A DNA stretch of 64,000 nt from an uncultured Caulobacterales bacterium (lineage in GTDB: Bacteria > Pseudomonadota > Alphaproteobacteria > Caulobacterales > Maricaulaceae): positions 434,001-498,000 of the forward strand of contig CALLIK010000007.1 in NCBI GenBank assembly GCA_938009235.1. Reading direction: 5' to 3'. Made by a program: the position numbers and the translations under genes. The notes beneath the pieces were generated by a model, which was not told where the DNA came from, ran no database searches, and saw nothing but the letters and a program-made list of their open reading frames with translations. This document shows, piece by piece, positions 1-64,000 of the stretch. Position 1 is the stretch's first letter. Each line of letters starts with the position of its first letter.

Positions 1-651
1 TCAGTGCGCGCACGATTGGCTGCGGACAAGCTCGTGAAATCGCGTAACTTTAATATCGAAACACATGACGGCATTGTTTATGTCATGGGCGTCGCCCGTA
101 CCGAGCGAGAGCTTGAGCGCGCCGCAGAGATTGCCGCGACGACACGCGGTGCGAACCAAGTTATTTCCTATGCACGGATTGCAGATTTACCTGCAGCCAA
201 GCGAATGGAATTAGAAGCTCAAGCCGACGCGATTATTACGCCAAAGCGTCAGTTGCCTAGCATATTGCAAGCCGGGCCGAATGGACAGATCCCGCAGGCA
301 CCGTCCTTGGATACACAAGTTTCGAATAATATAGCGAAACCTGAATTATTTTCACCTGAGGCGCCTGACGAGTTTTTTGAATCGCAAGCCGCAGCCCCTA
401 TCACTAATCTTCCAATGAACCAGCCTATTCCGTTCGTTGCGCCAACCGCGCCTAATCAAATCCAAATGGGTGAGCGTTTAGGCAAAGAATTACCGTCCAA
501 TGAAGAACTTGGGGCGTATAGAACCGGCCAAGCTGGAGAGGCAATCTCTATTATAGAGAGTGCGCCATATTATGTTGATCCTGATACTGGCAAAGAAATT
601 CCGATCCGCTTTGACGTCAATGGGAACATCGTTCCGCTTATTATTAAATAG
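1..651 (+). CDS. BON-domain protein, C-terminal part (5' end outside window)
   Basis: The reading frame is open from the first base of the window, so the true start lies upstream. The first 60 or so residues form the end of a BON domain (pattern HDGIVYVMGVARTEREL followed by A-x3-RGANQVISYARI). BON domains bind membranes or phospholipids in exported proteins such as OsmY. The rest is a Pro/Gln/Asn-rich tail with no recognised domain, ending in a short hydrophobic NGNIVPLIIK. From family knowledge such proteins are periplasmic lipoproteins, but the signal sequence is not in view. The nearby gshB matches a common alphaproteobacterial arrangement in which a BON protein precedes glutathione synthetase. 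Confidence 0.75.
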   Translation, partial: SVRARLAADKLVKSRNFNIETHDGIVYVMGVARTERELERAAEIAATTRGANQVISYARIADLPAAKRMELEAQADAIITPKRQLPSILQAGPNGQIPQAPSLDTQVSNNIAKPELFSPEAPDEFFESQAAAPITNLPMNQPIPFVAPTAPNQIQMGERLGKELPSNEELGAYRTGQAGEAISIIESAPYYVDPDTGKEIPIRFDVNGNIVPLIIK

Positions 652-775
652 ACCTTACGATGAGTGAGGTGCGGTCTAGACGTGTAAATGCGTGAAAATT
701 CCGTAATGCGACCATTCAGGGTTCCTTCATATGAAATACAGCAAATAGTAACCCTATTATTTAATGGGGGTTCTA

Positions 776-1360
776 ATGAACATTTCAAAATCAATCGTTG
801 CTTTATCTCTGGCTCTAACTTTGACGGCCTGTCAAACGACAAGCCCATCAATTTCTCCGAGTGACCTCCTGCTAGCCAATATCGATACATCGGTCATTTC
901 GCAGAGCGCAAGTTTGTCAACACTTGGCACAACAAATCCAACCTGCGCGACCTTTTATGAAAACGCCTCTAAGCTCTTGAGCCAACCTGTTGTGTCGGAC
1001 GTGATTTCGACAAAGCCATCCTTTGGCAGCGTTCTTCTTAAAACGGTTGTCTTGGGCACTCTATCTGGCGTGTCTGGCGGGGCCGTCGCTGGATTAGGTA
1101 TAGGCAGCGCATTAGCAGAAACGGCTGCGGTGGCTACAGCGAGCCAAGTGACGTATGGTCTCGGCAGTTCCGTTTACGACAGTGTCGGCGATAAAATAGC
1201 GGATGGCGCTGATGCAGCGACGGCTGCCGCGAACCTACCGACATTATCACCACTGGCGGAAATTGAAAAAGCTGCAGCTCAAATCGGATGTGTGGCACCT
1301 GATGCCGCGTCAATTGCAGCGTATAATGCAGAAGTTCTCGCGTATGAGGCTCTTAAGTAA
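776..1360 (+). CDS. Putative lipoprotein with glycine-zipper segment
   Basis: Starts at the ATG at 776, eight bases after a GGGGG stretch that can act as ribosome binding site; an in-frame ATG at 764 lies before that site and is less likely. The N-terminus is a lipoprotein signal (ISKSIVALSLALTLTAC) with lipobox LTAC. The middle holds a Gly/Ala-rich hydrophobic stretch (GVSGGAVAGLGIGSALAE) resembling a glycine zipper that could insert in a membrane. Two further cysteines (in PTCATFY and IGCVAPD) could form a disulfide. I do not recognise a family. It is probably anchored in the outer membrane or periplasm; the function is unknown. Confidence 0.7.
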   Translation: MNISKSIVALSLALTLTACQTTSPSISPSDLLLANIDTSVISQSASLSTLGTTNPTCATFYENASKLLSQPVVSDVISTKPSFGSVLLKTVVLGTLSGVSGGAVAGLGIGSALAETAAVATASQVTYGLGSSVYDSVGDKIADGADAATAAANLPTLSPLAEIEKAAAQIGCVAPDAASIAAYNAEVLAYEALK

Positions 1361-1400
1361 GCTCGTTCCTAAACTAAATATAGTCTGTAAACTTTAGGAT

Positions 1401-1742
1401 CTACAGACTGAAACTTGCTTGGACGTCTTTCGTCCAGCCGACACTATAAGCGTCTCCGTTTTGAATAACGGGGCGCTTCATTAATGTGGGGTGCTCAAGA
1501 AGAAGCGCCAGAGCCGTTTCGCGCGTCAGGCCAGATTTCTCTGTATCACTGAGGCCGCGCCATGTTGTGCTCTTCTTATTCACCAAAGCTTCGAACCCTA
1601 ATGCGGCTTCTAATGTCGCGAGGGTGCTTGGGTCCAAACCATCGGCGCGGACATCATGCAGCTCTAGCTCATGGCCCGCTGCGCGCAAGGCCTTGATGGC
1701 TTTACGGCAGGTGTCACAGGTTTTCAGGTGATAGAGTTTCAT
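1401..1742 (-). CDS. ArsC/Spx/YffB-family thioredoxin-fold protein
   Basis: 113 residues, the usual length of the ArsC-like reductase/Spx family. The N-terminus MKLYHLKTCDTCRKAIKAL gives the first strand and a CxxC (CDTC) at the start of helix 1. The conserved NKKSTTWRGL and the MKRPVIQ block near residue 90, with the cis-proline region, are typical of the YffB/Spx branch, which differs from true arsenate reductases. It probably acts as a cytoplasmic glutathione- or thiol-dependent reductase or regulator; the substrate cannot be read. Its ATG overlaps the TGA of the upstream hydrolase gene (ATGA), so the two are translationally coupled as the last genes of a four-gene operon. Confidence 0.85.
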   Translation of the reverse strand: MKLYHLKTCDTCRKAIKALRAAGHELELHDVRADGLDPSTLATLEAALGFEALVNKKSTTWRGLSDTEKSGLTRETALALLLEHPTLMKRPVIQNGDAYSVGWTKDVQASFSL

Positions 1743-2584
1743 GCTGTTACCGTTTGATTGCGGCCAAGAATGAAGTCACTCATCAGGCCATAGACTTCTT
1801 TGCGTGAGCTATCATTGTGCATTTCGTGTTGCGGTGTTTCGAACGCATGAAAGTCGACTTGCTTGGCGGCATGAGCAAAGCCAGCGGATCCGTCAAATCC
1901 CGTCAGTTGATCGGCTTCGGAATGCAATAGCAACAATCTGCGATCCCAGTCCTGCGCGTGCGCCGCAATATTTTCGCCATTCGCAACCATACCTTCCGCG
2001 AGACGGAAGCCCATAGTGCCGTGACAAAACTCGTCTTCCATATAGAGCGCTTGCTCGCTCGAAAGGTTCGAAATTTTTGTGCCATCAATCGGTTGAGACA
2101 TCGCGCCGCTTGGTTTTATCTTACCCATGATTTTCGCCAACACCCGCAAAGCTTTAGGTAAGGGTTCAGCTAAGGCAATCAAAGGTGCACTTGCAATGAT
2201 CGGGAGATCATCCACCCCGCGTAGGCCATGATCCAACACCAACCCACCGCCCATAGAATGTCCATAAAGTGTCAGTGGCGTATCAGGGTAAAACTCGCGA
2301 GTCTGGTCTAGTAGCGCCGCCAAGTCCCCACGGAAATCGTCATAGCTTTTAATAACGCCGCGTGCGCCGGGGCTGCGGCCATGTCCGCGTAGGTCCAATC
2401 CGACGACAGCAATATTCTTGGCATTCAAATAGGTCGCCATAAGTTCATAGCGCCCACAATGTTCGCCGAACCCGTGGACGAGGGCCATAACAGCAGCAGG
2501 CTGATCGGCATTAGGTTTATCTAGTGGCCAATGCCGTCCAATCAACATCGTTCCATCGGCAGAGGCGCACGTAAAATCAGTCAT
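1739..2584 (-). CDS. Alpha/beta hydrolase, monoacylglycerol lipase/lysophospholipase type
   Basis: 281 residues with the Hydrolase_4 pattern: oxyanion-loop VHGFGEHCGRY near residue 36, DLRGHGRSPG near 64, nucleophile elbow GHSMGGG with Ser110, a probable acid Asp in SEADQLTGF and a catalytic His in PQHEMHND. This arrangement is typical of PldB-like lysophospholipases and monoglyceride lipases that cleave acyl esters. No signal peptide is seen, so it is probably cytoplasmic. Start and stop both overlap neighbours by four bases (ATGA), placing it inside the YbjQ-YbjQ-hydrolase-ArsC operon. The acyl substrate is an inference only. Confidence 0.88.
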   Translation of the reverse strand: MTDFTCASADGTMLIGRHWPLDKPNADQPAAVMALVHGFGEHCGRYELMATYLNAKNIAVVGLDLRGHGRSPGARGVIKSYDDFRGDLAALLDQTREFYPDTPLTLYGHSMGGGLVLDHGLRGVDDLPIIASAPLIALAEPLPKALRVLAKIMGKIKPSGAMSQPIDGTKISNLSSEQALYMEDEFCHGTMGFRLAEGMVANGENIAAHAQDWDRRLLLLHSEADQLTGFDGSAGFAHAAKQVDFHAFETPQHEMHNDSSRKEVYGLMSDFILGRNQTVTA

Positions 2585-3018
2585 CGTACCGCTGTCCCAT
2601 AGGCTAATAATTCTGCACCGCCGCCAATATTGGCTTGTGACGAGGACGCTCCCACGCGGGAGAATTCGAACCGTATATTATGCACTTGGGTTGCGCCAAC
2701 AGTTTGCGCTTGTTCGAGTAACCGCACAAGCGCTTCACGCCGCGCGCGCTCTAGCATGGTTTCATATACACTGATATTCCCGCCAACGAACATGATGATC
2801 CGCGCCACAAATCTGCGGAAGAAATCAAAAGCAATCACGACGGACCCCGTCACCAACATCGGCTGTCCCAGACCTGCGGGCACTGTTTTCAAATTCGTGA
2901 CAACCATATACGAGAGCGCGTCTTCGCGTGCGTTCAAATCCTCGAGATGTTTCTTCTGCGCTTGCGTCCCAAAAAACACACCCACCAGCAACAGAATCGC
3001 GGTTAAAATGAGGTTCAT
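2581..3018 (-). CDS. YbjQ-like heavy-metal-binding-fold protein with N-terminal membrane helix
   Basis: 145 residues. An N-terminal hydrophobic helix (MNLILTAILLLVGVFFG) anchors the protein, followed by a YbjQ/UPF0145-type domain. The shared pattern with the gene just upstream is visible: VPAG/LPGY near the start, a hydrophobic turn with GG, then Y-E-x2-L-x3-R-x-E-A-x3-L and GATQVHNIRFEFS, matching GANAIVNVRFSTS. YbjQ proteins form ring-shaped pentamers of unknown function. It probably arose from its neighbour by duplication plus gain of an anchor. Its start codon overlaps the TAA of the upstream YbjQ gene by one base. Confidence 0.75.
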   Translation of the reverse strand: MNLILTAILLLVGVFFGTQAQKKHLEDLNAREDALSYMVVTNLKTVPAGLGQPMLVTGSVVIAFDFFRRFVARIIMFVGGNISVYETMLERARREALVRLLEQAQTVGATQVHNIRFEFSRVGASSSQANIGGGAELLAYGTAVR

Positions 3019-3332
3019 TATGCGAGCACCACACCTGTGCCGTAGACATAGAGTTCGGACGCGCCGGCTGTGATCGCGCTCGTTGAGAACCGCACATTGA
3101 CGATTGCGTTTGCGCCTTTGGATTGCGCGTCTGCGACCATACGGGCGGTGGCTTCCTTGCGCGCATCTTCGAGTAGTTCCGTATAGCCTTTTAACTCGCC
3201 GCCGACGATATTCTTGAGACCCGCCATCAGGTCGCGTCCCACATGTTTCGCGCGCACAGTATTGCCCTGCACGAGGCCAACATGGCGGCTAATCGTATAG
3301 CCAGGAAGGGTTTCGGTATTAGAGAGGATCAT
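3018..3332 (-). CDS. YbjQ/UPF0145 family protein
   Basis: With the start at 3332 (MILSNTETLPGYTISRHVG) the protein is 104 residues, close to the 107 of E. coli YbjQ; an upstream in-frame extension to 3386 would add residues not found in the family. An AAAGG lies about eight bases before this ATG. Conserved features are the LPGY...GLVQGNTVRAKHVGRD block, the GLKNIVGGELKGYTELLEDAR helix and the final GANAIVNVRF...YGTGV. The fold is a small alpha/beta homopentamer sometimes annotated as heavy-metal binding; no biochemical role is established. First gene of the overlapping minus-strand operon that ends with the ArsC-like gene. Confidence 0.85.
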   Translation of the reverse strand: MILSNTETLPGYTISRHVGLVQGNTVRAKHVGRDLMAGLKNIVGGELKGYTELLEDARKEATARMVADAQSKGANAIVNVRFSTSAITAGASELYVYGTGVVLA

Positions 3333-3443
3333 AACGTAGCCTTTGAGGTTCCTCTCGTTCTTGACACACTTGCACGCGCCACGCAATTTTTAGGTCGTGC
3401 CTATCCATTAGGTTGCGTGGGTCTAAGAGCGTTGCAGTCTTGC

Positions 3444-3471
3444 CCCTCCGCGCAGGTCGCGACGGGGCATA
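3444..3471. terminator. GC-rich hairpin between convergent-side operon and fasciclin gene
   Basis: TGCCCCTCCGCG pairs with CGCGACGGGGCA around a five-base loop. It lies downstream of the fasciclin gene on the minus strand but lacks a clear U-run, so it may be a transcript-stabilising or rho-dependent end rather than an intrinsic terminator. Confidence 0.4.
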
Positions 3472-3491
3472 AGGGTAAGCCGGGTTTTGAT

Positions 3492-4172
3492 TTATTCAGG
3501 CAGCAAGACGGAGTTTATCACATGGATAATTCCGTTTGATTGGTCCAGGTCAGCCGTTGTCACTGTGGCGACATAACCTCTGCCATCCGAAATTTTGACT
3601 TTGTCACCAACGGAAAAGAAGCTCAACTCAACACCTTCAACTGTTGTTGTTTTAAATGCACCGCCGCTACGCTCAATATTAAACAGTAAATCGTCAGCAG
3701 TGAGGCGGCTCGGTAGAACGTGATTTTTAAGAATAGTTTGAAGTGTGGCACGGTTCGCATCCGCCATTAAACTCTCGCGTGTGGCCGAAGGTAACGTCGA
3801 GAAGGCTGCGTCAGACGGTGCAAAGACAGTAAAGGGTCCTGCGCCAGACAAAGTCTCGCCAAGTTGGGCTTGGGCGATGAGCGCTGTTAGCGTTGTGAGA
3901 TTATCCGCAGCGCTCGCGTGCGCCATGATGGTCTTTCCTTTTGGCGTAGCTGTAGCTGCCACGGTTGCGGGCGCAGGTGTGACGTCAGACATTGCCTCTG
4001 ATTTGATAATGACGCCAGTGTCCGTAGACCCAGACGCGACAGGATATGATGCCATGTCCATTTTCGCTGTCTCAGTCTTTACTGATTTTGAAGGAATATC
4101 AGGTGCGGAGGCGCAGCCCGCTATCGAGGACGCGACCACAATGGCTGTGGCAAGTTTGTAGAGGTGAGGCAT
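3492..4172 (-). CDS. Fasciclin (FAS1) domain lipoprotein
   Basis: The start is placed at 4172 (MPHLYKLATAIVV) because a GGAG sits nine bases before it, inside a possible upstream ATG at 4187 that has no ribosome site of its own. A lipoprotein signal ends in IAGC. After a Thr/Ala/Pro-rich linker, the last 130 residues are one FAS1 domain: LTALIAQAQLGETLSGAGPFTV then FAPSDAAFSTLP (H1 box) and an H2-like VATVTTADLDQSNGIIHVIN with the terminal VLLP. FAS1 domains mediate adhesion or polymer binding at cell surfaces. It is a single-gene minus-strand unit facing away from gshB. Confidence 0.9.
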   Translation of the reverse strand: MPHLYKLATAIVVASSIAGCASAPDIPSKSVKTETAKMDMASYPVASGSTDTGVIIKSEAMSDVTPAPATVAATATPKGKTIMAHASAADNLTTLTALIAQAQLGETLSGAGPFTVFAPSDAAFSTLPSATRESLMADANRATLQTILKNHVLPSRLTADDLLFNIERSGGAFKTTTVEGVELSFFSVGDKVKISDGRGYVATVTTADLDQSNGIIHVINSVLLPE

Positions 4173-4333
4173 AAGCGTAGTCTCCATTATTATAATTATG
4201 TTATTGGGAATACACCGCAGGCGTTGGGCGCAATGGACCGTAATAGCCAGCTGCCAACACAGTCATGTTAGGCAGGATTGATTTTCGGCTCAGGGCACGC
4301 CACGTCAGACCTAATAAGATTGCGGAGCCTATC

Positions 4334-5278
4334 ATGAGACAACACGTCGCCTTTCAAATGGACCCTATGGAGTCTGTGAACATTGACGGAGACACCACCT
4401 TTGCGTTGGCGGAAATCGCCCAAGCGCGAGGCTGGACGATGTGGGAATATGGGCCAGAGCATCTGACCTATGATCGCGGACGGGTTCTCGCCCGCGCGCG
4501 GCCCATGACCGTACAGCGGGATCAAAGCCAACCTGCGATTTTCGGCGAGCGTGAGCTGATTGATCTGGAAACAGATATCGACGTGGTTTGGATGCGCCAA
4601 GACCCGCCCTTTGATATGTCATATATAACGGCGACGCATATCCTTGAACGTTTAGAGGGCAAAACCCTCGTCGTGAATAATCCGAAATATGTGCGCGATT
4701 GCCCAGAGAAAATCCTGCCGCTCGATTACCCAGAACTGATGCCTGCGACGCTGATTTCTCGCGACCGCGTTGCGATTGATGCGTTCCGCGCCGAATATAA
4801 AGATATCATCCTCAAGCCGCTTTACGGCAATGGCGGCGCTGGGATTTTCCGCATCAAAGAAGGCGACCCGAATTACAGTTCTATCTTTGAGATGTTCATG
4901 GAAACCTCGCGCGAACCAATCATCGCGCAGGCGTTCCTGCCGCTCGTCGTCAAAGGCGACAAACGCATCCTGATCATTGACGGCGTGGCTGTCGGCGCAA
5001 TTAACCGCGTCCCGCAAAAGGGCGAAACACGCTCCAACATGCACGTCGGCGGAACCGCCGTCCCAACGGACCTAACCGAAGACGACATGCGCATCTGCAA
5101 CGCCATTGGCCCGATGCTGAAAGCGCGTGGTCAGATTTTGGTCGGGATTGATGTGATTGGCGACAAGATGACAGAGATCAACATTACGTCCCCAACGGGC
5201 GTGCAAGAGTTGAAACGGTTTAGTGGTATTGATGCGGCGGCTTTATGCTGGGACGCCATTGAGGGTAAGATTAAGTGA
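4334..5278 (+). CDS. gshB: Glutathione synthetase
   Basis: 314 residues from the ATG at 4334 (MRQHVAFQMDPMESVNID), matching E. coli GshB (316) in length; the in-frame ATG at 4265 would add a tail the family lacks, and GGAG at 4324-4327 supports 4334. It joins gamma-glutamylcysteine and glycine using ATP. ATP-grasp landmarks are visible: the VWMRQDPPFDMSYI substrate block, ILKPLYGNGGAGIFR glycine-rich loop, LVVKGDKRILIIDG, and the terminal VGIDVIGDKMTEINITSPTG that binds magnesium. It stands apart from the minus-strand genes to its left. The next gene, a KAP NTPase, begins inside its stop codon. Confidence 0.97.
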   Translation: MRQHVAFQMDPMESVNIDGDTTFALAEIAQARGWTMWEYGPEHLTYDRGRVLARARPMTVQRDQSQPAIFGERELIDLETDIDVVWMRQDPPFDMSYITATHILERLEGKTLVVNNPKYVRDCPEKILPLDYPELMPATLISRDRVAIDAFRAEYKDIILKPLYGNGGAGIFRIKEGDPNYSSIFEMFMETSREPIIAQAFLPLVVKGDKRILIIDGVAVGAINRVPQKGETRSNMHVGGTAVPTDLTEDDMRICNAIGPMLKARGQILVGIDVIGDKMTEINITSPTGVQELKRFSGIDAAALCWDAIEGKIK

Positions 5279-6723
5279 TAGGGGAAGATGAAGAATATTT
5301 ACCCCCTCCCTACCTGTTCAAAAAATCAAAAAGTGAGATTGATAAAGATCACCCTTGGGAAAAGGACCTGCTTGATCGAAAAAAAGTAGCTAAAGACTTA
5401 AATAAAATTATCCAAAGGGTTAATCAGCCGATGGTTATGACTATCACTGCCCCTTATGGCATGGGCAAAACTACGTTCTTAGAGTGTTGGAAAGCTGAAT
5501 TGCAAAATGATGGGGCGTCTGTTGTTATGTTCAACGCATGGGAGACTGATTTTTCAAAAGATGCTTTCGTTGCATTCGTGTCAGCAATTGAAAATCAATT
5601 TTCTAGTAAGAGTGACGCAAAAGCTAAATTTATAAATTCAGCTAAAAAGCTAGGGGGAGCGCTTGTAAAAAATGCCCCTAGTTTGGCTACGAAAGTTATT
5701 ACAAAAGCTGCGATAGGAGAGAGTGGTGTTAAAGCTCTAGAAAATTTGAATCTAAGTGAAGATGACGCGGTTAAATTTACTGAGGCGTTAGCAACGGAAG
5801 CATTTAAGAATCAAAAAATTTCTGAGAAATCGGTCTCTAACTTTAAAACTGCTTTCGAAGACATTGTTAAAAGTGAATGTAATGGCAAGCTCTTTGTTTT
5901 TATAGATGAACTTGACAGATGTAGACCCAAGTATGCCGTTGATGTTCTTGAGAGCGTTAAACATGTCTTTTCGGTGCCAGGTGTCATTTTTGTTTTAGCG
6001 GTAGACGACGATCAATTAGTTAGCTCCTTCAAAGGTGTTTATGGTCCAGATTTAAATGCTAAAGGGTATTTTGCAAAATTTGTGGATTGGTCATTTAAAT
6101 TACCTGAACCTCCGATAGAGAAGTATACAAAACACCTTTCAGAAAATATCTTTGAATTTGAAGAACAGGCGTTATTTACTTACAATAATGATGATTACTC
6201 TTCTATTTGGACTTTTTATTTTTTTCTGGATTCATACTCGAAGGTTCTAAATTTATCACCCCGTGATCTTGGTAGATGCTTTACTTATGTTAATATGGCT
6301 ATGCAGTTATGCAAAGGTAAAGCGGGCCCAAATGAGATAGCAATATGTGCCTTTCTTAAGTCGGCTGATAAAGATTTTTACAACGAAATGTTGAATTTTC
6401 AAAAATCCGGATCGCTTGTAAACGGTAACAAGGTAGAGCACTTTGCAGACTCGTTAGAAATGCTTGGTGAAGAGCATTATAGAATGTATGACAATGATGG
6501 TTATTGGCTTCGGGTCATGACAATTGAATTTTTCGCAAAACTGCCTTCTTATGGAGGTGAGCCTATTTTTCCTGTTTCAGACAATTATTTCTCTGAGAGA
6601 TTTCCTGAAGGCAGTCGACATACTAAGAATGATTTCTTGGAGCATTTGAGCGGTATGCGCCGAGACCGAACTAAAATAAATTTTGGTCGAGGGTCAGCTG
6701 CTCTTGAAAAAGGGTGCTTGTAA
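5275..6723 (+). CDS. KAP-family P-loop NTPase
   Basis: 482 residues. The GTG at 5275 overlaps the gshB stop (GTGATA) and is the best available start; no ATG occurs before the P-loop region. The layout follows KAP NTPases: DHPWEKDLLDRKKVAKDL lead-in, Walker A APYGMGKTTFLE near residue 60, the KAP-type FNAWETDFSKDAFVAF, and Walker B KLFVFIDELDRCRPKYA near 205, then sensor-region VLAVDDDQL. The membrane-helix insertion found in many KAP proteins is not evident. KAP proteins include the phage T7 exclusion factor PifA, so a defence role is possible but inferred. The gene is visibly AT-rich beside its GC-richer neighbours, suggesting recent transfer. Confidence 0.88.
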   Translation: MIGEDEEYLPPPYLFKKSKSEIDKDHPWEKDLLDRKKVAKDLNKIIQRVNQPMVMTITAPYGMGKTTFLECWKAELQNDGASVVMFNAWETDFSKDAFVAFVSAIENQFSSKSDAKAKFINSAKKLGGALVKNAPSLATKVITKAAIGESGVKALENLNLSEDDAVKFTEALATEAFKNQKISEKSVSNFKTAFEDIVKSECNGKLFVFIDELDRCRPKYAVDVLESVKHVFSVPGVIFVLAVDDDQLVSSFKGVYGPDLNAKGYFAKFVDWSFKLPEPPIEKYTKHLSENIFEFEEQALFTYNNDDYSSIWTFYFFLDSYSKVLNLSPRDLGRCFTYVNMAMQLCKGKAGPNEIAICAFLKSADKDFYNEMLNFQKSGSLVNGNKVEHFADSLEMLGEEHYRMYDNDGYWLRVMTIEFFAKLPSYGGEPIFPVSDNYFSERFPEGSRHTKNDFLEHLSGMRRDRTKINFGRGSAALEKGCL

Positions 6724-6761
6724 TTGTGCCCTTTAATCCTCCCACCTCCTAACCCAACCCC

Positions 6762-7919
6762 ATGATCACTAAACTCGCCATCTCAGGTTACCGCTCTTTA
6801 CGCGATGTAAAACTCCATTTGGAGAATGTGAATATTGTGACGGGGGCGAATGGGAGCGGGAAGTCTAGCTTGTTCAAGGCGCTCAAGCTGTTGACGGAAA
6901 CCTCGCGCGGGCAGCTCTTTACATCCTTGGCGAAAGAGGGCGGATTTCCCTCGACGCTTTGGGCGGGGCCTGAAACGATTACGCGCGCGATGCGGACGGG
7001 TGATCAACCCATTCAAGGCTCGAGACGACAAAAACCTGTCTCGCTGAAACTTGGCTATGCGAGCGACACCTATAGTTATCTCGTGGATTTAGGTCTGCCC
7101 GAAATGGGCAGCTCGGCCTTTGCTAACGACCCCATCATCAAACAGGAGCTCGTCTGGTTCGGTGAGGTCATGCGCCCCGCGACCACCTTTGCGAAACGCG
7201 CAGGGCCGTCAGTGTCATTAAAAGATACCGACACAGGTGCGTGGCGAACGGTGACAAATGATCTCGCGACATTTGACAGTATGATGACGCATGGCGTTGA
7301 CCCGCGCCTCGCGCCAGAGCTGTTAGTGATGCGCGAGAAAATGCGAGAGTGGCGGTTCTATGATCACTTCCGCACCGACGAAGATGCGCCCGCCCGCCAG
7401 AGCCAAATCGGAACCCGCACGCCTGTCCTCAGTCCCGATGGTAGCGACCTCGCGGCGGCGATTCAGACGATCATGGAAATTGGCGATGATGCGGCCTTAG
7501 CGGGAGCAATAGAGGATGCGTTCCCCGGCGCGACATTATCGGTCGATATGCGCGATGGGCGGTTCATGCTATCGATGTCGCAATTTGGATTGCTGCGTGA
7601 TCTCTCCGCGAGTGAGCTGTCCGATGGAACATTGCGCTATATATTATTGGCCGCGGCATTGCTCAGCCCGCGTCCGCCAGAATTTTTGGTGTTGAACGAA
7701 CCCGAGACAAGCTTGCATCAAGACCTGTTGGAACCTCTCGCGCGGTTGATTGCGCGCGCGTCAGAGGTCTCGCAAATCTTGATTATCTCACATTCCAAAA
7801 TCCTGATTGACACGCTCACAACTGAAATCGCCTGCCAAATCATCCCGCTCAGAAAAGAGTTTAGCGAAACGGAAATAGAGTTGGATAATCAAACGAATTG
7901 GACGTGGCCCAATCGGTAG
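6762..7919 (+). CDS. AAA/ABC-type ATPase (COG4637-like)
   Basis: 385 residues with a RecF/SMC-like head layout: MITKLAISGYRSLRDVKLHL start, Walker A GANGSGKSSLFKALKLL at about residues 28-44, ABC signature LSDGTLRYILLAAALLSP, Walker B FLVLNEPETSLHQDLLEPLA and an H-loop LIISHSKILIDTL. The Walker B Asp is replaced by Asn (VLNEPE), which I recall as usual in this COG4637 branch rather than a lesion. There is no coiled-coil insertion long enough for SMC work. Such solo ATPases are widespread and uncharacterised. Composition is like the housekeeping genes, unlike the KAP gene 38 bases upstream, so the two need not form one system. Confidence 0.85.
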   Translation: MITKLAISGYRSLRDVKLHLENVNIVTGANGSGKSSLFKALKLLTETSRGQLFTSLAKEGGFPSTLWAGPETITRAMRTGDQPIQGSRRQKPVSLKLGYASDTYSYLVDLGLPEMGSSAFANDPIIKQELVWFGEVMRPATTFAKRAGPSVSLKDTDTGAWRTVTNDLATFDSMMTHGVDPRLAPELLVMREKMREWRFYDHFRTDEDAPARQSQIGTRTPVLSPDGSDLAAAIQTIMEIGDDAALAGAIEDAFPGATLSVDMRDGRFMLSMSQFGLLRDLSASELSDGTLRYILLAAALLSPRPPEFLVLNEPETSLHQDLLEPLARLIARASEVSQILIISHSKILIDTLTTEIACQIIPLRKEFSETEIELDNQTNWTWPNR

Positions 7920-8029
7920 GGTTTGAGCGGCAACTGCGACATAATAGCATGATGATTGTGTCGCCGCGTTAACCTTTTTTTTGTCATAACAGTAGATATC
8001 CAAATTATAGAGGTGGAGACCTTCGACTT

Positions 8030-8036
8030 AAGGAGG
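8030..8036 (+). promoter_or_regulatory. Strong ribosome binding site of the ammonium sensor kinase
   Basis: AAGGAGG four bases before the ATG at 8041 is a perfect anti-16S match and fixes the start of the 1133-residue protein. The 120 bases between this gene and the preceding ATPase gene are AT-rich and probably hold its promoter. Confidence 0.8.
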
Positions 8037-8040
8037 CCAC

Positions 8041-11000
8041 ATGGCTGACAGCTGGATTATCATTGCCGCATTTCTAGTCTTCCTGATGCAGGCAGGATTT
8101 TTGCTGCTTGAAGCTGGCTCTGTTCGCGCCAAAAACTCCACAAATGTCGCGCAGAAAAATGTCTCTGACATGATCATCTGTATCGTCTGTTACGCCCTTG
8201 TCGGCTTTAGCTTGATGTATGGTCTGTCTCTTGGAGGCTTCATTGGTTTTGGCGGGGTCCGAGATGCACTCGAGGCCTCAGGGAACTGGCCTCAACTCCT
8301 CATATTCAATCTGGCCTTTTGTTCTGTTGTCGCGACGATTGTGTCTGGCGCTGTGGCTGCACGTATGCGGATTGGCGCGTATTTTGTCAGTACTGCCGCG
8401 ATTGCGATCTTTATATATCCCGTCTTTGGCCATTGGGTCTGGGGCAATACAATCATTACGTCTAATGCCGCGTTTTTGGCAAATCTAGGGTTTATCGATC
8501 ATGCGGGCGGCGTTGCCATTCATGCCTTGGGTGCATTTTACGCGTTGACGGCAGCACTCATTCTAGGCCCACGTAAAGGGCGTTTCGATGAAGAAGGCAG
8601 GGTTCTTCCGATCTCTGGCTATAGTCCTGTTCTGGCGCTCGCGGGGGCGTTGATCCTTTTCGTGACATGGATTCCTTTCAACACAGGTTCTTTGACACCT
8701 GGCACGCGTATGTTCTCTGATGTGGCATTGGTCACAGTCATTGCAGGGGCTGGCGGTGGCATGGCAGGGAAAGCCATTGGGTATTTTCTTCATAATAGAA
8801 CATTTAGTCCTTCCTCCAGTTTCAACGGTATTATTGGCGGTCTTGTGGCGGTCACATCGGGCGCGACGTTCTTGGGCCCGAATGGCGCATTTGTTGTTGG
8901 CGCGATTGGCGGGATGGCCGCGATCATTGGTAATCATCTGATCTTGCATAAGGCGCGTCTGGATGACCCTGTTGGCGTCATTGGGGTTCATGGCTTAGCG
9001 GGTATTGTCGGCGCACTTGTGTTTCCTCTGTTTGCCGTTCGTCCTTTACCTGCGGGGAATGCCATGTCGCAAATCGCGGTTCAGGGCATTGGCGTTGTCG
9101 CCTGTATCGCGTGGGCCACGATCACGGGATTTATTATTATTGGCACACTGAAAAAATTGGGCGTGTTGCGCGTCAGTGAAGCGCAGGAAGAACTTGGACT
9201 TAATATTGGAGAGCATGACCAACATGTGACACCCGCTGATTTAGAAGCAGGCCTCGCCGCATCGAAACGTGCCAACAAGGTCGATAGACGTAGCGGTGGT
9301 CACGGGTCTGAACTTGGGATGGCGCTTTCCGCTATGTCTGCTGAAAATCAAATTTTGGCAGAAAAAGAAGCCAATGCAGCGCGCTTGCATGCTGAGGCTG
9401 CGGAAAGCCTGTCTGACGGCTTGTTGATTTTTGATGCGGATTGCAAAATTTTGGCTGTGAATTCTTCTTATCAGGAGACCATGTTGTCGCTGAATGTGAA
9501 ATGCGAAATCGGCATGTCCCGCCGAGAGTACTTGATTGAACAAGCACAAGCAGGGAGTTTTGATCTCGAAGGAATGCCTGTTGAAACTTGGGTCGACGCC
9601 CAACTTGCCGCGTTCAATCCAAATGAGATGTTAGAAGAAAACGTCAGCGTGGGTGAATCGCACTTCATCCGCCGTGTCCGTCCAATTCTTGCGGGCGGGC
9701 AAGTCATTTCGATAACGAATGTTACGGATATGCAGGCCGCTGTGACGGCGGCAAAGATGGCTGAGAAGGCAAAGGCTGAATTCTTGGCGAATATGAGTCA
9801 TGAAATTCGGACACCGATGAACGGTATCATTGGTATGACAGAGCTATTAACGATGACTGAGTTAGATAAACGTCAGTCAGAATTTGTGCAGACGATTGCG
9901 CGTTCGGGCGGGGCCTTGATGACCATCATTAATGATATTCTCGACTTCTCAAAAATTGAAGCGGGTCAGGTGAGTTTACATCCCGTTCCATTTGTTCTGA
10001 GCGATAGTATTGAAGACGTCACAACCTTGTTGTCCAGTTCTGCAGCTGACAAAAATATTGATTTGTTGTTCCGTATGGAACCTGGTCTGCCCACGACCTA
10101 CATCGGCGATGTTGGACGTATTCGCCAAATTCTCACTAACCTTGTTGGCAATGCATTGAAGTTTACGCATTTCGGGCATGTGCTTATTGATGTGTCTGGA
10201 CAGGCCTCTGGCGATGGAATTGATTTGATCATCCGTGTGGAAGACACGGGCATAGGTATTCCTAAAGCTGATCTTGAACATGTTTTTAAGAAATTCCGCC
10301 AAGTGGATGGAACAACGACCCGTGAATATGAAGGCACAGGCCTGGGTCTCTCGATTTCTGCCAACCTCGTTGAAATGATGGGCGGCACCATTTCTGTCGA
10401 TAGCGAGGTTGAGAAAGGGAGCGTGTTTACTGTAGCGATGACTTTGCCAGCTCATGCGGACCTAAAGCCTGCACCAAGAATTCCAATGGAAATTATTGGC
10501 GCTAATATTCTAGTGGTCGATGATAATCCAGTGAACCGTAGTATCTTACGAGAGCAAATCAAACATTGGAAATGCCGCAGTGTCGCCGTTGAAAGTGGGC
10601 CGCGTGCTATCAAAGTCTTGCAAAATGCACGAGCCAAAGGCGTTAAAATTGATTTGATCATCTCAGATTACCATATGCCCGGTATGAACGGCGAAGACCT
10701 ATTTTATTCGTTGAAAGCCCAACGTGATTTCGCCGATATCCCTGTGATACTTCTGACGTCCATAAATGCAGATGCCGCAATAAAGAGACTTCAGCAAGAG
10801 GGCTTAAAAGCGGTTCTAACCAAACCTGCGCGGTCCTCGCAATTACTGGACACAATAACGCAATGTATCTTTGAATCTCAGACTGCACAAAAGTCTAAAG
10901 CTCTCGTTGAGGCCAACACGACTGAGGGCAAAGCGAGCCCCTTAACCCAAACGCAGCCTCTGGGATCCGTTCCCCCTGTGGTCCGTAGGTCTAGCCCGCG

Positions 11001-11442
11001 TGATATTGAACGCAGAGTGCTTTCCCGTGAAGCTGTGTCGCCGGGTTCCAAGTTGGACGTTCTGATTGCGGAAGATAATGAAACCAATCAAATTTATATA
11101 AAATATGTCATGGAGCAGCTTGGCGTTACTTTTAAAATCGTACCCAATGGCCGCATCGCGCTTGATTACTGGCGCAGTGAGTCGCCGGGACTTATTTTGA
11201 TGGATGTCTCCATGCCTGAAATGAACGGGTATGAAGCCACACAGGCCATCCGGTTAGAAGAGCGAGACCACGGCAAAACACGCACACCCATCATCGCGTT
11301 GACCGCACATACGTTGAAGGGCGATGAAGAACGTTGCCTAGAAGCAGGGATGGATGACTTTACTTCAAAGCCAGTGTCCATAATTGCACTGAAATCAATG
11401 ATAGCAAAGTGGGCGACTTTTGAATTGGATGAGACAGGTTAG
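8041..11442 (+). CDS. Ammonium transporter-hybrid histidine kinase fusion with two receiver domains
   Basis: 1133 residues. Residues 1-390 are an Amt/Rh channel of about eleven helices with every hallmark kept: Asp153 in FIDHAGG, the pore twin histidines His161 (VAIHALG) and His317 (IGVHGLAG), Trp134 (HWVWG) and Ser217 (FNTGS). Residues 450-570 form a PAS-like region ([18 protein letters not shown]). A dimerisation domain carries the phospho-acceptor His587 ([13 protein letters not shown]), followed by an ATPase domain (N box NLVGNALKF at 700, DTGIGIP at 735, GTGLGLSI). Receiver 1 ([10 protein letters not shown]) has Asp876; receiver 2 ([10 protein letters not shown]) has Asp1055. It is predicted to sense external ammonium and start a phosphorelay. 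Amt-kinase fusions are known (Amt5 of Kuenenia). No HPt domain or DNA-binding output is in the protein or next to it. Confidence 0.95.
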
Positions 11443-11538
11443 CGTCTCCGTCTGGTCTGAAACGATCCCTTGCCAAGGTGTTAATTGCGGCCTATAGACG
11501 ATTCAACTAAAACAATCCCGCAGCACAAGATGCTGACA

Positions 11539-11565
11539 GGGCGGCCCTCGGGTCGCTTTTTTTAT
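11539..11565 (+). terminator. Intrinsic terminator between the sensor kinase and rimP
   Basis: GCGGCC-CTC-GGGTCGC forms a short GC-rich hairpin followed by seven T. A second small hairpin CAGCA-CAAGA-TGCTG sits just before it at 11521-11535. It most simply ends the kinase transcript; because it lies 45 bases before rimP, it could also act as an attenuator in a rimP leader. Confidence 0.7.
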
Positions 11566-11608
11566 TGCCTAAAACCCTGCTGTCGGGGCTAACAGAAACG
11601 GACTTCGA

Positions 11609-12175
11609 ATGAAGACCAAGACCAATAAAGACGAGCGTATTCTCGCGCTCGCAGACCCAATCGCCGAAGATTTGGGCCTACATATCGTGCGTGTGCGCGT
11701 CATGGCGGGTAAACGCCAGACGGTGCAAATCATGGCCGAACGGAAGAGCGATGGCCTCATGAGCGTTGAAAATTGCGCTGATCTTTCGCGTGAACTTTCC
11801 GCTCTGATGGAAGTCGAAGACCCAATCAGTGACCCCTATATGCTCGAAGTTAGCTCACCAGGTTTGGATCGTCCTTTGACCGACATCGAAGCCTTTGAGT
11901 TTTACGAAGGATACCTCGCGCGGATTGAACTCGACCGTCTCGTCGAAGGCCGCAAACGCTTTCGCGGCACATTGGCAGGCGTCGAAGAGGGCCATGTTGA
12001 TATCAACCTTGACGGCGAAAAAGACAGCACAGCGTCCATTCCGTTCGATTGGATTGCTGAAGCCAAACTACTCATCACCGACGAATTGATCAAAAAAGGT
12101 CAAGACGCCAAAGACGCGGCCAAGGCAAATGCCGAGCCGTCCGATACTGATTCAACTGCTGAAAAGGAAGACTAA
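11609..12175 (+). CDS. rimP: Ribosome maturation factor RimP
   Basis: 188 residues. RimP assists 30S subunit assembly, binding with ribosomal proteins S12 and S5. The family signature is present: LALADPIAEDLGLHIVRVRV at the N-terminus, then NCADLSRELSALMEVEDPI and the strictly conserved YMLEVSSPGLDRPLT near residue 80, followed by the SH3-like C-terminal domain (FRGTLAGVEEGHVDINLDG, IPFDWIAEAKLL). The acidic tail is variable in the family. It is the first gene of the classic rimP-nusA unit, with one base between its TAA and the nusA ATG. Confidence 0.97.
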   Translation: MKTKTNKDERILALADPIAEDLGLHIVRVRVMAGKRQTVQIMAERKSDGLMSVENCADLSRELSALMEVEDPISDPYMLEVSSPGLDRPLTDIEAFEFYEGYLARIELDRLVEGRKRFRGTLAGVEEGHVDINLDGEKDSTASIPFDWIAEAKLLITDELIKKGQDAKDAAKANAEPSDTDSTAEKED

Positions 12176-12176
12176 G

Positions 12177-13832
12177 ATGTCCACCGCAGGTATTTCCGCA
12201 AATAAACTGGAACTCATCCAGATCGCAAAAGCCGTTGCTAGCGAAAAATCCATTGACGAGTCCATCGTCTTGGAAGCCATCGAAGAAGCCATCCAAAAGG
12301 CTGCACGTCTTCGTTATGGCGCAGAGCTAGACATTCGCGCCAAGATCAACCCGTTGACGGGTGAGCAATCTTTGGCGCGTGTTATCACGGTTGTTGCTGA
12401 TGAAGCTCTAGAGAACGAAACCACGCAGATCGGTATCTCCTCCGTAAAACTTGATAATAAACTCCAAGAAATTGGTGATCTGATTTCAACAGAATTGCCT
12501 GCACTCGAGTTTGGCCGCGTTCAGGCGCAAATGGCGAAACAAGTCATCATGGGCAAAGTTCGTGATGCGGAACGTGCGCGTCAATTCAACGAATTCAAAG
12601 ACCGCATCGGCGAGATCATCAACGGTATCGTCAAACGCGTCGAATATGGCCACATCATTGTCGACCTTGGCCGCGCCGAAGGCGTTATCCGACGCGACCA
12701 AGCGTTGCCGCGTGAGAACGTTAAATCTGGCGACCGTATCCGCTCATACATTATGGACGTCCGTGAAGAGCAGCGCGGCAGCCAAATCTTCCTTTCCCGT
12801 GCCCATCCACAATTCATGGCGCAATTGTTCGCGCAAGAAGTTCCAGAAGTGTACGAAGGCATCATCCAAATCGTTGGCGTTGCCCGTGACCCTGGCTCTC
12901 GCGCTAAGATCGCCGTTTACTCCAATGACAGCTCCATCGACCCTGTTGGTGCGTGTGTGGGTATGCGCGGTTCGCGTGTTCAGGCCGTTGTCAACGAGCT
13001 GCAAGGCGAACGTATCGACATCATTCCTTACACAGAAGACATGGGTACATTCGTCGTCAACGCGCTACAGCCTGCCGCTGTATCGAAAGTTGTGATCGAC
13101 GAAGCCAACAGCAAAATCGAAGTTGTTGTGCCCGAAGATCAACTCTCGCTCGCGATTGGTCGTCGTGGCCAAAATGTGCGTCTCGCGTCACAGCTCTCTG
13201 GTTGGGCTTTGGACATCTTGACGGAAGAGCAAGAATCTGAACGTCGCCAGCAAGAGTTCAAAGAGCGTTCCGAGCTCTTCATGCTTGGCCTCGATGTCGA
13301 CGAAATGGTGGCACAGCTTCTTGTCTCTGAAGGCTTCGAAACAATGGAAGAAGTTGGCTATGTCGCACTGGCAGACCTAACCTCCATCGAAGGCTTTGAC
13401 GACGAAACAGCCGAAGAGCTTCAGGCGCGTGCGCGTGAATATCTCGATAAATTGGCGGCAGCTCAAGATGCGAAACGTGTCGAGCTTGGCGTTGAAGACG
13501 GCGTGCTAGAAATCGAAGGCGTGACATTGCCAATGGCGGTTCGCTTCGGTGAGAACGAAGTCAAAACTGTCGAAGACGTTGCGGGCCTCGTCCCTGATGA
13601 TCTGAACGGTTACTCCGAATATAAAAATGGTGAGCGCACGCATGAAGCTGGTATGATCGAAGACATGAAATTGTCTAATGATGAAGCCACACGCCTCATT
13701 ATGATGGCTCGCGTTGCCGCAGGTTGGATCGATGCCTCCGCGCTCGAGCCAGTTGTCGAAGAGGGCGCAGAAGAGGTGCCAGCAGAAGACGCAGCGCCAG
13801 CCGAACCAACAGCAGAGACGCTCTTTAACTAG
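12177..13832 (+). CDS. nusA: Transcription termination/antitermination factor NusA
   Basis: 551 residues from the ATG at 12177, one base after rimP. NusA binds RNA polymerase and nascent RNA, and modulates pausing, termination and antitermination. Domains in order: N-terminal polymerase-binding domain (1-125; MSTAGISANKLELIQIAKAV), S1 domain (about 135-200; IINGIVKRVEYGHIIVDLG), two KH domains (200-345; DPVGACVGMRGSRVQAV, then IEVVVPEDQLSLAIGRRGQN), and a helix-hairpin-helix acidic C-terminal region (EEVGYVALADLTSIEGFDD). The Ala/Glu-rich tail is typical of alphaproteobacteria. It ends at a terminator and two accessory genes rather than running into ylxR, as it normally does. Confidence 0.97.
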   Translation: MSTAGISANKLELIQIAKAVASEKSIDESIVLEAIEEAIQKAARLRYGAELDIRAKINPLTGEQSLARVITVVADEALENETTQIGISSVKLDNKLQEIGDLISTELPALEFGRVQAQMAKQVIMGKVRDAERARQFNEFKDRIGEIINGIVKRVEYGHIIVDLGRAEGVIRRDQALPRENVKSGDRIRSYIMDVREEQRGSQIFLSRAHPQFMAQLFAQEVPEVYEGIIQIVGVARDPGSRAKIAVYSNDSSIDPVGACVGMRGSRVQAVVNELQGERIDIIPYTEDMGTFVVNALQPAAVSKVVIDEANSKIEVVVPEDQLSLAIGRRGQNVRLASQLSGWALDILTEEQESERRQQEFKERSELFMLGLDVDEMVAQLLVSEGFETMEEVGYVALADLTSIEGFDDETAEELQARAREYLDKLAAAQDAKRVELGVEDGVLEIEGVTLPMAVRFGENEVKTVEDVAGLVPDDLNGYSEYKNGERTHEAGMIEDMKLSNDEATRLIMMARVAAGWIDASALEPVVEEGAEEVPAEDAAPAEPTAETLFN

Positions 13833-13891
13833 TGCATTTCTGTTCTTAACAAATTTGCACAAGAGCATTTCTGTTTAAAACAGATTTACAC
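13833..13891. repeat. Imperfect tandem repeat with internal dyads after nusA
   Basis: Two adjacent near-copies of a unit of about 28 bases (13833-13860 and 13865-13891), each starting GCATTTCTGTT and ending ATTT-G/A-CAC. The second unit contains the palindrome TCTGTTTAAAACAGA. The repeat lies between the nusA stop and its terminator, at the left edge of the segment inserted before ylxR. Confidence 0.6.
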
Positions 13892-13918
13892 CTGAGAGTT
13901 TCAAACCACTGAAATTCA

Positions 13919-13957
13919 AAAGCCGTCGCACTCGAAAGGGGCGGCGGCTTTTTTGTG
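13919..13957 (+). terminator. Intrinsic terminator of rimP-nusA
   Basis: GCCGTCGC pairs with GCGGCGGC over a short loop and is followed by TTTTTTG. It closes the rimP-nusA transcript, so ylxR-infB further right must have a separate promoter. Confidence 0.85.
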
Positions 13958-14074
13958 TTTTGTTAGTAAGGTGAGACTGAATGACGAATAGCCCTCACGA
14001 CCATTCGTAAAATATTTTGGTTGCAATCTACGAGCGAACGCACTTGTAAGGTGCAAGTGTGATGTGAGGGTAAA

Positions 14075-15340
14075 ATGGCTGAACCAATTAATCAGGGGTT
14101 TAAACCCACTTTGTTTCCAATGATGTCTTCGGGGGAAGATAAGGCAACATCAGTATTTTTTGGTATGATGGATTTAGTCTTTCCGCTTCGCGACGTGATG
14201 TTAAAATCAATCTCACGTACAGCTTACAAATCGGGAAAAGATTTTTCTGCATTTCTTCATCCATCATTTGGAGGAAAATACTCCAAGAAGGATGTGCCTG
14301 ATGGAGTCATACACCTTAAACAAAAAGAGAGTTGGAGTGCGCTTGTTGAAGTTAAAATAAAGACGCAAGACCTCGCGAGCCTTCAACTAGATAATTACCT
14401 TCAACGTGTTCAAGAAGCAAAAATGGATGCACTCATTACAATTTCAAACGAACTGTGTGCCCAACCTGATAAGCCACCGCTTAGGCTGAAAAGTGCAAAT
14501 AAAACACTTAGAAAAATTCCGCATTACCATTGGTCTTGGCAATTCATACGATTTCAAGTGAAGAACCTTTTGCGAGTTTCAGGGTCTCTTGAGGACATGG
14601 AGTTTGAGCTTTTGAGTCAATTTCTAAACTTCTTAGACCATCCAAATTCAGGTGTTGCAGGTTACACGGCAATGCCAAAGGATTGGAAGACGCTTGTTGA
14701 TAAGCTTCGTGAGGGCGGAAAGCCTGATCAAGATTTGTTGGAAGGGTCAGTGAGTGGTTGGTTTCAGGAAACTGCGGAGTTAGCGCTTATCCTTGCTGGA
14801 GATTTAGGACGAGATGTAGAAGAAATAATTGACCAAAAGTCAGCAGAGAGAAGACGCGAAGACGGCGTTAATAGATTGCAAAACACAGGTGATCTTGTTG
14901 CGAATTTCAAAATTGAAAATTGTAAAAGTTCGCTAAGTGTTCGTCTCGATGTAGATAGACGAAATATACAATTTTCAGTCACACATGATGTTCCGACCTC
15001 AGCAAAAACGCCCTTCAAGCAGGTACAGCATTTCCTAAAACGATTTCATCAAGAGGGTGAGCAGGATCAGTGGGGTTCACATGATGGTGTTCGCCTTTTC
15101 TGTAGGTGGCCGCGCGCTAAAGATAAAACTGACATGCCATTGTTCGATGCTATCCAGTATTCACTGGATGATAAAATGAAAGATGCGCCGTTAATTCGTG
15201 ACGACAAAGATAAAATTATGGATTTAGATATATGTTATACGCCTTCTAAAGTGTCCTCTAAAATATCCAGTCGAACTCAAGTGATTACTTTATTGGAAGA
15301 AGAGGCCGTTTTTTTCGCTAGGAATTATCTGCCTTCATAA
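14075..15340 (+). CDS. Putative PD-(D/E)XK-type nuclease-like protein
   Basis: 421 residues; ATG preceded by GTGAGGG. I do not recognise a named family. Near residue 75 a PDGVIHL is followed 15 residues on by ALVEVKIK, the spacing and sequence of a PD-(D/E)XK nuclease core (acidic residue, then E-x-K), with a helix LQLDNYLQRVQEAKMDALITIS after it as in restriction-like endonucleases. The rest is a long helical and mixed region without recognisable motifs. No membrane segment or signal is seen. The gene is AT-richer than nusA and infB and splits their usual linkage, suggesting acquisition. A DNA-directed defence or repair role is inference only. Confidence 0.65.
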   Translation: MAEPINQGFKPTLFPMMSSGEDKATSVFFGMMDLVFPLRDVMLKSISRTAYKSGKDFSAFLHPSFGGKYSKKDVPDGVIHLKQKESWSALVEVKIKTQDLASLQLDNYLQRVQEAKMDALITISNELCAQPDKPPLRLKSANKTLRKIPHYHWSWQFIRFQVKNLLRVSGSLEDMEFELLSQFLNFLDHPNSGVAGYTAMPKDWKTLVDKLREGGKPDQDLLEGSVSGWFQETAELALILAGDLGRDVEEIIDQKSAERRREDGVNRLQNTGDLVANFKIENCKSSLSVRLDVDRRNIQFSVTHDVPTSAKTPFKQVQHFLKRFHQEGEQDQWGSHDGVRLFCRWPRAKDKTDMPLFDAIQYSLDDKMKDAPLIRDDKDKIMDLDICYTPSKVSSKISSRTQVITLLEEEAVFFARNYLPS

Positions 15341-15387
15341 AAGACCGACTTGGGCTTAGTGATTCAAATGCTAACTTGATTTAAATC

Positions 15388-16098
15388 CTAAGAAATGCCG
15401 TTGCCTTGAACATCGGGCTGCATGCCACACCCTGCTTTGTAAAGCGTTCGGAAATTTGTGTGGTGATGTCCGTCATCGCTTTCATATTCAATGCGCCCAT
15501 GTACCCAAAGACGACGTCGACCCTTGTAAATATCGGCAATGTCAATTTCCCGTAATGGGAATTCGTTGCTGTAGAGTTCGATGTAGAACTCTTCGCTTGG
15601 AAAACAAATGATGGAAGCTTGTTCCTGACTGATCTCGGTCATGAGGTTCGATGGAGGGCTGCTTTGCCTTTTGGATATAATTTCTGCGAACACGCGAATA
15701 TTGCGAGCGGGGCTACTGCCGTAGTTCTTGAAATAAACCGTGCAGCTTGCGGGTTTCCCTACGGTGACACCGACTTCAATCTGGCCTGCGGTTCCTACCC
15801 AAGGTCGAGTCTTAGCCTTGAGCTTGTTCTTCCGCGCCATGTCTTGTGGGGACGGTGCGATCTCTAAAGCTTTATGAGTTTCTGGGTTTGAAGGCCTGCG
15901 CGTCTCAAATAAAATCCAGCTCAGGACAAAGACACCTAAAAGACAAAGCGTCAGCGCAAGATGGTATATGTCAGATAAGGGCGTTAGAGGGGCAATCGAG
16001 GACGGGAGCGCGTTTTGCAGGCACCAGGCTAAGAGGCAGAAAACTACGCACAACAGGCCTGCGCGAATGAGTATGTCTTTGTCGTACAGCCTAACCAC
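15388..16098 (-). CDS. Membrane-anchored protein with extracytoplasmic or cytosolic beta-rich domain
   Basis: 236 residues from a GTG start. Two membrane helices (AGLLCVVFCLLAWCLQNAL and LALTLCLLGVFVLSWILF) form a hairpin at the N-terminus, followed by a soluble domain of about 150 residues whose alternating hydrophobic pattern (ASCTVYFKNYGSSPARNIRVFA, RRRLWVHGRIEYESDDGHHH) suggests a beta-sandwich. This resembles uncharacterised membrane proteins scattered in proteobacteria. It is on the opposite strand to the nuclease-like gene and shares the segment that separates nusA from ylxR. Function unknown. Confidence 0.65.
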   Translation of the reverse strand: MVRLYDKDILIRAGLLCVVFCLLAWCLQNALPSSIAPLTPLSDIYHLALTLCLLGVFVLSWILFETRRPSNPETHKALEIAPSPQDMARKNKLKAKTRPWVGTAGQIEVGVTVGKPASCTVYFKNYGSSPARNIRVFAEIISKRQSSPPSNLMTEISQEQASIICFPSEEFYIELYSNEFPLREIDIADIYKGRRRLWVHGRIEYESDDGHHHTNFRTLYKAGCGMQPDVQGNGIS

Positions 16099-16231
16099 GA
16101 ATCAGTTAATACACCTTTAGATTGTTATTCTCAAGTGCGCTCTAAAAGTAGCTGCTATCTTGATCGTAGATGAGGGAGGCCATCAAACACTAACCTTGCC
16201 AAACCCCCCCTAAACGCCCATATGCCGCCAC

Positions 16232-16918
16232 TTGAAGAGCCAACCTGAAGTTATCGTCCCTGAGGACCATATTGACACACGCGGTCACAAATCGCGTGAG
16301 CGTCGCTGTGTGTCTCGTAATGAGGTCCGTGACCCGCGCGAGATGATCCGTTTCGTTGAGGGGCCAGAGAATACGGTCTATCCTGACATTCTAGGTAAAT
16401 TACCAGGTCGCGGCGTTTGGGTCAGCTCTACACGCGAGGACCTCGAAGTTGCCATAAATAAAGGCGGGTTCAAGCGCGGCTTTAAAGGCAATGTGAAGGT
16501 CCCAAAAGATTTGGAAGACCAAGTTGTGATGGGCCTGCGTCGCCACACCTTGTCTTTGATGGGCATGACTAAGAAATCAGGAAAATTATTTATCGGCTTT
16601 GACCAAGTCATGACGGCGGCCCGCGCGGATGCGCTTGGCTGGCGGATTGAAGCGTCTGATGGCGCCCCGGGTGCACGCGGGAAAATCCGTACATTGTCTA
16701 AGGCGATCGCCCACGAAGTCGAATTGGCGCTGCCGCGCGTGATTGGCTGTTTCGATAGCACTGAAATTGGCGCGGTTGTCGGCCGCGAAGCGATCATACA
16801 TTGTGCCGTTCCACATGGACGGTTAGCTAAATCTTTGGGCTTTTCTGCCCGACGCTTGAGCGGGTTTATACCCCTCGTACCGGAGGGCTGGGCGGACGCT
16901 CAGCACGAAGCTTTCTAA
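16232..16918 (+). CDS. ylxR: YlxR (DUF448) RNA-binding protein with C-terminal L7Ae-like domain
   Basis: 228 residues from a TTG start; the conserved domain begins at residue 23, so no later start is possible, and no in-frame ATG lies nearby upstream. YlxR/DUF448 occupies residues 20-100 (RERRCVSRNEVRDPREMIRFV, then PGRGVWVSSTREDLEVAI). Residues 105-205 resemble the ribosomal L7Ae/L30e fold (LSLMGMTKKSGKLFIGFDQV). This two-domain form is usual in alphaproteobacteria, where it lies between nusA and infB. The protein probably binds RNA or ribosomes; YlxR has been linked to RNase P regulation in other bacteria. It precedes infB by 185 bases. Confidence 0.92.
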   Translation: MKSQPEVIVPEDHIDTRGHKSRERRCVSRNEVRDPREMIRFVEGPENTVYPDILGKLPGRGVWVSSTREDLEVAINKGGFKRGFKGNVKVPKDLEDQVVMGLRRHTLSLMGMTKKSGKLFIGFDQVMTAARADALGWRIEASDGAPGARGKIRTLSKAIAHEVELALPRVIGCFDSTEIGAVVGREAIIHCAVPHGRLAKSLGFSARRLSGFIPLVPEGWADAQHEAF

Positions 16919-17103
16919 TGCGCTTATAGGTCCCGTGACCGGGGCGGTAATGCCCGGATAAGACAATTTCAAATGCGCGGTGATTCTATGTTGCCTAATG
17001 CGCAAATTCCCCTAAGTTATGCGCACTTTCCGCGCGAGCAAGGAACAACACGCGAAACGGCCACCCGGCGTTATGACCCGGACCCGCTTCGTAGGATAAA
17101 GAT

Positions 17104-19707
17104 ATGACAGACAGCAATAATAATAAGCCCGGTGGACGTCGTCCCCTGACTCTTGGTGCAGGTGCAAACCGTAGCCCTCGCCGCTCTAGCTCGCCTTCGG
17201 CCGTGGTTGTAGAGAAGAAGAAAAAGATCATCATGCGGCCTGGCGCAGCCAAGCCAAGTGGACCAAAGCCGGGTGCCGTACCTGGGATCTCAAAAGGGCC
17301 AAAGCCTCCGATGACGCCAATGGCGCCAACGAAGAAGGCTGAAGATAAGCCAAGGCCAGCGATTGCGCCAAAACCGCAACAGCGCCGCAATGTCGACGTG
17401 GCCGCAGAGTCCGCTCGTAAATTAGGTCTGTCCAAGGCCGAATTCCTCAAACGCCAAGCTGCTTTGAGCTCTGCGCAGAAACAACAGGAAGAACGTGCCG
17501 TTCTTCGCAAGGCTGAAGAAGAAGCTCGTCTAGCCCGCGTAGAAGAAGAACGCGCATTGCTAGAAAGCAAACGCCGCGAGCAAGACGCCATCGAGATGAA
17601 GCGTCTCGAAGAGGAAGAGACTGCACGCAAAAAGGTGGAAGCTGAAGAAGCGGCTAAACTGCAGAAAAAAGCGGTTGGCTCGCCATTGAACAAAAAGACT
17701 GACGAAAAATCTGACACACGCTCTGAGCTTGAAAAAGCGGGTGGCCGTGTAAAGAAAAAACGTGCGACACCTCCGCCAACCCGTTCCAAGGGTGAAACGA
17801 AGCGTCGTCGTGGTAAGCTAACAATCGTCTCTGCCTTGTCAGGCAATGATGATCGTCAACGCTCCCTTGCGTCTATGAAGCGCGCGCGTGAACGTGAAAA
17901 AGCGCGTCAACGCGGCGGCGGTCGTGGTCCCGATAAGGTTCAACGCGAAGTCACAATTCCTGAAACACTCACAATCGCTGATTTGGCGAACCGAATGTCC
18001 GAACGCGGCAATGCGGTTGTCAAATATTTGCAGAACCAAGGTGAAAGCCTCGGCGTGAATGACGTTATCGACGCGGACTTGGCTGAACTGATTGTTGAAG
18101 ATTTCGGTCATAAGGTAAAACGTGTCTCTGACGCGGATGTCGAGCATGACTTCATCATCGACGATACACCGTCAGATGAGAGTGATCGTAAACCTCGCGC
18201 GCCTGTCATCGCGATTATGGGCCATGTTGACCATGGTAAGACATCCTTGTTGGACGCATTGCGCACAACAGATGTGGCCTCTGGCGAAGCGGGCGGGATC
18301 ACGCAGCATATTGGTGCGTATCAGATCAAGCTAAAATCTGGCGATAAGATCACCGTTCTCGATACACCAGGTCATGCTGCGTTTAGCCAAATGCGGACAC
18401 GCGGCGCGGAAGCCGTTGATATTGTTGTTTTGGTTGTGGCGGCGGATGACGGCGTGATGCCGCAGACGATTGAATCGATCAAATATGCGCAGAGCGCGGG
18501 CAAGCCAATCATCGTCGCCATCAACAAGATGGACGCCTATGAAGCGAACCCAACAAAGGTTGAAACAGACCTTCTACAGCACAGCATCATCACCGAGAGC
18601 ATGTCGGGTGAAACGCAAGCGATTCAGGTCTCTGCTAAAGAGAAAACAGGTCTACAAGATCTCGCTGAAGCGATTGTCAACCAAGCCGAGCTCATGGAAC
18701 TCAAAGCGAACCCAACGCGCAATGCGGATGGTTTGGTCATTGAATCCAAGATCGAAAAAGGTCGTGGCGCTGTTGCAACGCTACTCATTAAACGCGGCAC
18801 GCTAAAACGCGGTGCCGTGATTGTGGCGGGTGAGCATTGGGGCAAAGTCAAAGCGTTGATGGACGAAAAAGGCAAGACCGTGAAAACGGCGGGTCCGTCC
18901 GAAGCGATCGAATTGATGGGCCTCGACGGCGCACCGATGCCAGGCGAACCTTTTGCGGTTGTCTCTGACGAACAAAAAGCGCGCGAAATTTGTGAATACC
19001 GCGTCCAGAAACGCAAAGATGCAGATATCGAAATTCCAAGCGCTATGGCGTCGATGGAACAGATGATGGCGAAATTGCAGAACAAAGAGGTCTCCGATCT
19101 TCCTGTTCTTGTTAAAGCTGACGTTGAAGGCTCTGCACAAGCGATCAAAAGCTCGCTACAAGCGCTCGGTAATGACGAAGTTCGTGCCAAGGTCGTTTAC
19201 GCGGCTGCGGGCGGTATTTCCGAAAGTGATGTATTGCAGGCTAAGACATCGGGCTCTCCGATTCTTGCCTTTAACGTCCGTGCCAACCGCCAAGCCAAAG
19301 AACTGGCTGCGCGCGAAGGTGTAGAAATTCGCTATTACTCGATCATCTATGAATTGCTTGAAGAGATAAAAGGCGCCCTAGAAGGCATGTTGGCGCCAGA
19401 GCGCCGCGAAACCTTCATCGGTTACGCAGAAGCCTTGGAAATCTTCGACATTACTAAGCTTGGTAATATTGCGGGTTGTAAGGTTACTGAAGGCCGCGTT
19501 GAACGCGGGGCAGGTGTTCGCTTGCTACGCGACGATGTCGTTATCCACGAAGGCTACTTGTCCACGCTTCGACGCTTCAAAGACGAAGTGCCAAAGGTTC
19601 AGGCCGGTATGGAATGTGGTATGGGCTTTGAAGGCTATCACGATCTACGCAAAGGCGATCGGATCGAGTGCTTCACAGTTGAGATGCTAGACAGAACATT
19701 AGACTAG
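17104..19707 (+). CDS. infB: Translation initiation factor IF-2
   Basis: 867 residues. IF-2 is the GTPase that delivers formylmethionyl-tRNA to the 30S subunit. The first 300 residues are the variable Lys/Glu/Ala-rich N-terminal region with a coiled coil (about 120-200). A conserved IF2N segment follows ([19 protein letters not shown]). GTPase motifs: [12 protein letters not shown] near 373, the switch [10 protein letters not shown], and NKMD. Domains II-IV end in the tRNA-binding C2 region ([18 protein letters not shown]). The end of the gene is followed by a strong terminator, then rbfA after a small regulator gene on the other strand. Confidence 0.98.
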
Positions 19708-19734
19708 GCTTTGTGCCTAGCGATTGATCAATCT

Positions 19735-19765
19735 AAAAAGCCGCCCTTTTGAGGCGGCTTTTTTA
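19735..19765 (+). terminator. Intrinsic terminator of infB
   Basis: AAGCCGCC-CTTTTGA-GGCGGCTT followed by TTTTA, starting about 28 bases after the infB stop. It separates infB from rbfA, which usually follows in one operon. Confidence 0.9.
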
Positions 19766-19807
19766 TACTCTAGATTAAGTGGTCTGTAGGACCTTGGTGC
19801 TTTTGGT

Positions 19808-20116
19808 CTACCCTGTCGCTAGTTGATAGGTTGGCATATTTGGTGAACCCGCCTTTTCATTTTCAACTTGTTCCAAATACGCTTCAACACCTTCGAAAAA
19901 CCGTCCAGGTTTGACATCAAAAGCAATGCAGAACGCCCAAAGGCGGCTGGCGCCAATGCGGTTGGACCCACGTTCGTATTTTTGAACTTGTTGGAATGTG
20001 ACACCAACTTTATTGGCTAGGTCAGTTTGAGTGAGTTTAGCAGCTTTGCGAAGCACCTTTAATTGCGCGCCAACAAATGCATCGACCTCAGTGGCCGTTC
20101 TTACGTCTTGTTTCAT
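19808..20116 (-). CDS. XRE-family (Cro/CI-type) HTH regulator
   Basis: 102 residues. An XRE helix-turn-helix fills residues 15-70: VGAQLKVLRKAAKLTQTDLA, then NKVGVTFQQVQKYERGSNRI and the conserved turn. This short solitary form (HTH plus a short tail ending PTYQLATG) is common and often multicopy in alphaproteobacteria. It probably represses its own gene. The region to its right, before rbfA, has a perfect TTACGT-N7-ACGTAA inverted repeat that could be its operator (inference). It sits between infB and rbfA on the opposite strand. Confidence 0.88.
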   Translation of the reverse strand: MKQDVRTATEVDAFVGAQLKVLRKAAKLTQTDLANKVGVTFQQVQKYERGSNRIGASRLWAFCIAFDVKPGRFFEGVEAYLEQVENEKAGSPNMPTYQLATG

Positions 20117-20213
20117 GGTAGTTGCCCTTCATTTAGCTGAAGTTGCCCCGACAGCCTTCGTTGCGTTTTACATGAAAAGGTTAACAAAATAAGTTAAAAT
20201 TTGATTTTCAACA

Positions 20214-20232
20214 TTACGTTTTAGTGACGTAA
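20214..20232. promoter_or_regulatory. Inverted repeat, candidate operator
   Basis: TTACGT-N7-ACGTAA, a perfect dyad in the 225-base gap between the XRE regulator (minus) and rbfA (plus). Its symmetry and place suit a dimeric repressor site, possibly autoregulation; no direct evidence beyond sequence. Confidence 0.4.
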
Positions 20233-20341
20233 CCGCAGGGTGAGTATGTAGTCTGCTTTTGAGTCATACGAATATTAGAGATCACTTGGCTTTGCGGTAG
20301 ACACCTCTTGGAAAACGACACTCTCAGGTTTAAGAGGCTAT

Positions 20342-20734
20342 ATGTCTAAAAACCGTCCCCCCTCTCAACGTCAGCTTAAAGCAGGCGAATTGATTCGCCG
20401 CGCGCTTGCGGAAATCCTTGCGCGCGAACCTATTCGTGATCCCGATCTTCGCGGTGTCTCTGTTACGATATCAGAAGTCCGCGCATCACCCGACCTAAAG
20501 CATGCCATTGTCTATGCTGCGCCGCTCGGCTCAGAGCATGACCCTGATGTTGTGATCAAAGCCCTTCAGCGTTGCGGCTCGTTTCTGCGCGGATGTTTGG
20601 GTAAAGAAATGCAGATGAAATCCACGCCGCGTCTACGGTTTATGAAAGACGAAAGTTTTGAAACCGCAGAAGCCATGACGCGCCTACTGCAAAATCCGCA
20701 TATTCAGCAGGATTTAGATAAGACGCCAGAATAA
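20342..20734 (+). CDS. rbfA: 30S ribosome-binding factor RbfA
   Basis: 130 residues. RbfA is a KH-like cold-shock factor that binds the 30S subunit and helps mature the 16S rRNA 5' end. The pattern is clear: RQLKAGELIRRALAEILARE at the N-terminus, GVSVTISEVRASPDLKHAIVYA in the middle, and the C-terminal MKSTPRLRFMKDESFE block. The last 20 residues are a variable tail. In related genomes it links infB to truB; here it is flanked by a regulator gene and a lipoprotein gene, both on the opposite strand. Confidence 0.95.
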   Translation: MSKNRPPSQRQLKAGELIRRALAEILAREPIRDPDLRGVSVTISEVRASPDLKHAIVYAAPLGSEHDPDVVIKALQRCGSFLRGCLGKEMQMKSTPRLRFMKDESFETAEAMTRLLQNPHIQQDLDKTPE

Positions 20735-20763
20735 TAAAAAACCCACCCCGCCAAAGCGGGGAA
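20735..20763 (-). terminator. Intrinsic terminator, minus strand
   Basis: Read on the minus strand, CCCCGC-TTTG-GCGGGG is followed by a G/T stretch and TTTTTTATT. It serves the lipoprotein gene at 20793-21446; the hairpin may also end rbfA transcripts on the other strand, though without a U-run there. Confidence 0.75.
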
Positions 20764-20792
20764 GGTCAAAAATCATTATAATATATGTGAGT

Positions 20793-21446
20793 TTAGTCTT
20801 CTTTTTTGTAGGGAAACTTTTTGGAAGAGCCCTTCATAAGAGATTTTGAAACGCCTTCTGCTGAACTACCCAGTCCGCCTTTGACTTCATGATCATATGA
20901 CCAAAGTAGGCTACCTGCTTCACTGTCATGAACGGTCATGTTGACGTTAACAGAGTTCGTTGCGCCACCAAAACCCAACAGAAAAGCGGAGGCTACAGCT
21001 GCGCCAGTGCTCATAGGTTTGTCACGTTTGATTGTACCAGAAATTACAGCATCAACACCTAGGGCTTGACCAATTTCCGCTTTTGTAAAGTTTTCAATTT
21101 TATCATCACCCATGTTGGCTCTACGTAAAAGGACGTTAGTTTCGTCTACGTCTTGAAACTTTACTGTGTACTCGCCTTTGGACCATCTTTTTAAGAATTG
21201 CGTGTAGAGCTGGCGCTGAAACACAACTCCTTCTTCTTTTTCTGCTGCCTGTACAGAGTCAAAATCAGCGTCTTTGGCCTGGCTTTTTTGACCAATTGTA
21301 ACAGCAAAAGGCAGAACTGCGACTTTTTGGTGAGTGCTCTGGTAATCTGTAAAGTCTTCAGCTGTGTAAACTGTAGCGCAAGCTGAGAGCATAACGACAG
21401 CCGCGAGCGGGACAGCTTTTTTTACTATGGATAAGTTCATATTCAT
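20793..21446 (-). CDS. CsgG/LpoB-like putative lipoprotein
   Basis: 217 residues with a lipoprotein signal (VKKAVPLAAVVMLSAC, lipobox LSAC). After it, QKVAVLPFAVTIG and GVDAVISGTIKRDKPMS resemble the strand pattern of CsgG, LpoB and GNA1162-type outer membrane lipoproteins, which share a fold with the TolB N-terminal domain. A Gly-rich AFLLGFGGATNS stretch and VHDSEAGSLLWSYDHE follow. It is probably an outer-membrane-anchored periplasmic protein involved in envelope assembly; the precise role is unknown. Its own terminator lies just downstream. It interrupts the usual rbfA-truB linkage. Confidence 0.7.
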   Translation of the reverse strand: MNMNLSIVKKAVPLAAVVMLSACATVYTAEDFTDYQSTHQKVAVLPFAVTIGQKSQAKDADFDSVQAAEKEEGVVFQRQLYTQFLKRWSKGEYTVKFQDVDETNVLLRRANMGDDKIENFTKAEIGQALGVDAVISGTIKRDKPMSTGAAVASAFLLGFGGATNSVNVNMTVHDSEAGSLLWSYDHEVKGGLGSSAEGVSKSLMKGSSKKFPYKKED

Positions 21447-21556
21447 GTTTATGGATCCCCTAGATCTCTTTAGATGTGCTCTCGTAATACGTGTTAAAAG
21501 CTTGCAATCAAGAGCTGCGTTAAGAAAAAATTTACAAAAATTGAAATGACAAGTTG

Positions 21557-22480
21557 ATGGACCCGAACGGACGTAAACGAAAAAAAGGCAATCCTGTTCA
21601 CGGCTGGGTGGTTCTGGATAAACCTTATGCTGTCGGCTCGACGCCGATGGTCAGTAAGGTGAAGTGGTTATTCAGCGCGCAGAAAGCGGGACACGCAGGA
21701 ACGCTTGATCCATTGGCGACGGGTATTTTGCCAATCGCGCTTGGGGACGCCACCAAGACCGTCCCCTTTATGATGGACGCAGAGAAGTCTTACACATTTG
21801 AAATCACATGGGGCGAGACGCGGTCAACGCAGGACGCCGAGGGCGAGGTGACGGCAACGTCAGAGGTTCGCCCAACACCCGCGCAGATAGAAGCTCTCTT
21901 GCCGCAGTTCAGAGGCAACATAGAACAAGCCCCGCCGAAGTTTTCCGCCATTAAAATCAACGGCAAGCGCGCCTATGATCTGGCACGCGCAGGCGAAGCC
22001 GTAGAGATGAAAGCTCGCCCCGTTCGCGTGGATAGATTTGATCTTGTGGGGACCACGCAAGACACGGCCACATTCGAGGTCGACTGCGGGAAAGGTACCT
22101 ATATTCGCTCACTCGCGCGGGACATTGCGCTAGAGCTAGGCACATGCGGATATGTGTCCGTTTTACGCCGCACGCGGGTGGGCCCGTTCACCTTGAAAGA
22201 GTCAATAAAGCTGGACGAGTTGGAGGGAATGTGCGATGTGGCCCGCGTCTCAGAGGGGCTGCACCCCGTGACGACCGCACTGGACGACATCCCGGTGCTG
22301 GCCATCACAGCCGACCATGCAGTTGATTTGAGACATGGACGCGGAATTGACGCGCCTGACAACCTCCCAGAGGCCGCTCAAATGAGCGATCTGATACGGG
22401 CGGAATTGGAGGGTGTATTGATTGCGTTATGTTCGCCGCAGGCGGGGGTCTTGATCCCCAAACGCGTTTTTAATTTGTAA
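21557..22480 (+). CDS. truB: tRNA pseudouridine-55 synthase TruB
   Basis: 307 residues from the ATG at 21557 (a TTG immediately before it is the alternative). TruB makes pseudouridine 55 in the tRNA T-loop. The catalytic motif [19 protein letters not shown] with its Asp is near residue 50. [39 protein letters not shown] and the [10 protein letters not shown] block are all in place, with a short C-terminal region of the alphaproteobacterial type. It is followed 17 bases later by rpsO. Confidence 0.97.
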
Positions 22481-22497
22481 ACACACGGAGATATACG

Positions 22498-22767
22498 ATG
22501 TCGATTACCCCTGAGCGCAAAGCCGCTTTGATCACAGAATACGCAACGAAGCCTGGCGATACAGGCTCACCTGAAGTTCAAGTCGCAATCCTAACGGAAC
22601 GGATTGTTGCGCTAACTGAGCATTTCAAGACTAACAAAAAAGACAATCACTCACGCCGCGGCCTTCTTTTGATGGTCAACAAGCGTCGTAGCCTGTTGTC
22701 ATATGTTCAGAAAAAAGATGACGCCCGTTATAAAGACCTCATCAAACGTTTAGGTTTGCGCCGTTAA
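22498..22767 (+). CDS. rpsO: 30S ribosomal protein S15
   Basis: 89 residues, the standard S15 length. The sequence [50 protein letters not shown] and the last [12 protein letters not shown] are invariant S15 features. S15 binds the central domain of 16S rRNA early in 30S assembly. It is coupled with truB upstream and pnp downstream, as in most proteobacteria; a hairpin with a weak U-tract follows it. Confidence 0.98.
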
Positions 22768-22792
22768 GCGCTCATAACTTAGTCTGAGAATT

Positions 22793-22817
22793 AAGGTCGC
22801 CACTGGGCGGCCTTTCG
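22793..22817 (+). terminator. Hairpin after rpsO (attenuating terminator)
   Basis: AAGGTCGCC pairs with GGCGGCCTT over loop ACTG, followed by only a few T. It probably reduces read-through from rpsO into pnp rather than ending transcription fully. Confidence 0.55.
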
Positions 22818-22824
22818 CACACTA

Positions 22825-22853
22825 GCCTTTCTGAAAAAGTGTTTTCAAAAGGC
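22825..22853 (+). promoter_or_regulatory. Stem-loop in the pnp leader
   Basis: GCCTTT-ct-GAAAA-AGTG-TTTTC-a-AAAGGC folds into one long stem about 90 bases before the pnp start. In enteric bacteria a leader stem cut by RNase III lets PNPase autoregulate; a similar role here is inferred from position only. Confidence 0.4.
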
Positions 22854-22940
22854 AGGGTGCACCCCTCCGGGCAGCAAATGAATGCTGACGGAAATTGCCA
22901 GATGGCAAAGCTAGTACGATGAAAGAAAGAAACTCTACGT

Positions 22941-25139
22941 ATGTTCGATAAGAAAACAGTATCACTAGAATGGGCCGGCCGCACGCTGACTCTCGAAACC
23001 GGCGGCATGGCCCGTCAAGCAGACGGCGCGGTATTCGTGACGTATGGCGACACAAAACTTTTGGCCACAGTCTGTGCCAAGAAATCCGAAAAACCTGGCC
23101 AGAGCTTCTTCCCGCTCACAGTCAACTATATGGAAAAATTCTACGCCGCGGGTAAAATCCCAGGTGGCTACTTCAAACGTGAAGGCCGCCCGACAGAACG
23201 CGAGACATTGATCTCCCGCCTGACTGACCGCCCAATTCGTCCATTGTTCCCAAAAGGGTTCAAAAACGAAGTTCAGGTCGTCATCACAGTTCTACAACAT
23301 GACCTTGAAAACGAGCCAGACATCCTAGGTATGATTGGCGCATCTGCGGCTCTATCTATCTCTGGTCTTCCATTCATGGGCCCAATCGCGGCATCCCGCG
23401 TTGGCCTTATCGATGGCGACTATGTCTTGAACCCAACTTTGCAAGAGCTTGAAGAATCAGAGCTAGACCTTGTTGTTGCTGGTACTGAAGACGCCGTCAT
23501 GATGGTTGAATCACAAGCTGAAGAATTGACTGAAGAGCAAATGATCGGCGCTGTAATGTTCGCGCATGAGTCATGCCAAGACGTTATCGATGCCATCATC
23601 GAACTCGCTGAAATGGCTGCTAAGCCAGCTTGGGACTTCACGTCACCAGATTACACGGCTGAGAAGAAAGCCATGAAAAAGGTTGCCGAAAAAGGCATCA
23701 AAGCGGCGTATAAGAAAACAGACAAAATGGAGCGTCAAGAGCTTCTGCGTCAAACACGCATTGCGGCTGAAGAAGCCCTTATCGCGTCTGAGGAAAACCC
23801 AGATGGTATGAAGTCCAACGTCTTCTCTGACGTGTTCAAATCCATCGAATCCGAAACAGTGCGTACAACGGTTATCAAAACCAAGAAACGTATTGACGGT
23901 CGTAAGCTTGACGAAGTTCGGTCTATTGAGTCCCAAGTTGGCCTTCTAGAGCGTACACATGGTTCAGCTTTGTTCACACGCGGCGAAACACAGGCTCTCT
24001 GTGTTGCAACGCTTGGTACATCTGATGATGAGCAGTTCGTTGATCAGCTCACTGGCACGATCAAGAACAAGTTCCTTCTACATTACAACTTCCCTCCATA
24101 TTCTGTGGGTGAAGCTGGACGTATGGGCGGCACATCCCGTCGCGAACATGGTCACGGTAAGCTCGCATGGCGCGCGCTACAGGCTGTTCTTCCGACACCT
24201 GCTGACTTCCCTTACACAATCCGTCTTGTTTCCGAGATCATGGAATCAAACGGATCGTCTTCAATGGCGACAGTCTGTGGCTGTTCATTGGCGATGATGG
24301 ATGCAGGCGTTCCGCTTAAGCGTCCAGTGTCTGGTATCGCTATGGGCCTCATCAAAGAAGAGAGCGGCATTGCTGTTCTGTCTGATATCCTCGGCGACGA
24401 AGATCACCTCGGTGACATGGACTTTAAAGTTGCGGGTACATCCGAAGGCATCACGTCCCTACAAATGGACATTAAAATCGCGGGTATCTCTGAAGAGATC
24501 ATGACAACGGCTCTAGAGCAGGCAAATGCTGGTCGTCTTCATATCCTCGACGAAATGAACAAGGGCCTTGCTAATTCTCGTGAAGAAGTTGGCGAATTTG
24601 CACCACGCATCGAAACGATGAAAATCCCGGTTGATAAAATCCGTGACGTCATCGGTACAGGCGGCAAAGTCATCCGTGAAATCGTTGACACTACAGGCGC
24701 TCGCGTGTCTGTCGAAGACGACGGCACAATCAAGATCGCATCGACGGACAAGAAGTCCATCGACGCAGCTCGCGAATGGATCCACGGCCTAACAGCTGAT
24801 CCAGAAGCTGGCGCGATCTACAAAGGTAAAGTCGTGAAGGTTGTTGATTTCGGCGCATTCGTGAACTTCTTTGGCAAAAAAGACGGCCTCGTCCACGTGT
24901 CTCAAATCAAACCTGAGCGCGTCAATCACCCGTCTGATTTCTTGGCAGAAGGCCAAGAAGTCTACGTCAAGCTTATGGGCTTTGACGATCGCGGTAAGGT
25001 CCGTTTGTCCATGAAATTCGTAGATCAGGAAACTGGCCTCGAAATCGAACGCGCAGAAGGCGAAGCCCCTGCGGAAGACAATGGCGGAGACGACAAGCCA
25101 AAGCGCCCACGTCGTCCACGCAAGCGTCGCGAAGACTAG
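22941..25139 (+). CDS. pnp: Polyribonucleotide nucleotidyltransferase (PNPase)
   Basis: 732 residues. PNPase degrades RNA 3' to 5' by phosphorolysis and can add tails; it is a trimer and part of degradosomes. Domains: first RNase PH core (1-230; [33 protein letters not shown]), all-helical linker (about 235-310), second RNase PH core (310-550; [45 protein letters not shown]), KH domain ([20 protein letters not shown]) and S1 domain ([19 protein letters not shown]). The Lys/Arg-rich tail is typical. It is followed by two perfect hairpins and a terminator. Confidence 0.98.
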
Positions 25140-25147
25140 CCACGAAA

Positions 25148-25202
25148 GAAATCGACACTGTCGTGTCGATTTCAGTGGCTAGCCGAAACCGTAAGGTTTC
25201 GG
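25148..25202 (+). other. Two perfect hairpins in the pnp 3' UTR
   Basis: GAAATCGACAC-TGTC-GTGTCGATTTC (25148-25173, 11 base pairs) and CCGAAACC-GTAA-GGTTTCGG (25183-25202, GNRA-type loop). Both lie between the pnp stop and the intrinsic terminator and probably shield the transcript from 3' exonucleases or give partial termination. Confidence 0.6.
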
Positions 25203-25228
25203 TGTGACCAAGTTAAACTGAATAAAGA

Positions 25229-25258
25229 AAAACCCAGCTCTCACGAGTTGGGTTTTTT
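25229..25258 (+). terminator. Intrinsic terminator of pnp
   Basis: CCCAGCTC-TCAC-GAGTTGGG followed by TTTTTTG; also preceded by an A-run, so it could work from both sides. Confidence 0.9.
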
Positions 25259-25331
25259 GTTGGTTAATAATATTTACAGTCAACCTTGAATAGATAACCT
25301 GAGTTATTACATCTGTCCCTAGGAGATTATT

Positions 25332-26099
25332 ATGAAGCACACAGGAACGCTTGATGACTTACGCACTATTATCATGGGTTGTGGTTTTAATGTCTCAGAC
25401 ATTATAGACCAAGAACATGGTCACTCAATTCGAACTACAGAGGGAGCCATTTTAAACTGGTATCCATCAACATCTAAAGTTGCAATACAGGGAAAAAAGC
25501 AGGTTCGAGACAAGTTATCTGAAGCATTTTCTACATACACTGGAAGCCCTAAATCTGACAGTTCTGTACCAACTTCAGGCGAGGAGGTACCCAAAGTTAG
25601 AGGTGCAAAAAAAACTACGGCTAACAAAAAAGTATTTTTAGTTCACGGGCATGACTCTGTATCACGTGAGCAATTAGAGTTGGTTTTACATAAACTGGGT
25701 CTGGACCCTTTTGTACTGGCTAACACTGGTGGAGCAGGACTAACAATTATAGAGGCATTAGAAAAAGAAATTGGCCCTAAAGACACCCAAGCCAGATTTG
25801 GTATTGTTTTGATGACACCTGATGACACTGGGTATTCGAAAATTGACGGAGAAACCGCCGCACAACCACGAGCAAGACAGAATGTAGTTTTGGAAATGGG
25901 AATGCTTATATCAGCTTTAGGGCGTGGAAACGTTGCGATTTTGAAAAAGGGGCATTTGGAAGTTCCTTCTGATGCAAACGGAATTTTATACATTCCTTAC
26001 AACGATCATGTAAAAGAGACTGTCCCTAAGCTGTCAGATAGATTGTCAAAAGCGGGATTTGTACTTAGTCCATCTAAAATAACGCATGCTTCTAGTTAA
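25332..26099 (+). CDS. TIR-like (CAP12/Pycsar-type, PF10137) effector protein
   Basis: 255 residues. Residues 98-245 match the TIR-like nucleotide-binding family once annotated as predicted nucleotide-binding proteins: KVFLVHGHDSVSREQLELVL, then FVLANTGGAGLTIIEALEKE with the likely catalytic Glu, GIVLMTPDDTGY and ARQNVVLEMGMLISALGRG. Members in CBASS and Pycsar degrade NAD after cyclic nucleotide signalling. Residues 1-75 form a small domain (GHSIRTTEGAILNWYPSTSK, then VAIQGKKQVRDKLSEAF) reminiscent of the nucleic-acid-binding N-terminal domain of RNase HIII; that comparison is inference. No cyclase gene is adjacent. AT-rich relative to pnp, so probably acquired. Confidence 0.8.
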   Translation: MKHTGTLDDLRTIIMGCGFNVSDIIDQEHGHSIRTTEGAILNWYPSTSKVAIQGKKQVRDKLSEAFSTYTGSPKSDSSVPTSGEEVPKVRGAKKTTANKKVFLVHGHDSVSREQLELVLHKLGLDPFVLANTGGAGLTIIEALEKEIGPKDTQARFGIVLMTPDDTGYSKIDGETAAQPRARQNVVLEMGMLISALGRGNVAILKKGHLEVPSDANGILYIPYNDHVKETVPKLSDRLSKAGFVLSPSKITHASS

Positions 26100-26141
26100 A
26101 ATGACAAGTAAGAACGTCCCTTCAAATTAAAGGACGGACGC

Positions 26142-26612
26142 ATGACCAAGGTTATTGGATTTCACTATACGCTTAAAAATGATGCGGGTGAGGTGCTGGA
26201 TAGTTCCATAGGGCATGACCCTATGTTATATCTCGCGGGGAGTGGGACCATCCTGCCCGCTCTGGATGAGGCCATTAATACGCTGCCTATAGGCGAGAAA
26301 ACCTCCGTCGCGCTGCTTGCGAAGGATGGCTACGGCGAGGTCAATCCTGCGTATAAAATGAATGTGCGGCTCGCGCAGTTCCCTCCAGGGACAGATGTGA
26401 AACCTGGCCTTCAATTTAAGATCAATGACGAGCCTGCCTCTCCAATGTTTCGGGTTATCAATGTCCTCGGCGAAGAAGTTTTCATTGACGGCAATCATCA
26501 ACTCGCAGGCGTGAACCTAAACTTTGACGTCGAGATTACAGAAAGCCGCGACGCGACAGCCGACGAAATCTCCCACGGCCACGCCCACGGCGCAGGCGGT
26601 CATCACCATTAG
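26142..26612 (+). CDS. slyD: FKBP-type peptidyl-prolyl isomerase, SlyD-like
   Basis: 156 residues. SlyD proteins couple prolyl isomerase and chaperone activity and bind nickel through a histidine-rich tail. Visible features: IGFHYTLKNDAGEVLDSS at the start, the short FKBP loop GSGTILPALDEAINTLPIGE, the insert-in-flap chaperone segment (AKDGYGEVNPAYKMNVRLAQ) and NHQLAGVNLNFDVEITESRDA closing the fold, then a His-rich end (HGHAHGAGGHHH). It is cytoplasmic, with no signal. It lies alone between the TIR gene and the PIN-like gene. Confidence 0.9.
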   Translation: MTKVIGFHYTLKNDAGEVLDSSIGHDPMLYLAGSGTILPALDEAINTLPIGEKTSVALLAKDGYGEVNPAYKMNVRLAQFPPGTDVKPGLQFKINDEPASPMFRVINVLGEEVFIDGNHQLAGVNLNFDVEITESRDATADEISHGHAHGAGGHHH

Positions 26613-26712
26613 GGTGAGGGTTTGATTTGATAGAAATTTGTTGAGGCGGGACTGAACGCCTCAAACACAAACATAAAGTTGAGTAATTATATTTGAACGA
26701 TTTTCGATTAAA

Positions 26713-27339
26713 TTGAAAATCATGAAAAATGTGAAATCGTTTCAAACAAATTATGTCTTGATTGATCATGAGAATGTTCAACCTAAGAACCTATCTCTGC
26801 TGTCCGAAGATCATTTTAAAATTTACCTCTTCATTGGCGCTAAACAAACGTGCGTAAATTTTGGGTTAGTTGATGCAATGCATAAATTTGGACCGAAGCG
26901 ATCTGAATATATTCAGGTCACGCAAACACGTGCCAATGCCTTGGATTTTCATATCACATATTATCTTGGCCTATTGGTAGCCAAAAACTCAAGTTCCTAT
27001 TTTCATATTATTTCTAAGGATAAAGGGTTTGATCCTTTGATCGAGCACTTAACTGCGGGTGGTATCAATGCGTATCGTCGAGAATCAATTGCAGATATTC
27101 CCGTTATAAATGTGAATAGTGATGCTAAAATTGATGAAAAATTTGAGCCTATTTTAAAGAACCTTAAAGGGCGCAGGCAATCTAAGCCGCGAAAAGAAAA
27201 AACGCTGAAGAACTCGATTAAGAAAACTTTCAACCCAGAGTTAACTGAAACGGAAGTGACAGCCGTTTTCGATAAACTAAGAGGCCTGAAGTATATTAAG
27301 GTAGAAAAAGATCGCGTGTCCTACGCATTGCCGAAATGA
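26713..27339 (+). CDS. PIN-like (NYN/PIN_7-type) domain protein
   Basis: 208 residues, AT-rich. The N-terminal 130 residues look like a PIN-like nuclease domain: YVLIDHENVQPKNLSLL carries the first acidic site, LDFHITYYLGLL the second, and HIISKDKGFDPLIEHL the third, in the order expected for a metal-dependent RNase. The linker is Lys/Arg-rich (GRRQSKPRKEKTL), and the last 50 residues could be a winged-helix or OST-HTH-like module (LTETEVTAVFDKLRGLKYIK). It is probably an RNA-cutting protein, either regulatory or defensive. Isolated gene, followed at once by the structured repeat element. Confidence 0.75.
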   Translation: MKIMKNVKSFQTNYVLIDHENVQPKNLSLLSEDHFKIYLFIGAKQTCVNFGLVDAMHKFGPKRSEYIQVTQTRANALDFHITYYLGLLVAKNSSSYFHIISKDKGFDPLIEHLTAGGINAYRRESIADIPVINVNSDAKIDEKFEPILKNLKGRRQSKPRKEKTLKNSIKKTFNPELTETEVTAVFDKLRGLKYIKVEKDRVSYALPK

Positions 27340-27342
27340 AGA

Positions 27343-27543
27343 ATGATCCTCAAACTCCCTGAAATTAACTCACCCACTTTCAATCCCATAGACAAAATTC
27401 AAGAGAATGATCCGCGCTATAGAAAGCTGTGGCATTCTAAGGACGTTCTTTCGGACATGGGACAGGCAAGTGATCATTGGCTGGTCGTACCGAAAGACGG
27501 TGTGCTTATTTGTGTGGGGTTATGTCTGCACAGAGGGGCCTGA
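27343..27543 (+). CDS. Doubtful 66-residue ORF overlapping the repeat element
   Basis: It begins four bases after the PIN-like gene stop. No family is recognised. About 24 codons (from IQENDPRYRKLWHSK to SDMGQ) are over 90 per cent identical at DNA level to the minus-strand copy of the repeat near 44.7 kb, where the frame soon ends in TAG. Changes between copies are a mix of silent and replacing ones, so coding selection is not evident. It may be a remnant of a coding part of the element, or not a gene. Confidence 0.25.
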   Translation: MILKLPEINSPTFNPIDKIQENDPRYRKLWHSKDVLSDMGQASDHWLVVPKDGVLICVGLCLHRGA

Positions 27544-27785
27544 TGGTGTGAGCTGAACTGTCTGTAACGACAGGATATAAATTCCGGCCGCCGTCCGCGA
27601 AACACCGCCGCAGGGGGTGGATTGAGCTTCTAGTCCTTTCCACTTTGGTTCTTGCGTAAAACAATTTCTTTATTCGGTATTCCGTCGTGAGTGCCGACCC
27701 TGCGGGCTGTCCTGACTTTCAAGACATCGCATTTAGGCAGCCACAAGATGGGCTGCGAGCCTAGGCGCTTGCTTGCGGTTTTGGT
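27385..27785 (+). ncRNA. Structured repeat element, copy A (candidate RNA)
   Basis: This roughly 400-base stretch without a convincing gene is homologous to the minus strand of 44325-44775. A 71-base block (27396-27466) is about 92 per cent identical; the remainder is diverged but colinear. Three helices are preserved with base changes on both sides: CCGCAGGG/CCCTGCGG (27608-27615 with 27698-27705), TCGGTA/TGCCGA (27674-27679 with 27692-27697) and GCAGCC/GGCTGC (27737-27742 with 27751-27756). The bases TTCGGTAT, CCGTCG and TCGCATTTAGG in the single-stranded parts are conserved. It matches no RNA class I can name; tmRNA, 6S, RNase P and SRP hallmarks are missing. The stretch to 27905 adds small hairpins not shared with copy B. 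Confidence 0.5.
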
Positions 27786-27911
27786 GCGTCAAAATAAGTG
27801 CTCCGCAATCAGGTTAAATGGACCGTAACAGTCCGCGCATTGGCATGACGGTTAGGTTCCCATAGGCTCGCACATGTCTCCACCTCTGGAGCGAACCACC
27901 ACGGGTTAAAT

Positions 27912-28790
27912 ATGAGACTGATACTAACATCCCTTTTAATGATTACGCTAAGTGGTTGCGTGACCGTTAGGGTGGATGAAAGTAAAGTCTTCCTCCCTCA
28001 GACGCCGCACGCACAGTCTGGGGCGACAGCACAGCAAATAAATAACGAAGACTATCTCGTTGGCACAGGCGTTAAATTTGAACATTTCAAATTGCCGACT
28101 GACTTTGGCGAATTGAAATTAACGCATGCAAGCCGAGGTAATGTCATAGATCGGCCCTTATACGTCATGTGTATGGGAACCTCTGGTGACCGATACAGGT
28201 CTGGGCAATATTATTTAAACCGCGTGATCGAAACAGGCGACGTTCTATTATTTGATTACCCTGGATATAATGGCAGTGACGGCGCGCCGAGCGTGGCTGA
28301 TTTTGCAGCTGCGTAAGATACTGTTGCGACCTATTTGGATGATCGCCTTATCCGCACTGGCCAAACGACTCTTGCATGGGGGCATTCGCTTGGTGGATTT
28401 GTATGTGCCGATATTGCGAATAAGGCCGAGAGTATTGACGCGATTGTCTTAGAAACTGCGGCTCAAAATATAGATGAAGTTGTTGACGCGCGAACGCCAA
28501 AATTGATCAAACCCTTCATACGCCCACGTATAAATGAGGCACTACAGGAGTATGATGTCATCAAATCGTTGAAAGACTTCGACGGACCCATCCTTGTGTT
28601 GGGGGCAGGGCAAGATGAAATTTTGGAGGTAGACCTCGCGCGCGATTTAGCGGAACGATTAAAATTAGGTGGCGCAAATATTCGATACGTCGAATTTCCA
28701 AATGCCTCGCATGAAGGCATTCCGTGGGAGGCAAGTTTCCAAATGAAAGCGTTTAAAGATACGACGCATTCATTCTTGTTAGGGTGGTGA
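27912..28790 (+). pseudogene. Alpha/beta hydrolase lipoprotein gene with in-frame TAA
   Basis: A single reading frame runs from the ATG at 27912 to 28790 except for one TAA at 28314-28316. The first part has a lipoprotein signal (ILTSLLMITLSGC) and the hydrolase core strands (LFDYPGYNGSDGAPSVADFA). Directly after the stop, in the same frame, the protein resumes with DTVATYLDDRL and the nucleophile elbow WGHSLGGFV, and later the acid-bearing GPILVLGAGQDEILE and His-bearing FPNASHEGIP. The catalytic Ser, Asp and His are all downstream of the stop, so the truncated product would be inactive. It is a recent nonsense mutation, a sequencing error or a read-through site; no frameshift is needed. Confidence 0.85.
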
Positions 28791-28842
28791 AGTTATGACC
28801 TCTCTCCCTAAGATAGGAAAGAGGTCTACTTAAAGGCCTAAT

Positions 28843-30096
28843 CTATCTCGAAATTCGTAGAGATGAGGCCTGTGTTGCAATTTCACCTATAACGGTACTG
28901 AGCTCACCACTGGCAACATCATGAAATTCACCTTCACCACTGACGCAGTCTTCGAAAACTTCAATCGTCTCATCAGATAGGCCAGAATTATTGTAGTTGA
29001 TGAGGTGGAAGTTGATATCTTTTCCAGCAAAGTCCAGCGCGTCACAGGCTTCTTTAAATTTCTCTAAAGATAAAGCCTGTGTTACCGCACCACCGCCGCC
29101 ACCAGACCAAGGTCGATTATAAGGCTTGCCATCTGTCATCATGATAAGATGTTTTGATACACCATCAGAGCTGTCCATAGGATATTGCGATTCCGCGCTG
29201 AGAACACCGCGAAGGCTAGGGTCCAAGCTTCTAAAACCCCACACTAAAGCGTCTGACATGCCTGTTCCGAAGGAAATATCGATGTTGGCTTTAAGGTCCT
29301 TAACTTCCCAATCATCTGCTTCCTTATGGAAGATGGCTGTCATGCTCTCGTGCGGGCAAACAACTTTGCCCGAACTTAATTCAGACTTAACAAGAGGAAG
29401 GCTTAGACTTGAGTTTAGCTCTAAGTCTGGATCTGTCATCTCACGATCAAAACATCCATTATACACGCCCTCTGCTTCATCATAACCGCTGCCAGGCGTG
29501 ACATAAGTTTCGAACCTGTCGTCAAGACGCACAGTGTTCGCAAAAGGAATAAGGCTAATCCGAGAATCATCATCATCGAAAAGGTCTGACTCCGTTAATG
29601 ACACAAGCGTAGTTTTCAAATCATCTATTTCATCACCAACCATTGATTCTGAAATATCATAAATAAATGAAACTTCATAAGCTTTCGAAGTGGCCACCGT
29701 GGCTGTGGAACTTACATTGTAAGGGACTGACCTTTTGTCCATAAAACCTGAGAGGAATGTGTCAATTTCTCCTGAACATGTTACCGTGATTTCAGTAACG
29801 TTATCAGCGGTCAGGCGATTGATTTCATATGAACAGTCTTCAGAATCCAACAACTGACTTTTTTTGTATTGTCTGAAATATTTCCAAACATCCCTGTGAT
29901 TGTCACTAGACTTAGTCTTTGCCAACGTGAGGCTCATATTATCCGCATGATTTTGAAGGTGATTAGAGCGATCATCTGCCTCAATCACAGTTAATGCGAT
30001 ACCTGATCCCATAAGTAAAAGAGGCAGCATAAATGCAGCCATAATTGAGATGTTCCCGGACGTTTCACACAGAAATTGTGATAATTTACGTTTCAT
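28843..30096 (-). CDS. TadG-like pilus-associated protein with vWA domain
   Basis: 417 residues. The N-terminus LCETSGNISIMAAFMLPLLL is a TadE/TadG-type signal-anchor with a pseudopilin-like pattern (G-N-I-x-I-M-A-A-F). A vWA domain fills about residues 140-410, with MIDAS motif DISESM, a possible Thr site region and the TDGKPYNRP segment holding the second Asp. TadG proteins are minor components of Flp/Tad tight-adherence pili; lone copies outside tad loci occur in many alphaproteobacteria. No other tad gene is nearby. A TTAA-N7-TTAA motif lies upstream. Confidence 0.8.
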   Translation of the reverse strand: MKRKLSQFLCETSGNISIMAAFMLPLLLMGSGIALTVIEADDRSNHLQNHADNMSLTLAKTKSSDNHRDVWKYFRQYKKSQLLDSEDCSYEINRLTADNVTEITVTCSGEIDTFLSGFMDKRSVPYNVSSTATVATSKAYEVSFIYDISESMVGDEIDDLKTTLVSLTESDLFDDDDSRISLIPFANTVRLDDRFETYVTPGSGYDEAEGVYNGCFDREMTDPDLELNSSLSLPLVKSELSSGKVVCPHESMTAIFHKEADDWEVKDLKANIDISFGTGMSDALVWGFRSLDPSLRGVLSAESQYPMDSSDGVSKHLIMMTDGKPYNRPWSGGGGGAVTQALSLEKFKEACDALDFAGKDINFHLINYNNSGLSDETIEVFEDCVSGEGEFHDVASGELSTVIGEIATQASSLRISR

Positions 30097-30180
30097 AGCT
30101 TCAGTTTCCCACTTGTCATTTCATTCCAAACTAGCTCTCAAACTACGGGCTTAAGTTTAAGGCACCTGCAAAATATAGGG

Positions 30181-30195
30181 TTAAGATAAGTTTAA
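30181..30195. promoter_or_regulatory. Possible CtrA box (TTAA-N7-TTAA)
   Basis: TTAA-GATAAGT-TTAA in the divergent region between the TadG-like gene and the MBL-fold gene. It matches the spacing of the CtrA recognition sequence of Caulobacter and relatives, where CtrA controls pilus genes. The AT-rich setting means chance occurrence is possible. Confidence 0.35.
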
Positions 30196-30275
30196 TATTT
30201 AAAGACAAGTCTTCTTGCTGCTTGCTTAGATTGGCTAAGCCTGCGCACTATATTAGGGAATTGGGAGGCTGAGTG

Positions 30276-31235
30276 ATGCGGTATATATTATTAGTGATAC
30301 TGCTAGCCGCAGTCTTAGCGGCGTGCACTCCTCAGGTGGACGAACGGCAAACAGCTGCTGAAACTTGCAGCATATCTCTCGCAGTTTTGGGCGTTGCGCA
30401 GGACGCGGGTAAGCCCCAAATTTCTGTCCATAGTGACGGGGCATGGACGGACCCGTCAAAGGCGAAATTAGCGACGTCGCTTGGGTTGATCGACAGTTCC
30501 AACCAGACACGGTATTTGTTTGATGCGACGCCAGACATAAAACAACAACTCTATGATTTAGATCAATTAGATGATGGTCGCGGCTTTGCTCTCGACGGTA
30601 TTTTTCTGACGCATGGCCATATGGGGCATTATCTGGGTCTCGCGCATTTAGGTCGAGAGGCGATGGGGGCAAAATCTGTGCCTGTATATGCGATGCCGAA
30701 AATGGCAGGCTATCTGCGTGACAATGGACCGTGGAATCAGTTGGTCGCTCTGAAAAATATCGACCTTCGAGACCTGTCTGATGGCGACTCTATCTCACTC
30801 GGGTCAGAGCTAACCGTGACGCCATTTCAGGTTCCGCATCGTAGCGAATATACAGAGACTGTTGGCTACCGCATCGCGATCCAAACCCGCAGCGCAATCT
30901 ATCTACCAGACATTGACAGTTGGACAGCGTGGGAAGCCGAGGGCGGATCACTGGAAGCGTTAGTGGTTGAAAATGACCGTCTCTATTTGGACGCGACATT
31001 TTTCAGTGGGGCGGAATTGCCAGGTCGAGATATGAGCCTCATCCCGCATCCCACGATATCTACAACTCTGGGAAAACTCTCGCATCTACCCGCAGATGAT
31101 CGTGCCAAAATCCACTTCACCCACATGAATCATTCGAACCCTGCGCATAACAAAACAAGTGAGGCATTTCGCGAGGTCCAGATTAAAGGCTTTGTGGTGG
31201 CCCAAAAAGGCGATGTCTATTGCTTGGAGGAATGA
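30276..31235 (+). CDS. Metallo-beta-lactamase-fold lipoprotein, PqqB-like
   Basis: 319 residues from the ATG at 30276 with GGAGG just upstream. The signal ends in the lipobox LAAC. The mature protein has the MBL-fold start LAVLGVAQDAGKPQI, the metal site motif THGHMGHYLGL (HxHxxH-like, with Met and Gly variations around the second His), VPHRSEY, an Asp ligand in YLPDIDSW and FTHMNHSNP near the end. The N-terminal AQDAG and the C-terminal H-x-NHSNP patterns resemble PqqB, but no pqq genes are near and PqqB is not usually a lipoprotein. Hydrolase of unknown substrate, probably periplasmic. Confidence 0.85.
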   Translation: MRYILLVILLAAVLAACTPQVDERQTAAETCSISLAVLGVAQDAGKPQISVHSDGAWTDPSKAKLATSLGLIDSSNQTRYLFDATPDIKQQLYDLDQLDDGRGFALDGIFLTHGHMGHYLGLAHLGREAMGAKSVPVYAMPKMAGYLRDNGPWNQLVALKNIDLRDLSDGDSISLGSELTVTPFQVPHRSEYTETVGYRIAIQTRSAIYLPDIDSWTAWEAEGGSLEALVVENDRLYLDATFFSGAELPGRDMSLIPHPTISTTLGKLSHLPADDRAKIHFTHMNHSNPAHNKTSEAFREVQIKGFVVAQKGDVYCLEE

Positions 31236-31246
31236 GCCCTTAGCGC

Positions 31247-31501
31247 CTACAGCCGCGTTTGATGTTTACTCGCGCGGCCGCTGACGCGTTTGCGCCACAT
31301 GCGGAAACTGCTCGGTTTCATATGGCCACGCATGATCTTGATGACCTCGCCTTCGGAGAGGCCTGATTGCGTGAGGATATTATCGAAACTGGTTTCATCA
31401 TCCCACGCCATCGCTACGATTTCGGATGTCGTCAATGTGCCGTGATCGGGCACGGGTGTCGTGATTGGAATGAAATCATCTGGGAAGGTTCTGTCGCTCA
31501 T
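31247..31501 (-). CDS. DUF2805/TIGR03643 family small protein
   Basis: 84 residues from the ATG at 31501 (MSDRTFPDDFIPI); upstream in-frame codons would extend it but have no family support. The TIGR03643 pattern EIVAMAWDDETSFDNILTQ, then GLSEGEVIKIMRGHMKPSS and FRMWRKRVSGR, is unmistakable. The function is unknown; the helical repeats suggest a DNA-binding-like HTH. It is divergent from the M24 peptidase gene. Confidence 0.9.
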   Translation of the reverse strand: MSDRTFPDDFIPITTPVPDHGTLTTSEIVAMAWDDETSFDNILTQSGLSEGEVIKIMRGHMKPSSFRMWRKRVSGRASKHQTRL

Positions 31502-31604
31502 GGGGTAGATACGCATGAACTTTCTAATGAAGGCAGATTTATGCCTATAGAAGTCGGCTCGGTCCCTTGTTAGGGCAAGGCTCAGGCAAATCAGAAGGTA
31601 CGGC

Positions 31605-32828
31605 ATGACTAAAGGTGTAGGCGGATGGACAGCGGAAGAGGCTCTCGCGAAACTGTCTGATATGACAGCGGGCGTGGCCCCGATCACTGAGGCTGAATTT
31701 CAAGCCCGTTTGGACAAAGCTCAAGCCTTGATGGCTGAGCAAGGACTCTGCGCGCTTTACCTCCATGCGGGGACATCACTCTATTATTTCACAGGCACGC
31801 GCTGGCGTGGGTCTGAACGTATGGTGGGAGCGTTGATCCTGCCGACGGGCGCGCCGATCTATATTGCGCCTGCGTTTGAAAAAGGCACACTTGAGCAATT
31901 CATGACGATCACGGGCGAGGTCGCCACATGGGAAGAACATGAAAGCCCATATGGATTGATCGCCGCGCATCTCGCGGCGGCAGGCGTGACATCGGGGCAA
32001 ATTGGCTTGGACGAGGCTACGCCATTCTTCGTGAGTGACGGCATAGCCAAAGCCTCATCTGGATTCACATTCTCAAATGGCGCAACCGTCACAGCGGCCT
32101 GCCGCATGATTAAATCGGACGCGGAAATCGCGCTGATGACCCGCGTGAAAGAAATGACGCTCGCGGTCCACAAAGCCACGGCATCTATGCTGCACGAACA
32201 CATCACGACGGACGAAGTCGGAGCCTTCCTTGACGCGGCCCACCGCAAGGTTGGTGCGCCCAAGGGTAGTTATTTCAAGATCGTTCTGTTCGGTCCAGAC
32301 AGCGCCTTTCCGCATGGTGTGCGCGAAGCGAAAACTTTGGCCTTTGGCGATATGGTCCTGATCGATACGGGTTGTCAGTTGCATGATTATATTTCCGACA
32401 TCACGCGCAGTTATGTCTTTGGCAATCCAACGGAAGAGCATCGTAAAGTTTGGGACGCTGAAAAAGCCGCTCAAGCCAAAGCCTTTGAAGCCGCGCAAAT
32501 CGGAACGCGCTGCGGGGATGTGGATTTGGCAGCACGCGCAGAATTAGAAGCTCGCGGCTATGGCCCAGGGTATGAAACACCAGGCCTACCACACCGCACA
32601 GGCCACGGCATCGGCCTCGATATTCACGAATGGCCTTATCTGAATTGGGGAGATGATACGATCCTAGAGGCAGGCATGTGCTTCTCAAATGAGCCGATGA
32701 TTTGCTTGTTCAAAGAAAACGGCGAAGGCGAATTTGGCGTGCGTCTGGAAGACCATTTCTACATGAGCAAAGACGGCCCTGTCTGGTTCACGAAGCCGAG
32801 CCACAGTGTGGATGAGCCGTTTGGGTGA
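31605..32828 (+). CDS. M24 family peptidase (Xaa-Pro aminopeptidase/prolidase type)
   Basis: 407 residues. An N-terminal creatinase-like domain (1-165; YLHAGTSLYYFTGTRW) precedes the pita-bread catalytic domain. All five metal ligands are visible: Asp in VLIDTGCQ, Asp in YISDITRSY, His in RTGHGIGLD, Glu in FSNEPMICL and Glu in GVRLEDHFYM. These enzymes remove N-terminal residues next to proline or split dipeptides, using two metal ions. No signal sequence, so cytoplasmic. Monocistronic, divergent from the DUF2805 gene. Confidence 0.93.
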   Translation: MTKGVGGWTAEEALAKLSDMTAGVAPITEAEFQARLDKAQALMAEQGLCALYLHAGTSLYYFTGTRWRGSERMVGALILPTGAPIYIAPAFEKGTLEQFMTITGEVATWEEHESPYGLIAAHLAAAGVTSGQIGLDEATPFFVSDGIAKASSGFTFSNGATVTAACRMIKSDAEIALMTRVKEMTLAVHKATASMLHEHITTDEVGAFLDAAHRKVGAPKGSYFKIVLFGPDSAFPHGVREAKTLAFGDMVLIDTGCQLHDYISDITRSYVFGNPTEEHRKVWDAEKAAQAKAFEAAQIGTRCGDVDLAARAELEARGYGPGYETPGLPHRTGHGIGLDIHEWPYLNWGDDTILEAGMCFSNEPMICLFKENGEGEFGVRLEDHFYMSKDGPVWFTKPSHSVDEPFG

Positions 32829-32839
32829 GGATTAACCCG

Positions 32840-33346
32840 TTAGATATTGCGCGATTTCCGATACACGAATGTTTCGAAATGACTGAAACCGACAAAATCG
32901 GTAGGTATTCCTACCCATAGCCTCTTACTGAACTTTAGAATTAAAACTCCGGATGCCGATGAGTAATACTCTCTTACACGCTTTAGATTTTTCCATTTAT
33001 ATACCCATGAAAAAACGAATAGTTTTACAGAAAGCTTTTCCTCATCATATATAATTTTCATTATCAATGACGGAACTGTCACAACAAAGAGAATACTTGC
33101 TACAACCAAACATGAGCCGATAAATTTACCGTTTAGGCTATCCATTTCTAATGCCAGATAAATGATTATGGCGAAGGCTGTTGCAGCAAGCCAAACAAAT
33201 ATAACACTAAACTTTGAAAATGGACTCGCCTTTAAGACATATTGACCGTCTTTATAGCTCGGCGGTAGAGATGAATATTTCTCAATGAAGTAGGCGCAGG
33301 AAAGGCCAACTGAAATTAACATTAGAAACTTCAGAAAGAGCGCCAT
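32840..33346 (-). CDS. Small membrane protein, PH-like
   Basis: 168 residues, AT-rich. Hydrophobic segments at 1-20 (LFLKFLMLISVGLSCAYFI), 48-68 (FSVIFVWLAATAFAIIIYLA) and 76-98 (FIGSCLVVASILFVVTVPSL) predict three membrane helices. The last 60 residues (YDEEKLSVKLFVFSWVYKWK, later SASGVLILKFSKRLWVG) have the strand pattern of bacterial PH-like domains found in YdbS-type membrane proteins. No function can be assigned. It stands between the M24 peptidase gene and ftsK. Confidence 0.6.
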   Translation of the reverse strand: MALFLKFLMLISVGLSCAYFIEKYSSLPPSYKDGQYVLKASPFSKFSVIFVWLAATAFAIIIYLALEMDSLNGKFIGSCLVVASILFVVTVPSLIMKIIYDEEKLSVKLFVFSWVYKWKNLKRVREYYSSASGVLILKFSKRLWVGIPTDFVGFSHFETFVYRKSRNI

Positions 33347-33438
33347 AGGTGTCTCTATGTTAATAAGATTAACTTTAGGCGTATGTTCACAGCTATTTTT
33401 CTATTAACTCTTGCCCTCAGATAAATTGACATGACTCG

Positions 33439-35886
33439 CTAAAACGCTTCTTCCTCAGGCAAGAAAATCTCGCGCTTTCCACCTGGTCCACTTGGGCCGA
33501 TCATGCCTTCTGTTTCCATACGTTCGACGAGGTCTGCTGCGCGGTTATAGCCGATGGAGAGTTTACGTTGCACATAGCTGGTTGAGGCTTTGCGGTCGCG
33601 GGCGACAATGGCCACGGCTTGATCGAAGAGTGATCCGCCCTCTGATCCACCGCCTGCGAGTTTGGCGTCTGTTGGCGCCTCTTCGCGCTCGGTCGTAATA
33701 TCATCGAGATAGCTCGGCGCGCCTTGGGCTTTCATGAAGTTTGCAATACGTTCGACTTCTCCGTCGCTCACGAATGGTCCATGAAGACGTCGCGGGCGAC
33801 CCGTTGCAGAGAACAACATATCGCCATTACCAAGCAGGGCTTCGCCGCCCTGTTCGCCGAGGATCACGCGGCTGTCGATTTTGGACCCAACGCGGAAGCA
33901 AATACGCGCAGGGAAGTTGGCTTTAATTGTACCCGTGATCACATCTGTTGATGGACGTTGGGTGGCCATGATGACGTGAATACCTGCGGCCCGCGCCATT
34001 TGCGCAAGGCGCTGGACTGAACCTTCAATGTCCTTCTTGGCCACCATCATCAGGTCGGCCATCTCGTCGATGATCACGACGATATAAGGCATCGGTTCGA
34101 ATTCTAATTCTTCGGTTTCATATTCAGGTTCGCCCGATTCCTTGTTGTAACCCGTCATTATCGTCTTGGTCATGATCTCGCCAGAGGCTTTGAATTCAGC
34201 GACTTTTTCGTTGAAGCCCGCCATGTTTCGGACGTTCATTTTCGCCATCTTGCGATAGCGGTCTTCCATTTCTCGGACGGTCCATTTTAACGCGACGACG
34301 GCCTTTTTGGGTTCTGTCACAACAGGCGCGAGAAGATGTGGGCAGCCGTCATAGACTGACAGTTCGAGCATTTTCGGGTCGATCATGATGAACTTACATT
34401 GCTCAGGCGTGAGCGTGTACATTAGGGATAGGATCATCGCATTCACGCCAACGGACTTACCAGAGCCCGTTGTACCTGCGACGAGCAAATGCGGCATCTT
34501 CGCGAGGTCAGCCACGAATGGAACGCCGCCAATATCTTCGCCCAAAATAAGCGGCAGGGCGGCGTCGGATTGTGTGAACGCATCAGACGCGAGCATATTC
34601 TGTAACCAGACCATTTCGCGTTTACGGTTAGGTAGCTCCACGCCCATTGCGTTACGGCCCGGGACAACGGCAATACGGGCGGATTGCGCGCTCATATTCC
34701 GCGCGATGTCATCAGAAAGGTTGATGATACGCTGGGACTTTACGCCAGGGGCAGGCTCGAATTCAAACAAGGTGACAACAGGGCCAGGGCTCACGCCGCC
34801 CATGTCTCCGTCGACGCCATAGTCGCCCATGACTTTATGGAGTTGCTCTGACGCGCGGCGCAATGCCCCTTCGTCATGGTTAGTGGAACGTGGCGGTGGT
34901 GATTTGAGTAAATCGAGGCCCGGTAAAACGTAATCGTCTGAACCAGAAAAATCGAAATTAGGTTGCGGAGCATTCTTCTTCTTGGTCGTCCGTTTTTTAG
35001 GCTTGGCTTTGGTTTTTGTCTGTGTGGCCATCGGCGTAATAATTGGCACAACGGCAGGGGCGGGCGCGTATGTGGTTGGTTCAGTTAGCGGTGCGGCGGT
35101 GTCTGGAATATCGCGATAGAGCGGCTCAGCTTGCATCTCCGAGTCCATTGGCTCTTCATACCCACGGCGGAAGAGACGCACGAGCCAGAGGGAGAAGCGG
35201 TCAAACCAAACACGAATATAAGCCCAGACGAGCGTGGCCGCATCGGCGACGTCTAATAGATCCTTGCTGACAACACCCAAATAGAGCGCGAGCATATAGG
35301 CGGCACCTGCAAAGGAGAAAATTGCAATGATGAACCCAGACAATGGAACATTAAATGCGTCCAGCCAGCCTTTGGGCGTTAAATGCAAAATATCGCCTAT
35401 CCATCCACCTAAGCCGCTTGCCATAGGCCAGCTTTGTGGAATTGGAAAAGCGGAGAGTGTCATCGTGCCGAGTAGGACTACGCCGAGGCCAACTCCGAAG
35501 CGTTTCCATTTCATATTGCGGCTACGTGAGCCTACGCGCCCAATAAGACGGCGAATGCCAGAGAGTAAAACGAGTGCCCCTCCAACGAGGCCACCCCACC
35601 CTAGTGTCTGCATGATAATATTGGCGAGACTTGCCCCGCCTGACCCAAGGGGATGACGGCCAATGCCAATACCGGCTGTGTCGCTAGTTGGATCGAAGGG
35701 GTTGTAGGCTAAAATAGAAAGTAGAATGACGCAGCCTATAATGGTCATCAGTACAGCTCTGACCGCGCGCCAAAATGAATTACCTTGCTGCGCTGTGACT
35801 TCTGCCATCATGGCATGAATGTCCTCGGGTGCATATTGATACCCGGCATCATAATCAGCATTGGCGGAAGGCGGTGGCGTCATCAT
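33439..35886 (-). CDS. ftsK: DNA translocase FtsK
   Basis: About 815 residues. The start is at the ATG pair at 35886/35883 (MMTPPPSANADYD), just after CCGAGG; an upstream in-frame codon at 35943 is less likely. FtsK pumps chromosome ends through the division septum and activates XerCD at dif. Four membrane helices lie in the first 190 residues, then a Pro/Thr/Lys-rich linker, the alpha/beta motor (VVTLFEFEPAPGVKSQRI, Walker A VAGTTGSGKSVGVNAMI, Walker B PYIVVIIDEMADLMM) and the winged-helix gamma domain (SYVQRKLSIGYNRAADLVE) that reads KOPS sequences. Divergent from the ubiH-like gene, an arrangement common in alphaproteobacteria. Confidence 0.96.
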   Translation of the reverse strand: MMTPPPSANADYDAGYQYAPEDIHAMMAEVTAQQGNSFWRAVRAVLMTIIGCVILLSILAYNPFDPTSDTAGIGIGRHPLGSGGASLANIIMQTLGWGGLVGGALVLLSGIRRLIGRVGSRSRNMKWKRFGVGLGVVLLGTMTLSAFPIPQSWPMASGLGGWIGDILHLTPKGWLDAFNVPLSGFIIAIFSFAGAAYMLALYLGVVSKDLLDVADAATLVWAYIRVWFDRFSLWLVRLFRRGYEEPMDSEMQAEPLYRDIPDTAAPLTEPTTYAPAPAVVPIITPMATQTKTKAKPKKRTTKKKNAPQPNFDFSGSDDYVLPGLDLLKSPPPRSTNHDEGALRRASEQLHKVMGDYGVDGDMGGVSPGPVVTLFEFEPAPGVKSQRIINLSDDIARNMSAQSARIAVVPGRNAMGVELPNRKREMVWLQNMLASDAFTQSDAALPLILGEDIGGVPFVADLAKMPHLLVAGTTGSGKSVGVNAMILSLMYTLTPEQCKFIMIDPKMLELSVYDGCPHLLAPVVTEPKKAVVALKWTVREMEDRYRKMAKMNVRNMAGFNEKVAEFKASGEIMTKTIMTGYNKESGEPEYETEELEFEPMPYIVVIIDEMADLMMVAKKDIEGSVQRLAQMARAAGIHVIMATQRPSTDVITGTIKANFPARICFRVGSKIDSRVILGEQGGEALLGNGDMLFSATGRPRRLHGPFVSDGEVERIANFMKAQGAPSYLDDITTEREEAPTDAKLAGGGSEGGSLFDQAVAIVARDRKASTSYVQRKLSIGYNRAADLVERMETEGMIGPSGPGGKREIFLPEEEAF

Positions 35887-36004
35887 AACCTCGGACAGGG
35901 TTGAAACTCTTACCAAGATGTAAATAAGAAGGGTGAATGCCAAGTTAAGGCGTGGTCCGATATGCCGCCTTTTCCTCAGCCGTAAGGCGGCCTATGTGAG
36001 GTAT

Positions 36005-37204
36005 ATGGACATGGATTTTGATATTGTAATTATTGGCGCTGGGTTGGTCGGTTTAACGACAGCTTTAGCCTGCGCGGAGAGCGGCGCGACGGTTGCGTTG
36101 CTAGACCGAAAAACGATCTCCGTTGGTGTAGATGGCCGCGCGTCAGCTCTCTCTAGTACCTCACTACGCGTCTTCGAAAATTTGAGTGTTGATCTGCAAG
36201 GGTTAACCCAACCTATTCGGGATATGCTTGTGACCGACGGTGAGCCTAACAGTCCGTGGCGATTGCATTTTGAAACGGGTGATGAAACTGGCGACCTCGG
36301 CGCTTTGATTGAAAACCCGCTGCTGCAGTCAGCTTTAATAGACAAGGTGGATGCCACAGAGGGCCTAACAGTTTTCGCGCCTATTGAGGTGCATGATGTC
36401 AGCCGCAGCCTCCAAGGTGTAAGCGTTTTAATGGATCAGGGAGAGTTAACGACGAGGTTGATCATTGCGGCTGATGGCCGCGAGTCTGTGTTGCGGCGCA
36501 AGGCGGGCATCACCGTACAGCGCTTTGACTATGATGCGGCGTCGTTAGTCACAACCATTGCGCATGATTTGCCGCATGATGGACTGGCGTGGCAGCGGAT
36601 GATTCCAGGCGGCGCTCTCGCCGTTTTACCCCTGCTACCCAATGGTGAACATGTGAACCGTAGTCAGATCGTCTGGTCGGCGCGCGCAGATGGCATTCAA
36701 GCCGCCACTGAGATGGCAGACAAGAGCTTCCTAGGTTTACTGTCTGAAAAAATGGAGGGATATCTAGGCGATATGTCTTTAGCTGCCCCCCGTCACAATT
36801 ATCCGTTGCGATTGCAAATTGCGGATGGGTTTACGAAAATCCGCCTCGCGTTGGTAGGGGACGCCGCGCATGTTATTCATCCGTTGGCAGGACAGGGGCT
36901 TAATCTTGGCATACGCGATGCGGCGGCGATTGCTGAGGGAGTCAAAATGTCTCGGCAAACAGGTCAAGATATTGGTGTTGCAAGCCTTCTAGAATATGAT
37001 CTTTGGCGTAATTCTGATACGCGAGTTTTAGGTTTACTGACGCACGCAATCGCAGAAAGTTCTCGTTTAAATACGGGATTTATTGGCCACACGCGCCGCC
37101 TTGGCCTGAGTTTGACAAATAGATCGGAAAAACTCAAATCCAGCCTTAGAAAGCAAGCTTCGGGCGAGGCGTTAGATCTTCCAAGCCTCATGCGGGCTCG
37201 CTAA
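36005..37204 (+). CDS. UbiH/UbiF/COQ6-family FAD monooxygenase
   Basis: 399 residues from the ATG at 36005; the ATG at 36011 is equally possible and is better spaced from GAGG at 35998-36001. The enzyme hydroxylates a ring position of the ubiquinone precursor using FAD and NAD(P)H. FAD motifs: DFDIVIIGAGLVGLTTALAC (dinucleotide fold), the DG motif LIIAADGRESVLRRKAGI, and GD motif LALVGDAAHVIHPLAGQGLN. The C-terminal helices are usual for the family. Which ring position is used (UbiH, UbiF, UbiI or the broad UbiL/M types) cannot be told from sequence alone. A strong terminator follows. Confidence 0.9.
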   Translation: MDMDFDIVIIGAGLVGLTTALACAESGATVALLDRKTISVGVDGRASALSSTSLRVFENLSVDLQGLTQPIRDMLVTDGEPNSPWRLHFETGDETGDLGALIENPLLQSALIDKVDATEGLTVFAPIEVHDVSRSLQGVSVLMDQGELTTRLIIAADGRESVLRRKAGITVQRFDYDAASLVTTIAHDLPHDGLAWQRMIPGGALAVLPLLPNGEHVNRSQIVWSARADGIQAATEMADKSFLGLLSEKMEGYLGDMSLAAPRHNYPLRLQIADGFTKIRLALVGDAAHVIHPLAGQGLNLGIRDAAAIAEGVKMSRQTGQDIGVASLLEYDLWRNSDTRVLGLLTHAIAESSRLNTGFIGHTRRLGLSLTNRSEKLKSSLRKQASGEALDLPSLMRAR

Positions 37205-37293
37205 AAAACTGTTCATATTATATTCAAGATGAGGGTTCTACCGCTTTGGTCAAAGAGATCAGTACCGGACAAACTGCGCCCCGTTTCGGTATT

Positions 37294-37335
37294 GTAGCCC
37301 TGTCCTGCGCTTGCGCGGGTCAGGGTGCTACTTTT
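37294..37335 (+). terminator. Intrinsic terminator of the ubiH-like gene
   Basis: GTAGC-CCTG-TCC-TGCGC-TT-GCGCG-GG-CAGG-GCTAC folds into one long interrupted stem followed by TTTT. It reaches the last base of the recF stop codon, so the two convergent genes share this region. Confidence 0.8.
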
Positions 37336-38480
37336 CACGTAGATTGATGATCGAGCGCGCTATTTTCTAAGACTCCAGCGGCCACACTCAAAAACTGCGC
37401 GCGTGATCCGAAATCTGCAAAGAGTGACTTATCTGTTCCCGTCATAAAGACTTGAAGATTTAGGTCGATGAGCTCTTCGGCTAGCGCTGCGCGGCGGTCA
37501 GAATCTAAATGAGCAGCCACTTCATCCAGTAATAAGATTGGCGCCTTCTCTTGAAGCGCGCGCGCTTGGGCCAAAATTAATCCAATCAAGAGAGCCTTCT
37601 GCTCACCCGTAGAACACAGTCCCGCGGGCATAGATTTAGCCGCATGTGTGACGTGCAATTCGGTGCGGTGCGGTCCCGACAGTGTACGTCCCGCCCGTAA
37701 GTCTTGTGAGCGTTGCTCGGTGAGATCTATCCGATAGGCCTCCGCAACATCCGCAAGGTTGGCTCCGTCCCGAAATTGGTTCTCTAGTGTACCATCTAAC
37801 CCAATGAGGGATTGCGGAAATACGGTTTCCCGCGCGGAGACTTCTATCTGTAAGCTGGCAACCGTAAGACTACGGGCTTGGGCTACCATCGCGCCAAAAT
37901 TTGACAAATCTGCTTCTATGGCCTCATACCAAGCGCGGTCAGTGACGCCTTCTGAGAGAAGTCGGTTGCGTTCAGTTCGGGCTTTCTCAAACCGAATAGC
38001 GTTAGAGCCGTGATCGGGTTTAAAGGCGAGCGCGTAACGGTCTATGAATTTACGGCGGTCTAACGCGGGTCCTGTGAAGAGGCGATCCTGTGCAGGCGTT
38101 AGCCACAGCAGTGAAAGACGTCTGGCAAGTTCAGGTCCCGTCGCAGGACGTCCGTCGATTTTCAGGTGTCGCCTCCGGGGGTTCTCTGGCACTTGGCCAA
38201 TGGAAATCCGCGTGGGGTCACCCTCATTTTCAGGGTCTTCGTGAAGGTGAGCATTTATGCCCCAAGCAGGCTGTGTCGCCCCGTCCGCGACCCGCGCTAA
38301 AGTTCCAGCGGCAGCGCGGCGCAAACCTCGCCCAGGTGAGAGCAAGGAAATAGCCTCAAGAAGATTGGTTTTACCTGCGCCGTTAGGCCCAAAAAGCGCG
38401 ACAACACCCGGCTCAAACACTGCGTCCAGCGCAGAATAAGAGCGAAAATCTATTAGGCGCAGGGACGCAATGGACGGCAC
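37335..38480 (-). CDS. recF: DNA replication and repair protein RecF
   Basis: 381 residues from a GTG start 15 bases after dnaN. RecF is an SMC-like ABC ATPase that loads RecA at gapped DNA with RecO and RecR. Motifs: ASLRLIDFRSYSALDAVFEP, Walker A LFGPNGAGKTNLLEAISLLS near residue 31, the QDRLFTGPALDRRKFIDRY block, ABC signature CSTGEQKALLIGLILAQA, and Walker B APILLLDEVAAHLDSDRR. Length and order match alphaproteobacterial RecF. It is the second gene of the dnaN-recF operon; gyrB, often next, is not in the window. Confidence 0.97.
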   Translation of the reverse strand: MPSIASLRLIDFRSYSALDAVFEPGVVALFGPNGAGKTNLLEAISLLSPGRGLRRAAAGTLARVADGATQPAWGINAHLHEDPENEGDPTRISIGQVPENPRRRHLKIDGRPATGPELARRLSLLWLTPAQDRLFTGPALDRRKFIDRYALAFKPDHGSNAIRFEKARTERNRLLSEGVTDRAWYEAIEADLSNFGAMVAQARSLTVASLQIEVSARETVFPQSLIGLDGTLENQFRDGANLADVAEAYRIDLTEQRSQDLRAGRTLSGPHRTELHVTHAAKSMPAGLCSTGEQKALLIGLILAQARALQEKAPILLLDEVAAHLDSDRRAALAEELIDLNLQVFMTGTDKSLFADFGSRAQFLSVAAGVLENSALDHQST

Positions 38481-38495
38481 GTAAGCTTAGCGTAT

Positions 38496-39599
38496 CTAAA
38501 CGCGAAGCGGCATCAACACGAAGAGCGCATGTTCGTCTTCGCTATCTTTGACGAGTGCAGGTGAGGCTGGGCTCTCTAAGAAGAATGTCGCATCACGGCC
38601 TTCGATTTGGCCCGTGACGTCCAAGAGGTATTTCGCGTTAAAGCCGATTTCGAGAGGCTCATCAGCGTAATCAACAGGCAAGTCTTCATTCGCATTACCG
38701 CTTTCAGGATTGTTCACGGTCAGCGAGACATTGTGTTCAGTCAGGCTCATTTTGACAGAGCGAGACTTCTCAGCAGAAATTGTTGCAACACGGTCAACAG
38801 CGCCTGCGAAGACTTTGTTGTCGATGGTGAGCTCTTTGGTGTTCCCCTTAGGAATCACGCGCTCATAATCTGGGAATGTTCCGTCAATCAATTTGGATGT
38901 CATAACAGCATGGCCGACGCGGAACCGAATTTTGGCTTCGCTAACACTGACATGAAGGTCGCCGTCGACGCCATCAATGAGGCGGCGAATTTCTGCGACT
39001 GTTTTACGCGGGATGATGACGCCGGGCATGTCTTCTGCACCTTTGGGCGCAGGACATTCAGCTAGGGCTAAGCGATGACCGTCTGTTGCGACTGCGCGTA
39101 ATTTGCCATCGTGACCATGCATATAAATGCCGTTGAGGTAATAGCGTGTTTCTTCAGTTGAGATCGCGAATTTTGTCTTGTCGATCAGGCGGGACCACGC
39201 TTTTGCAGCAATTGAAAACTCGTGCGTGAAGCCATCTGCTGTCATCTTCGGGAAATCGCCCGATGGTAACAGCGGTAATGTGAAATGTGAGCGGCCTGCA
39301 TCAACATCCAAGCGGTCATCTGAATTGATTTGCAACACGACTTGCGAGCCGTCTGGCAGCTTACGCGCGATATCATAAAGCGTATGCGCAGGCGCTGTGA
39401 CTTGTCCGGGAGCAGATACATCAGCATCTGTCGACTCTGAGACTTCGATGTCCAGATCCGTTGCGACCAATGAGAGTTTGCCGTCTTCGGCGCTCATCAG
39501 GACATTGGATAAAATCGGAATAGTATTCCGACGTTCAACGACATTCTGTACATGGCCCAGCGCTTTTAAAAGCGCGTTGCGTTCGATGGACAGTCTCAT
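38496..39599 (-). CDS. dnaN: DNA polymerase III beta subunit (sliding clamp)
   Basis: 367 residues from the ATG at 39599 (MRLSIERNALLKALGHVQ), preceded by an AAGG seven bases away; an upstream in-frame start would add eleven residues absent from the family. The clamp is a dimeric ring that tethers polymerases to DNA. Three repeated clamp domains are visible, with VVERRNTIPILSNVLM in the first, RETRYYLN-like EETRYYLNGIYMH in the second, and the C-terminal ALFVLMPLRV typical of DnaN (M-P-x-R). Overlap-free operon with recF. Confidence 0.98.
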   Translation of the reverse strand: MRLSIERNALLKALGHVQNVVERRNTIPILSNVLMSAEDGKLSLVATDLDIEVSESTDADVSAPGQVTAPAHTLYDIARKLPDGSQVVLQINSDDRLDVDAGRSHFTLPLLPSGDFPKMTADGFTHEFSIAAKAWSRLIDKTKFAISTEETRYYLNGIYMHGHDGKLRAVATDGHRLALAECPAPKGAEDMPGVIIPRKTVAEIRRLIDGVDGDLHVSVSEAKIRFRVGHAVMTSKLIDGTFPDYERVIPKGNTKELTIDNKVFAGAVDRVATISAEKSRSVKMSLTEHNVSLTVNNPESGNANEDLPVDYADEPLEIGFNAKYLLDVTGQIEGRDATFFLESPASPALVKDSEDEHALFVLMPLRV

Positions 39600-39671
39600 G
39601 ACAAACCTTGCGAAAGAAAAATTTAGGATCAATCATACCGCAACCAACGGGCATGTGAAGGCTTGGAATAG

Positions 39672-39703
39672 CAAAAAACCCGCCCTGCGAGGCTGGACGG
39701 GTC
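39672..39703 (-). terminator. Intrinsic terminator of secB
   Basis: On the minus strand, ACCCGTCC and GGGCGGGT pair around a nine-base loop and TTTTTTGC follows. It lies about 26 bases after the secB stop and precedes the dnaN promoter region. Confidence 0.85.
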
Positions 39704-39728
39704 TTAAAACTGGGTATTAAAGCGAAGT

Positions 39729-40271
39729 CTAGTTCACGCCGACGTCTTGAGCACGGCGCATCATTTCATCGCGGAACATCGCAGTGAAATCAGGTGGGTC
39801 GAGCAAGATTGGTGGGAAGCCACCATTTTGCGTCATCGAGGCCATGATCTGACGGGCAAATGGGAAGAGCAAACGCGGACATTCGATCATGATGAGGGGT
39901 TGTACTTCTTCGATGCCAACGCCTTGGAATGCGAAAAGTCCCGCATATTCTAGCTCTGCTATGAAGGCGACGTCATTCTCGCGGCGACCTTCAGCTCTTA
40001 GAATAAGTGTGACCTCGACTGAATCATCATCGAGCATTTGCCGTCCGATTTCAATGTTCACACCAATTTGAGGCGCAGGCAGGCCAGAGCGTAAACTGTT
40101 AGGCGCGCCTGGGTTTTCGAAGCTTTGGTCTTTCGTATACTGTGCTAATACGGACAACATAGGCCCTTGTGGTGCGTCTTGGGCTTCCTGTGTAGGTGCG
40201 CCTTCGATAGACAAAGTGTCTTCTGCTGGTTTTTCTTCGCCTTTTTTAGGCTTTTTTGGCTTCTTTGCCAT
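39729..40271 (-). CDS. secB: Protein-export chaperone SecB
   Basis: 180 residues. SecB is a tetrameric cytoplasmic chaperone that holds preproteins unfolded and delivers them to SecA. After a Lys/Pro/Glu-rich N-terminal extension of about 35 residues, the core follows: LAQYTKDQSFENPGAPNSL, VEVTLILRAEGRRENDVAFI, ELEYAGLFAFQGV and CPRLLFPFARQIMASMTQNG, then GFPPILLDPPDFTAMF. These are strictly conserved SecB features. It is divergent from the Tim44-like gene, the usual alphaproteobacterial arrangement. Confidence 0.97.
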   Translation of the reverse strand: MAKKPKKPKKGEEKPAEDTLSIEGAPTQEAQDAPQGPMLSVLAQYTKDQSFENPGAPNSLRSGLPAPQIGVNIEIGRQMLDDDSVEVTLILRAEGRRENDVAFIAELEYAGLFAFQGVGIEEVQPLIMIECPRLLFPFARQIMASMTQNGGFPPILLDPPDFTAMFRDEMMRRAQDVGVN

Positions 40272-40381
40272 AATGCTATTCCTTGAAACGGGTTGCGACG
40301 CACCTTAGCTATCATTGAGAGTCACTCAAGCGGTCAGTTAGACCGTATATAGGCTAGCAAACTGCAATAAAAAGGTCTTCG

Positions 40382-41047
40382 ATGTTTGACGTTATGATTT
40401 ATGCCGCTTTGGCCACGATTGTTGTGGTGGTTTTTTACTCTATTTTGGGAAAACAGACCGGTTTCGGTGGTGTTCCCGAAGAAAAGGTCGATCCTACTAA
40501 ATTTGGTATGGAGGGTCCTAAGACTAAACTTGAGCCTGAAACCAACCCAGACATTGATCGTTTGGGCTTGTCGGGCATCACGCGCCTCGATCCCTCTTTT
40601 TCCATTGCGCATTTTATTAACGGGGCCACTGCGGCCTATTCAATGATCTTAGAAGCCTATGCGAGCGGTGACCGCGACCTGTTAAAGACCCTGCTAACAA
40701 CCGATACATACGCCATTTACGATCAAGCCATCACGGCAAGAGAGGCCGCCGATCAAACGCAAGTCACCGATTTAGGTCGTCTACGTAAGGCTTCGATCAA
40801 GGGGGCGCGCACAGAAAATTCTGTTGGCTTCATTCAAGTTCTATATGAAGCGGACTTGACCTCTGCCTTGATGGACAGTGATGGCGCTGTTGTTATGGGT
40901 GATCCTGATGTTTTGTCTTCTGTGTCAGAAGTCTGGGAATATAAGCGCGACCTAAAGGGTAGCGATATGAATTGGCGTTTGGCCGCGGTTGAGCCAAGTG
41001 AAGGCGATACACTTGAAGCAGATCCATCCCCTGACACAACCGTTTAG
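40382..41047 (+). CDS. Tim44-domain membrane-anchored protein (TimA-like)
   Basis: 221 residues. An N-terminal membrane helix (MIYAALATIVVVVFYSILG) is followed by a charged linker and a Tim44 domain from about residue 70 (FSIAHFINGATAAYSMILEA, YASGDRDLLKTLLT, VSEVWEYKRDLKGSDMNWRL). In mitochondria Tim44 recruits Hsp70 to the import channel; the alphaproteobacterial TimA is its ancestor-like homologue. It sits in the conserved secB/tim44/mltA/smr block and just before mltA, from which it is separated by nine bases. Confidence 0.9.
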   Translation: MFDVMIYAALATIVVVVFYSILGKQTGFGGVPEEKVDPTKFGMEGPKTKLEPETNPDIDRLGLSGITRLDPSFSIAHFINGATAAYSMILEAYASGDRDLLKTLLTTDTYAIYDQAITAREAADQTQVTDLGRLRKASIKGARTENSVGFIQVLYEADLTSALMDSDGAVVMGDPDVLSSVSEVWEYKRDLKGSDMNWRLAAVEPSEGDTLEADPSPDTTV

Positions 41048-41056
41048 CCCAAGCGC

Positions 41057-42304
41057 ATGACGTCTCGTTTTTATAAATTTGGCCTCGTATCCCTTTTAGG
41101 TTTCACGACGTCTTGTGTGACTGTACCAGACACGCCGAATTTCCCGACGCCTGACGTTGAAAATCCAGGCGTAATTGCAGTCGCAGAACCTCTGCCAACG
41201 CCGCCATCCGCGCCCGTGATTAAGACACCGCCTGCGCCGCCGAGTGAGGCCCCGCCTGTGCCTGTTATTGAGGCACCCTCACCGTCGGGCTTTAACGCAT
41301 TAGCGCATTGGTCGACACACGACCCAAGCCCTGCTTTAAACGCCTTTGTACGGGGCTGCGCAACGTGGACGAATGTTGATCCATCAGCGCAACTGAACCC
41401 AAATTTACCACAATACGGAAGCTATGAGGATTGGCGAAGTACCTGTCAGTCCGCAAGTGTTCTACAGTCCGTTGACCCACAAGCTGCCGACATTCGACGG
41501 TTTTTCGAAAGCTGGTTTACGCCCGTTACGCTCACAATACCTAGCGCGACTGAAGGGCTCCTGACGGGATATTATGAGCCAGAAGTTGACGTTCGCGTGA
41601 TTCCAGACGTCACCTATTCTGAACCTATTCTCGCAAAACCTGCGTCGGCTGCCACTCTTGCTCTGCCGCGATCTGACGTGAGTGCACAAACAAGTCGAGT
41701 GATTGCTTATGGGCGGCCGATCGATGTGTTCTTTCTCCAAATTCAGGGCTCGGGTCGTTTGAAATATAGCGATGGGCGTATTTTACGCGCGGCCTATGCT
41801 GGGAATAATGGGAAGCCCTATCGCTCTATCGGAGGGGTTTTGATTCAACGCGGAGAGTTGACCAGAGAACAAGCCTCGAAACAATCCATCGAAGATTGGA
41901 TGGCGCGCAATGGCCCTCAGGCGGCGCGTGATTTGATGAATGAAAATTCGCGATATATCTATTTCACTGAACAAGCCATCCGCTCAGGTGAAGGCCCGCA
42001 AGGCGCTATGCGTGTGCCTTTGACGGGGATGGGCGCGATAGCCGTTGATCCGCGCTATCATCCCTATGGGAGTCTTTACTGGCTAGAGACAACACTTCCG
42101 ACATATGGCGGGGATTACCGCGGGACGCCTACGGGAGTATTGGTTACAGCTCAAGATACTGGTAGTGCCATAAAAGGCGCATTGCGGGCGGATCTATTTT
42201 TTGGCTCTGGTGATGCGGCAGGACATTTGGCAGGTGTGCAAAAGCACAGCGTGAAATGGACCGTTTTATTGCCAACGGCTCTGGCGGCGCGTCAGGCGCG
42301 ATGA
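41057..42304 (+). CDS. mltA: Membrane-bound lytic murein transglycosylase A
   Basis: 415 residues. MltA cleaves the peptidoglycan glycan backbone to 1,6-anhydromuropeptides. A lipoprotein signal ends with TTSC; a Pro/Ala-rich linker follows. The MltA barrel begins near residue 120 (GLLTGYYEPEVDVRVIPD). The 3D domain at the end carries catalytic and conserved Asp residues: VDPRYHPYGSLYWLETTLP and TAQDTGSAIKGALRADLFFG with GDAAG. It is placed in the outer membrane facing the murein. Its stop overlaps the Smr gene start (ATGA). Confidence 0.95.
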   Translation: MTSRFYKFGLVSLLGFTTSCVTVPDTPNFPTPDVENPGVIAVAEPLPTPPSAPVIKTPPAPPSEAPPVPVIEAPSPSGFNALAHWSTHDPSPALNAFVRGCATWTNVDPSAQLNPNLPQYGSYEDWRSTCQSASVLQSVDPQAADIRRFFESWFTPVTLTIPSATEGLLTGYYEPEVDVRVIPDVTYSEPILAKPASAATLALPRSDVSAQTSRVIAYGRPIDVFFLQIQGSGRLKYSDGRILRAAYAGNNGKPYRSIGGVLIQRGELTREQASKQSIEDWMARNGPQAARDLMNENSRYIYFTEQAIRSGEGPQGAMRVPLTGMGAIAVDPRYHPYGSLYWLETTLPTYGGDYRGTPTGVLVTAQDTGSAIKGALRADLFFGSGDAAGHLAGVQKHSVKWTVLLPTALAARQAR

Positions 42305-42795
42305 CCAATCGCCCTCTCAAACCGGGCGAGACAAAAATCTGGGGCCATGTTGCCCGCACGATTAGTCCACGCCGTAAGCCTAGAGGGAAGGGCAGCGCTA
42401 AGCCTTTGCCAACCCGAGAAGACTTCGCGAATATGCTACGTCTTCCTGCGCAAATCGCGCCTGCGTCTAAGCCACTCCCGCAAACGCTAGATGTAAATCA
42501 AGACAAGCGTGTGCGCCGTGGCCGTGTGGAGATTGATACAAAAATTGACTTGCATGATTTGACTCAAATGACTGCGAAACCCGCATTACACAAAGCCATC
42601 ATTCGTGCGTCGAACCGAAATAAAAGATGCCTCTTGGTGGTCACAGGTAAAGGACTTCGGGGTGATGGAATCTTGCGTCGAAACTTCCCTATGTGGATCG
42701 CAGACCCAGCGGTGCGACCTCTCGTTGCCAGTTATGCGCCTGCCCACATTCGTCATGGCGGTTCGGGTGCTTGGTATGTTTTCTTAAAGCGATAG
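42301..42795 (+). CDS. Smr-domain protein
   Basis: 164 residues from the ATG at 42301, which overlaps the mltA stop. An N-terminal basic region of about 70 residues precedes the Smr domain (KIDLHDLTQMTAKPALHKAI, CLLVVTGKGLRGDGILRRNF, then YAPAHIRHGGSGAWYVFLKR). The LDLHG-type motif appears as IDLHDLT and the loop TGKG is kept. Smr domains, related to the MutS2 C-terminus, bind or nick DNA or cut RNA (as in ribosome rescue by SmrB). This stand-alone form is constant in the alphaproteobacterial secB region; its role is not proved. Confidence 0.9.
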   Translation: MTNRPLKPGETKIWGHVARTISPRRKPRGKGSAKPLPTREDFANMLRLPAQIAPASKPLPQTLDVNQDKRVRRGRVEIDTKIDLHDLTQMTAKPALHKAIIRASNRNKRCLLVVTGKGLRGDGILRRNFPMWIADPAVRPLVASYAPAHIRHGGSGAWYVFLKR

Positions 42796-42874
42796 ATAAA
42801 ACCCCACTCACGCAAGGGGGCACGTGGGCAGGGTTTCGTTAAAAATTGACTTCAAATATCAATTCTAATTATTT

Positions 42875-42912
42875 GCCGCTGCGATAACCAGGGAATGAAT
42901 TATCGCAACGGC
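42875..42912. terminator. Hairpin between smr and hslU
   Basis: GCCGCTGCGATAA pairs with TTATCGCAACGGC around a twelve-base loop, one mismatch. It lies between the convergent genes smr and hslU and could end both transcripts, but neither side has a clear U-run. Confidence 0.45.
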
Positions 42913-42987
42913 CTGAAACCTTAAAACCATGACCTGACCACACGTTCAATTAACAGAATATCACAGGTGCGAGAGCGCGGTGTGAGA

Positions 42988-44295
42988 TTAAAGAATGAAC
43001 TTACTGAGGTCCTGATCCTTGGCGAGCTTTCCGACATGCTCTTGAACATAGGCCGCATCGATCACGAATGTCTGTCCGCCTTTATCACTGGCTGTGAAGC
43101 TAATGTCGTCGAGCAAGCGCTCCATGACCGTGTGTAAACGGCGCGCGCCGATATTCTCAACACTCGCATTTACTTGCGCCGAAAGTTTCGCGATTTCAGC
43201 AATCCCGTCTTTGGTGAACTCTAACGTCACGTCTTCGGTGGCCATGAGGGCCGTATATTGACGAATGAGACTCGCCTCTGGTTCTGTTAAGATACGCACG
43301 AAATCCGCTTCGGTTAAGGCGCGTAATTCAACGCGGATCGGCAAGCGGCCTTGTAGCTCAGGTAACAAATCAGACGGTTTGGCGACATGAAATGCGCCGC
43401 TGGCAATGAACAAGATGTGATCCGTTTTAACAGGGCCATATTTTGTCGATACTGTTGTACCTTCGATGAGGGGCAACAGATCACGCTGCACGCCCTCACG
43501 GGACACATCCCCGCCGCGTGCATCAGAGCGCGTCGTGATTTTATCAATCTCGTCTAAGAAGACGATACCATCTTGTTCGGTTCGCTCGACGGCTTGGCGC
43601 TTGATCGCGTCATCATCCAACAGTTTATCTGACTCCTCAGAGAGTAAGGGACCATGCGCGTCGCCAACCCGCAATTTCACGGTTTTTGTCTTTCCGCCTT
43701 TTCCAAACATGGCCGAGAGGTCCAATGCACCCATGGACGCGCCAGGTTGACCTGGGATTTGGAAGCCTTGGAAGGGGGAGGTAGAATCGGACAATTCCAA
43801 TTCGACCTCTTTGTCGTCCAACTCACCAGACAATAATTTTTGACGGAACTTTTCGCGGGTTGTCTCTGATGCACTGACCCCGACAAGAGCCTCGACAATG
43901 CGAGTCTCTGCGGCCTTGGCAGCTTGGGCTTGAACTTGTGCGCGTTTTTCTTCGCGCAGCAACGCAATGGAAGCTTCAACGAGGTCGCGGATAATTTGCT
44001 CAACATCGCGGCCTACATATCCAACTTCGGTGAATTTGGTGGCTTCGATTTTAATAAAGGGGGCTTGGGCGAGTTTGGCTAGACGTCGCGAAATTTCTGT
44101 TTTTCCAACGCCCGTGGGCCCGATCATTAAAATGTTTTTTGGCGTGACTTCATCGCGCAAATCCGCAGGCACGCGCCGCCGTCGCCAACGATTGCGAAGA
44201 GCAATGGCTACGGCGCGTTTGGCATCACCTTGAGCGACAATATGGCGATCCAGTTCGGATACAATTTCACGAGGGGTTAAAGAAGAATCTGTCAT
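42988..44295 (-). CDS. hslU: ATP-dependent protease ATPase subunit HslU
   Basis: 435 residues. HslU (ClpY) unfolds proteins and feeds them into the HslV peptidase ring. AAA+ motifs: Walker [21 protein letters not shown] near residue 55, pore motif [12 protein letters not shown], intermediate domain (about 110-230), Walker [18 protein letters not shown], sensor region [15 protein letters not shown] and the C-terminal [11 protein letters not shown] that docks into HslV. The gene is complete. In most genomes hslV lies directly upstream; here no HslV-like frame is found in that place, only the structured repeat copy B. Confidence 0.97.
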
Positions 44296-44324
44296 ATCAT
44301 ATAAATGGGAGGCGTGGCGCGAGG

Positions 44325-44775
44325 TTCAAGACCATGCAGGCAAGGCGATACGCTCACAGCCGCTCCCCGTCGTGTGGGGCGACTACCTAAATGCGAAGTC
44401 TCTATAAATTAGGACGGCCCGCAGGATCAGTACCCGCGACGGATACCGAAGTAGAAGTGTTTTGTTTTACGCAGATCATAATCCTGCGGCAGCGGTTTTT
44501 GATGAAGCGGCCCATCTGTCCCTACAGTTTGGCCATTAGACCCAGTAGTCGGCTCTCACTCCAAAAGGTCCGGCACAAACCGCGTTCTCACACGCAGTCG
44601 CTCAACCCCACCGTCCTCCGAACCAGCCCATGCAAAATGCACAGTGCGTATTTTGTTGTCAGCAAACTACACCAAGCGAGGCCCCGCCTGTCCCATGTCC
44701 GAAAGAACGCCCTTAGAATGACACAGCTTTCGAGACCGTGGATCATTCTCTTGAATTTATGTGTAGGAGATTGAA
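44325..44775 (-). ncRNA. Structured repeat element, copy B (candidate RNA)
   Basis: The 850 bases between hslU and the dioxygenase pseudogene hold no convincing gene. Read on the minus strand, 44775 to 44325 is colinear with 27385-27785. Matching helices: CCGCAGGA/TCCTGCGG (plus positions 44482-44489 with 44419-44426), TCGGTA/TACTGA (44444-44449 with 44427-44432), and in the third position a different stem, AGTCG-CCCC/GGGG-AG-CGGCT (44358-44384). The paired changes relative to copy A support a conserved RNA fold. The short coding-like frame shared with copy A ends in TAG here. The left end is about 30 bases from the hslU start, so the element could also serve as its leader. Confidence 0.5.
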
Positions 44776-44904
44776 AACAAACGGATGTCGTTTTTCTAAA
44801 GCGGGGACGCGAAACGCCCGAAAGATGTTCGGGGAACATGTTTCAGTGTAGCGCCGAACCGCTATGCGGGTCGGGTGCCTTTGAGTTCCGTACAATACGG
44901 GTGC

Positions 44905-44947
44905 AAAAAAAGACCCAGAGGGCTATCAAAGATAAGCCGCCTCTGGG
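44905..44947 (-). terminator. Intrinsic terminator downstream of the dioxygenase pseudogene
   Basis: On the minus strand, CCCAGAGG-N18-CCTCTGGG followed by TCTTTTTTT. It lies about 200 bases past the dioxygenase stop. The stretch between them (about 44950-45140) contains a further hairpin AACATC-AGCTTTCCCC-GATGTT and no gene, so it is either a long 3' UTR or a small RNA ending at this terminator. Confidence 0.85.
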
Positions 44948-45142
44948 TGATAAAGTTTGCTAACATCGGGGAAAGCTGATGTTGATTTTGTGTAGCTAAG
45001 AACCGTGCCAGAGGGACACTAAAACCGACCCTTAAGGGGCCAACGCCTGATCGATGTGAAAGTAAAGGCGGGAATAGACAGAGGTTGGACAGCTTCAGTG
45101 CAGTGAACCTAATCGTTCTATGATGATGAGATTGAAACAACC

Positions 45143-45796
45143 TTATGTGTCGGACGCCACCCCGAAATCCAACCGTAAGGCACGCCGCGCTGTGTTCTGC
45201 GATAAGGCGCTAGACCGATGCAACGTCAATGCAGAGATAAGTAAAACGTCGCCGCATTGCAGCGCGGGGCAGTTAATTTTGGCGTCGCTAACCTTATCGG
45301 CAATATCTGGCTGCTCTATTTTGCCAAACTGATGCGTGCCCTCGGCAATCTAAATCCCGCCTTCGCCTGCCTCAACGCTATCAAATGCGATATAGGGGAA
45401 ACCCATATTTTTAAGAACAGAGGCGGGAGGTTCGCAATGCCACAGGCCCGATTTACGCGTCCAATGCGTGAAGGCGGGATCATCGCTCCGCTCAGTCATA
45501 ACAATGACGCGGTCCTGATGCCACGGCAGTGACCAATTCTGCTCCCGCGTTTTTGTAAACCCCACGGCCCGTTTTGGCCGCGCGTTATATCCAAATGCCT
45601 CAAGCTCAGTCTTAAACGCGGACGGCAGGACATCATGAATGGCGTCAAGTTCAGACAGACGTTGCCCATTCCCAACATGAGGGTCGAATGACGACAGCGT
45701 CGCCAATGCAATGTGGTCAAATTGAAACGCCAAACGCGCCCAACCGCGTTGGGTGTAGGTTTCGAGGGTTGGCTTAATGGTGGGCTTCATCATCAT
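45143..45796 (-). pseudogene. Phytanoyl-CoA dioxygenase-family gene with in-frame TAG
   Basis: One frame runs from 45796 to the TAA at 45143-45145, broken only by a TAG at 45350-45352. The upstream part has the PhyH metal-site motif SLPWHQDRVIVMTERSDD and WHCEPPASVLKNMGF, ending GEGG-I before the stop. The downstream part resumes at once with IAEGTHQFGKI, then CPALQCGDVLLISALTLHRS (second metal His) and a terminal RRALRLDFGVASDT. PhyH enzymes are Fe(II)/2-oxoglutarate oxygenases; here the second His and the 2-oxoglutarate-binding Arg lie after the stop, so the short product would be inactive. A single base change (for example from TGG or CAG) explains it. Confidence 0.85.
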
Positions 45797-45820
45797 CTTA
45801 GCCTATTAAATCTGCCATAC

Positions 45821-45898
45821 CCGTCATTGCAAGACCCCGTTCTTGCAATCCACAAGTAGCTACAGATGGATCACAAGAACAAGTCTTGTGATGACGAA
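45821..45898. repeat. Palindromic repeat unit 1 (double hairpin, CGTCAT ends)
   Basis: Begins CCGTCAT and ends ATGACGAAT. Left hairpin ATTGCAAG-N8-CTTGCAAT (45825-45849 region), right hairpin TCACAAGA-ACAAG-TCTTGTGA (45871-45891). Same design as the unit at 45984-46071 but with different stem sequences. Such small intergenic palindromes are abundant in alphaproteobacteria. Confidence 0.7.
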
Positions 45899-45983
45899 TA
45901 GAGAGAACTGTCCGATGCGATTGGTATTGTGCGCATGAATAGGGAGCAATTGAGGATAAGTTTAGCATATTGAACCCACCCCA

Positions 45984-46071
45984 ATCGTCATCCTAGGTCT
46001 TGTACCTAGGACCTCTAATGCGATCTCAAACCTGTACTAAAGGTCCTCGGGACAGGTCCGAGGATGACGAA
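45984..46071. repeat. Palindromic repeat unit 2 (double hairpin, CGTCAT ends)
   Basis: CGTCAT (45986-45991) and ATGACG (46064-46069) bound two hairpins: TCCTAGGT-N5-ACCTAGGA and TCCTCGG-N7-CCGAGGA. It lies 88 bases after unit 1 in the gene-free stretch 45797-46245, which otherwise shows nothing recognisable. Confidence 0.75.
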
Positions 46072-46245
46072 ATAGGGAGAAGGGAAATTTATTGAAAGCC
46101 GCCTGAACCTGCGAACAAATCAACACTTGTTTTGTATGTAAATTGGCACTTGCAGAATTCGGGTTGGAAACCGACGCTGCAAGTGCCATATTAATGGTGT
46201 CCTTCGAAGACTTGGCCGCCCTTATGGAAGGGGCGGCCCCAAAAA

Positions 46246-46776
46246 TTAATCAAATGGAATGGTATCTAGCCATTTATATAAACGACTTAAGTCCTGCCGG
46301 TCAAAATCAGCTGGAAGTAAGATATCCAGCTTGTAGTTAGGCCTTAAATGGAATGTATGAGTAATATCGTCTGACGATTGTGAACCGCCATCATAACTTA
46401 TCGCATTTGGCGAAACTTTTTTCAGTTCGGTTGATTTTCCTAGTATGAAGGCTCCGATAGAGTTGTGATCATAGGTCCAGTTAATTCTACTGTCGTTACC
46501 TTTTCTGCCGACGATAAATGACCCGAAGAACTTGTCATCAAGCAGTCTAAAAAAATGCAAAACTTCTTGGTAATCAACAGATGTTTCGTCTGCGACGAAG
46601 CTTACGCTTGATGTTTGATAAGTTTCCTGTGAGCGATATAGGAAGTCAGAGATTGCGTGAGCAGAAGCGTTCTCTTTTAGATGTTCTCTTAGGGATATTT
46701 GGTCGCTAAGGCGCTTTTGCATAATTGCAAACTGCGTCAAAATTCCACCAGTAGTTTCTTTTGGATTCGTGTTCAT
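46246..46776 (-). CDS. Hypothetical protein, AT-rich
   Basis: 176 residues, no recognised family. The N-terminal 50 residues are helical (ILTQFAIMQKRLSDQISLRE), the rest mixed, with VDYQEVLHFFRLLDDKFFG and a closing LSRLYKWLDTIPFD. There is no signal or membrane segment. Codon use and base content are AT-richer than cobT next to it, and palindromic repeats lie on its other side, so it may be an accessory gene brought in by transfer. Confidence 0.5.
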   Translation of the reverse strand: MNTNPKETTGGILTQFAIMQKRLSDQISLREHLKENASAHAISDFLYRSQETYQTSSVSFVADETSVDYQEVLHFFRLLDDKFFGSFIVGRKGNDSRINWTYDHNSIGAFILGKSTELKKVSPNAISYDGGSQSSDDITHTFHLRPNYKLDILLPADFDRQDLSRLYKWLDTIPFD

Positions 46777-46878
46777 GAGAGCTTTAGAGCGTATAGGGCA
46801 GTAAAAGTAAAGAATAAAGATTTTTAAGTTTTATATACAGTCTATATGTTTCTTATATATTTTTACGAGTATCTAAAT

Positions 46879-48705
46879 CTAACCGCGCCCTCGTCCAGCG
46901 CGGTCATCAAATAACTCCGCGAGTTTCTCTGTCATCACGCCGCCGAGTTGTTCGACGTCCATGATTGTGACCGCGCGTTTGTACCATCGTGTGACGTCAT
47001 GGCCGATACCGATGGCGACGAGTTCGACTTCGCTTCGGTTTTCGATTTTGTCGATCATCAGGCGTAAGTGACTTTCGAGGAGGCCTGATTTATTCTGGCT
47101 TTGCGTCGCGTCATCCACGGGCGCGCCATCGGAAATCACCATCAGGATACGGCGTTGTTCAGGCCGCGCCATGAGGCGGCGATAGGCCCAGTCGAGCGCT
47201 TCGCCATCGATGTTTTCTTTCAGCAAGCCTTCGCGCATCATCAAACCAAGGTTCCGTTTCGCGCGACGCCACGGCATGTCGGCGGCTTTATAGACGATGT
47301 GGCGCAGATCATTCAATCGGCCTGGACGCGGAGGTTTGCCCGCCGCCATCCAATCTTGGAAGCTCTTGCCGCCTTTCCATGCACGCGTTGTGAAGCCGAG
47401 GATTTCAGCTTTGACGCCGCAGCGCTCGAGCGTTCGCGCCATGATGTCAGCGGTGACGGCGGCAACCATAATCGGGCGGCCCCGCATGGAGCCTGAATTA
47501 TCTATCAAGATCGTGACAACCGTATCGCGGAAGTCCGTTTCTTTTTCTTCTTTAAAGGTCAGCGCCGACATCGGGTCCGTGATCACGCGGGTGAGGCGCG
47601 CCGTGTCGAGCATGCCTTCCTCAAGGTCAAACGTCCAAGAGCGTTGTTGTTGCGCGAGCAGGCGGCGCTGCAAACGGTTCGCGAGGCGAGAGATCGCGCC
47701 CGACAGACCCTTCATGTGGCCATCTAAATATCCGCGCAGGCGTTCTAACTCTTCCGTGTCGCACAGGTCTTCGGCCTTAATGACTTCGTCGTGGTTGGTC
47801 GAATAGATCGTATATGGATCTGACATATTTGATGCGTCGGGGCGATGTGGATTGGCGTCGGCGGATTGCTCGGACTCGTCTTGCTCGCCGTCAATGTTTT
47901 CGGCATCGACGATATCTTGCGGGTCAGAGTTTTCGTCTTCGATTGCGTCGGCGTCATCAACCTCGGTTTGGCCCGGAACGTCTTCTTGGTCGTCCTCAGA
48001 CGTTTGCTCGCTTTTTTCTTCGTCCTCATTCTCTTGGGACTCGTCGTCTTGATCGTCTTCCTCTTCGGAATTGGCGCGGTCATCTTCCATGTCGAAATCA
48101 GAGATTAAGTCTTGGACGAATTTCGCAAAAGCGTCTTGGTCGTGCAGCGCGGTTTTTAGATCGTCAAAACGCCCTGCGGCTTTCAGCATTATCTCTTCGC
48201 GCCATGCGCCCATGATCCCGTTAGTGGATTTCGGCAGCTTGCGTCCCGTCAGTTGTTCGCGCGCATAAAGCCCGACAGCTTCGGCAAAACTCGTATCGTC
48301 CTTGGCAATGTTGGGTTTATCAAAGCCGCGTTTCTTTGAGCGCGCATCGAGTGCCGCCATGAGGTTATCGCCGAGGCCAGACAGATGCCGCGCGCCTAGC
48401 GCCTCAACGCGGGCTTGTTCCATGGCTTCAAACACTTGGCGAGCAGGTCCAGATTGTGGTTGATTGCTCGCATGAATCTCTTTGTCATGCAGCGACAGGC
48501 GCAGCGCGAGCGCGTCAGCTTCCCCGCGGGCCTTCGCAATTAAATGCGGCTTTGGCTTTGGGGGCAGCGACGGCAGCATCAGTTGGTCGCGCACAATACC
48601 AGCCACATCTCCGCCAAAGGAAATCTCTAGCTCTGGCTCACCAGAAATGGCCTTTGTCGCCGCGCCAAGTGAGCGCTTGAAATTATCGAGAGGGGTCGTG
48701 GTCAT
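46879..48705 (-). CDS. cobT: Aerobic cobaltochelatase subunit CobT
   Basis: 608 residues. CobT works with the AAA+ subunit CobS and the large CobN to insert cobalt into hydrogenobyrinic acid diamide. The N-terminal region (1-200) has the CobT start [17 protein letters not shown]; residues 205-290 are a strongly acidic Asp/Glu/Ser stretch; the C-terminal half is a vWA domain with MIDAS motif [20 protein letters not shown] and [14 protein letters not shown], followed by [16 protein letters not shown]. This design matches alphaproteobacterial CobT. cobS lies 3.5 kb upstream on the same strand, separated by accessory genes; cobN is not in the window. The paired CobST may also act in other chelation or folding tasks. 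Confidence 0.95.
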
Positions 48706-48877
48706 GGGGTATGATGTAATGAGGCGCGGCCCGTAGGTAAAGCGCGCGCTTGCGCGCAGGTGGATTAAAACTGACCCATCAAAGCGGTGTTTCCATCACC
48801 ACAGTGTCACACCAATGTGACGGGCGGCGAAACCTTTGTGAGATGCACGCGCCGTAGTCTTGCGCTACCGCAGTCAG

Positions 48878-50284
48878 ATGAAAAAACATGCACTCTTAGT
48901 TTCCATTTGCCTCCTTCCCCTCGCGGGGGTGTCGTCCATCCCGATATTGGTGAATGCGCAAACCGCGCAAGCTGAAAGCCAAGAGACGCGGCTAGAGTTT
49001 GACGCTGCGGATACAGAGCTGCTTCTCTCGCTGCTTGATCGCTCATTACCTTTTGGGGACCGAGACCGCGCCGACACACTATCTGCGCAATTTGACGCGG
49101 CGTGGATTGCGCCCTCACTCGAAGTTTATCAATTTATATCTGACCCCACGATGCGGAAACATTTACTGAACGAAATACGTCGCGAGACAGGTCAGAACTT
49201 TGGGCCTGATTTAAATAAATGGTTCAAATGGATGTGGAACCAAGAGGCCGTGAATGCCGCTGGCTATGATCAATTCAAGGCCGACTTTTACAAAGCCATT
49301 GATCCAAGTTTTGAAAGATATTTCGCAGGCCAAGGCGGCACCGCCCGTATTCGCCTCGATGAAGTCCGTTGGGGCGGGGTTCGTCAAGACGGTATTCCGC
49401 CGCTACGTAATCCTACAATGCTGCGCGCCGCTGACGCAGACTATCTCGACGATGATGATGTGATCTTTGGCATCGAAGTAAACGGCGATTTCCGCGCCTA
49501 TCCCAAACGCATCCTTGCGTGGCATGAAATGGCGACGGACACGGTAGGCGGCGAAGACGTTATACTCGTCTATTGCACCTTATGCGGGACGGTCATTCTG
49601 TATGACGCGGAATATAAAGGCGTGAAACATGACATCGGGACGTCGGGTTTTCTGAATCGCTCAAACAAGTTGATGTATGACAAAGCGACACAAAGCCTGT
49701 GGAATACACTGACGGGCGAACCCGTGATTGGGCCATTGGCCGATAGCGGCATTGCACTGGATTACCGCAGCGTTGTGACAACGACGTGGGGGAAGTGGAA
49801 AACGCTCCATCCTAAAACCACAGTTCTCTCGCTGAAAACAGGACACCGTAGAAACTATGATGAAGGCGTTGCCTATCATGATTATTTCGCGACGGATGAT
49901 CTGATGTTTAACACGCCATTCCTTGATACGCGGTTGGCGAATAAACAAGAAATTCTGGCGCTGCGTTTCAAAGGCCAACCCGGCAGCCTCGCGATTGATA
50001 CGGAATATCTGAAACAAAACCCCGTATATGCAGGCAAGATCGGGACGCAACGCTTTGTTGTGATTACCGACGAAACAGGCGCGAACCGCGTCTATGATCC
50101 GGGCGATGTTGAGATCGTAAAAACGAACGGCAAATCCGTGACCGATAAATCTGGCACAGCGTGGACCGTGACCGAAGCGCGCCTCACCGCCGCCGACGGA
50201 CGCGCGCTAAAAAGACTCCCCTATCACCGCGCGTTCTGGTTCGGCTGGCAAGCGGCCTATCCGAGTACGGAGTTGGTGAAGTAG
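48878..50284 (+). CDS. DUF3179 domain protein, exported
   Basis: 468 residues from the ATG at 48878 (MKKHALLVSICLLPLAG), a signal peptide cleaved near VNAQTAQA. DUF3179 covers most of the mature part: FGIEVNGDFRAYPKRILAWH, the conserved DVILVYCTLCGTVILYDAEY with its CxxC, FLNRSNKLMYDKATQSLWN, and LALRFKGQPG then PYHRAFWFGWQAAYP at the end. The family is exported and uncharacterised; its CxxC suggests metal or disulfide chemistry. It lies alone on the plus strand between cobT and the small minus-strand genes. Confidence 0.88.
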   Translation: MKKHALLVSICLLPLAGVSSIPILVNAQTAQAESQETRLEFDAADTELLLSLLDRSLPFGDRDRADTLSAQFDAAWIAPSLEVYQFISDPTMRKHLLNEIRRETGQNFGPDLNKWFKWMWNQEAVNAAGYDQFKADFYKAIDPSFERYFAGQGGTARIRLDEVRWGGVRQDGIPPLRNPTMLRAADADYLDDDDVIFGIEVNGDFRAYPKRILAWHEMATDTVGGEDVILVYCTLCGTVILYDAEYKGVKHDIGTSGFLNRSNKLMYDKATQSLWNTLTGEPVIGPLADSGIALDYRSVVTTTWGKWKTLHPKTTVLSLKTGHRRNYDEGVAYHDYFATDDLMFNTPFLDTRLANKQEILALRFKGQPGSLAIDTEYLKQNPVYAGKIGTQRFVVITDETGANRVYDPGDVEIVKTNGKSVTDKSGTAWTVTEARLTAADGRALKRLPYHRAFWFGWQAAYPSTELVK

Positions 50285-50292
50285 GGGCGCGG

Positions 50293-50895
50293 CTATTCGC
50301 CCAAAACAGACTTTAACGACTGTCCTGCGATTAGCTGTCGATCATCGAATAAGGAGGAGGAAATGGGTAAGTTGGCGAGGACTACATTCTTGTTATCAAT
50401 CGCAATTAGATAGTCTTGTTTTTCGTGTAAAACGACACCCCTTTCGCAATCTGTCCCGTGATGAATATCTGCGAGGGGGCCTCCAAAGCCAAAGCGTGTA
50501 CCTTTTCGTTGGTATGCGAAGGTAGTGGGTTGGAGGGTTCTAATGAATTTAGCCGCTGCAACTGTATCGGAGTGGGCCCTGTCATCAGTATCCTTAGATA
50601 TGTATATTTTATGCCTTTTCACATTTAGGAAACGGACAGATAAATATTTATTTGTAGCTGTTGAGGGGTACGGTTTTAGACGCTTTGAAACAGTGACATC
50701 TAAATCATTGCCTAAGAGGGGTTGCGTGTACCTGCCTATTAAAACTTGATTGGCATCGGCAAATAAATCTCCCAAAACGATACCATCAGACCCAAATTCG
50801 CCTTCCAAATAGGATGGTGAGAGACTGCAAGCATAGACTTGCGTGCCTGCTGAAAGGCAAAGGCTAATGGCAACGGTCGTGGCTAATTTTCGCAT
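50293..50895 (-). CDS. Exported hypothetical protein
   Basis: 200 residues from the ATG at 50895 (MRKLATTVAISLCLSAGTQV), giving a signal peptide cleaved near VYA-CS; in-frame codons further upstream would put 19 unlikely residues before it. The mature part has three cysteines (ACSLS, DCERGV) and a strand-rich pattern (VLIGRYTQPLLGNDLDVTVS). No family is recognised. Periplasmic, unknown function; AT-rich compared with the cob genes. Confidence 0.55.
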   Translation of the reverse strand: MRKLATTVAISLCLSAGTQVYACSLSPSYLEGEFGSDGIVLGDLFADANQVLIGRYTQPLLGNDLDVTVSKRLKPYPSTATNKYLSVRFLNVKRHKIYISKDTDDRAHSDTVAAAKFIRTLQPTTFAYQRKGTRFGFGGPLADIHHGTDCERGVVLHEKQDYLIAIDNKNVVLANLPISSSLFDDRQLIAGQSLKSVLGE

Positions 50896-50952
50896 TAAAC
50901 CATTCCTAAGGACGCGCAGGCAGGCGTCAGAAATATCGTGGACCCGAAACAT

Positions 50953-51339
50953 TTAACCAAAATCAGCGGCAGCTTTATATTTGCGATCCTGTGAGACTGA
51001 ACCAGTTAGCCAATTGAAGAGATTCATAATCAGGCGGGCGCTACCGAGGGCGAGAAAGCCACCGCCAAAGAGAGGTAAAGCGCCAATTCTGAAAGTATCA
51101 TTGGCCTCACTATAGGTCGCGGCTGCGAAGCCGATATTTATGAGGGCGAAGATAAAGAGGCCAAATAAAATTGAGAGAAGGAGTAGGATAAAATAGAGTG
51201 CGCCTCTCTTGGGGACAATGAAATTGTCTTTCTGGCAGCGTATGCAATTTACGGTCTTGCTGCGTAGGCGTAAAATATAACTATAAAACTCTGGCGACTC
51301 AAAAGGCTCATCGCAACTCAAACATTGATGACGTGCCAT
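50953..51339 (-). CDS. Membrane protein with N-terminal zinc ribbon
   Basis: 128 residues. Two CxxC pairs (HQCLSCDEPF at residue 5 and VNCIRCQKDNF at 32) make a zinc ribbon; then two or three membrane helices (LYFILLLLSILFGLFIFALI and FRIGALPLFGGGFLALGSAR). It resembles the small CxxC-membrane proteins often found in marine proteobacteria (CXXC-20-CXXC pattern; here the spacing is 24). Function unknown. Confidence 0.6.
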   Translation of the reverse strand: MARHQCLSCDEPFESPEFYSYILRLRSKTVNCIRCQKDNFIVPKRGALYFILLLLSILFGLFIFALINIGFAAATYSEANDTFRIGALPLFGGGFLALGSARLIMNLFNWLTGSVSQDRKYKAAADFG

Positions 51340-51493
51340 AGAATTTCCCCAAACTAAATGTCGTTACCCCGCATCGCAAGCGACGCAAGGGATTAGTTAT
51401 AACGAGATACAACCTCGAAGCAATAGGGGTCTGAATCGCGCCCTATCGCTGCACGTTCTGGGGGTGTTGGCAGGAAGTCATTCAAGAGCGCAG

Positions 51494-51784
51494 TTATTTC
51501 ACAAAGCCCTTCAGCGCAGCTTCTTTAATAATGAGAAGTTGTTTTCCATTGAAGTTTTCTTGTGAAAAGTTTGATGCCATTTGGATCAGCCGTTTATCAA
51601 AGTCTGGATTGCTTTTGAGTGTCAGTATGCTGCGCGCGAGATAATTGCTCTCTTCAACTGACTGACCTTCACTCAGGCAAAGTAAGAAGTAATATGACCT
51701 GACGAAGTTTTTCCCGCGTTGACTATTTGAACGCACTAATAACCAAATTACTAATACGAAAAAAAGGATCGTAAAAATTAACAT
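51494..51784 (-). CDS. Small single-span membrane protein
   Basis: 96 residues: an N-terminal helix (MLIFTILFFVLVIWLLV) then a cytosolic helical part (SYYFLLCLSEGQSVEESNYL, AALKGFVK). AT-rich, with no known family. Stands in a series of small minus-strand genes between cobT and cobS. Confidence 0.45.
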   Translation of the reverse strand: MLIFTILFFVLVIWLLVRSNSQRGKNFVRSYYFLLCLSEGQSVEESNYLARSILTLKSNPDFDKRLIQMASNFSQENFNGKQLLIIKEAALKGFVK

Positions 51785-51917
51785 ATTATCTGACCTTTAC
51801 TGTTCAATTAGTTTTAATTTAAAAATTAGAGCGTCGAAGTGCATATTGCAATAATCGAACTCTCTTCGTGGATCTCTGCGAAGGGTAAGTCGGTAGGCAT
51901 TCCAATATTTATTTTAA

Positions 51918-52175
51918 TTAGTGAAAAGCCATGCCGAGTAACCTACCGATTCCATAATATATCACCCATGGAATTAGGCCTAATCCAAAATGCAAAAGTG
52001 AGGATGCATTTGGATTGATTTTTGTCATTTGAATAAAACTTCGTCCGCGAGGGTGATTGTAAAACCAATCTCCAAAAAAACTAAAAGGTAATAAAGCCAA
52101 AATAGGAGATTTTGTGAAACCTAAATATCCTGCTCCGATTACCATCAACATAACGAGTAAATGGAATATCCACAT
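51918..52175 (-). CDS. Small membrane protein, coupled to cobS
   Basis: 85 residues with two or three hydrophobic helices (IFHLLVMLMVIGAGYLGF, ILALLPFSFFGDWFY, LHFGLGLIPWVIYYGIG). Its ATG shares one base with the TAA of cobS, so it is probably co-translated with cobS. No family recognised; AT-rich. Confidence 0.5.
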   Translation of the reverse strand: MWIFHLLVMLMVIGAGYLGFTKSPILALLPFSFFGDWFYNHPRGRSFIQMTKINPNASSLLHFGLGLIPWVIYYGIGRLLGMAFH

Positions 52176-53161
52176 TACTCAAACACCGCCGTAACGGCGC
52201 TCTCTTCCAGATCACTGCCGAATGCGCGTTGGTAGAATTCGCTGATGATTGGGCGTTCTAGCTCGTCGCATTTATTTAGGAATGTCAGGCGGAAGCCTTG
52301 GGCTATGTCGCCGTCAAAGATACGTGCGTTCTCGGCCCAGTTCATGACCGTCCGTGGAGACATAACGGTTGAGATGTCGCCTGCGATGAAACTCTTTCGC
52401 GTCATATCCGCAACGCGGACCATAGAGGCGAGGATATCGCGGCCTTCTGGGGTATCGTAAGCTTGGCTTTTTGCGAGGACGATTTTCTCTTCTTCCGCGT
52501 GGGCGAGATAGTTGAGCTGGCAGACGATAGACCAACGGTCCATCTGGCCTTGGTTGATCTGCTGCGTGCCGTGATACAGACCCGTTGTATCGCCAAGGCC
52601 AACCGTGTTGGTCGTCGCAAAAATACGGAAGAAGGGATGCGGCGTGATGACTTTGTTCTGATCGAGCAATGTCAGGCGGCCTTGGGCTTCTAGGACACGC
52701 TGAATCACGAACATCACGTCGGGACGCCCCGCATCATATTCGTCAAATGTAAGCGCGACAGGATTTTGTAGCGCCCACGGCAAAAGGCCTTCGCGGAATT
52801 CTGTGATCTGTTGTCCGTCTTTGAGGACAATCGCGTCTTTGCCGATGAGGTCCATACGCGAGACATGACTATCGAGGTTGATCCGTACCATCGGCCAGTT
52901 CAGGCGCGAGGCGATTTGTTCGATATGCGTCGATTTACCTGTGCCGTGATAGCCTTGCACCATGACGCGGCGATCATGCGCAAACCCTGCGCAGATGGCT
53001 TGGGTCGTGCGGCTGTCGAAACGGTAGGCGTCGTCAATCTCTGGCACATATTCAGAGCGTTTTGAGAAGGCTGGAAGCTCCATGTCGAAATCGACGCCAA
53101 AGACGTCGCGGGCCGACACAGTTATGTCTGGGGCTGACAGGGGGAATTTATCGTCGGTCAT
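52175..53161 (-). CDS. cobS: Aerobic cobaltochelatase subunit CobS
   Basis: 328 residues. CobS is the AAA+ ATPase of the CobNST chelatase. Motifs: the N-terminal [20 protein letters not shown], Walker [21 protein letters not shown] near residue 70, Walker [19 protein letters not shown], sensor [18 protein letters not shown] and the Arg-finger/second-sensor region [16 protein letters not shown]. Length and sequence are those of alphaproteobacterial CobS. Upstream (on the right) are a GtrA-like gene, the DnaJ-like gene and bolA, the usual neighbours. Confidence 0.96.
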
Positions 53162-53241
53162 GTCTCAAATCTCTCGGGATATGTATTCGGCAAGGTCTGT
53201 GTTCGAAGTTAGTCTACGCTGTGATTACGGGCAATCCAAGC

Positions 53242-53613
53242 TTATCGATTGAAGATATATCGCTTCTGTGCGTTAAATGATAGAAATGGCCAGATCACAA
53301 AGTAACTGGCGGCGATAATCCACGGATATAGCGGCGTGAAGCGCAGACCCAGCTCGACCCAAATGAGGTTCAAGACAACGCCCAATGTCTGCAACAGTAG
53401 ATATAATATGAGCGTTTTTCGGGCAGGAGCCTCTGACGCAAAGACCCATTTCGAATTTAGGGCGAAGGCGATGAAGGTCACGGCGACATAAAGCACCGCA
53501 TTCACAGGCCGCGCAGGCAGGTTGAGAATTTCAGTGCCGAACCAGACGCCGCCAACATAGAGGCCAACTGTCCCCAGACCTGCCGTCAGGAATCGTTTAA
53601 GTTGGCCTGCCAT
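53242..53613 (-). CDS. GtrA-family membrane protein
   Basis: 123 residues with four membrane helices and the GtrA pattern (RFLTAGLGTVGLYVGGVWFG, AVTFIAFALNSKWVFAS, FLSFNAQKRYIFNR). GtrA-like proteins are thought to move lipid-linked sugars across the membrane for cell-surface polysaccharides. Located between cobS and the DnaJ-like gene, 18 bases after the latter's stop, so probably one transcript with it. Confidence 0.85.
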   Translation of the reverse strand: MAGQLKRFLTAGLGTVGLYVGGVWFGTEILNLPARPVNAVLYVAVTFIAFALNSKWVFASEAPARKTLILYLLLQTLGVVLNLIWVELGLRFTPLYPWIIAASYFVIWPFLSFNAQKRYIFNR

Positions 53614-53631
53614 ACTGCGCCTTAGGTTTAC

Positions 53632-54246
53632 TTAGCCAAGATTGGTGGTTTTCAGGACTTTCATCGCAACAACAACGCGCTGCAAGCTTTCTTCCGTATT
53701 CCGCTTACCTTGGTTGGCATCGGGATGGAGTTGCTTGACGAGCTGTGTGTAGCGCTTGCGAACTTCGGCTTTGGTCGCCGTATCATCTAGACCGAGGTCA
53801 TTGAGGGCTTTTTGCTGTAACTTGGACAGATGACGGACAGGTTCGGCCTGTGCTGGCTCTGCGCCGTCGCCAAAGATGTTGTAGCCTTCTTCGGTGGAAG
53901 ACGTCGATCCTGCGCGGCGTTTTTTCTGGGCTTGGGCGCGTTCGCCTGTGTTTTTCTTCACATCCCAGGTTGGGCGATGTCCGTGACGCGCGCCGATTTG
54001 CCATTCTTGGATTTCAGCGTCCGTCTTACCTTGGAAGAAATTCCAGTTTTTATTATATTCGCGCGCATGTTTTGTACAAAAATTATAGTAATCGCGTAGA
54101 GTATCCTGTGATTTTGGCGCTTTACAGCCGCCCTTGGCTTCACATTCTGCCCATTCACACGGCAATTCGTTAGGTTTCTTCTTTTTCTTGGCCCTCGCAG
54201 CGCTAATGTCGATGCCTTTGGGTTTATATTCGAAGCCGGACGCCAT
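53632..54246 (-). CDS. J-domain (DnaJ-like) protein
   Basis: 204 residues from the ATG at 54246 (MASGFEYKPKGIDISAARAK); the in-frame extension upstream overlaps bolA and is not likely real. The N-terminal 90 residues include four cysteines or near (LPCEWAECEAKGGCKAP) that may bind zinc. The J domain is C-terminal (ALNDLGLDDTATKAEVRKRY, then LVKQLHPDANQG with the HPD motif). It stimulates Hsp70 ATPase. This C-terminal-J form next to bolA and cobS is characteristic of alphaproteobacteria. Confidence 0.92.
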   Translation of the reverse strand: MASGFEYKPKGIDISAARAKKKKKPNELPCEWAECEAKGGCKAPKSQDTLRDYYNFCTKHAREYNKNWNFFQGKTDAEIQEWQIGARHGHRPTWDVKKNTGERAQAQKKRRAGSTSSTEEGYNIFGDGAEPAQAEPVRHLSKLQQKALNDLGLDDTATKAEVRKRYTQLVKQLHPDANQGKRNTEESLQRVVVAMKVLKTTNLG

Positions 54247-54292
54247 AGATAAGATCTTGTAGAAAATGATTGAGTAGGTGGGACCGCACAAG

Positions 54293-54583
54293 ATGGGCAT
54301 TTTGGTAGAGGCAATCAAGGGAAAACTGGAAGATGTGTTCACTCCGTCGCAGTTGGAGGTCATTGACCAATCCCATTTGCATTCAGGACATGGCGGCGCA
54401 GCGGAACATAAGGCCGCATTTCCAGATAAAGACATGAGCGCGGAGACGCATGTTCACGTGGTTATCGTGGCCGAGGCCTTTGCGGGTTTAAACACATTGG
54501 CAAAACACCGCGCCGTCCTCGCAGCTGTTGCAGAAGAAGTGGACCGCCTGCATGCATTCTCTCTGGAGGCGAAAGCGCCTTAA
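54293..54583 (+). CDS. bolA: BolA family protein
   Basis: 96 residues from the ATG at 54293 (MGILVEAIKGKLEDVF); a GTG at 54278 would add five residues. The BolA signature is complete: LEVIDQSHLHSGHGGAAEHK with the metal-ligand His residues, ETHVHVVIVAEAFAGLNTLA and KHRAVLAAVAEEVDRLHAFS. BolA works with monothiol glutaredoxin in iron-sulfur and iron handling and affects cell shape. Divergent from the DnaJ-like gene. Confidence 0.95.
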   Translation: MGILVEAIKGKLEDVFTPSQLEVIDQSHLHSGHGGAAEHKAAFPDKDMSAETHVHVVIVAEAFAGLNTLAKHRAVLAAVAEEVDRLHAFSLEAKAP

Positions 54584-54677
54584 GCCCAACCCTGCATAAA
54601 ATGTAATAGTGAAAGACTTGCCTCGCGCCTTGATTTCCTTCAGCGGGCGCTCACAAGGATTCTTTTAAAGGCTTGGC

Positions 54678-56594
54678 ATGAATAAACGCGTTTCAATCGC
54701 CATCGCTTTGTTGACACTTGGCGGGCTCACGACAGGGTGTGCCACGTCGTCGTCTCAAGGCGTCAAAACCTCCGTGGTTGCGACATCTGTGCCGACGCAA
54801 GCATTACGTGCAGAGGTTCCCGATGGCGGCGTGCTTGCCGTTATTCGCTACCCTGCGATTGTCGAAGACGACGCGAAAGATACCTATCATCGCTCTTACG
54901 CCAGACGCGGCATTGGGGGACGGACAGGTGTAGGTGTCACAAATACAATTGAAACCGTCGCCGTCGCCGATAGCATCATTATCAAATCCAGTTATTTTGC
55001 GCTTTCGCTTTATAAAGAATTGGCCGCGCAATTACCTGAACACGCCGTTCTTTTGTCCCCGCACGTCATTAAATTAGGGCCAGGGAAACAATTGACCTCT
55101 GAGCCGATTACTGCAGCTGAAAATCTGCCCTCTGTCGTTTCGATTGACTTCGCGACATATAGTTTCCCAGATAGCCGCGAGATGATGGGGGATGTTCCCG
55201 TGACATTTGGGGATTTGGTGACTCCGTTGGTGACGGTTCGAACCGATCACCGCGCCTCTGCGCCGACGCAAGGCGTACTGCTTACAACGCGCCCACTCGC
55301 GACGCGGGCCGCCGCTGAGGGCCGTGATGTCGCGTTAGCAACAATCAAGTCTATGCAGTCTGGTGATTTGACCCCAGCTATTCCTGAATTGGACTTCATC
55401 TCATTTATCACTAATGATTCCCAACGCAGAGTTGCCGTACAGAAACTTGCTGAGCGCTCTGACCGCAATGCGACTTTGGTTTTGCCGCTAGAAAAAATTC
55501 GCATTCCAGAGCGCGAAATGGACCTCCTAAGAGGAGCAAGTGACGGCACCGTTGACCCAATTGACGACATCTACACCGAAGCCTTGTCTAGTCGTATCGT
55601 CGCGTTGATCAATAGTTTGGACATTGAGAAAGCGATCATGATGGGAAAGGCCTCTTCAGTCGCCCAATTTGACCCCAGCCTTGCCGCGCTGACATTTGTT
55701 GGCAGCGATGATCCTGATTACCTTGCCCGCGCTGCCTATGCGGACCGTCTTTTGGATACGCAACGTAAATTCCTCTCTGTGCAATCCTTGCGTATTTTTG
55801 ATGGAATTCACAACGGCGAACTTGGCGCGCAAGTACGCGATATGATCTCTGCTGAACACGACGTTCTGGAAAAGCGCCGCGCATTGGGCGGACAAAGTCG
55901 GTCAAGCAGTGCAAATAATTGCAACTCTGCGCGCAGCTCGCAGGAATATTTATCTTGCTTGAAGCGGCAAACTGGCACTGGGATAGGGTCAGTTTTCAAT
56001 CGTGCGCGATTATTGGCGAATGCGAGGGGCGACGCCAGAGCTCAACGTTCAGAGCAAGTCGGGACAAATTTTTTAAATGCGATTGTACCTGCGTTAGAGC
56101 AACAAACTACGGTAACGCTTGGCCTATTGGATTCTAACGAAACGATCACCGCCATTCGCTATGAAGATCTGCAGGCGAAATTGCAGGATCTCTACTCATC
56201 GCGTCAACGCTCGCTTGAGACGGTTGCAACTCAATGCGGATATATTGGTCAAGATGGAACCAAGCGCGGAACATGGATGGGTGTGTGTGATGAGGGTCTA
56301 GCAAATGGCTCTGGTGCGGGCGTCTTAAAAACCGACGTCGACCTGATGGAATATTATGGATATGCGCGTAACGGTCTAGCCGATGGGCTTGGACTTATGA
56401 TCCGTCACACCTCCATTGGCAGCATTTCTTATGAAGGCAGTTTCGAAAAAGGGCGTCCCCACGGTATTGTGCGCGTTTCTCAAGCGGGCCGCGCCGATCA
56501 AACGCGTACCTATGTTGACGGCATGGATCGCGGGGAGTCTAAACAAGCAGCGCCCTCTCCATTTGGTGGCAATGCGGATGAGGTGGTAGACTAA
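54678..56594 (+). CDS. Envelope lipoprotein with MORN-like C-terminus (first gene of vWA/MotA operon)
   Basis: 638 residues. The lipoprotein signal ends in LTTGC. The large mature part has no known domain through about residue 500; it has recurring helical stretches, and NCNSARSSQEYLSCLKRQTG contains a likely disulfide. Near the C-terminus, MORN-like repeats appear: GYIGQDGTKRGTWMGVCDEG, YYGYARNGLADGLGLMIRH and ISYEGSFEKGRPHGIVRVSQ. It is probably outer-membrane anchored and faces the periplasm. Its TAA overlaps the next ATG by one base. As first gene of the cluster it could be the outer membrane partner of the stator-like complex; that is inference. Confidence 0.75.
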   Translation: MNKRVSIAIALLTLGGLTTGCATSSSQGVKTSVVATSVPTQALRAEVPDGGVLAVIRYPAIVEDDAKDTYHRSYARRGIGGRTGVGVTNTIETVAVADSIIIKSSYFALSLYKELAAQLPEHAVLLSPHVIKLGPGKQLTSEPITAAENLPSVVSIDFATYSFPDSREMMGDVPVTFGDLVTPLVTVRTDHRASAPTQGVLLTTRPLATRAAAEGRDVALATIKSMQSGDLTPAIPELDFISFITNDSQRRVAVQKLAERSDRNATLVLPLEKIRIPEREMDLLRGASDGTVDPIDDIYTEALSSRIVALINSLDIEKAIMMGKASSVAQFDPSLAALTFVGSDDPDYLARAAYADRLLDTQRKFLSVQSLRIFDGIHNGELGAQVRDMISAEHDVLEKRRALGGQSRSSSANNCNSARSSQEYLSCLKRQTGTGIGSVFNRARLLANARGDARAQRSEQVGTNFLNAIVPALEQQTTVTLGLLDSNETITAIRYEDLQAKLQDLYSSRQRSLETVATQCGYIGQDGTKRGTWMGVCDEGLANGSGAGVLKTDVDLMEYYGYARNGLADGLGLMIRHTSIGSISYEGSFEKGRPHGIVRVSQAGRADQTRTYVDGMDRGESKQAAPSPFGGNADEVVD

Positions 56595-57409
56595 TGTTAC
56601 GCGCGTCTTTTATAATTCTCACTGCGGCTCTTTTGCTGCCAAACATTGCCTATGCCGATGAGACGATACCTCTGGTAAATCCCGTGGCTGTGTCGGCTTT
56701 GAACCAAGACCGCTGTATTTCACAAATGGCAGATTTTCCAACGGATGATCCAACGGCGCGATATCAGTTTTTCAAATTGGTTGGTGACGTTGCCTATGGC
56801 ATTGATAATCAGTCGCTTGAATTATTTGAGGCCTATGGTCAGCCCGCTGTTACGGAAGGCACACCCATTTTGACTGCGATCGAAGATATCGCAAACCCTG
56901 TCTTACGTATGGCTGCGCCAGAAATCATGGTGTCTAGCATGGCGTATATCGTGGATTTTGCGCAAAGTTGTGAAATTTACATTTTAGGCCAAACTGAAAG
57001 CTTAATCGCCTTTGATCCCACCTTAGGAGAGTCTGTTTTAAACACAGCTGTTGCGGAAGACGCCTTATTCCTACGCCAAATTTTATCTGAGAGTTTGCTA
57101 GGTCTTGGCGCAGAGCGCGATCCCGTGTGGGCCAGTGCCGCGCGTAATTATGGGGTAAGCCTCATTGCGCAACGCGATGCTGTAGAGTATTCGGCTTTTG
57201 ATAGCGAAATAGCGGAGTTGGAAACTCTCTTTATCGATGATCTAGATGGACGCCTTGCGCGCTCGAATGACGTCATTAATGCTGAAATTGATGACGAAAT
57301 ATTGAGAGAGGGCGTTCGTATCTCAAATGATATGACCGAAGCAGCTGAGAAGCAGGCGAAACAGCAGAGCCTCTCTCGTTTGATCAGTATCCTTCGCGGG
57401 GGGCGTTAG
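56594..57409 (+). CDS. Periplasmic hypothetical protein of the vWA/MotA operon
   Basis: 271 residues. A signal peptide (ASFIILTAALLLPNIAYA) is cleaved before DETIPL. The mature protein is mostly helical with two cysteines (DRCISQM and QSCEIY) that may pair, and a charged helical C-terminus (EAAEKQAKQQSLSRLI). No family recognised. It overlaps the MORN lipoprotein gene by one base, and its own stop is two bases from the proposed CTG start of the first vWA gene, so all three are translationally linked. Confidence 0.65.
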   Translation: MLRASFIILTAALLLPNIAYADETIPLVNPVAVSALNQDRCISQMADFPTDDPTARYQFFKLVGDVAYGIDNQSLELFEAYGQPAVTEGTPILTAIEDIANPVLRMAAPEIMVSSMAYIVDFAQSCEIYILGQTESLIAFDPTLGESVLNTAVAEDALFLRQILSESLLGLGAERDPVWASAARNYGVSLIAQRDAVEYSAFDSEIAELETLFIDDLDGRLARSNDVINAEIDDEILREGVRISNDMTEAAEKQAKQQSLSRLISILRGGR

Positions 57410-57411
57410 CT

Positions 57412-58365
57412 CTGAAGTCCCAACGGCGCAGCATAACAGTCTTTTCAATCTCGGCGCTCGACTTGTTCGCGGCGGCGCTGGGTGCGTTTATCTTGATCGT
57501 ACTTGTCTTGTTTCCCTATTATAAATTGGGCGGCACAGATGTGTCGATGGAAGAACTAGAGCAGGAAATGCGCAAACGTCGTTTCGCCGCTGAGACGACG
57601 CGTACGGACATGTCGCAAATTCGCGCGCTAGAAAGCGAAATTCGTTTCCTCGACAAAGAATATCTGACGAAACAAACTGAGATGAGCGAGACAGACGCCA
57701 AATTGGAAGAAGTCTTGAAAGCGATTACAGAAGTTGAAGCTCCCGATCCTGAGCCTCAACCAGAGCCTATTCCTGAGCCAACACCGACGCCGCGACCTGA
57801 GCCTCCTGAGCCTCCGCGGTCTATTAATCGCGGTGTGCCCTTTTCTATTTTGGGCCTCGCGACGGATAAGCGCGACGTCGTGGTTCTTGTCGATATGTCA
57901 GGCTCAATGCGGGAGCATAAGTCTAAAGTGACAGAGGCACTTTATGAAATTATCTCGCAAATGAAGCCTGACAATCGCTTCGCCATTATCGGCTATCGCG
58001 GTGGCCCAACCTATGACAGCTTCCCAAATAATGGGCGGTTAATCGCGGCGGATGACTATGCGCTCTCTGGCGCGAGGGATTTTGTAAAAGGTTTACCTAG
58101 TCGTTTTGGCGGCGGTACACCGACACAAGGCGCGTTAATTCGAACGCTCAATTTGAAACCTGAAGCTATTATCCTCATGAGTGACGGCGCGCCAGATGAT
58201 GGTAAACCTGGTGCCATTATTCGCAATATTACGAGCCGCAACAGGGGCCTTGCGGAAATCCATACGGTTGCGATTGGGAATTACACAGCAGATAAAAAAC
58301 TGACGATATTTCTGCAAGAACTCGCAAACCAAAATCGCGGTGAATTTGTGGGGCGTTCACGATGA
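57412..58365 (+). CDS. vWA protein with MotB/ExbD-like N-terminal helix (copy 1; CTG start proposed)
   Basis: About 317 residues. There is no ATG, GTG or TTG in frame between the upstream stop at 57346 and a TTG at 57463, which lies inside the membrane helix. A CTG at 57412, after GGGGGG, aligns with the start of the paralogue 58391-59386 and keeps the conserved VFSISALDLFAAALGAF. The helix (LFAAALGAFILIVLVLF) has an Asp (17 by this count) at its cytosolic edge, as in MotB/ExbD. A coiled coil (about 45-100) and a Pro/Glu-rich hinge follow; the vWA domain (about 125-315) has an intact MIDAS: DMSGSM, Thr in GGGTPTQGAL, and Asp in LMSDGAPDDG. Predicted periplasmic vWA. Start by TTG at 57463 (300 residues) is the alternative. 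Confidence 0.75.
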   Translation: MKSQRRSITVFSISALDLFAAALGAFILIVLVLFPYYKLGGTDVSMEELEQEMRKRRFAAETTRTDMSQIRALESEIRFLDKEYLTKQTEMSETDAKLEEVLKAITEVEAPDPEPQPEPIPEPTPTPRPEPPEPPRSINRGVPFSILGLATDKRDVVVLVDMSGSMREHKSKVTEALYEIISQMKPDNRFAIIGYRGGPTYDSFPNNGRLIAADDYALSGARDFVKGLPSRFGGGTPTQGALIRTLNLKPEAIILMSDGAPDDGKPGAIIRNITSRNRGLAEIHTVAIGNYTADKKLTIFLQELANQNRGEFVGRSR

Positions 58366-58390
58366 GCGTTATTGATATGAGGGCGGCGCG

Positions 58391-59386
58391 ATGAAGAGAC
58401 GTGCCAGCCGTGAAATCGAGGTCTTCTCGATGTCAGCCATTGACCTTTTTGCTGCGGCGATGGGGGCCTTTGCGTTGATTGCGATTATCCTACTGCCCTA
58501 TTATCAGAATGAACTGCGCGAGAAGACACCTGACAATGCCATTGCGCAATTGGCGCGCGCGGCTGAGGAAAGCTCTGTAGAAACGAAAGAGAAACAGAAA
58601 GCACTTGAAATTAAACGCTCCGCTATGGCGCGCAATGTGTCCGACGTGAAATCTGATGCGCAAGAGCTGTTGAATAAATTGCGGGCTGCCGAACAGACAC
58701 TCCTTGAAAAACAAGCCGCGCGAACACCACCGCCCGCCGTTGTTGTTCCTGAACCTATTGCAGAAGAGCCTGGCCCATTAGCCGAGCCCGCAACAGTGTC
58801 GTTCCGGTTCCTTGGCATGAACACGACGGCGGATGATGTTGTGGTCGCCATTGATATGAGCCGCTGTATGGGCGGGCATGAGGCGTCGATAAATAAATCC
58901 GTAGAGCGTGTCATTCTGTCGTTACAAGATAATCACGCCGTCAAAGTCGTGGGCTTCCAACAAACGGATGCAGGTCCGCGTCTAAGCGAATGGCCTGCGA
59001 GTGGCGGCTTACGCCAAATCAATGCGGGCGGCACCAAGACGGGGGCGATTGATTTTGCCAAAGGCCTCACGCGCCAATTCGGAGGCTCAGCGTCTATGCT
59101 CGATGCTTTTGATAAAATGTTGGCGGGACCCGGGGAGGCGATCTTCCTCATTAGTGATGGCTTGCCAAACCCGCGTGCAAATAATGGCCTCTCGCCAAAT
59201 CGCCTTATAGCCGCGATTACGGCACGCAACTCTGCCTTGGGTCGGGACCGCAAAGAAATTCACGCTGTCGTTGTCGGAAATTATTTCGACTATCGCGGCA
59301 CAGTCGATTTTATGGAAAACCTCGCGGAGAAGAACAATGGGCAATTTATGGCCTTGGCTTCGACATCCGCTGGCGTCTGTGATTAG
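58391..59386 (+). CDS. vWA protein with MotB/ExbD-like N-terminal helix (copy 2, MIDAS altered)
   Basis: 331 residues, paralogue of the preceding gene and 25 bases after it. The N-terminus is basic (MKRRASREIEVFSMSAIDLF) and leads into a helix FAAAMGAFALIAIILLPYY with Asp18 at its edge. A coiled coil covers about 45-105. The vWA domain is at about 138-328, but the MIDAS is changed: DMSRCM replaces DxSxS, and GGSASMLDAF lacks the usual Thr; ISDGLPNPR remains. Metal binding may be lost, giving an asymmetric pair with copy 1. Directly followed, after 11 bases, by the MotA/ExbB-type gene. Confidence 0.8.
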   Translation: MKRRASREIEVFSMSAIDLFAAAMGAFALIAIILLPYYQNELREKTPDNAIAQLARAAEESSVETKEKQKALEIKRSAMARNVSDVKSDAQELLNKLRAAEQTLLEKQAARTPPPAVVVPEPIAEEPGPLAEPATVSFRFLGMNTTADDVVVAIDMSRCMGGHEASINKSVERVILSLQDNHAVKVVGFQQTDAGPRLSEWPASGGLRQINAGGTKTGAIDFAKGLTRQFGGSASMLDAFDKMLAGPGEAIFLISDGLPNPRANNGLSPNRLIAAITARNSALGRDRKEIHAVVVGNYFDYRGTVDFMENLAEKNNGQFMALASTSAGVCD

Positions 59387-59397
59387 AAAGAAATGAT

Positions 59398-60189
59398 ATG
59401 AATAATTCGACCACTCTCTTCCGTAGGCTTTTTGTCTTTGCTGTCTCAATCGTTGGCGCACTCGTCACCATAGGGATTATTCGCGTGGCTGCGTCTGAAA
59501 ATCTCCAAGAAATTTTGTTAGATGCGGATGCTGATTTTTGGCCCTTCACGGTTCAAAACATTATGTGGGTCGCGCTGTTCATTGGTTTTGGCGAATTGTT
59601 CCTAAGATGGTCGACCGCCAGTGACGAGGAAAACCAGCTCAAACGCGCCTATCTGCCAACCGACGGACGTGCGCTGGATGCGGATACTTTGGCCCGCATT
59701 AAATCAGGTATAAGTGACCGTAAGTTTGGCCGTGATGCGTTCCTGCCGCGCATGATTTCTCGTACCATCGATCAATACCGCATGAGTGGAAATGAGGACC
59801 AAGCCATCAGTGTTTTGAACTCCTCACTAGAGCTTTATATGCATGAGATTGATCTCCGTTATTCCATGCTGCGTTATCTCACGTGGTTGATCCCGTCCCT
59901 TGGGTTTATTGGTACGGTGATGGGGATTATGTTCGCGCTTCAATATGCGGGCGTGCCTGCGAATGCCGAAGCGGATGATTTCCTCTACCAAGTGACCTCG
60001 CGTTTGGGCGTCGCCTTTACGACCACTCTCCTCGCCTTGATTATGTCGGCCGTGCTCGTTCTCGCGCAATCCCTTGTGCAGAGCAAAGAAGAGCGCGCGC
60101 TAAATGAAGCGGGCCAATATTGCCTGGACAATTTGATCTTGCGTTTGGGCAGTGGTCCTGACGCTACAACAACAAAGACATCAGCATGA
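59398..60189 (+). CDS. MotA/TolQ/ExbB proton-channel family protein
   Basis: 263 residues. Membrane helices: 9-30 (LFVFAVSIVGALVTIGI), about 50-70 (NIMWVALFIGFGELFL), 158-180 (LTWLIPSLGFIGTVMGIMFA) and 195-220 (LGVAFTTTLLALIMSAVLVL). The last two with GFIGTVMG and the Thr-rich GVAFTTTLLAL are the core of the MotA_ExbB family. The cytosolic loop between helices 2 and 3 is long, as in MotA. Family members form pentamers around two MotB/ExbD-type helices and use proton flow to do work. In this operon the only candidate partners are the two vWA proteins. Its stop overlaps the next ATG (ATGA). Confidence 0.9.
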   Translation: MNNSTTLFRRLFVFAVSIVGALVTIGIIRVAASENLQEILLDADADFWPFTVQNIMWVALFIGFGELFLRWSTASDEENQLKRAYLPTDGRALDADTLARIKSGISDRKFGRDAFLPRMISRTIDQYRMSGNEDQAISVLNSSLELYMHEIDLRYSMLRYLTWLIPSLGFIGTVMGIMFALQYAGVPANAEADDFLYQVTSRLGVAFTTTLLALIMSAVLVLAQSLVQSKEERALNEAGQYCLDNLILRLGSGPDATTTKTSA

Positions 60190-61754
60190 CAGACGAAAAT
60201 AACAACTGGCAAGCACCGCATGAACGCGATGACTTTTCTGTACGTGAAGAATCTGCACCAGTCCTGAAATGGACCGTCAGTTTTTTGGCGCTCTTTATCG
60301 TTGCAGGCGGAGCCATTTGGCTCGCGTCCAAAGTTGTGATCGCTGAGGATGTTCCGACGATTGAACGGGCCGAAAAGCCAGTTGAAATTGAAAAGCCTCA
60401 AGCGCCGAAATCTGCCGATGATTTGGCATGGGTGAAGGCTTTGGAAGCTGACACCGTCGAAGGCTACCGCGCCTATCTCGCGGCGTTTCCGAAGGGGCGC
60501 CACATTGAAGACGCGCAACGTTTGCTCAATGAATTTGACGAAGCGGCATGGACACTTGCCGATGAGCGCGACACGATTGAAGGCTATGAGGATTACCTCG
60601 AGAGTTGGCCTGAAGGTCTGCACGCCACCGAAGCGCGAGATCGTATAGCTAAGAAAAAAGCAGAAGAAGAAGCCCGCCGTAAAAATGCCGAAGAAGCGGC
60701 GCGTCAAGAAGCTGCCGCGTGGAAAGCTGCGGCTGAAACGAATAGCATTCCCTCCTATGAAGGCTATCTCACGAAATTCCCTGCAGGTAAAAATGCGCCT
60801 GAAGCGCAACTCCGTATTGAACGTATTCGGGCCGAAGACGCGCGCAAAAAGGCCTCCGTTGCCGATGAAGCGGCATGGACCGCCGCAGACGCCTCAGGCA
60901 CAGCCGAAGCCTATCAGCAATATCTCACGAGCTTTCCGCAAGGCGCACATGTGCCCGAAGCCATCGCAAAAATTGAAGAATTACGCCCTGGGCCTGGGAA
61001 GACATTTAAAGACTGCGAGACTTGCCCGACAATGATGACATTGCCTGCGGGGACTGCGGAACTTGGCGCATTAGACGCGGACGATAAAGCCAACCCGAAT
61101 GAAAAACCTGCGCGACCTGTGACCTTTACAAACATTTTTGCGATTGGCGTTAATGAAGTGACCTTCGCGGAATATGGTGCCTGCGTCAGTGCAGGCGGTT
61201 GTAAATCCATGCCGTCGGATAATGGTTGGGGGCAAGGCACGCGCCCTGTGATTAACGTTAGTTGGTCAGATGCGGTTGCCTATGCGCAATGGCTGTCGAC
61301 TACGTCTGGGAAAAACTATGGGCTGCCCTCTGGCGCGCAGTGGGAATATGCGGCACGCGGCGGCGATACGGGTGTCTATGCGGGTGGGTCTGTTGAAGCG
61401 CTTTGTGCTTTTGCCAATGGCGCAGCTAATGAATCCCAACTGCCGTGGGCGAATGACGCTTGTACCGATTTGGCGGGTGATCGCACATTGCCTGCGGGGT
61501 CATTGTCCAAGAATAAGTTTGGCGTGGCCGATATGCAGGGCAATGTCAGCGAATGGGTTTTGGACTGTAATACTCTAAACCTACGCGACGCGCCCGTTGA
61601 CGGGTCTGCGGATGCGCGGGGGTCATGCTCGCAGCGTATTGTGCGCGGCGGCTCTTGGTTCTCTGGTCCTGATGATTTGCGTTATTCTTCACGTGCGGTG
61701 CAACGCCGCGGGGACAGGAATGACTTTACAGGGTTTCGCGTGATTAGGCATTAG
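60186..61754 (+). CDS. Membrane-anchored SUMF1-fold protein with four repeats, non-catalytic
   Basis: 522 residues. A single helix (LKWTVSFLALFIVAGGAIWL) near residue 30 places the bulk in the periplasm. Four repeats of about 37-45 residues lie at roughly 80-262, each with a pattern W-x2-A-x4-T-x2-Y-x2-YL-x2-FP-x-G and A-x2-R/K-I (for example EGYRAYLAAFPKGRH). A SUMF1/formylglycine-type domain follows (about 280-520; FAIGVNEVTFAEYGACVSAG, LPSGAQWEYAARGGD, GVADMQGNVSEWVLD, IVRGGSWFSGPDDLRYSSRA). The two copper-binding cysteines of true formylglycine-generating enzymes should follow RGGSW and are missing here, so a binding rather than catalytic role is likely. Confidence 0.85.
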   Translation: MTDENNNWQAPHERDDFSVREESAPVLKWTVSFLALFIVAGGAIWLASKVVIAEDVPTIERAEKPVEIEKPQAPKSADDLAWVKALEADTVEGYRAYLAAFPKGRHIEDAQRLLNEFDEAAWTLADERDTIEGYEDYLESWPEGLHATEARDRIAKKKAEEEARRKNAEEAARQEAAAWKAAAETNSIPSYEGYLTKFPAGKNAPEAQLRIERIRAEDARKKASVADEAAWTAADASGTAEAYQQYLTSFPQGAHVPEAIAKIEELRPGPGKTFKDCETCPTMMTLPAGTAELGALDADDKANPNEKPARPVTFTNIFAIGVNEVTFAEYGACVSAGGCKSMPSDNGWGQGTRPVINVSWSDAVAYAQWLSTTSGKNYGLPSGAQWEYAARGGDTGVYAGGSVEALCAFANGAANESQLPWANDACTDLAGDRTLPAGSLSKNKFGVADMQGNVSEWVLDCNTLNLRDAPVDGSADARGSCSQRIVRGGSWFSGPDDLRYSSRAVQRRGDRNDFTGFRVIRH

Positions 61755-61813
61755 GCCGATCACATAACCATGTATTCATCCCGCTCTCAGTCACTTCGTG
61801 TTATAGCCAATCC

Positions 61814-62995
61814 ATGATTATACGTACTCTAACAGTTTCCCTTCTTTTTGCCGTCTTGGCTGTGCCTGCCTATGCGCAGGACGCAAGCCAAGATTCAGGT
61901 CAAGTGACAGGGCAAGATTCGGAACAAATTTCGACAGTGCCGTCGAACTTAGACACGCGCCAAACCGATGATTCAGAGGATTATTATCGTCGCTCCCAAC
62001 GCCGTCGTGATACAGGCGATATCTTTGACGATATCGACATTATCACGAGTAGTCGGGGTGGCGGCGGAAATGTTGTTGGCCGTGAGGTCAAAGCGATTGA
62101 CCGTTTGGATCAAGAGTCCCGCCGTCATTTGAACCGTCTACGCGCAAAAGCGATGACCAAAGCGGAGCCAGGTGAGCCTCTTGAGGCCGAGTATGAGCCG
62201 TCAGAGGCTGCGAAAACCTATGATTATGTTGAAGTCCAAGAAAAGGCTGCGTGGGAAGATATGCTTAAGGAGGCCAATAGCGATTTCAATGGCGTGATCC
62301 AAATCGGCGCTGGCGGTCAAGGTGAACAAGGACAAGAAGGCCAACCGAGTAGTTCACCCTTACGTGGTGGATCGGCCTCCTCGGCTTCGGATATTTTAGA
62401 CCAAATCAAAGGCCGCAATAGCAGCGCTGGCGAGTCATCGGGTCAAGGTGAAACTGGCCAAGACGAGGCAGGACAAGGCGAAGCAGGACAAACTCAATCC
62501 GAGCAGGGCGAAGCAGAGCAAGGCTCAGAAGGTCAAGCTTCAGCTGAGCACCCTTCTGGCGAGCAAGGTCAAGCATCGCAGGAGCAAACTGAAGAAGGGG
62601 ATAACCAATCCCAACAAGATCAAGACGGTGAGGCTGAAGCTCAAAGCGAAGTCAAAGCCCAAAGTGAAGCCCAGGCTAAGGCTGATAGTGAATCAGAAGG
62701 CGAAGCTCAAAGCCAATCACAAGATCAAGCGCAAAGCGAGACCCAAGCTAAAGCTGATGCGAGTGCCGCATCAGAAGCCGAATCTCAAGAAAGCGCTGAT
62801 GCCGAAGCGGCTGCTGAGGCTGAGGCTGAGGCTGAGGCTGAGGCTGAGGCTGAGGTATCTAAAGCGGCCGCCAAAGCTGCCACGCATAATGAAACCATTA
62901 GCCCGTTAGAGCGCCTCAAACGCGACCCTCTGGACCGCGATGATACAGGTGGACGGACAAGTGCGTCTGATTATCTGAATCGGAAGAAGAATTAG
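61814..62995 (+). CDS. Secreted Gln/Glu/Ala/Ser-rich low-complexity protein
   Basis: 393 residues with signal peptide (IRTLTVSLLFAVLAVPAYA, cleaved before QDAS). Residues 45-165 are a charged, structured-looking part (YYRRSQRRRDTGDIFDDIDI, VKAIDRLDQESRRHLNRLRA). Residues 170-350 are highly biased: repeats of EQGQ, GQDEAGQGEAGQ, EAQSE and a final run of Ala-Glu pairs from seven GCTGAG units. The end is charged (LERLKRDPLDRDDTGG). It ends the operon and may be a flexible periplasmic spacer or a surface polymer-like protein. The repeat tracts may vary in length between strains. Confidence 0.7.
   Translation: MIIRTLTVSLLFAVLAVPAYAQDASQDSGQVTGQDSEQISTVPSNLDTRQTDDSEDYYRRSQRRRDTGDIFDDIDIITSSRGGGGNVVGREVKAIDRLDQESRRHLNRLRAKAMTKAEPGEPLEAEYEPSEAAKTYDYVEVQEKAAWEDMLKEANSDFNGVIQIGAGGQGEQGQEGQPSSSPLRGGSASSASDILDQIKGRNSSAGESSGQGETGQDEAGQGEAGQTQSEQGEAEQGSEGQASAEHPSGEQGQASQEQTEEGDNQSQQDQDGEAEAQSEVKAQSEAQAKADSESEGEAQSQSQDQAQSETQAKADASAASEAESQESADAEAAAEAEAEAEAEAEAEVSKAAAKAATHNETISPLERLKRDPLDRDDTGGRTSASDYLNRKKN
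62813..62854 (+). repeat. Seven tandem GCTGAG hexamers
   Basis: An uninterrupted in-frame run of (GCTGAG)7 coding alternating Ala-Glu near the end of the low-complexity protein. Each unit is six bases, so slippage would change length without breaking the frame. Confidence 0.9.
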
Positions 62996-63082
62996 AGTAA
63001 GGGTTTTGGCGTATCAACAATAGGTAATGGGTTGTAAATTGGCCCTGATGCGTGTTTGTGGTTTACGATAGAAGAAGTAATA

Positions 63083-63982
63083 ATGACGGCAACGAATATT
63101 CGTGGACAAAAAGTTTTTTTGCCAGCAACCCGCCAACCTATACTTTACAAGTATTTTGCGCCACCAGCAGGCTCCGAGACTTACGCAGAAGCCAATTTGG
63201 AAAATTTGTTAATACAAAACCAGGTTAGGTTATCTAGTAATGCGGAGGTTAATGATCCTGCTGATATGTCACCTTATATTGATCATGACCATACTCAACA
63301 AGACGTAGAAAATTATTTCAAGCGTATGATTAACACTCCTTTCGATGACCCAGATGCTGAGGCGCAGAGATTGGAATTAAGAAAGCAAACGGTTAATCGC
63401 GCAGGTAGGAAAATATATGCTAGAGATCACGGTCAAACTCATGCCCGAGTTGCAATTGATGCCGCCCAGAGAAACTTTTTAGGCACAGGTTTTACTTGCA
63501 TGACAGAAGAGTGGTCCAATCGGTTAATGTGGTCACATTACGGACAGTCACACAAAGGTATTTGCGTAGGGTTTAGGACACGCCCAAATATAGGCGAGGC
63601 AGTATTACCTTTTGCTGCAAATTTTTTGGAAGTAAAATATATCTCTGATCGACCTGTTTGGAGCATCAAGGCTATGATGTCTGGAAATCAACAGGCAGAT
63701 GTAATCACCCAAACTTTTTTCCGCAAAGACAAGGTTTGGGAATATGAAAAAGAATGGCGTTATACTTCGCCAATTGACGATGGTGCCAAGATATCAAATG
63801 GTGGAGACATAATTAAAATCGGGTCTAATGAGATCGTAGAAATCGTCTTTGGTATGCGTGTCAGTAAAAAATCAAGGATAAGTATTACGGACATGATCAG
63901 TCGCTCTGGTAAGTCACCGCTGATGTACGATACAAAATTTGCGGAGAAGTCTTTTGAACTGGTAAGGACTTTGAACCGTTAA
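63083..63982 (+). CDS. DUF2971 family protein
   Basis: 299 residues from the ATG at 63083 (MTATNIRGQKVFLPATR), preceded by GAAGAAG; an earlier in-frame codon at 63056 would add nine residues. DUF2971 features: PILYKYFAPPAG at the start, VRLSSNAEVNDPADMSPYID, CMTEEWSNRLMWSHYGQSHK and GICVGFRT, ending with FRKDKVWEYEKEWRY. The family is cytosolic and uncharacterised and often occurs near defence genes or in islands. AT-richer than the operon to its left. The last 18 bases of the window after its stop begin a GC-rich stretch that may be its terminator. Confidence 0.85.
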   Translation: MTATNIRGQKVFLPATRQPILYKYFAPPAGSETYAEANLENLLIQNQVRLSSNAEVNDPADMSPYIDHDHTQQDVENYFKRMINTPFDDPDAEAQRLELRKQTVNRAGRKIYARDHGQTHARVAIDAAQRNFLGTGFTCMTEEWSNRLMWSHYGQSHKGICVGFRTRPNIGEAVLPFAANFLEVKYISDRPVWSIKAMMSGNQQADVITQTFFRKDKVWEYEKEWRYTSPIDDGAKISNGGDIIKIGSNEIVEIVFGMRVSKKSRISITDMISRSGKSPLMYDTKFAEKSFELVRTLNR

Positions 63983-64000
63983 CATAGAAAAGGCCGCCTC

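Follow-up and report, generated by a model that had tools for sequence, protein, structure and literature searches.

Seven adjoining genes and their products

5:2 proton motors power flagella, gliding, the T9SS, Ton, Tol and Zorya. We analysed a 64,000-nucleotide stretch of DNA (the window) from a marine bacterium, in which positions 54678-62995 hold a set of seven genes that probably build a proton-driven membrane motor with vWA-ended moving parts. An earlier note, made from the sequence, had called seven plus-strand genes here, and the ORF list of the window has all seven on that strand, tightly packed, with neighbours that overlap or are separated by spacers of at most 59 bp. Promoter and terminator scans yielded nothing beyond what shuffled sequence yields. 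We regard the set as more than a chance arrangement because its order and sequence are conserved across loci (see below).

The domain make-up that had been proposed also held: a MORN lipoprotein (g1), a helical secreted protein (g2), two membrane-anchored vWA proteins (g3 and g4), a channel (g5), an FGE(SUMF1)-fold protein (g6) and a low-complexity protein (g7). Ten window proteins, the seven of the operon and three neighbours, were scanned against Pfam, NCBIfam and PADLOC models; g1, g2 and g7 matched no Pfam family. The lipoprotein g1 (54678-56594; 638 aa) has a lipobox (TGC), an alpha/beta N-terminal part, a helical middle and a C-terminal MORN-type beta domain at about 56220-56567. Its predicted model (mean pLDDT 79.8) aligns with MORN4 (6jle_A; Z 10.7, rmsd 2.8, 104 aligned), and a profile search also found MORN4 (E 2.5e-4), in agreement with the MORN assignment; for the N-terminal part, the structure-search lists were filled by MORN and long-helix entries and gave no clear match. 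The secreted, all-helical g2 (56594-57409; 271 aa; mean pLDDT 87.2) has a predicted fold that matched nothing in the PDB at E <= 0.001. The secreted low-complexity protein g7 (61814-62995) is the loosest member of the set, its gene lying kilobases away in some close loci, such as L055.

Two vWA proteins with a conserved helix Asp accompany the channel

The first vWA protein, vWA1 (g3; 57412-58365), matches VWA_3 in Pfam (E 1.3e-12) and consists of a single N-terminal helix, a coil and Pro-rich linker, and a vWA domain. The second, vWA2 (g4; 58391-59386), has only a sub-threshold Pfam match (VWA_2, E 0.04); it can be aligned to vWA1 over its full length, and profile comparison links it to other vWA proteins. 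It has the same helix and Asp, together with a conserved Cys close to its C-terminus; Cys159 and Cys330 are candidates for disulfide formation. Both helix sequences quoted in the earlier note, SALDLFAAALGAF and SAIDLFAAAMGAF, were found in the window. The MIDAS of vWA1 is complete (DMSGS...T...SDG), and that of vWA2 is degenerate, reading DM[SN][RK]C in 9/9 aligned sequences; these counts come from the alignment, since a pattern search across all relatives left many sequences unread and was set aside. With a full metal site in vWA1 and a broken one in vWA2, an axle made of the two would be asymmetric.

The position of the vWA1 start codon bears directly on the helix Asp. The first ATG, GTG or TTG in the ORF is the TTG at 57463, directly 3′ of the Asp17 codon (57460-57462), and a start there would remove the Asp. 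The start is very likely the CTG at 57412, judging from the aligned orthologues, since this site holds start-type codons in 15 orthologous loci (ATG in 8, CTG in 4, TTG in 2, GTG in 1) and conservation extends to the residues N-terminal to the Asp. The corresponding residue of vWA2, Asp18, is encoded at 58442-58444. Conservation of this Asp was a point on which the earlier proposal could have failed; it is present in 127 of 128 vWA ORFs, that is, in all 127 that are readable (126 by a pattern tolerating any residue at that position, one by eye, the remaining ORF being cut at a contig end).

The channel itself, g5 (59398-60189; 263 aa), matches MotA_ExbB (PF01618, E 1.7e-11), and its profile matched no PDB sequence at E <= 0.01. 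Thr173 and Thr210 lie in its two C-terminal hydrophobic segments; of 82 channel sequences, 80 extend to the first site and 79 to the second, and all of these have the Thr. No ExbD, TolR, MotB or OmpA model of Pfam or NCBIfam matched any of the ten window proteins. The operon thus shares its channel family, helix Asp and channel Thr with ExbB-ExbD, TolQ-TolR and MotA-MotB, but differs from them in that the partner domain is a vWA domain rather than a TolR/ExbD- or OmpA-type domain. Conservation of the Asp and of the channel Thr, gene linkage and the absent partner matches together support the suggestion that the vWA proteins take the place of a MotB/ExbD-type partner, acting as the axle of a 5:2 motor.

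The gene set is maintained in close relatives

The earlier proposal also depended on linkage of the vWA and channel genes, and two vWA genes and the channel gene occur together in 36/36 close loci; as in the window, the vWA pair is heterologous in every one. The other genes follow the same pattern. g1 is present in 34/36 loci (the two others are on contigs that end before it), g2 in 35/36 (one cut contig) and g6 in 35/36 (one contig end), so that the first six genes are kept together as far as the contigs allow. g7 is present in 30/36; five of the six misses are contig ends, and L063 has room for the gene and no match. We conclude that there is no constant neighbourhood, because the DnaJ/BolA flank was seen in 6/36 close loci.

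An FGE-fold protein without the catalytic cysteines

The membrane-anchored protein g6 (60186-61754) has a hydrophobic segment at residues 24-54, an FGE/SUMF1-fold domain at about 61023-61748 (FGE-sulfatase, E 2.5e-46 in Pfam) and four Y..YL..[FW]P.G repeats, the number that had been claimed. Formylglycine-generating oxidases have a catalytic Cys pair, which we take to lie after GGSW. No Cys was found in the stretch after GGSW/GSNW in the window protein, 31 close-family sequences or 7 second-operon FGE sequences, for which reason we reject g6 as a formylglycine-generating enzyme and consider a structural or binding role likely.

The best match of g6 is PvdO, not GldK; g6 also matches GldK/PorK by sequence (PorK, E 8e-11). 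GldK/PorK is described in PMC12635249 as the moving track of the T9SS and gliding, and we count this likeness in favour of the motor proposed below. The GldK-GldL-GldM-GldN (PorKLMN) system resembles the window in combining a 5:2-class motor with an FGE-fold periplasmic protein. However, no GldM or GldN model of NCBIfam matched the ten window proteins, and GldK is a lipoprotein whereas g6 has a membrane helix.

A second, diverged operon of similar make-up

Ten Pseudomonadota genomes outside the class of the window carry a second operon. Channel and two vWA genes are present in 10/10 of these loci, and an FGE protein (here a membrane PEGA-FGE protein), a lipoprotein, a TPR protein and a secreted protein in 9/10, the tenth being a 6.2-kb contig. 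Comparison of the two operons with hhalign gave probabilities of 98.9% for the channel, 95.6-98.8% for the vWA proteins and 99.5% for the FGE protein. g1, g2 and g7 showed no convincing homology to the lipoprotein, secreted and TPR proteins in profile comparison, the best match of g1 to the second lipoprotein covering 33 columns at E 0.006 and probability 6.1; hence the load appears to be shared in kind, with common descent unsupported. When 397 genomes of the phylum were searched for the helix, a narrow profile matched 9 and a broad profile 16, with the genome of the window in both sets. Among the 16, five had marginal scores (E 2.5e-5 to 0.009), and the four examined further proved to be other proteins, with no channel match by two profiles in about 20 kb.

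Distant relatives carry phosphorylation genes

Among 35 distant channel loci, home-made profiles pointed to FHA genes at 27, kinase genes at 16 (the one at L081 was not borne out by Pfam) and PP2C genes at 12. Aliiglaciecola lipolytica (L089) is one relative with all three. No Asp-helix vWA was seen in 7/35, which we count against the motor reading; in four of these the contig stops at most about 4.4 kb downstream, and L102, L104 and L116 have room. Many relatives carry a single vWA gene, as do most distant loci, so a vWA1/vWA2 heterodimer, which we propose for the window, would not be general. The g6 profile marked 7/35 distant loci. Pfam confirmed an FGE domain in three (L081, L091 and L097) and found none in L093, L094 and L096, which have repeats and FHA, or in L104, which has a kinase and a beta helix, a count that tells slightly against the proposed mechanism.

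Kinase-FGE fusions occur in L077, L091 and L097, as in FGE-domain Ser/Thr receptor kinases; unlike these, g6 lacks a kinase part and is encoded alongside a motor. Judged by its domains, g6 looks like a receptor minus its kinase. Two PDB entries labelled kinases, 7spq and 5nxl, match g6 through the FGE region. In the sister locus L077, which has the operon together with FHA, kinase and PP2C, the gene order is g1, g2, vWA, vWA, FHA, channel, kinase-FGE fusion, PP2C, g7. A quick tree placed L077, which comes from a single metagenome bin, at the base, where long branches meet; a tree of channels only (50 of the 82) placed it beside L073 without firm support.

These genes, together with kinases that carry peptidoglycan-binding domains (L097 and L104), would also fit a sensor rather than a machine, in which the channel and the two vWA proteins would sense proton motive force or the state of the envelope, the FGE protein would be a receptor, and the output would be the kinase in the relatives and something else in the window. 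However, in the DNA covered for the 36 close loci L077 alone has a kinase, FHA or PP2C match, and scans of the window's genome gave neither an FHA nor a PP2C match and nothing above the cut-off for kinases, yet the channel and both vWA proteins are highly conserved. We therefore consider a sensor unlikely.

A proposed mechanism

In the motor that we favour, five copies of g5 would form a membrane ring, with the N-terminal helices of one vWA1 and one vWA2 in its pore. Protonation of the two Asp residues would turn or rock these helices against the ring Thr, and the vWA heads, held in the periplasm on their coil and Pro-rich linkers, would turn or pull a load in the envelope, the likeliest being g6 acting together with g1 (the MORN lipoprotein) and g2 (the helical protein). 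The full metal site of vWA1 would bind a ligand, the site of vWA2 being broken. In the ancestral operon, g6 may have been a transmembrane Ser/Thr kinase, with FHA and PP2C proteins gating the motor; the lineage of the window would then have dropped phosphorylation control and retained the mechanics. We consider this whole reading, a proton-driven 5:2 motor with a vWA pair as axle, an envelope load and descent from a kinase-controlled version, to be likely, if well short of certain.

More doubtfully, the operon may represent an undescribed class of trans-envelope machine in which an asymmetric vWA axle works an FGE-fold scaffold, with a Ser/Thr phosphorylation switch in most distant relatives (a receptor kinase that has an FGE sensor in some of them; an FHA reader; a PP2C eraser) that was shed in one marine family. 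A further motor branch whose axle ends in a ligand-binding vWA domain, with phosphorylation genes beside it in its relatives and an FGE-fold protein in each of two diverged operons, would be a new way from proton flow to envelope work.

Relation to described motors

The earlier note interpreted the vWA proteins as the motor partner and knew of no described system with this combination; the interpretation is supported, and the second statement is not. Williams-Jones et al. 2025 (PMC12204202) predict that two vWA proteins, each with a helix Asp, sit within a pentamer of TolQ-like subunits, and their AF3 model has the vWA Asp facing a Thr ring; we count this model of a related pair in favour of the motor. 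Section 8 and the legend of Fig. 4c-d describe two different vWA genes accompanying a gene of TolQ-like type, with TolR absent. By these described features, the proteobacterial TPH-vWA pairs (query Idiomarina) resemble the window, which has a TolQ/ExbB-class gene adjoining two different Asp-helix vWA genes and no TolR, ExbD or MotB. The core idea of a vWA axle is thus not new. What seems new is the remainder of the machine, along with the signs that it derives from a version under phosphorylation control. A term search of the main text of PMC12204202 found none of SUMF1, FGE, formylglycine, MORN, kinase, phosphatase or forkhead; likewise, PMC12505986 (the mBio 2025 MotAB survey) returned no vWA, and PMC7159879 (eLife 2020) no MotA, TolQ or ExbB. 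A full-text search, judged by titles and abstracts, gave no published link of FHA, PP2C or kinase to a vWA motor, and a literature search found no published description of the conserved six-gene set and second operon.

Section 8 of PMC12204202 also proposes another vWA family, with an SHLS motif, that binds to the side of the motor. Were the window proteins such TolA/TonB-like transducers, a separate TolR/ExbD-type protein would occupy the pore, and the genome does have three further MotA_ExbB matches outside the locus. We find this very improbable given the conserved Asp, the missing TolR/ExbD/MotB matches among the ten window proteins and the absence, by eye only, of the SHLS motif from the window helices.

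Patchy distribution and a neighbouring candidate defence gene

The operon is present in 12/17 genomes of the same genus, 3/18 others of the same family and 0/24 of the same order, and the gene directly downstream in the window matches the candidate defence family PDC-S31 (E 7.4e-37). Both observations would suit a Zorya-like anti-phage system, as would the weak matches of g5 to ZorA profiles (best E 6.1e-4), and ZorA-ZorB has the same channel family; this is nevertheless highly unlikely, as the other nine scanned proteins match no Zorya model of PADLOC (ZorB, ZorC, ZorD or ZorE), a lipoprotein and a signal-peptide protein accompany the motor wherever the contig reaches, and the gene downstream of the operon was not found in the DNA covered for the 36 close loci. 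The carriers of the proposed envelope motor include two named strains, Litorimonas cladophorae KCTC 23968 and Algimonas arctica KCTC 32513, which make genetic tests feasible.

The operon as a variant of a predicted motor

The seven open reading frames claimed by an earlier note (54678-62995, plus strand) were all found in place. Family scans assigned g3 (vWA1) to the vWA family, g5 to MotA/TolQ/ExbB and g6 to FGE/SUMF1, and g4 (vWA2) is a diverged vWA protein; a Pfam scan gave no match for g1, g2 or g7. g1 has a lipobox and, at its C-terminal end, a MORN domain; g2 is predicted to adopt an all-helical fold; and in g6 the FGE domain is accompanied by four repeats and a single hydrophobic segment. 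Apart from weak ZorA matches of g5, none of the window proteins scanned fitted Zorya.

The central inference of the earlier note, that the vWA pair is the partner of the channel, is right in substance but not new, since section 8 of PMC12204202 proposes, with AF3 models, that paired Asp-helix vWA proteins form the dimeric partner of TolQ-like pentamers. The main text of that paper has no mention of FGE, SUMF1, formylglycine, MORN, kinase, phosphatase or forkhead, and our full-text literature searches found no account of an FGE partner or of a link to FHA, kinase and PP2C genes. We therefore conclude that the window system, with its seemingly new FGE partner and, in relatives, a seemingly new FHA/kinase/PP2C link, is a variant of a kind hitherto only predicted.

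The first six genes form a fixed unit

The window's assembly comprises 2.79 Mb in 16 contigs, and its nearest named relative in trees is Litorimonas cladophorae (Robiginitomaculaceae). Scored by the channel gene, with some assemblies incomplete, the system is present in 12 of 17 genomes of the same genus, 3 of 18 from elsewhere in the family and 0 of 24 from the same order, or 16 of 60 when the window's own genome is included. A scan of named genomes with the channel alignment yielded 71 loci, 36 of them close (L046-L080 and L085) and 35 distant. The linkage of vWA and channel genes on which the earlier proposal depended holds across genomes, with the channel and both vWA genes together in 36/36 close loci. 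g1 was found in 34, g2 and g6 in 35 each, and g7 in 30; every absence of g1, g2 or g6 falls on a contig ending there, and g7 is missing from one close locus (L063) despite room and displaced in several others. Hence, the fixed unit is g1-g6.

Only 6/36 close loci share the window's DnaJ/BolA flank. Some close relatives have an extra small open reading frame with hydrophobic stretches between the channel and FGE genes (L046:9783-10274, L051:7705-8223, L048:9755-10261). Directly downstream of the operon, a DUF2971 gene (63083-63982) matches candidate defence family PDC-S31 (E 7.4e-37); this gene was not found in the DNA around the 36 close loci.

The vWA helix Asp and the start codon of vWA1

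Mean column identity is 71% around the Asp helix (alignment A3) versus 57% across whole vWA proteins (A2). The Asp column was read in 128 vWA-profile matches with a pattern permitting any residue there: 126 have Asp, visual inspection adds L154, and the L081 sequence is truncated at the end of its contig, such that the residue is present in every vWA sequence readable at that column, as would be expected of a channel partner. Channel residues Thr173 and Thr210 are found in all sequences reaching those columns (80 and 79 of 82, respectively). The MIDAS of vWA1 is complete in 10/10 aligned sequences, and that of vWA2 is broken, with Cys replacing a Ser, in 9/9; we know of no published description of this asymmetry. 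One marginal helix match (L157:8998-9753) has a DLMAGALGAF helix followed, by eye, by an apparent OmpA-type domain, resembling MotB/ZorB.

Starting vWA1 at its first listed start codon, TTG 57463, removes the Asp. Given that 15 orthologous loci have ATG (8), CTG (4), TTG (2) or GTG (1) at the same position, vWA1 very likely starts at CTG 57412. Gene callers restricted to ATG, GTG and TTG would lose the Asp.

Phosphorylation genes around relatives of the operon

Among the 35 distant loci, home-made profiles found an Asp-helix vWA gene in 28, FHA in 27, a Ser/Thr kinase in 16 and PP2C in 12; the profiles were seeded with proteins of these loci themselves, whose domains Pfam confirmed with the exception of one FHA seed, and the kinase mark of L081, one of the 16, was not borne out by Pfam. 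The FGE domain was confirmed in three of the 35 (L081, L091 and L097). Of the seven loci lacking vWA, three have room for it; the other four lie on contigs that stop no more than about 4.4 kb downstream. Only 5 of the 28 loci with vWA have two vWA genes; thus, pairing is not universal.

Kinases adjoining distant motors contain PG_binding_1 peptidoglycan-binding domains (L097:15638-18733, L104:4367-7294 and L104:7323-9869), together with FGE in L097 and a beta helix in L104. These domains hint that an ancestral receptor may have sensed the cell wall. Two other distant motor loci encode a protein in which a trypsin-like protease domain is combined with an FHA domain at the C-terminus (L089:11305-12864, L091:14982-16316); the protease match in L089 is sub-threshold. 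In six Gemmatimonadota loci (L100, L103, L105-L108), the channel and single vWA gene lie on opposite strands, and no FHA, kinase or PP2C gene was found.

One close locus, L077, runs lipoprotein, secreted protein, vWA, vWA, FHA, channel, kinase-FGE fusion, PP2C, g7. Window g6 is 55% identical to this fusion over 513 columns, from just before the membrane segment through to the end, that is, all except the kinase. No FHA, kinase or PP2C gene was found in the DNA around the other 35 close loci, and in the window genome neither FHA nor PP2C was matched, the single kinase-like match falling below the cut-off. A five-protein tree (38 rows, root on L081), built by a quick method and with long branches flagged, places L077 as sister of all others (SH-aLRT 96); this locus has no firm placement in a channel tree of 50 of the 82 channels, near-copies and short sequences being left out. 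The simplest reading of these sequences, short of proof, is that a putative kinase/FHA/PP2C control was lost once in the close family.

A second operon and the role of the FGE domain

In a search of 397 genomes of the phylum with a broad helix profile, ten genomes besides the window's matched strongly (E no higher than 1.7e-14); they come from five families, all outside the window's class. The channel and two vWA genes of this second operon occur together in 10/10 loci, and genes for a secreted protein, a lipoprotein, a TPR protein and a membrane-anchored FGE protein adjoin them in 9/10, the tenth being a 6.2-kb contig. Profile comparison links the channel, vWA and FGE domain to the window's proteins; it did not join the lipoprotein or the secreted protein to theirs. 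The FGE proteins of L120 and L122, the two second-operon loci scanned with Pfam, also contain PEGA domains.

None of the FGE sequences read from either operon keeps the catalytic Cys pair, and the domain is therefore more likely to be a scaffold or binding domain in both. The moving track of T9SS and gliding contains GldK/PorK (PMC12635249), which g6 matches by sequence, whereas no GldM or GldN model matched among the window proteins scanned. The resemblance to T9SS and gliding would thus lie in working and does not amount to membership.
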